Shown here: piece after piece, positions 1-12,774 of the stretch | Layout of the letters: each line of letters begins with the position of its first letter | Numbering within the stretch: the first letter of the stretch is position 1 | Source of the DNA: a bacterium | Lineage (GTDB): Bacteria; AUK180 | Direction: 5' to 3' | Assembly: GCA_030622125.1 (NCBI GenBank) | Contig: JAUXGM010000058.1 | Coordinates: forward strand, 1 to 12,774 | Length of the DNA: 12,774 nt | The notes under the pieces: generated by a model | Databases searched by the model: none | The model's input: only the letters and a program-made list of their open reading frames with translations | What the model was told of the DNA's origin: nothing | Made by a program: the position numbers and the translations under genes

Positions 1-20
1 CGGTGGTAGAAAAAGTAGAA
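1..20 (+). repeat. GGTGGT repeat copy 1 (cut by window edge)
   Basis: The first 20 bases, cggtggtagaaaaagtagaa, are an exact reverse complement of 132-151. The matching copy at 132-162 continues outward into a GGGGAC core, so this copy probably begins a few bases before the window. Inside the arm the short word TAGAA occurs twice. The copy at 866-908 has the same layout: GGTGGT, a doubled short word, then a T-run and an AT-rich tail. The 111 bases between 20 and 132 are AT-rich and show no gene. Confidence 0.7.
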
Positions 21-131
21 TTTTTTATTTAAATTTCGAATATATTAGTAATTATGACATAATTTATATGAATAGAATTATTTTTTATTATAAATTATAA
101 CTTGTTTATTATTGGTGTTGTTTCACAATTT

Positions 132-162
132 TTCTACTTTTTCTACCACCGTCCCCATTTTT
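132..162 (-). repeat. GGGGACGGTGGT repeat copy 2 (inverted)
   Basis: Positions 132-151 pair perfectly with 1-20 (20 of 20). Positions 145-162 pair perfectly with 866-883 (18 of 18, accaccgtccccattttt). This copy is therefore the shared arm of two nested inverted pairs. One encloses about 111 non-coding bases to its left. The other encloses the nucleotidyltransferase and small-protein genes to its right. The stop codon of the small protein gene (161-163) overlaps its last two bases. Confidence 0.75.
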
Positions 163-310
163 ATTTTGATCTCTTTACCTTATATAAAAATCGGACAGTT
201 TCTTCCAGCCATTTTACTTTCATTTCGGGAGGCATTTTTAAATATTCTTTTAACCGTTCTTCATCAACTTCATAATAAAATTCTTTTATTCGTTCTTTGT
301 TATTCTTCAT
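161..310 (-). CDS. small 49-residue protein paired with nucleotidyltransferase
   Basis: This short reading frame begins at ATG 308-310 and ends with TAA at 161-163, encoding 49 residues. The protein is highly charged and probably helical. It starts MKNNKERIKEFYYEVDEE and contains the stretch EYLKMPPEMKVKWLEET (about 22-38). Its start lies inside the last codons of the upstream nucleotidyltransferase gene (11-base overlap), so translation is probably coupled; I see no separate ribosome binding site. From memory, short proteins with a 'LKM.PEEKL.WLEE..RFL' pattern often sit beside nucleotidyltransferase genes of this kind, which supports a real gene. A partner or antitoxin role is inference. 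No catalytic motif or membrane segment is visible. The stop codon abuts the flanking repeat, so the gene fills the cassette to its edge. Confidence 0.7.
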   Translation of the reverse strand: MKNNKERIKEFYYEVDEERLKEYLKMPPEMKVKWLEETVRFLYKVKRSK

Positions 311-797
311 TTTTTATTTTTTTTATTTTTTTTAATATTTCAACATCTTGAATGTCCTGTTTTCTTTTAGAATACAATTTCATCTTGATAAGTCCATCAA
401 TGGAAATCACTTGAAATATTATATTTTCAATATCAAAATCTGTTTTTCTCCTATATTCCTCATTAAAATCAATATTATGTGATAGAATTATATCAAGTTC
501 TTCATACGGTTTATCTTTATTTAAAACACAAAATGCAATAAGATTTTTATCAACGACCCATTTTTTCCTTTTTTCCTTATCCATTAATTCCTCAAGTTTC
601 ACCGGCAATTTAGGAAAAAAGTTTAATTGCTTTAATGCTTCAATCAATCTTTCATAATTTTTGGGATTATTCTCAACAATAATATCAAGATCATAAGTGA
701 GTCGTGGAACGCCATAAAGATTTACAGCCAACCCCCCAACTATCAAATATTTGACATTTTTTTTGCTTAAAGTTTCAAAAATCTTTTTATAGCTCAT
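300..797 (-). CDS. nucleotidyltransferase (AbiEii/MNT-like fold, possible toxin-antitoxin component)
   Basis: A 165-residue protein of the DNA polymerase beta-like nucleotidyltransferase superfamily. Residues 16-40 hold the signature: a hydrophobic strand, G21-G22, the GVPRLTYDLD segment and the metal-binding pair D36/D38. ELDIIL near 101-106 could supply the third acidic residue (D102). The C-terminal SIDGLIKMK...KRKQDIQDVE segment (132-153) matches the 'LI..K....R.KD..D' ending common in AbiEii-like and DUF6036-type proteins. Such enzymes transfer a nucleotide to a protein, RNA or small molecule, and several act in toxin-antitoxin or abortive-infection pairs. The substrate here is unknown. 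The ATG at 795-797 is preceded by a promoter-like sequence only five bases away. The gene overlaps the 49-residue gene by 11 bases, and both lie inside inverted repeats, which suggests acquisition as a unit. Confidence 0.82.
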   Translation of the reverse strand: MSYKKIFETLSKKNVKYLIVGGLAVNLYGVPRLTYDLDIIVENNPKNYERLIEALKQLNFFPKLPVKLEELMDKEKRKKWVVDKNLIAFCVLNKDKPYEELDIILSHNIDFNEEYRRKTDFDIENIIFQVISIDGLIKMKLYSKRKQDIQDVEILKKIKKIKNEE

Positions 798-802
798 ATT
801 TA

Positions 803-830
803 ATTATACATTATTTCTTCTATTTTGCAA
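803..830 (-). promoter_or_regulatory. putative promoter of the nucleotidyltransferase gene
   Basis: On the minus strand TTGCAA (830-825) and TATAAT (808-803) are separated by 16 bases. The -10 box ends five bases before the ATG at 797, so a transcript would start at or inside the start codon and be nearly leaderless. The sequence is AT-rich, so chance matches are possible, but the TATAAT is exact. Confidence 0.4.
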
Positions 831-865
831 ATTTTTAATTTTTTTCGAAATAAGTTTTTTTTTAG

Positions 866-908
866 AAAAAATGGGGACGGTGGTTGATTTTGTTGATTTT
901 TTAATTAA
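866..908 (+). repeat. GGGGACGGTGGT repeat copy 3
   Basis: Positions 866-883 (aaaaatggggacggtggt) are the exact reverse complement of 145-162. They are followed by the doubled word TTGATTTT-G-TTGATTTT and a TTAATTAAT tail. From memory, very similar sequences flank IS200-like (Y1) transposase genes in uncultured bacteria; this is recollection, not a search. It lies 68 bases upstream of the nucleotidyltransferase start and marks the right edge of that cassette. Confidence 0.7.
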
Positions 909-996
909 TGGATACAGGGTTGAGACTTCTACACTTTTGGGATTGCCAAGGGGTAAACTCCATATAAACTAAAAACTAAAAGTGTAAAGCAATAAG

Positions 997-1043
997 AAAA
1001 GATGGATTCTTCAATCGCTAACGCTCAATCTGAATGACAGAAA
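997..1043. repeat. dispersed GATGGATT...AATGACAG repeat, copy A
   Basis: AAAAGATGGATT at 997-1008 and AATGACAG at 1033-1040 bracket a variable middle. Copy B at 6084-6123 has the same ends with a different, hairpin-forming middle. Read on the minus strand, the ends and middle resemble the CTGTCATTC..GAGCG..AGCGA..GAATC intergenic repeat known from many bacterial genomes. Confidence 0.6.
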
Positions 1044-1096
1044 GAGAATGAAATGAGATTACCACAGTCGTGGAATTACTTCCCCTTCCCTCCCCC

Positions 1097-1125
1097 TTGA
1101 TTTTTGTTGAGGAAAAATGTAAACT
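1097..1125 (+). promoter_or_regulatory. weak candidate promoter of the response-regulator gene
   Basis: TTGATT (1097-1102) and TAAACT (1120-1125) are spaced by 17 bases, each matching four of six consensus positions. A start near 1132 would still include the AGGA ribosome binding site at 1134-1137. The boxes are weak, and transcription could start elsewhere. Confidence 0.3.
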
Positions 1126-1145
1126 AAATCAAAAGGAAAAAAAAT

Positions 1146-2489
1146 ATGAAGGTACTGATCGTCGATGACGAAAAAAATATTCAAAAGATACTATCCGATA
1201 TAATAACGGATAATGAGTGGAAACCGTTTGTTGCAGGAACTACCGAAGAAGCCGAAGATATTCTGAAAAGAGAATTTATAGATGTGTTGCTTCTTGATGT
1301 CTTTCTGGAAAGAGAGAGAGAAGGACTTGATTTCCTTCAAAAAATAAGGACCGATTACGATTTTCCGCCTGAGGTAGTTATTATTACAGGTCACGGAACC
1401 ATTGATATGGCTATTGAAGCGGTAAAGATGGGCGCTTACGATCTAATTGAAAAACCACCTTCAATAGAACGATTGACCTTTGCTATAAAAAGAGCTTATG
1501 AACATATAAAAAATACAAGAAAACGGCTCTATATTAAGGAGGATGAAACCCCGATCATTGGAAATTCAGCCAAGCTTAAAAAAGTAATGGGTATTGTTAA
1601 ATCGGTTGCTCCAACGGATGGAAGTGTGCTTATTACAGGTGAAAGCGGTGTCGGAAAAGAACTGATAGCAAAATCCATCCATTTGAATTCAAAAAGAAAG
1701 GATGGACCGTTTATTATTGTTAATTCCGCTGCCATTCCAGCCGATCTTGTTGAATCGGAACTTTTTGGCTACGAAAAAGGTGCATTCACAAATGCTTTAA
1801 AAATGAAAAGAGGTAGGTTTGAACTTGCCGACGGTGGAACACTTTTTTTAGATGAGATCGGTGATATGTCATTAAAAACACAATCAAAAATACTTCGTGC
1901 ACTTCAAGATAAAAAGATAGAAAGAGTCGGTGGTGAAGGGACAATAAAAGTTGATGTTCGGATTATTGCCGCAACCAATAAGGATATAGAAAAAATGACA
2001 AAAGAAGGAAAATTCAGAGAAGACCTTTACTATCGCCTTAATGTTGTAAGAATTCATATTGACCCGCTAAAAGAGAGAAAAGAAGATATTAAACCGCTTT
2101 TTAATTACTATGTAAACAAATTCAGTCAAGACTACGGTAGGATGGTAAAAAAAATAGATAGTGATGTCTATAAATATATCTTGAACGAAGAATGGAAAGG
2201 TAATATTCGGGAACTAAAGAATTTTGCAGAAAAAGCGGTCATCTTTTCAAAGAATGATGAAATATCATTATCACAACTCGGGTTAAAATTTGAATCATTA
2301 AAAGAAAAATTCGGATCATTTTCTCTTGCAAAAAAAGAGTTTGAAAAAAATTATCTGGAAAAAGCACTTGCTGCGAATAATTTTAATATCTCGCAAACGG
2401 CAAAGATGTTGATTATGGATAAAGGGAACTTGTTTAAAAAAATAAAAAGCCTGGGTATAAAGATTGAAGATAGCAAAGATAGCGATTGA
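1146..2489 (+). CDS. sigma-54-dependent response regulator, NtrX/NtrC-like
   Basis: A 447-residue two-component transcription activator with all three expected domains. The receiver domain (about 1-120) has the acidic pair D7/D8, the phospho-acceptor D51, T81 and K103. The AAA+ domain (about 137-365) has Walker A GESGVGKE (165-172), Walker B LFLDEIGD (233-240), the AATNKDI sensor and the WKGNIRELKN segment. A Fis-type helix-turn-helix lies near 405-436 (NISQTAKML...KGNLFKKIKSLGI) and resembles NtrX more than AtoC. The sigma-54 contact loop reads GAFTNA instead of GAFTGA. The protein should remodel RNA polymerase-sigma-54 after phosphorylation by a sensor kinase, but no kinase gene is in the window. 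AGGA at 1134-1137 supports the ATG. Its end overlaps the start of priA by 26 bases. Confidence 0.93.
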   Translation: MKVLIVDDEKNIQKILSDIITDNEWKPFVAGTTEEAEDILKREFIDVLLLDVFLEREREGLDFLQKIRTDYDFPPEVVIITGHGTIDMAIEAVKMGAYDLIEKPPSIERLTFAIKRAYEHIKNTRKRLYIKEDETPIIGNSAKLKKVMGIVKSVAPTDGSVLITGESGVGKELIAKSIHLNSKRKDGPFIIVNSAAIPADLVESELFGYEKGAFTNALKMKRGRFELADGGTLFLDEIGDMSLKTQSKILRALQDKKIERVGGEGTIKVDVRIIAATNKDIEKMTKEGKFREDLYYRLNVVRIHIDPLKERKEDIKPLFNYYVNKFSQDYGRMVKKIDSDVYKYILNEEWKGNIRELKNFAEKAVIFSKNDEISLSQLGLKFESLKEKFGSFSLAKKEFEKNYLEKALAANNFNISQTAKMLIMDKGNLFKKIKSLGIKIEDSKDSD

Positions 2490-4818
2490 TGTTCCTACTT
2501 ATAAGTATTTCAATTATATAATTCCTGAGAAGTTTTACGCTACAGCGAAAATCGGCAGTTTCGTTATTGTTCCATTCGGCAGTATGAAAAAAGAAGGTCT
2601 TATTGTTGATATATTAGGAAAGAATGAAGAAGAACGGGAATTAAAATCTATTCTTTTCCCGTTATCAAATGAATTAAATTTATCTCCAGATCAGATTAAA
2701 ATTGGGAGTTATTTTCATAATTATTTTTTTAATTCACCGGGTCCATCTTTTTTTATGATGAAATTACCGGGAAGTAGAAAGAATCTCAATATCTATTATT
2801 CTACTACCGAAAAGGGGAAAAAGGCTTTTGAAAAAAAAGAATTTGAGGGTATTAAATACAAGATACTGCAGGTTCTAAATAATGAAAGGAAATATACGAA
2901 ACTTGGTATTCAAAAGATCGTTAAATGGGATAAGGTTCCATATATATTAAACTATCTTGCAAAAGGTGGATATATTAAAAAAGAAGAAGAAATAAAAAAA
3001 AGGGGAAATCATAGAAGATTACTTTATATAAAACCGATGAGGAAGGATAATGAAGGATTGACATCCGATGAGATGCTGATAATGCAATTTCTCAGACGAT
3101 ATGGCGGATGGTGTCCATTCTCAATAGTTAAAAAGAAATTCGGTAAAAAAAAGACGGATATCAAGAAACTCGAAAAAAACGGCTATATTGAATACCGGTA
3201 TTTTGATGATATTATCGATACATTTATTGATCCGAACCTTAAATCAATAGAGAAAAACATATTAAACAAACCCCAGAAAATCGCTTACGACAATATCATG
3301 AAAAGCATAAAACAAGACAGGGCAACGGAAATAATGTTGATGGGCATTACCGGAAGCGGTAAGACAGAGGTTTATTTTCAAGCGGCACGGGAAACGGTTA
3401 AAATGGGGGAAAAAGTTCTTGTTCTTGTTCCTGAGATCTCTCTTACTCCACAGGTATCTGCAAAGTTCAAGGCTTACTTTAACGAACGCCTTGCGGTTTA
3501 TCACAGCAAACAGGGAATAGGAGACAAACGTAGGATATATGAAGGGGTAAAGAAGGGGCTTTACGATGTGGTTATCGGTCCGCGGTCTATACTATTTTTA
3601 CCATTAAAAAATATAGGACTCATTGTAATGGACGAATTTCAGGATGATTCTTACAATCAAGATCAAAAAGAGCCGTATTATAATGGAATGAAGACAGCAA
3701 GGTTTATCGGAAACCTACATAATGCCACACTTTTGTACATATCCGCTACACCGCTTGTTACATCATATTACAGGGCAATAAATAAGGAACTTGAATTTTA
3801 TCATCTTCCGAAAAGAGCGGTAAAAGAAGCCGAGTTGCCTGAAATAGAGATCATAAATATGTCGGAAGAGAGCGATTTTATTTTTTCAACCAAACTCTGT
3901 AAAGAAATAAGAAATACTATAGATGCAGGTAATCAGGTAATCCTTTTTTACAATAGGCGTGGTTATTTCAGAACGGTGAAGTGCCCCAAATGCGGATATA
4001 TATTCAAGTGTCCAAATTGTGAGATACCATTGATCTATCATTATGATATGAATGAACTTATGTGTCATTATTGTGGGAATTCAATAGAAGTTCCTTCAAA
4101 ATGCCCTGAATGTGGGCATTATCATTTAAATTTCAAAGGTCTTGGAATAGAGCAGATCAAGGACCGTATTCAGGAATTATTCCCAAAATACAAGGTCGGG
4201 CGTTTGGATCAGGACATTTCAAAGGATATTCTCAAAATGCAGGATGTCCTCGGTAAATTTAAAGAAGGAGAATTGGATATTTTACTTGGTACGCAGATCG
4301 TAGCAAAAGGTATTGATTTTTTAAATGTAACCCTTGTCGGAGTTATTTCGGCTGAGGTTTTATTTTCATTTCCCGATTACCTGACATCCCAAAGAGCATT
4401 TACTCTTTTGATGCAGGTATCAGGTAGAGCCGGCAGGGGTAAAAAAAAGGGAAAGGTAATCGTTCAGACATACAATCCTTCAAATGAGGTAATAAAATAT
4501 TCAGTTACACATGATTATGAGAAATTTTATAATTATGAGATAAAATTACGCAAAAAATTGAAATTTCCACCTTTTTCACATCTTTCCAAGATCGTTGTTT
4601 CCGGAAAAAACGATACCAAAGTTAAGGCAAATGGAACTGAGATAAAAGAGTTTTTGGACAACTCGAATATTATTGCTTACGGTCCAATGCCGGCTATAGT
4701 TCCAAAGATCAATAATGTATTTTACTATGAAATTGTTTTTAAATACGATGACAGAGAGATCATCACACCGCTAATCCATAAATTGAAAGAGAAATATAGC
4801 AATATACGGATTAAATGA
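2464..4818 (+). CDS. priA: primosomal protein N' (replication restart helicase PriA)
   Basis: A 784-residue superfamily 2 DNA helicase that reloads the replisome at stalled forks. The N-terminal DNA-binding part begins IAKIAIDVPTYKYFNYIIPE, as in PriA. The ATPase core has Walker A GITGSGKT (294-301), a DEAH-type box, GPRS (372-375) and SATP (427-430). The inserted zinc domain keeps all eight cysteines: 507, 510, 516, 519, 534, 537, 547 and 550. GTQIVAKGIDF (609-619) and QVSGRAGRG (651-659) form the late helicase motifs. The usual DEEH box reads DEFQ (390-393). The start is TTG at 2464, because an in-frame stop lies two codons upstream and the next ATG would remove 40 conserved N-terminal residues. 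The gene overlaps the regulator gene, so the two are probably co-transcribed. It is somewhat longer than the roughly 730 residues typical of PriA. Confidence 0.95.
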   Translation: MKIAKIAIDVPTYKYFNYIIPEKFYATAKIGSFVIVPFGSMKKEGLIVDILGKNEEERELKSILFPLSNELNLSPDQIKIGSYFHNYFFNSPGPSFFMMKLPGSRKNLNIYYSTTEKGKKAFEKKEFEGIKYKILQVLNNERKYTKLGIQKIVKWDKVPYILNYLAKGGYIKKEEEIKKRGNHRRLLYIKPMRKDNEGLTSDEMLIMQFLRRYGGWCPFSIVKKKFGKKKTDIKKLEKNGYIEYRYFDDIIDTFIDPNLKSIEKNILNKPQKIAYDNIMKSIKQDRATEIMLMGITGSGKTEVYFQAARETVKMGEKVLVLVPEISLTPQVSAKFKAYFNERLAVYHSKQGIGDKRRIYEGVKKGLYDVVIGPRSILFLPLKNIGLIVMDEFQDDSYNQDQKEPYYNGMKTARFIGNLHNATLLYISATPLVTSYYRAINKELEFYHLPKRAVKEAELPEIEIINMSEESDFIFSTKLCKEIRNTIDAGNQVILFYNRRGYFRTVKCPKCGYIFKCPNCEIPLIYHYDMNELMCHYCGNSIEVPSKCPECGHYHLNFKGLGIEQIKDRIQELFPKYKVGRLDQDISKDILKMQDVLGKFKEGELDILLGTQIVAKGIDFLNVTLVGVISAEVLFSFPDYLTSQRAFTLLMQVSGRAGRGKKKGKVIVQTYNPSNEVIKYSVTHDYEKFYNYEIKLRKKLKFPPFSHLSKIVVSGKNDTKVKANGTEIKEFLDNSNIIAYGPMPAIVPKINNVFYYEIVFKYDDREIITPLIHKLKEKYSNIRIK

Positions 4819-4841
4819 GCACCGGAAATATTTACATATTT

Positions 4842-4850
4842 TGCTATAAT
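4842..4850 (+). promoter_or_regulatory. extended -10 promoter, probably giving a leaderless transcript
   Basis: TGCTATAAT is a perfect extended -10 element. It ends seven bases before the ATG at 4858, so transcription would begin at about 4857-4858, on the start codon. No ribosome binding site fits between box and ATG, and no good -35 box sits at the usual distance, as expected of extended -10 promoters. Confidence 0.5.
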
Positions 4851-4857
4851 CAATTAT

Positions 4858-5769
4858 ATGGAAATTGAGATCATTGGAACTGAATCGCTTGGCGTAAGAG
4901 GGCTGTGTTGTTTTATAAAAGCAAAAAAAAGAAGAATATTAATTGATCCGGGAGTTGCACTTGGTTATTTAAGACATCGGTTACTTCCTCATCCTCTACA
5001 AGTAGCAGTAGGTGAAGAAATAAAAAAAACAATTATTGATAGGTGGAAGGATACAACCGATATTGTTATAAGTCATTTTCATGGTGATCATGTTCCATTA
5101 AAAGATGCAAATCCTTACCAACTTAATATTAAAAAACTCATCGGTTCAAATCCCAATGTTCGTATCTGGACAAAAGATCCTTCTCATCTTTCTAACATAG
5201 AATTAAAAAGATATAAAGATATTTCAATTATGTTAAATAATAAAATAATATCGGCAGATGGGAAAAATAATGACATCTTGACTTTTTCAAAACCAGTGCC
5301 GCACGGAATAAAAAAGAGTTCACAAACTGTTATTATGACAAGAATTTGTGATGATGATCTTGTATTTGTTCACACATCCGATATTCAACTTTTAAATGAT
5401 GAAGCGGTAAAAAAAATAATAGAATGGAAAGCAGACATTGCATTTGTAGGAGGACCGCCATTATATCTTTCCAACCGTCTATCAAAATATCAAGTAAGAA
5501 TGGCATGGAAAAGGGCTAAATTCTTATCTGAAAATGTCAATATTCTCATACTTGATCACCATTTAATGAGAGATTATAACGGTGTAAAATGGATTAAAAG
5601 ATTATCACAAGATGGGAAAAAGGTTCTTTGCGGAGCAGATTTTATGAAAAAACCACGAAGATTGCTTGAAGCAAAAAGAGAAAAATTATATGAACAAATG
5701 CCGGTCCCGGATAATTGGCACGATCTATATAGTAAAGGACTTGTTACTACAAAGAAATACCGGAGTTAG
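4858..5769 (+). CDS. metallo-beta-lactamase-fold hydrolase, UPF0282/COG2248-like
   Basis: A 303-residue metal-dependent hydrolase. The N-terminus IIGTESLGVRGL and the IDPGVALG motif (30-36) followed by LPHP resemble the UPF0282/COG2248 family, known mainly from archaea. The metal-binding signature SHFHGDH gives H73, H75, D77 and H78. H149 (VPHG), D175 (HTSDIQ) and H234/H235 (LDHHLMRD) can complete a two-metal site. No signal peptide or membrane segment is visible, so it should be cytoplasmic. Related folds include RNases and small-molecule hydrolases, and the substrate is unknown. The ATG follows a strong extended -10 box and lacks a ribosome binding site. It lies 39 bases after priA in the same direction, with no obvious terminator between them. 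Its stop codon touches the left edge of the inverted-repeat element at 5770. Confidence 0.82.
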   Translation: MEIEIIGTESLGVRGLCCFIKAKKRRILIDPGVALGYLRHRLLPHPLQVAVGEEIKKTIIDRWKDTTDIVISHFHGDHVPLKDANPYQLNIKKLIGSNPNVRIWTKDPSHLSNIELKRYKDISIMLNNKIISADGKNNDILTFSKPVPHGIKKSSQTVIMTRICDDDLVFVHTSDIQLLNDEAVKKIIEWKADIAFVGGPPLYLSNRLSKYQVRMAWKRAKFLSENVNILILDHHLMRDYNGVKWIKRLSQDGKKVLCGADFMKKPRRLLEAKREKLYEQMPVPDNWHDLYSKGLVTTKKYRS

Positions 5770-5828
5770 AGATCAGTAAAAAACAATATTAATCTCCATA
5801 TCCCAATAAAAGAGGGACATACCTCAAC
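5770..5828 (+). repeat. left terminal inverted repeat
   Basis: AAAAACAATATTAATCTCC at 5779-5797 is the exact reverse complement of 6264-6282. After ten unmatched bases of equal length on both sides, 5808-5828 matches 6233-6253 at 19 of 21 positions. A looser AGAT-AGTAAA match extends it to 5770, next to the stop codon. Confidence 0.75.
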
Positions 5829-5858
5829 TTTGGATGTTTTAAAGTTGAGATGTGTCCC
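5814..5858. repeat. hairpin joining the left arm to the first tandem unit
   Basis: GGGACA (5814-5819) and CTCAACTTT (5823-5831) can pair with AAAGTTGAG (5841-5849) and TGTCCC (5853-5858), with a nine-base loop and a small internal mismatch. No T-run follows on the plus strand, so I do not call it an intrinsic terminator. Confidence 0.6.
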
Positions 5859-6043
5859 GGATTCTTCATTAGATAGCGATAGAACACCCGAAAACAATAT
5901 CGTCAAAGGAAATAGAATGACTGTGTCCCGGACCCTTCCTTAGATAGCGATAGAACACCCGAAAACAATATCGTCAAAGGAAATAGAATGACTGTGTCCC
6001 GGATTCTTCCTTAGACAACGATAAATTACCCGAAAACAATATT
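5851..6043 (+). repeat. 71-base tandem repeat, about 2.7 copies
   Basis: Units start at 5851, 5922 and 5993, each opening TGTGTCCCGGA. Units one and two differ at only three of 71 positions by my count. Unit three matches for about 51 bases, with several substitutions, and then diverges after CAATATT. There are no unique spacers. Each unit contains CCCGAAAACAATAT, related to the element's terminal repeats. Confidence 0.85.
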
Positions 6044-6083
6044 ACCGGTTAATAAGAAAATAAATTAATAAGGCAAAAAGGTT

Positions 6084-6123
6084 AAAAGATGGATTATCGG
6101 GTCAAGCCCGATAATGACAGAAA
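6084..6123. repeat. dispersed GATGGATT...AATGACAG repeat, copy B, with hairpin
   Basis: AAAAGATGGATT (6084-6095) and AATGACAG (6113-6120) match the ends of copy A at 997-1043. The middle is a perfect 9-bp hairpin: ATTATCGGG (6093-6101), loop TCAAG, CCCGATAAT (6107-6115). It is followed by A-runs on the plus strand, not T-runs. Confidence 0.65.
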
Positions 6124-6188
6124 AAAAGATAATAACAAAAAAAATAGCAACGGCGTCAAACAGGGGACAGTAAACAGTTGCGAGTTCA

Positions 6189-6212
6189 CCCCGCACCAGT
6201 AATGGTGCTGGG
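6189..6212. repeat. hairpin near right end of the element
   Basis: GCACCA (6193-6198), loop GTAA and TGGTGC (6203-6208) form a perfect stem. It is extended by CCC (6189-6191) with GGG (6210-6212) across one mismatch. A subterminal hairpin of this kind is typical of IS200/IS605-like ends and REP sequences, but no transposase is nearby. Confidence 0.6.
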
Positions 6213-6232
6213 CATGCCTCTAACCTCTTGTT

Positions 6233-6293
6233 GTTGAGATACGTCCCTCTTTTGTGGCTTTTCGGAGATTAATATTGTTTTTCTTTACTATCT
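6233..6293 (-). repeat. right terminal inverted repeat
   Basis: This is the partner of 5770-5828. GGAGATTAATATTGTTTTT at 6264-6282 matches exactly, and 6233-6253 matches at 19 of 21 positions. It ends one base before the stop codon of the nucleotidase-like gene on the minus strand. Confidence 0.75.
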
Positions 6294-6294
6294 A

Positions 6295-7614
6295 CTACTT
6301 TTTCAAATATTTTATCTGGGCATCCTGAACTGAGATTTTTGTATCAATTGCCTCTAATTTTAATTTCCTTGCAATGTATGAATCCATTACAATTGTTACC
6401 TTATTGGAATTTAACTTTTTCAGTTCATAAAAAAAGAAGTACGGATATTTTGAAAGTGATTCTTTAAGTTCATTATAATCTTCTGCATTTAAGGAAACCG
6501 TAACAACGGTGTTAGGATACGGTGATTTCATATAGATCCATTCCTTTGTAACCTCACCTTCCGACAATAATTCCCTTTCGCTGCCATCATTTATCAAAGC
6601 ACAATCAGCATCAGTTACCGATAGAAATGCCTTTGCAGTAAATGTGGTGGATTTCTTAAAAGTATCAAGTGGTTCATTCAAATAACCGACAACATTATTT
6701 CCACTTTTATTATATTTTTTATCATATCTTAAAATCAATTTTGTAATACACCTATTATCTTTCTTAAAATCATCAACAGGAATAAGATTCGCCTGATATC
6801 CAGCTATCTTCTTTGTTTTTTTATCTACTGTCAATTTTAAAACACCAACATTTCTTAAATAGCAGCCCGTTTCAAGTATAATAGTATCCCCTACTTTTAT
6901 TCCTTCATCAAGTTTTTGATGATCATGACCTGAAAAAATAATATCTATTTCCGGAAATTGTTGTGCTATCTTTTTATCATACTCTACACCGTTGTGGGAA
7001 ATAAGAGTAATTATATCTGTTCTATCCTTCAAATATCCGATTATTTTAGAAAGTTCCATATTTACATCAAGAAATTCAACATCTTCCCATCCCTTATAAT
7101 TCCTTAAGTAATCTTTTTCGGTATCATAAGAAAGACCAATAAAAACAACTTTTATTCCTTTTTTTTCCATTATTTTGTAAGGTAGATCCCCAATCAATTT
7201 ACCGTTATTTTTCACATTAAACACTAAAAATGATGTTTTTAATATCCTCTTAAATCTCATATAGGTGGAGAAATCTTCTTTTAATTCCTGATTACCGGGA
7301 ACAAAGATATCATATCCCATTTTGTCGAATATCTTAAATGTTGCCACACCATTTGAATACTTATCAATAAAATTCCCCTTATGGATTAAGTCACCGGAAT
7401 CAATTAGAATATCACAATGTTCCTCGTTCTTTAGGATATGAATTAAGGTAAATAAATTGTTAAGACCCCCTTTGCCATCTTGATATGGTTTTATGTGCCC
7501 ATGGATATCATTGGTATGAACGATATAGAGACTAATATTATCAGCAGGTTTATACCCGGACAGAGAAACAACAATAGCAAAGAAAATAAGCCACAGTAAA
7601 AATCTTTTTTTCAT
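6295..7614 (-). CDS. exported 5'-nucleotidase-like metallophosphoesterase, divergent active site
   Basis: A 439-residue protein with an N-terminal signal peptide (hydrophobic core about 5-18, no lipobox), so it probably acts outside the inner membrane. The metallophosphoesterase domain has TNDIHGH (D36, H38), DSGD (72-75), SHNG (H207) and GHDH (H230, H232), as in UshA-type 5'-nucleotidases. The GNHE motif reads GNQE (107-110), losing the histidine that assists catalysis in this family. The C-terminal substrate domain is recognisable (DADCALINDGSERELLSEG, about 335-353), but the usual N-GG-IR motif reads NDGSER. It may therefore be slow, have another substrate or serve as a binding protein. 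ATG 7614 overlaps the patatin stop (ATGA), which implies translational coupling. It is the last gene of its operon. Confidence 0.85.
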   Translation of the reverse strand: MKKRFLLWLIFFAIVVSLSGYKPADNISLYIVHTNDIHGHIKPYQDGKGGLNNLFTLIHILKNEEHCDILIDSGDLIHKGNFIDKYSNGVATFKIFDKMGYDIFVPGNQELKEDFSTYMRFKRILKTSFLVFNVKNNGKLIGDLPYKIMEKKGIKVVFIGLSYDTEKDYLRNYKGWEDVEFLDVNMELSKIIGYLKDRTDIITLISHNGVEYDKKIAQQFPEIDIIFSGHDHQKLDEGIKVGDTIILETGCYLRNVGVLKLTVDKKTKKIAGYQANLIPVDDFKKDNRCITKLILRYDKKYNKSGNNVVGYLNEPLDTFKKSTTFTAKAFLSVTDADCALINDGSERELLSEGEVTKEWIYMKSPYPNTVVTVSLNAEDYNELKESLSKYPYFFFYELKKLNSNKVTIVMDSYIARKLKLEAIDTKISVQDAQIKYLKK

Positions 7615-8471
7615 TTGCTAATAAATTTTTTTAGAAGGTCAATATTGCGTAAAGCTGCATTTTCACCTAAAAGAATAATTTCCTTCGCCTTTATAAAATC
7701 AAGTATACCATATTGAGATGTATCGATGTCTACTATATATTCCGGGTGATGCAGTTCTAAAATCTTTTTTGTAATTTCATATTCACCGATAGCAAGGGTT
7801 CTTAGTGCAACATTATGAATAGCAGGCATTTCACCGGCATTTTTCTTTTTCAACAACCTGTAAAATTCTTTGTCAATACCGCTTTTTGAAACACTCGGCA
7901 TAGGTTTTTGAATAACATTAATAATTAGGATATCATCTATTCCTCTTTCCTTTAAGTTTTCTATAGGAAGAGGATTGGAAAGTCCACCATCTATATAGTA
8001 ATTCTCATCTATCTGATATGGATCAAAGATTACGGGTATACTTATACTTGCTCTAATGGCAGGAATTAACTGCCCACTATCAAAAAATTTATCTTCTGCT
8101 TTTTCATAGTTAAGCGCAGAACAACCAAAAGGGATTTTAAGTTCGTTAAATGTTTCCACCTCTATGAAATGAGACAAAAAACTTTCTATTCTTTTTCCAC
8201 TGACGAAGCCTGATATCGGTAAATGAGGAGTAAACATTTTCAACCAGAAGCTCCGTTTTAATGAATAAACATAATCATAGATTTCGTTAATATTCTTTTC
8301 ACCTGAAAATGCAGCACCAATTATTGCACCCATTGAAGTGCCTGCAACATAATCTACATTCATAAGTCCAAGTTCCTTTAAAACCTTCCACACCCCCAGA
8401 TGAGCAAGACCTCTTGCTCCACCCGAACCGAATACTATTCCTTTTTTGTTAGTTTTGAATAGGGTATGCAT
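7611..8471 (-). CDS. patatin-like phospholipase (RssA/YchK-like)
   Basis: A 286-residue serine lipid acyl hydrolase. GSGGARGLAHLG (15-26) forms the oxyanion-hole loop, GTSMG (44-48) carries the nucleophile S46, and DGG (161-163) supplies the catalytic aspartate D161, so the Ser-Asp dyad is intact. The length and motif spacing fit bacterial single-domain patatins. No signal peptide is visible, so it likely acts at the cytoplasmic face of the membrane. GGGAG seven bases before the ATG supports this start, although it lies 37 bases inside the upstream diguanylate cyclase gene. It overlaps the next gene by four bases. Operon position suggests a role in membrane or envelope lipid turnover, which is inference. 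Confidence 0.92.
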   Translation of the reverse strand: MHTLFKTNKKGIVFGSGGARGLAHLGVWKVLKELGLMNVDYVAGTSMGAIIGAAFSGEKNINEIYDYVYSLKRSFWLKMFTPHLPISGFVSGKRIESFLSHFIEVETFNELKIPFGCSALNYEKAEDKFFDSGQLIPAIRASISIPVIFDPYQIDENYYIDGGLSNPLPIENLKERGIDDILIINVIQKPMPSVSKSGIDKEFYRLLKKKNAGEMPAIHNVALRTLAIGEYEITKKILELHHPEYIVDIDTSQYGILDFIKAKEIILLGENAALRNIDLLKKFISK

Positions 8472-9814
8472 CTATTTCTCCCATTATTTTTTCCATAATA
8501 CAATGCTTTGTCAGCTGCTTCAATTATTTTATTTAAAGTATAATTTGTATTACTAAGACTGGAAATACCTATTGTTATTGCTACTCGTATTGTTTTTTCA
8601 CTTAAATAAAAAATGTTCTTTTCAATTTTTTGTCGTAATCTTTCAGCCAAAATAAATCCATTCTGCTCATCCGTGTCCGGAAGTATGACCGCAAATTCTT
8701 CACCACCATATCTACAGACAATGTCTGAAATTCTCACCGTTTTTTTTAGGATAGAAGCAAGTTGTACAAGTACTCTATCACCGTTTAAATGTCCATAAGT
8801 GTCATTAATTTTTTTGAAATGATCTATATCCACCATCAATAATGCTAATGATGTTGATAGTTTTCTTTGAGATTTTATAAATTCCTTTAATCGCGATTCA
8901 AATTCTTTTTTATTATAGGTTTGAGTCAATTGATCTACAATACTTACCTTTTCAAGATCCGCCATTGTCTGTAAAAGAGATAAATTTAATGTTGTAAAAT
9001 GCACTAATGTTTGAACAATTTTTACCTTATGATAAGCAAATTCTTGTGGGGAAGAAAAATCCCATTTCAAAATTCCCATTACTTGATAGTTTATTAAGAT
9101 AGGAAATATGATAACAGAATTTATGTCTTTTATTCCGCTTAAAAAGGTGTAGTGATAATCAGAATCTATGTCATTTACAAATAAAGTTTTTTTCTTTATC
9201 AATACATCTTTAAGTATCCCTGAACTAAAATTAAATGATTTTAAATTGATAGTCTCTCTACCGAATTTATCAATGATGTTCCATTTATCATCATCAAAAA
9301 GCAAAATATAGCCGGTTCCGTTAAAAAAAGCCGATGATACCTTAAGAAGTTGCTTCAACATTTCTTTTCTTTTTTTTATCATGCCCAGATCGAGTAGTTC
9401 TTTTATAAGATATTTATAATCCTTTATTCGATCTTTTGAATGTTTCAGGCTCGTTTCACCATTGCTTATTTGTAATTTCTCATCAATCCGTTTGACTGCT
9501 AAATTTTCTTCAACTATGTGTAATTTATTCAGTATATTATTAAACCGATTTATAGATATGTTGCACACGATGAACAACAATGTTTCTTCAATAAGAATTA
9601 TGAATGATAACTTAAATTTTACAATAACAAAGAATGTAGTTATAACTAATAATATAAAAAAAATATTGGCAATGGTTCTACTATAATGTGTGAAATATAT
9701 TAAAATAAGAAAATCCACAAAAACCATCAGGTAAGGGAAATCCTTTATAAAAAATAGTGCAATTAAATATATGATAACAAATGGAATTACAAATTTTTTA
9801 TCTTCTATGATCAC
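8435..9814 (-). CDS. membrane-bound GAF-GGDEF diguanylate cyclase
   Basis: A 459-residue predicted enzyme that makes cyclic di-GMP from two GTP. About four hydrophobic segments (8-23, 27-42, 47-65, 68-85) anchor it in the membrane. A charged, probably coiled linker leads to a GAF-like sensor region (about 150-285). The GGDEF domain (about 290-450) keeps the metal-binding VDIDHFKKIND, the active-site GGEEF (370-374) and the inhibitory I-site RISD (361-364), so it looks active and subject to product feedback. There is no EAL or HD-GYP domain. The start is GTG at 9814, overlapping the upstream stop by four bases (GTGA). An AAGG lies a little far upstream, so coupling to the preceding gene is likely. 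The GAF ligand is unknown. Confidence 0.92.
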   Translation of the reverse strand: MIIEDKKFVIPFVIIYLIALFFIKDFPYLMVFVDFLILIYFTHYSRTIANIFFILLVITTFFVIVKFKLSFIILIEETLLFIVCNISINRFNNILNKLHIVEENLAVKRIDEKLQISNGETSLKHSKDRIKDYKYLIKELLDLGMIKKRKEMLKQLLKVSSAFFNGTGYILLFDDDKWNIIDKFGRETINLKSFNFSSGILKDVLIKKKTLFVNDIDSDYHYTFLSGIKDINSVIIFPILINYQVMGILKWDFSSPQEFAYHKVKIVQTLVHFTTLNLSLLQTMADLEKVSIVDQLTQTYNKKEFESRLKEFIKSQRKLSTSLALLMVDIDHFKKINDTYGHLNGDRVLVQLASILKKTVRISDIVCRYGGEEFAVILPDTDEQNGFILAERLRQKIEKNIFYLSEKTIRVAITIGISSLSNTNYTLNKIIEAADKALYYGKNNGRNRCIPYSKLTKKE

Positions 9815-11373
9815 TTAATTTTTTTACCTTCCAAATAATGAGTAATTTCATATTTTTGTAGTTCTTTGTTATTTGAATAGAGGTACATATTGACAAGACC
9901 AACTTTTGATTTTGTAAAATTTGTGCCTTGATCTTCTTCTATTTCCTCATTAAATTTTGCATATTGTAAGAACATCGGTTTTTTTATGCCCTGGTTGAAC
10001 AAACAAAGTTTTGGCTTACGGTTTTCATAATCAATACCAAAGAATGTTCTGAATACCTGATAAACCCCCGGCAAAAATGCGTTTAATGAATAATAACTAT
10101 CACCTGCACCCTTTACATATATCCTTATGAATGGAAAAATAATTATCTCTTTTTTCCTTTTAAGTTCATGATACTTATCTTGTGTTAGTCCTCCTGCAAT
10201 ATGTGAATATATCGGATTATCTTTGCGTATCTTTATTGGATTTCCCTTATTATTTGCTATGTCGGCATCAATGATCGTTTTATCGCCCTCATTATCATTA
10301 AATAATGCTTCGCCATTCCACTTTATGATCTCTTTACTACCATTAAAATATATTCTGGAGTTAAAAAGTATTTTATTTGCGAATTCATTATCCTGTCTCT
10401 CATACATAGTGTATATTAGTCCGCAAGTCGAATCATTTTTAAGTAGTACAGGTATAACAATCGTAGTAGATGCTCCTGAAAAATTTGAGGAGGTTGCCTT
10501 TTTCTTATCATCAAAAAAGTCATCAAATCCATCGGATTTTTCTTGTCTATTAGAGCTTTGCTCTTTACCGGAGAAATCGGAAGAAGTTTTTTTTATAGAG
10601 TTGTAATTAAAAACATATTTTTCTCTTGGAAGTTCTAATGAAAATTCGGGATATTCTACTGAAAAAGATCTTTCATTCCTTGCAAGTTCGTTACCTTTTT
10701 CATCCTTTATTAAAAAAATCGCTTTATAATCTCCTTTTAAAAGAGAAAGTGAATCAATTTCTTCCGAATTGAACTCCAATATGCCTTTTTTAGCGGTTGT
10801 ACTACCAATAATATTGTAAAGATCCTTATTGTCATTCCCGAAAATATGAAATTCCCATCTTATCTGATCATATTTATTCTCATATTTTGTTGAAAAGTGA
10901 ACATTTTCTCCGATAAATATTTTATCTGATGAGAGAGTTTTTTTGTGTTTTAATATAAGAAGGTCATCCTTGAATTTTAATTCTTTTATTGTAAGATCAT
11001 ATTCTTTTTTTATTTTCTTTTTACTGTTCATTTCATATATCAATAATTTTAGTTTGTAATCACCTTTTTTTTCTATCGGTCCCCAAACAGACGAATCAAA
11101 ATATCGTATCCGGTTATTCTTGATCTTCTCTCCATTAAATTCTTTATAATCCTTTCTTTTAAGAATAAGATTCCCATCTCCATCATAGATAGAATAAATT
11201 ATTTTTATTTTATAACGATTCATAAAATCAAGTTCCGAAAAAGAAATCCGCGAATAACATTTGATGTAGAGATCATTTCCGCTTGAACCCTGATAGAGCG
11301 ATAAATCAACCGTCGGATAAACAAACATAATAATGCTTATGAAAAAAATAGTTACAATAACCCTTATCTTCAT
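9811..11373 (-). CDS. exported beta-rich protein, probably GWxTD-associated
   Basis: A 520-residue protein with a signal peptide (core about 5-19) and no lipobox. Residues 22-130 alternate hydrophobic and polar positions (SLYQGSSGNDLYIKCYSRIS, then KIKIIYSIYDGDGNLI). This resembles the beta-sandwich region found before GWxTD domains, but the match is by pattern only. A second beta-rich stretch follows (about 150-250). A low-complexity Ser/Asp/Lys linker (256-303) contains SSDFSG and SSNFSG, and a C-terminal region (304-520) follows that I do not recognise. The gene lies just after a GWxTD-like lipoprotein gene, which suggests that the two act together at the envelope. The start is well supported: GGAGG at 11381-11385, seven bases before the ATG, with a promoter upstream. 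It leads an operon of four overlapping genes. Confidence 0.75.
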   Translation of the reverse strand: MKIRVIVTIFFISIIMFVYPTVDLSLYQGSSGNDLYIKCYSRISFSELDFMNRYKIKIIYSIYDGDGNLILKRKDYKEFNGEKIKNNRIRYFDSSVWGPIEKKGDYKLKLLIYEMNSKKKIKKEYDLTIKELKFKDDLLILKHKKTLSSDKIFIGENVHFSTKYENKYDQIRWEFHIFGNDNKDLYNIIGSTTAKKGILEFNSEEIDSLSLLKGDYKAIFLIKDEKGNELARNERSFSVEYPEFSLELPREKYVFNYNSIKKTSSDFSGKEQSSNRQEKSDGFDDFFDDKKKATSSNFSGASTTIVIPVLLKNDSTCGLIYTMYERQDNEFANKILFNSRIYFNGSKEIIKWNGEALFNDNEGDKTIIDADIANNKGNPIKIRKDNPIYSHIAGGLTQDKYHELKRKKEIIIFPFIRIYVKGAGDSYYSLNAFLPGVYQVFRTFFGIDYENRKPKLCLFNQGIKKPMFLQYAKFNEEIEEDQGTNFTKSKVGLVNMYLYSNNKELQKYEITHYLEGKKIK

Positions 11374-11437
11374 ATAAACACCTCCACTATTTCAATTTTA
11401 TAGGTTTCTTCATAATAGCAATTTTCTTAACTATTAT

Positions 11438-11465
11438 ATTATACCATATTTTTTTTATTTTTCAA
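11438..11465 (-). promoter_or_regulatory. promoter of the four-gene operon
   Basis: On the minus strand TTGAAA (11465-11460) and an exact TATAAT (11443-11438) are 16 bases apart, with a TG at 11446-11445 forming an extended -10 (TGGTATAAT). Transcription would start near 11431, giving a leader of about 58 bases that ends in a strong GGAGG. This is the best promoter in the window and should let the last four minus-strand genes be expressed separately from rsmI. Confidence 0.65.
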
Positions 11466-11478
11466 ATTTTTGTCATTT

Positions 11479-12072
11479 TTAATTATTTCTATAGTTTTCC
11501 ACTTCTTTTAATGAATAATATCTATAATCCTTTCCGCAAACATCGGGGAAGGCATCAAAACCAGGGATAATTTGATAACTTCCTGTTCCATTTTCATCTC
11601 TAAAACCAATTCTAAATCTTCTCGGGGTATCGTATTCCCACACAATAACCTCCTGATAATCCCTTCTTTCTACATCAGTTGGATTTCTTTGTATTTCAAC
11701 GGGCGGACCATATTTAATATACATTCTTCCCATATCTGTTTTTTCACCGGAGGTTCTCATATACCGAAATTTTAATTTAGAATAACTATATCTTTTCAAT
11801 ATCTCAACATAAAATGAATTTCTCGAACTTTTTAAGTCGGGAGTATACATCTTCCAAAAATTTCTAAGGTATGTTTCTCTTTCATCTTTTGTAGGTTTTA
11901 AGAGATAAGATTTGGTTTCAGAATGCTTTCCAAAAAGTGAGAGAAGATAATATGCCTTCATTTCACTATTTGTTAAATGTTTTTTTGCCTTAGATGCTTT
12001 TATCTCGTTTTTTAAAAATGTACATCCGCTAAATAAAATAATAATACTCAACATTAAACCTATTTTTTTCAT
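11479..12072 (-). CDS. GWxTD-domain-like lipoprotein
   Basis: A 197-residue predicted lipoprotein: the signal peptide ends in LFSGC with C17 as the lipidation site. The conserved core GEKTDMGRMYIKYGPP (109-124), followed by VIVWEYD (142-148), matches the C-terminal part of GWxTD proteins, a family of unknown function in Bacteroidota-like and related lineages. The defining tryptophan is glutamate here (G-E-K-T-D). The protein is short and seems to lack the large beta-rich half usual in longer members, which may be the separate 520-residue product of the next gene. AAGGAG six bases before the ATG and a four-base overlap with rsmI (ATGA) support the start and co-transcription with rsmI. Confidence 0.82.
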   Translation of the reverse strand: MKKIGLMLSIIILFSGCTFLKNEIKASKAKKHLTNSEMKAYYLLSLFGKHSETKSYLLKPTKDERETYLRNFWKMYTPDLKSSRNSFYVEILKRYSYSKLKFRYMRTSGEKTDMGRMYIKYGPPVEIQRNPTDVERRDYQEVIVWEYDTPRRFRIGFRDENGTGSYQIIPGFDAFPDVCGKDYRYYSLKEVENYRNN

Positions 12073-12755
12073 TTTCTACTCCTTAAAACCACAGTAAATT
12101 CTCCCTTTTCTATCAGATTATCAAAAGACAGGGTCTCAATTTTGCCCCTGATGATCTCTTCATATTTCTTTGTTAATTCCCTGCACACTGCTATGTCGAC
12201 ACTTTCAAATTTATTTTTCAATATATTTAAGGTTTTTTTAATTCTATATGGAGACTCATAAAAGATCAATGTTATCTTGTGTTCTTTTATAATGTTGACT
12301 ATTTCATCAATTTTTTTCAGTTTTTTTGGAAAAAATCCGATGAACCAAAAATTGTCGGGACCTATACCGGATTTTATTAACCCATATAAAAAAGCAGAAG
12401 GCCCGGGAACTATCTCTATTTCAATATTGTTTGCAATTACTAATGATACCAATTTATAACCGGGATCGGATATAAGCGGGATACCTCCATCGGAAACAAT
12501 ACCGATATTCTTACCTTCTAAAAGATATTTTAAGCCCAATCCCGCTCGATTTCTTTCATTATCCTCTCTGTATGTAATGTACCTTACAGATTTTATATTA
12601 AAATGATTTATTATCTTTTGTGTTCGCCTTGTATCCTCACAGAAAAGGTAATCACATTTTTTTATTGCCTCGATCGTTAGATTTGACACATTGTTCATAT
12701 TTCCGATCGGTGTAGCAATTATGAGGCATTTACCATTTTCATTCATTAAATCCAT
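12069..12755 (-). CDS. rsmI: 16S rRNA (cytidine-1402-2'-O)-methyltransferase
   Basis: RsmI uses S-adenosylmethionine to methylate the ribose of C1402 in the ribosomal decoding centre. The tetrapyrrole-methylase-fold motifs are clear: ATPIGN near the start, CEDTRR, SDGGIPLISDPG (the usual form is SDAGTP) and VPGPSA. From the ATG at 12755 it has 228 residues, below the roughly 280 of many homologues, because the short C-terminal domain is absent. Other starts are TTG 12761 and ATG 12746. No ribosome binding site precedes any of them within the window, and a TAAAAT box at 12766-12761 lies five bases before ATG 12755, so a leaderless message is possible. The upstream edge of the window limits certainty. 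The gene overlaps the lipoprotein gene by four bases. Confidence 0.9.
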   Translation of the reverse strand: MDLMNENGKCLIIATPIGNMNNVSNLTIEAIKKCDYLFCEDTRRTQKIINHFNIKSVRYITYREDNERNRAGLGLKYLLEGKNIGIVSDGGIPLISDPGYKLVSLVIANNIEIEIVPGPSAFLYGLIKSGIGPDNFWFIGFFPKKLKKIDEIVNIIKEHKITLIFYESPYRIKKTLNILKNKFESVDIAVCRELTKKYEEIIRGKIETLSFDNLIEKGEFTVVLRSRK

Positions 12756-12774
12756 TATCAATTTTACAAAATAA

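Follow-up and report, generated by a model that had tools for sequence, protein, structure and literature searches.

The 12,774-nucleotide stretch of DNA analyzed here (the window) contains a gap between the stop codons of two convergent genes (5770 to 6294). Its left neighbor is a plus-strand gene coding for a metallo-beta-lactamase-fold protein (4858 to 5769), and its right neighbor is a minus-strand gene coding for a metallophosphoesterase or 5'-nucleotidase-like protein (6295 to 7614). Protein similarity to the isolate AUK180 probably places the uncultured host in Candidatus Uvuciota, of which AUK180 is the GTDB name (PMC11382960). The left gene has no match in the relatives, and on the AUK180 contig the orthologue of the right gene adjoins a different gene. 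This nearest relative stands at ~57% protein identity and lacks synteny for the gene pair, and comparison with it could demonstrate neither an empty site nor a target duplication.

A preliminary description of this DNA had presented the gap as symmetrical from end to end, with tandem units, hairpins, and a recurrent short word inside it, and each of these observations holds. The arms (5779 to 5828 and 6233 to 6282) are 50 nt each and 82% complementary, with a 19/19 match (AAAAACAATATTAATCTCC; 5779 to 5797 in the left arm) and a 19/21 match (5808 to 5828 in the left arm) on either side of a divergent linker of equal length. The word AAAACAATAT occurs five times, at 5780, 5891, 5962, and 6033 and, inverted solely in the right end, at 6272 to 6281. 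The interior contains an array with a period of 71 and two hairpins, one at 5814 to 5858 (-26.4 kcal/mol; z = -5.9) and one at 6093 to 6115 (z = -4.7).

The S-hairpin-T repeat family

A search seeded with the gap recovered 115 matches in its own genome (2.08 Mb in 192 contigs). Alignment of 34 copies defined a unit of ~140 bp, S-hairpin-T, composed of an S module (consensus AAAACAATATTAAwCTCCG, a variable linker, and AAAAGAGGGACA), a hairpin with GGGACA...TGTCCC at its base, and a T module (consensus GGAyTCTTCCTTAGATAACGATAgaCCaCCCGAgAACAATATAGcCAAAGGAAATAG). At ~136 places in the genome the sequence matches a covariance model of the unit, and ~60 of these matches are full length. Rather than being single copy, the arm occurs far beyond chance expectation, as part of a family of >100 copies that are dispersed and noncoding. 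Extension of the search to eight relatives recovered one weak match, in genome G002, where an S module is joined to a shorter GGACATATCTC-GTA-GAGATGTGTCC hairpin with no visible T module. Because this is the single match among the eight, S-hairpin-T appears to be close to genus restricted, with one recognizable relative in a sister genus. A phage or viral origin of the repeat was considered and rejected, the viral contigs containing no exact match to the T-module core.

The S modules are mostly preceded by degenerate arrays of 7- to 8-mers (AGAGGTT, AATAAGGA, GAGTTGA, and AATAGTA) in a constant register (e.g., 1985 to 2027 of L041 and 2125 to 2158 of L055). Such a heptamer or octamer array lies upstream of 61 of 95 S modules, versus ~0.8% of random positions. 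Intergenic heptamer repeats have been described in other bacteria (PMC4679880).

The compensatory changes by which the preliminary description had proposed to check the fold are present in the family hairpin. Across the 34 copies, 95.6% of the cells of its 18-pair helix are paired. In 14 of these copies, three adjacent U-A pairs are replaced by A-U, and none of the 500 shuffles and none of the slid versions scores as high for covariation. The switch of the three pairs may stand for few events. The covariation indicates that the hairpin matters and is silent on whether it does so as DNA or RNA. It would fit a structured RNA, or a bidirectional terminator or attenuator serving the convergent genes, with the repeats kept for their RNA function, and a DNA hairpin recognized by a Y1 transposase would covary equally. 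The RNA reading is further favored by the frequent convergence of the genes around repeat-bearing gaps (with rough ORF calling, 15 convergent, 11 tandem, and 6 divergent) and by two terminator-like matches in the gap where 0.6 is expected, both on the minus strand and one on the CGTC-type hairpin described below. Against it, loops, copy number, and module order differ freely among loci, and the main hairpin is followed by no T-run; an intrinsic terminator at that hairpin was rejected, the candidates lying on the minus strand only and elsewhere in the gap. An Rfam RNA identity was likewise discarded, as no Rfam family matches. We consider an RNA-centered explanation distinctly improbable, and any RNA or terminator role between the convergent genes would be secondary.

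REPs of the GTAG/CGTC type are defined as palindromes of 20 to 40 bp with an unpaired tag, GTAG or CGTC, at one end. The S-hairpin-T hairpin was not filed with them because it has no such unpaired tag, GGGACA/TGTCCC being paired in all 34 copies.

Composition of the gap

The left arm is an S module (5779 to 5820, plus strand; profile match at 5780 to 5819) that reads (A)AAAACAATATTAATCTCC, a variable linker, and AAAAGAGGGACA. It leads into the family hairpin (5814 to 5858, plus strand), whose halves, GGGACAtACCTCAACTTT and AAAGTTGAGATGTGTCCC, form an 18-nt inverted repeat with 89% complementarity. Repeat detection then delimits three 71-bp tandem units on the plus strand, each corresponding to the 3' half of the hairpin plus a T module (5851 to 6063; the right limit is alternatively given as 6042). 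The first two units, 96% identical to each other, have in common variants that occur at no other locus read; therefore, the array grew locally. Runs of a single unit number 109, with 14 of two units, two of three units (the window included), and one of six. The array exits through AAAACAATATTACCGGTT (6033 to 6050, plus strand), a junction that recurs elsewhere: contig C103 matches across it at 94.5%, and among the exit-junction sites in the sampled DNA, three have AATATTACCGGTT and five have ACGATATTACCGGTT.

Other repeat families occupy the space up to the right arm. On the minus strand, the hairpin TGTC-ATTATCGGG-CTTGA-CCCGATAAT-CCA (6090 to 6119) belongs to the CGTC superfamily of REPs; its tag, stem, loop, and tail all fit the published definition (a CGTC/TGTC/CCTC tag, an 8- to 9-bp stem starting with AT, a 4- to 5-nt loop, and a CCA tail). 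It has 11 matches in its own genome and 29, 11, and 7 matches in the relatives G002, G001, and G004, respectively. The octamer GGGGACAG (6163 to 6170, plus strand) conforms to GGGGWSAS, a published motif of RAYT/TIRYT terminal repeats, although the fit could be due to chance. It is followed by a GCACC palindrome, CCCGCACCAGTAATGGTGCTGGGC (6190 to 6213), whose pattern occurs at eight places in the sampled DNA. The right arm is a second S module in inverted orientation (6233 to 6283, minus strand; profile match from 6283 to 6243), and its hairpin is cut short after the 5' half. Elsewhere in the DNA read, we found 25 pattern matches to GTAGGGG...CCC palindromes with very diverse stems, which fit GTAG-tagged REPs (e.g., C143:3971 in L141, C121:115 in L196, and C172:7332 in L082); REPs of the GTAG type seem to coexist with those of the CGTC type in this genome.

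The preliminary description had proposed a MITE-like element with terminal inverted repeats of 50 to 60 bases. The gap would then be a nonautonomous transposon of ~500 bp, moved by the cut-and-paste action of a DDE transposase, and the complementarity of the 50-nt arms, their closeness to both stop codons, and the high copy number of the arm in the genome are in its favor. The arrangement of the family argues against it. From ~467 kb of genome DNA read (the stretches around matches plus a small sample), we collected 97 S modules, among which neighbors within 700 bp, the window included, are direct in 11 cases, facing in 3, and back-to-back in none. The facing pairs lie in the window and on contigs C146 and C21; in order of size, the total lengths of the three are 278, 504, and 520 bp. 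Instead of ending at the arm, S-hairpin-T copies run past it into the hairpin and the T module, the latter being missing from 31 of the 97 S modules. In the right arm, the hairpin is left unclosed and is succeeded by an AGAGGTT-type microrepeat and then the GCACC palindrome. C151 has an exact copy of the 35-nt junction between this palindrome and the truncated S module, and therefore the right half of the gap is a composite that exists elsewhere. A single MITE bounded by terminal inverted repeats was rejected as a general structure on the orientation counts, and we regard this explanation as highly improbable. Each apparent terminal inverted repeat is the 5' portion of an S-hairpin-T copy; almost none of the other copies has a facing partner, and the symmetry of the gap stems from the two copies here ending up in opposite orientations. 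What survives of the mobile-like reading is a dispersed, intergenic, high-copy-number repeat family but not a single unit bounded by inverted repeats, and the grown repeat cluster that had been offered as another option is supported.

Reassortment among copies and candidate transposases

The 65 full-length copies are all distinct, and their variants are assorted as a patchwork. The mean r2 between common variant sites falls from 0.33 at 1 to 3 bp to 0.045 at >60 bp, and all four combinations are present in 89% of distant site pairs. In coalescent simulations without recombination (60 genealogies, with the mean identity matched to that of the copies), the distant r2 was 0.356 (minimum, 0.168), and 30% of the pairs (maximum, 50%) had all four combinations. 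The genome is known from a fragmented metagenome bin, and for 26 of the 65 full copies the nearest contig end is within 300 bp; an assembly artifact was rejected as the source of the patchwork because the picture is the same for the 39 copies that lie 300 bp or more from any contig end (distant r2, 0.046; 79% of distant pairs with all four combinations). Beyond ~60 bp, linkage is nearly lost, far below the level that a nonrecombining genealogy would leave, and therefore the copies either have traded short tracts or were pieced together from several templates; the recurrent alternative junctions point the same way. This near-free reassortment is the most unusual aspect of the family. Extrapolated further, the intergenic DNA of this lineage might be continually rewritten from shared blocks of ~10 to 20 nt, by an efficient mechanism of copying or conversion, whether template switching or the exchange of single-strand patches at hairpins, with the copies nearing linkage equilibrium. 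We hold this view only tentatively and find it rather doubtful; if it were true, dispersed copies in near-linkage equilibrium would be unlike ordinary transposon families.

The genome encodes four Y1 transposases of the RAYT type. Three of their genes are flanked by long inverted repeats starting with GGGGACGGTGGT, and gene-free pairs of such ends, ~160 to 200 bp apart, occur on contigs C34, C40, C45, C50, and C91. The ends of three of these miniature elements, similar copies of one type (L200, L201, and L203 on C34, C40, and C50, respectively), match those of the gene on C140, and those of a fourth (L202 on C45) match those of the gene on C141. These ends indicate that miniature nonautonomous RAYT derivatives exist in the genome for at least two transposases. 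Two solo RAYT-type ends (GGGACGGTGGT) are also present in the window, pointing outward from a DUF6036 gene at 300 to 797. The left end (145 to 155, minus strand) reads on in the manner of the C141/C45 type, the right end (874 to 884, plus strand) in that of the C91 type, so they are apparently two distinct remnants rather than a pair.

The fourth Y1 gene, on contig C172, codes for a protein with a PF01797 match and is flanked by TTAGGGACACACCTCGC and GCGAGGGGCGTCCCTAA. Because these flanks resemble the hairpin foot GGGACAyACCTC...GAGrTGTGTCCC, and there are 157 occurrences of the foot pattern GGGACRYACCTY versus 1 of a reversed-pattern control, this transposase is the best candidate mobilizer of S-hairpin-T. 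The resemblance covers ~12 matching nucleotides of the foot only; the C172 ends include neither the S nor the T module, and the nearest S-hairpin-T copy is ~3 kb away. Mobilization in trans by this enzyme is plausible but unproven.

Our preferred explanation, to which we assign a probability of about 0.7, is that the gap is an intergenic mosaic array comparable to NIMEs and BIMEs, made of several short palindromic repeat families, with S-hairpin-T mobilized in trans and then recombining. Different repeat families are interleaved in variable order in its intergenic DNA. The copies would have spread as nonautonomous single-stranded hairpin substrates of a Y1 transposase of the RAYT/TIRYT type, perhaps that of C172. 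In later steps, arrays would grow by tandem duplication, and short tracts would be swapped via short-homology recombination or template switching. A mosaic that owes its spread chiefly to the recombination and duplication of intergenic DNA, with no transposase and with RAYTs unrelated to it, seems to us somewhat unlikely. The patchwork, the recurrent composite junctions, the weak link to the C172 ends, and the constant register of the flanking microrepeats and the S module would suit such a process; the dispersal over many separate intergenic sites, the RAYT-derived miniature elements in the same genome, and the GGGACR foot that the family has in common with RAYT ends speak against it.

Comparison with known intergenic repeats

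S-hairpin-T is a new family, comparable in general kind to REPs, BIMEs, and NIMEs. Like the neisserial NIMEs, which combine RS repeats with the CGTC-1 REP dRS3 and for which a role in recombination is suspected (PMC3898611, PMC3733652), it forms intergenic arrays in which segments of 30 to 160 bp are interleaved with short CGTC-type palindromes and other families. It differs in that the long segment bears its own covarying hairpin, and the likeness is architectural, with no sequence kinship to NIMEs seen. With BIMEs, REPs, and REPINs and their RAYTs (PMC3116915, PMC2817692), it has in common high-copy-number extragenic palindromes, mosaic order, tandem clusters, and Y1 transposases in the genome, but its hairpin has no unpaired GTAG/CGTC tag and none of the transposase genes has the full repeat at its flanks. 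The pneumococcal BOX elements (PMC3049150) are similarly modular, with end modules, a variable number of tandem middle modules, and a stem-loop; this likeness, too, is architectural and concerns the tandem middle, with no sequence kinship seen. No constant right-end module was found at S-hairpin-T.

The family adds to the REP/BIME/NIME class a large and apparently lineage-restricted hairpin repeat from a barely studied candidate phylum, in a genome where RAYT genes, their miniature derivatives, and mosaic hairpin arrays occur side by side. The near absence of linkage within copies of at most ~140 bp offers a testable handle on how bacterial intergenic repeats of this kind evolve, by recombination or template switching versus simple transposition.

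TIRYTs and TIRtrons (PMC3733652) resemble the system described here in having Y1 transposases flanked by terminal inverted repeats that begin with GGGGAC or GGGAC and in having dispersed derivatives; S-hairpin-T differs from them in that it has only the short GGGACRYACCT foot and no full terminal inverted repeat. In the relatives, the Y1 genes have long, near-perfect terminal inverted repeats starting with GGGAC (L118, L121, L126, L129, L133, and L137), which often continue with a 7- to 9-nt direct repeat (e.g., GTTGCAAAAGTTGCA in L058) in a gene-specific version.
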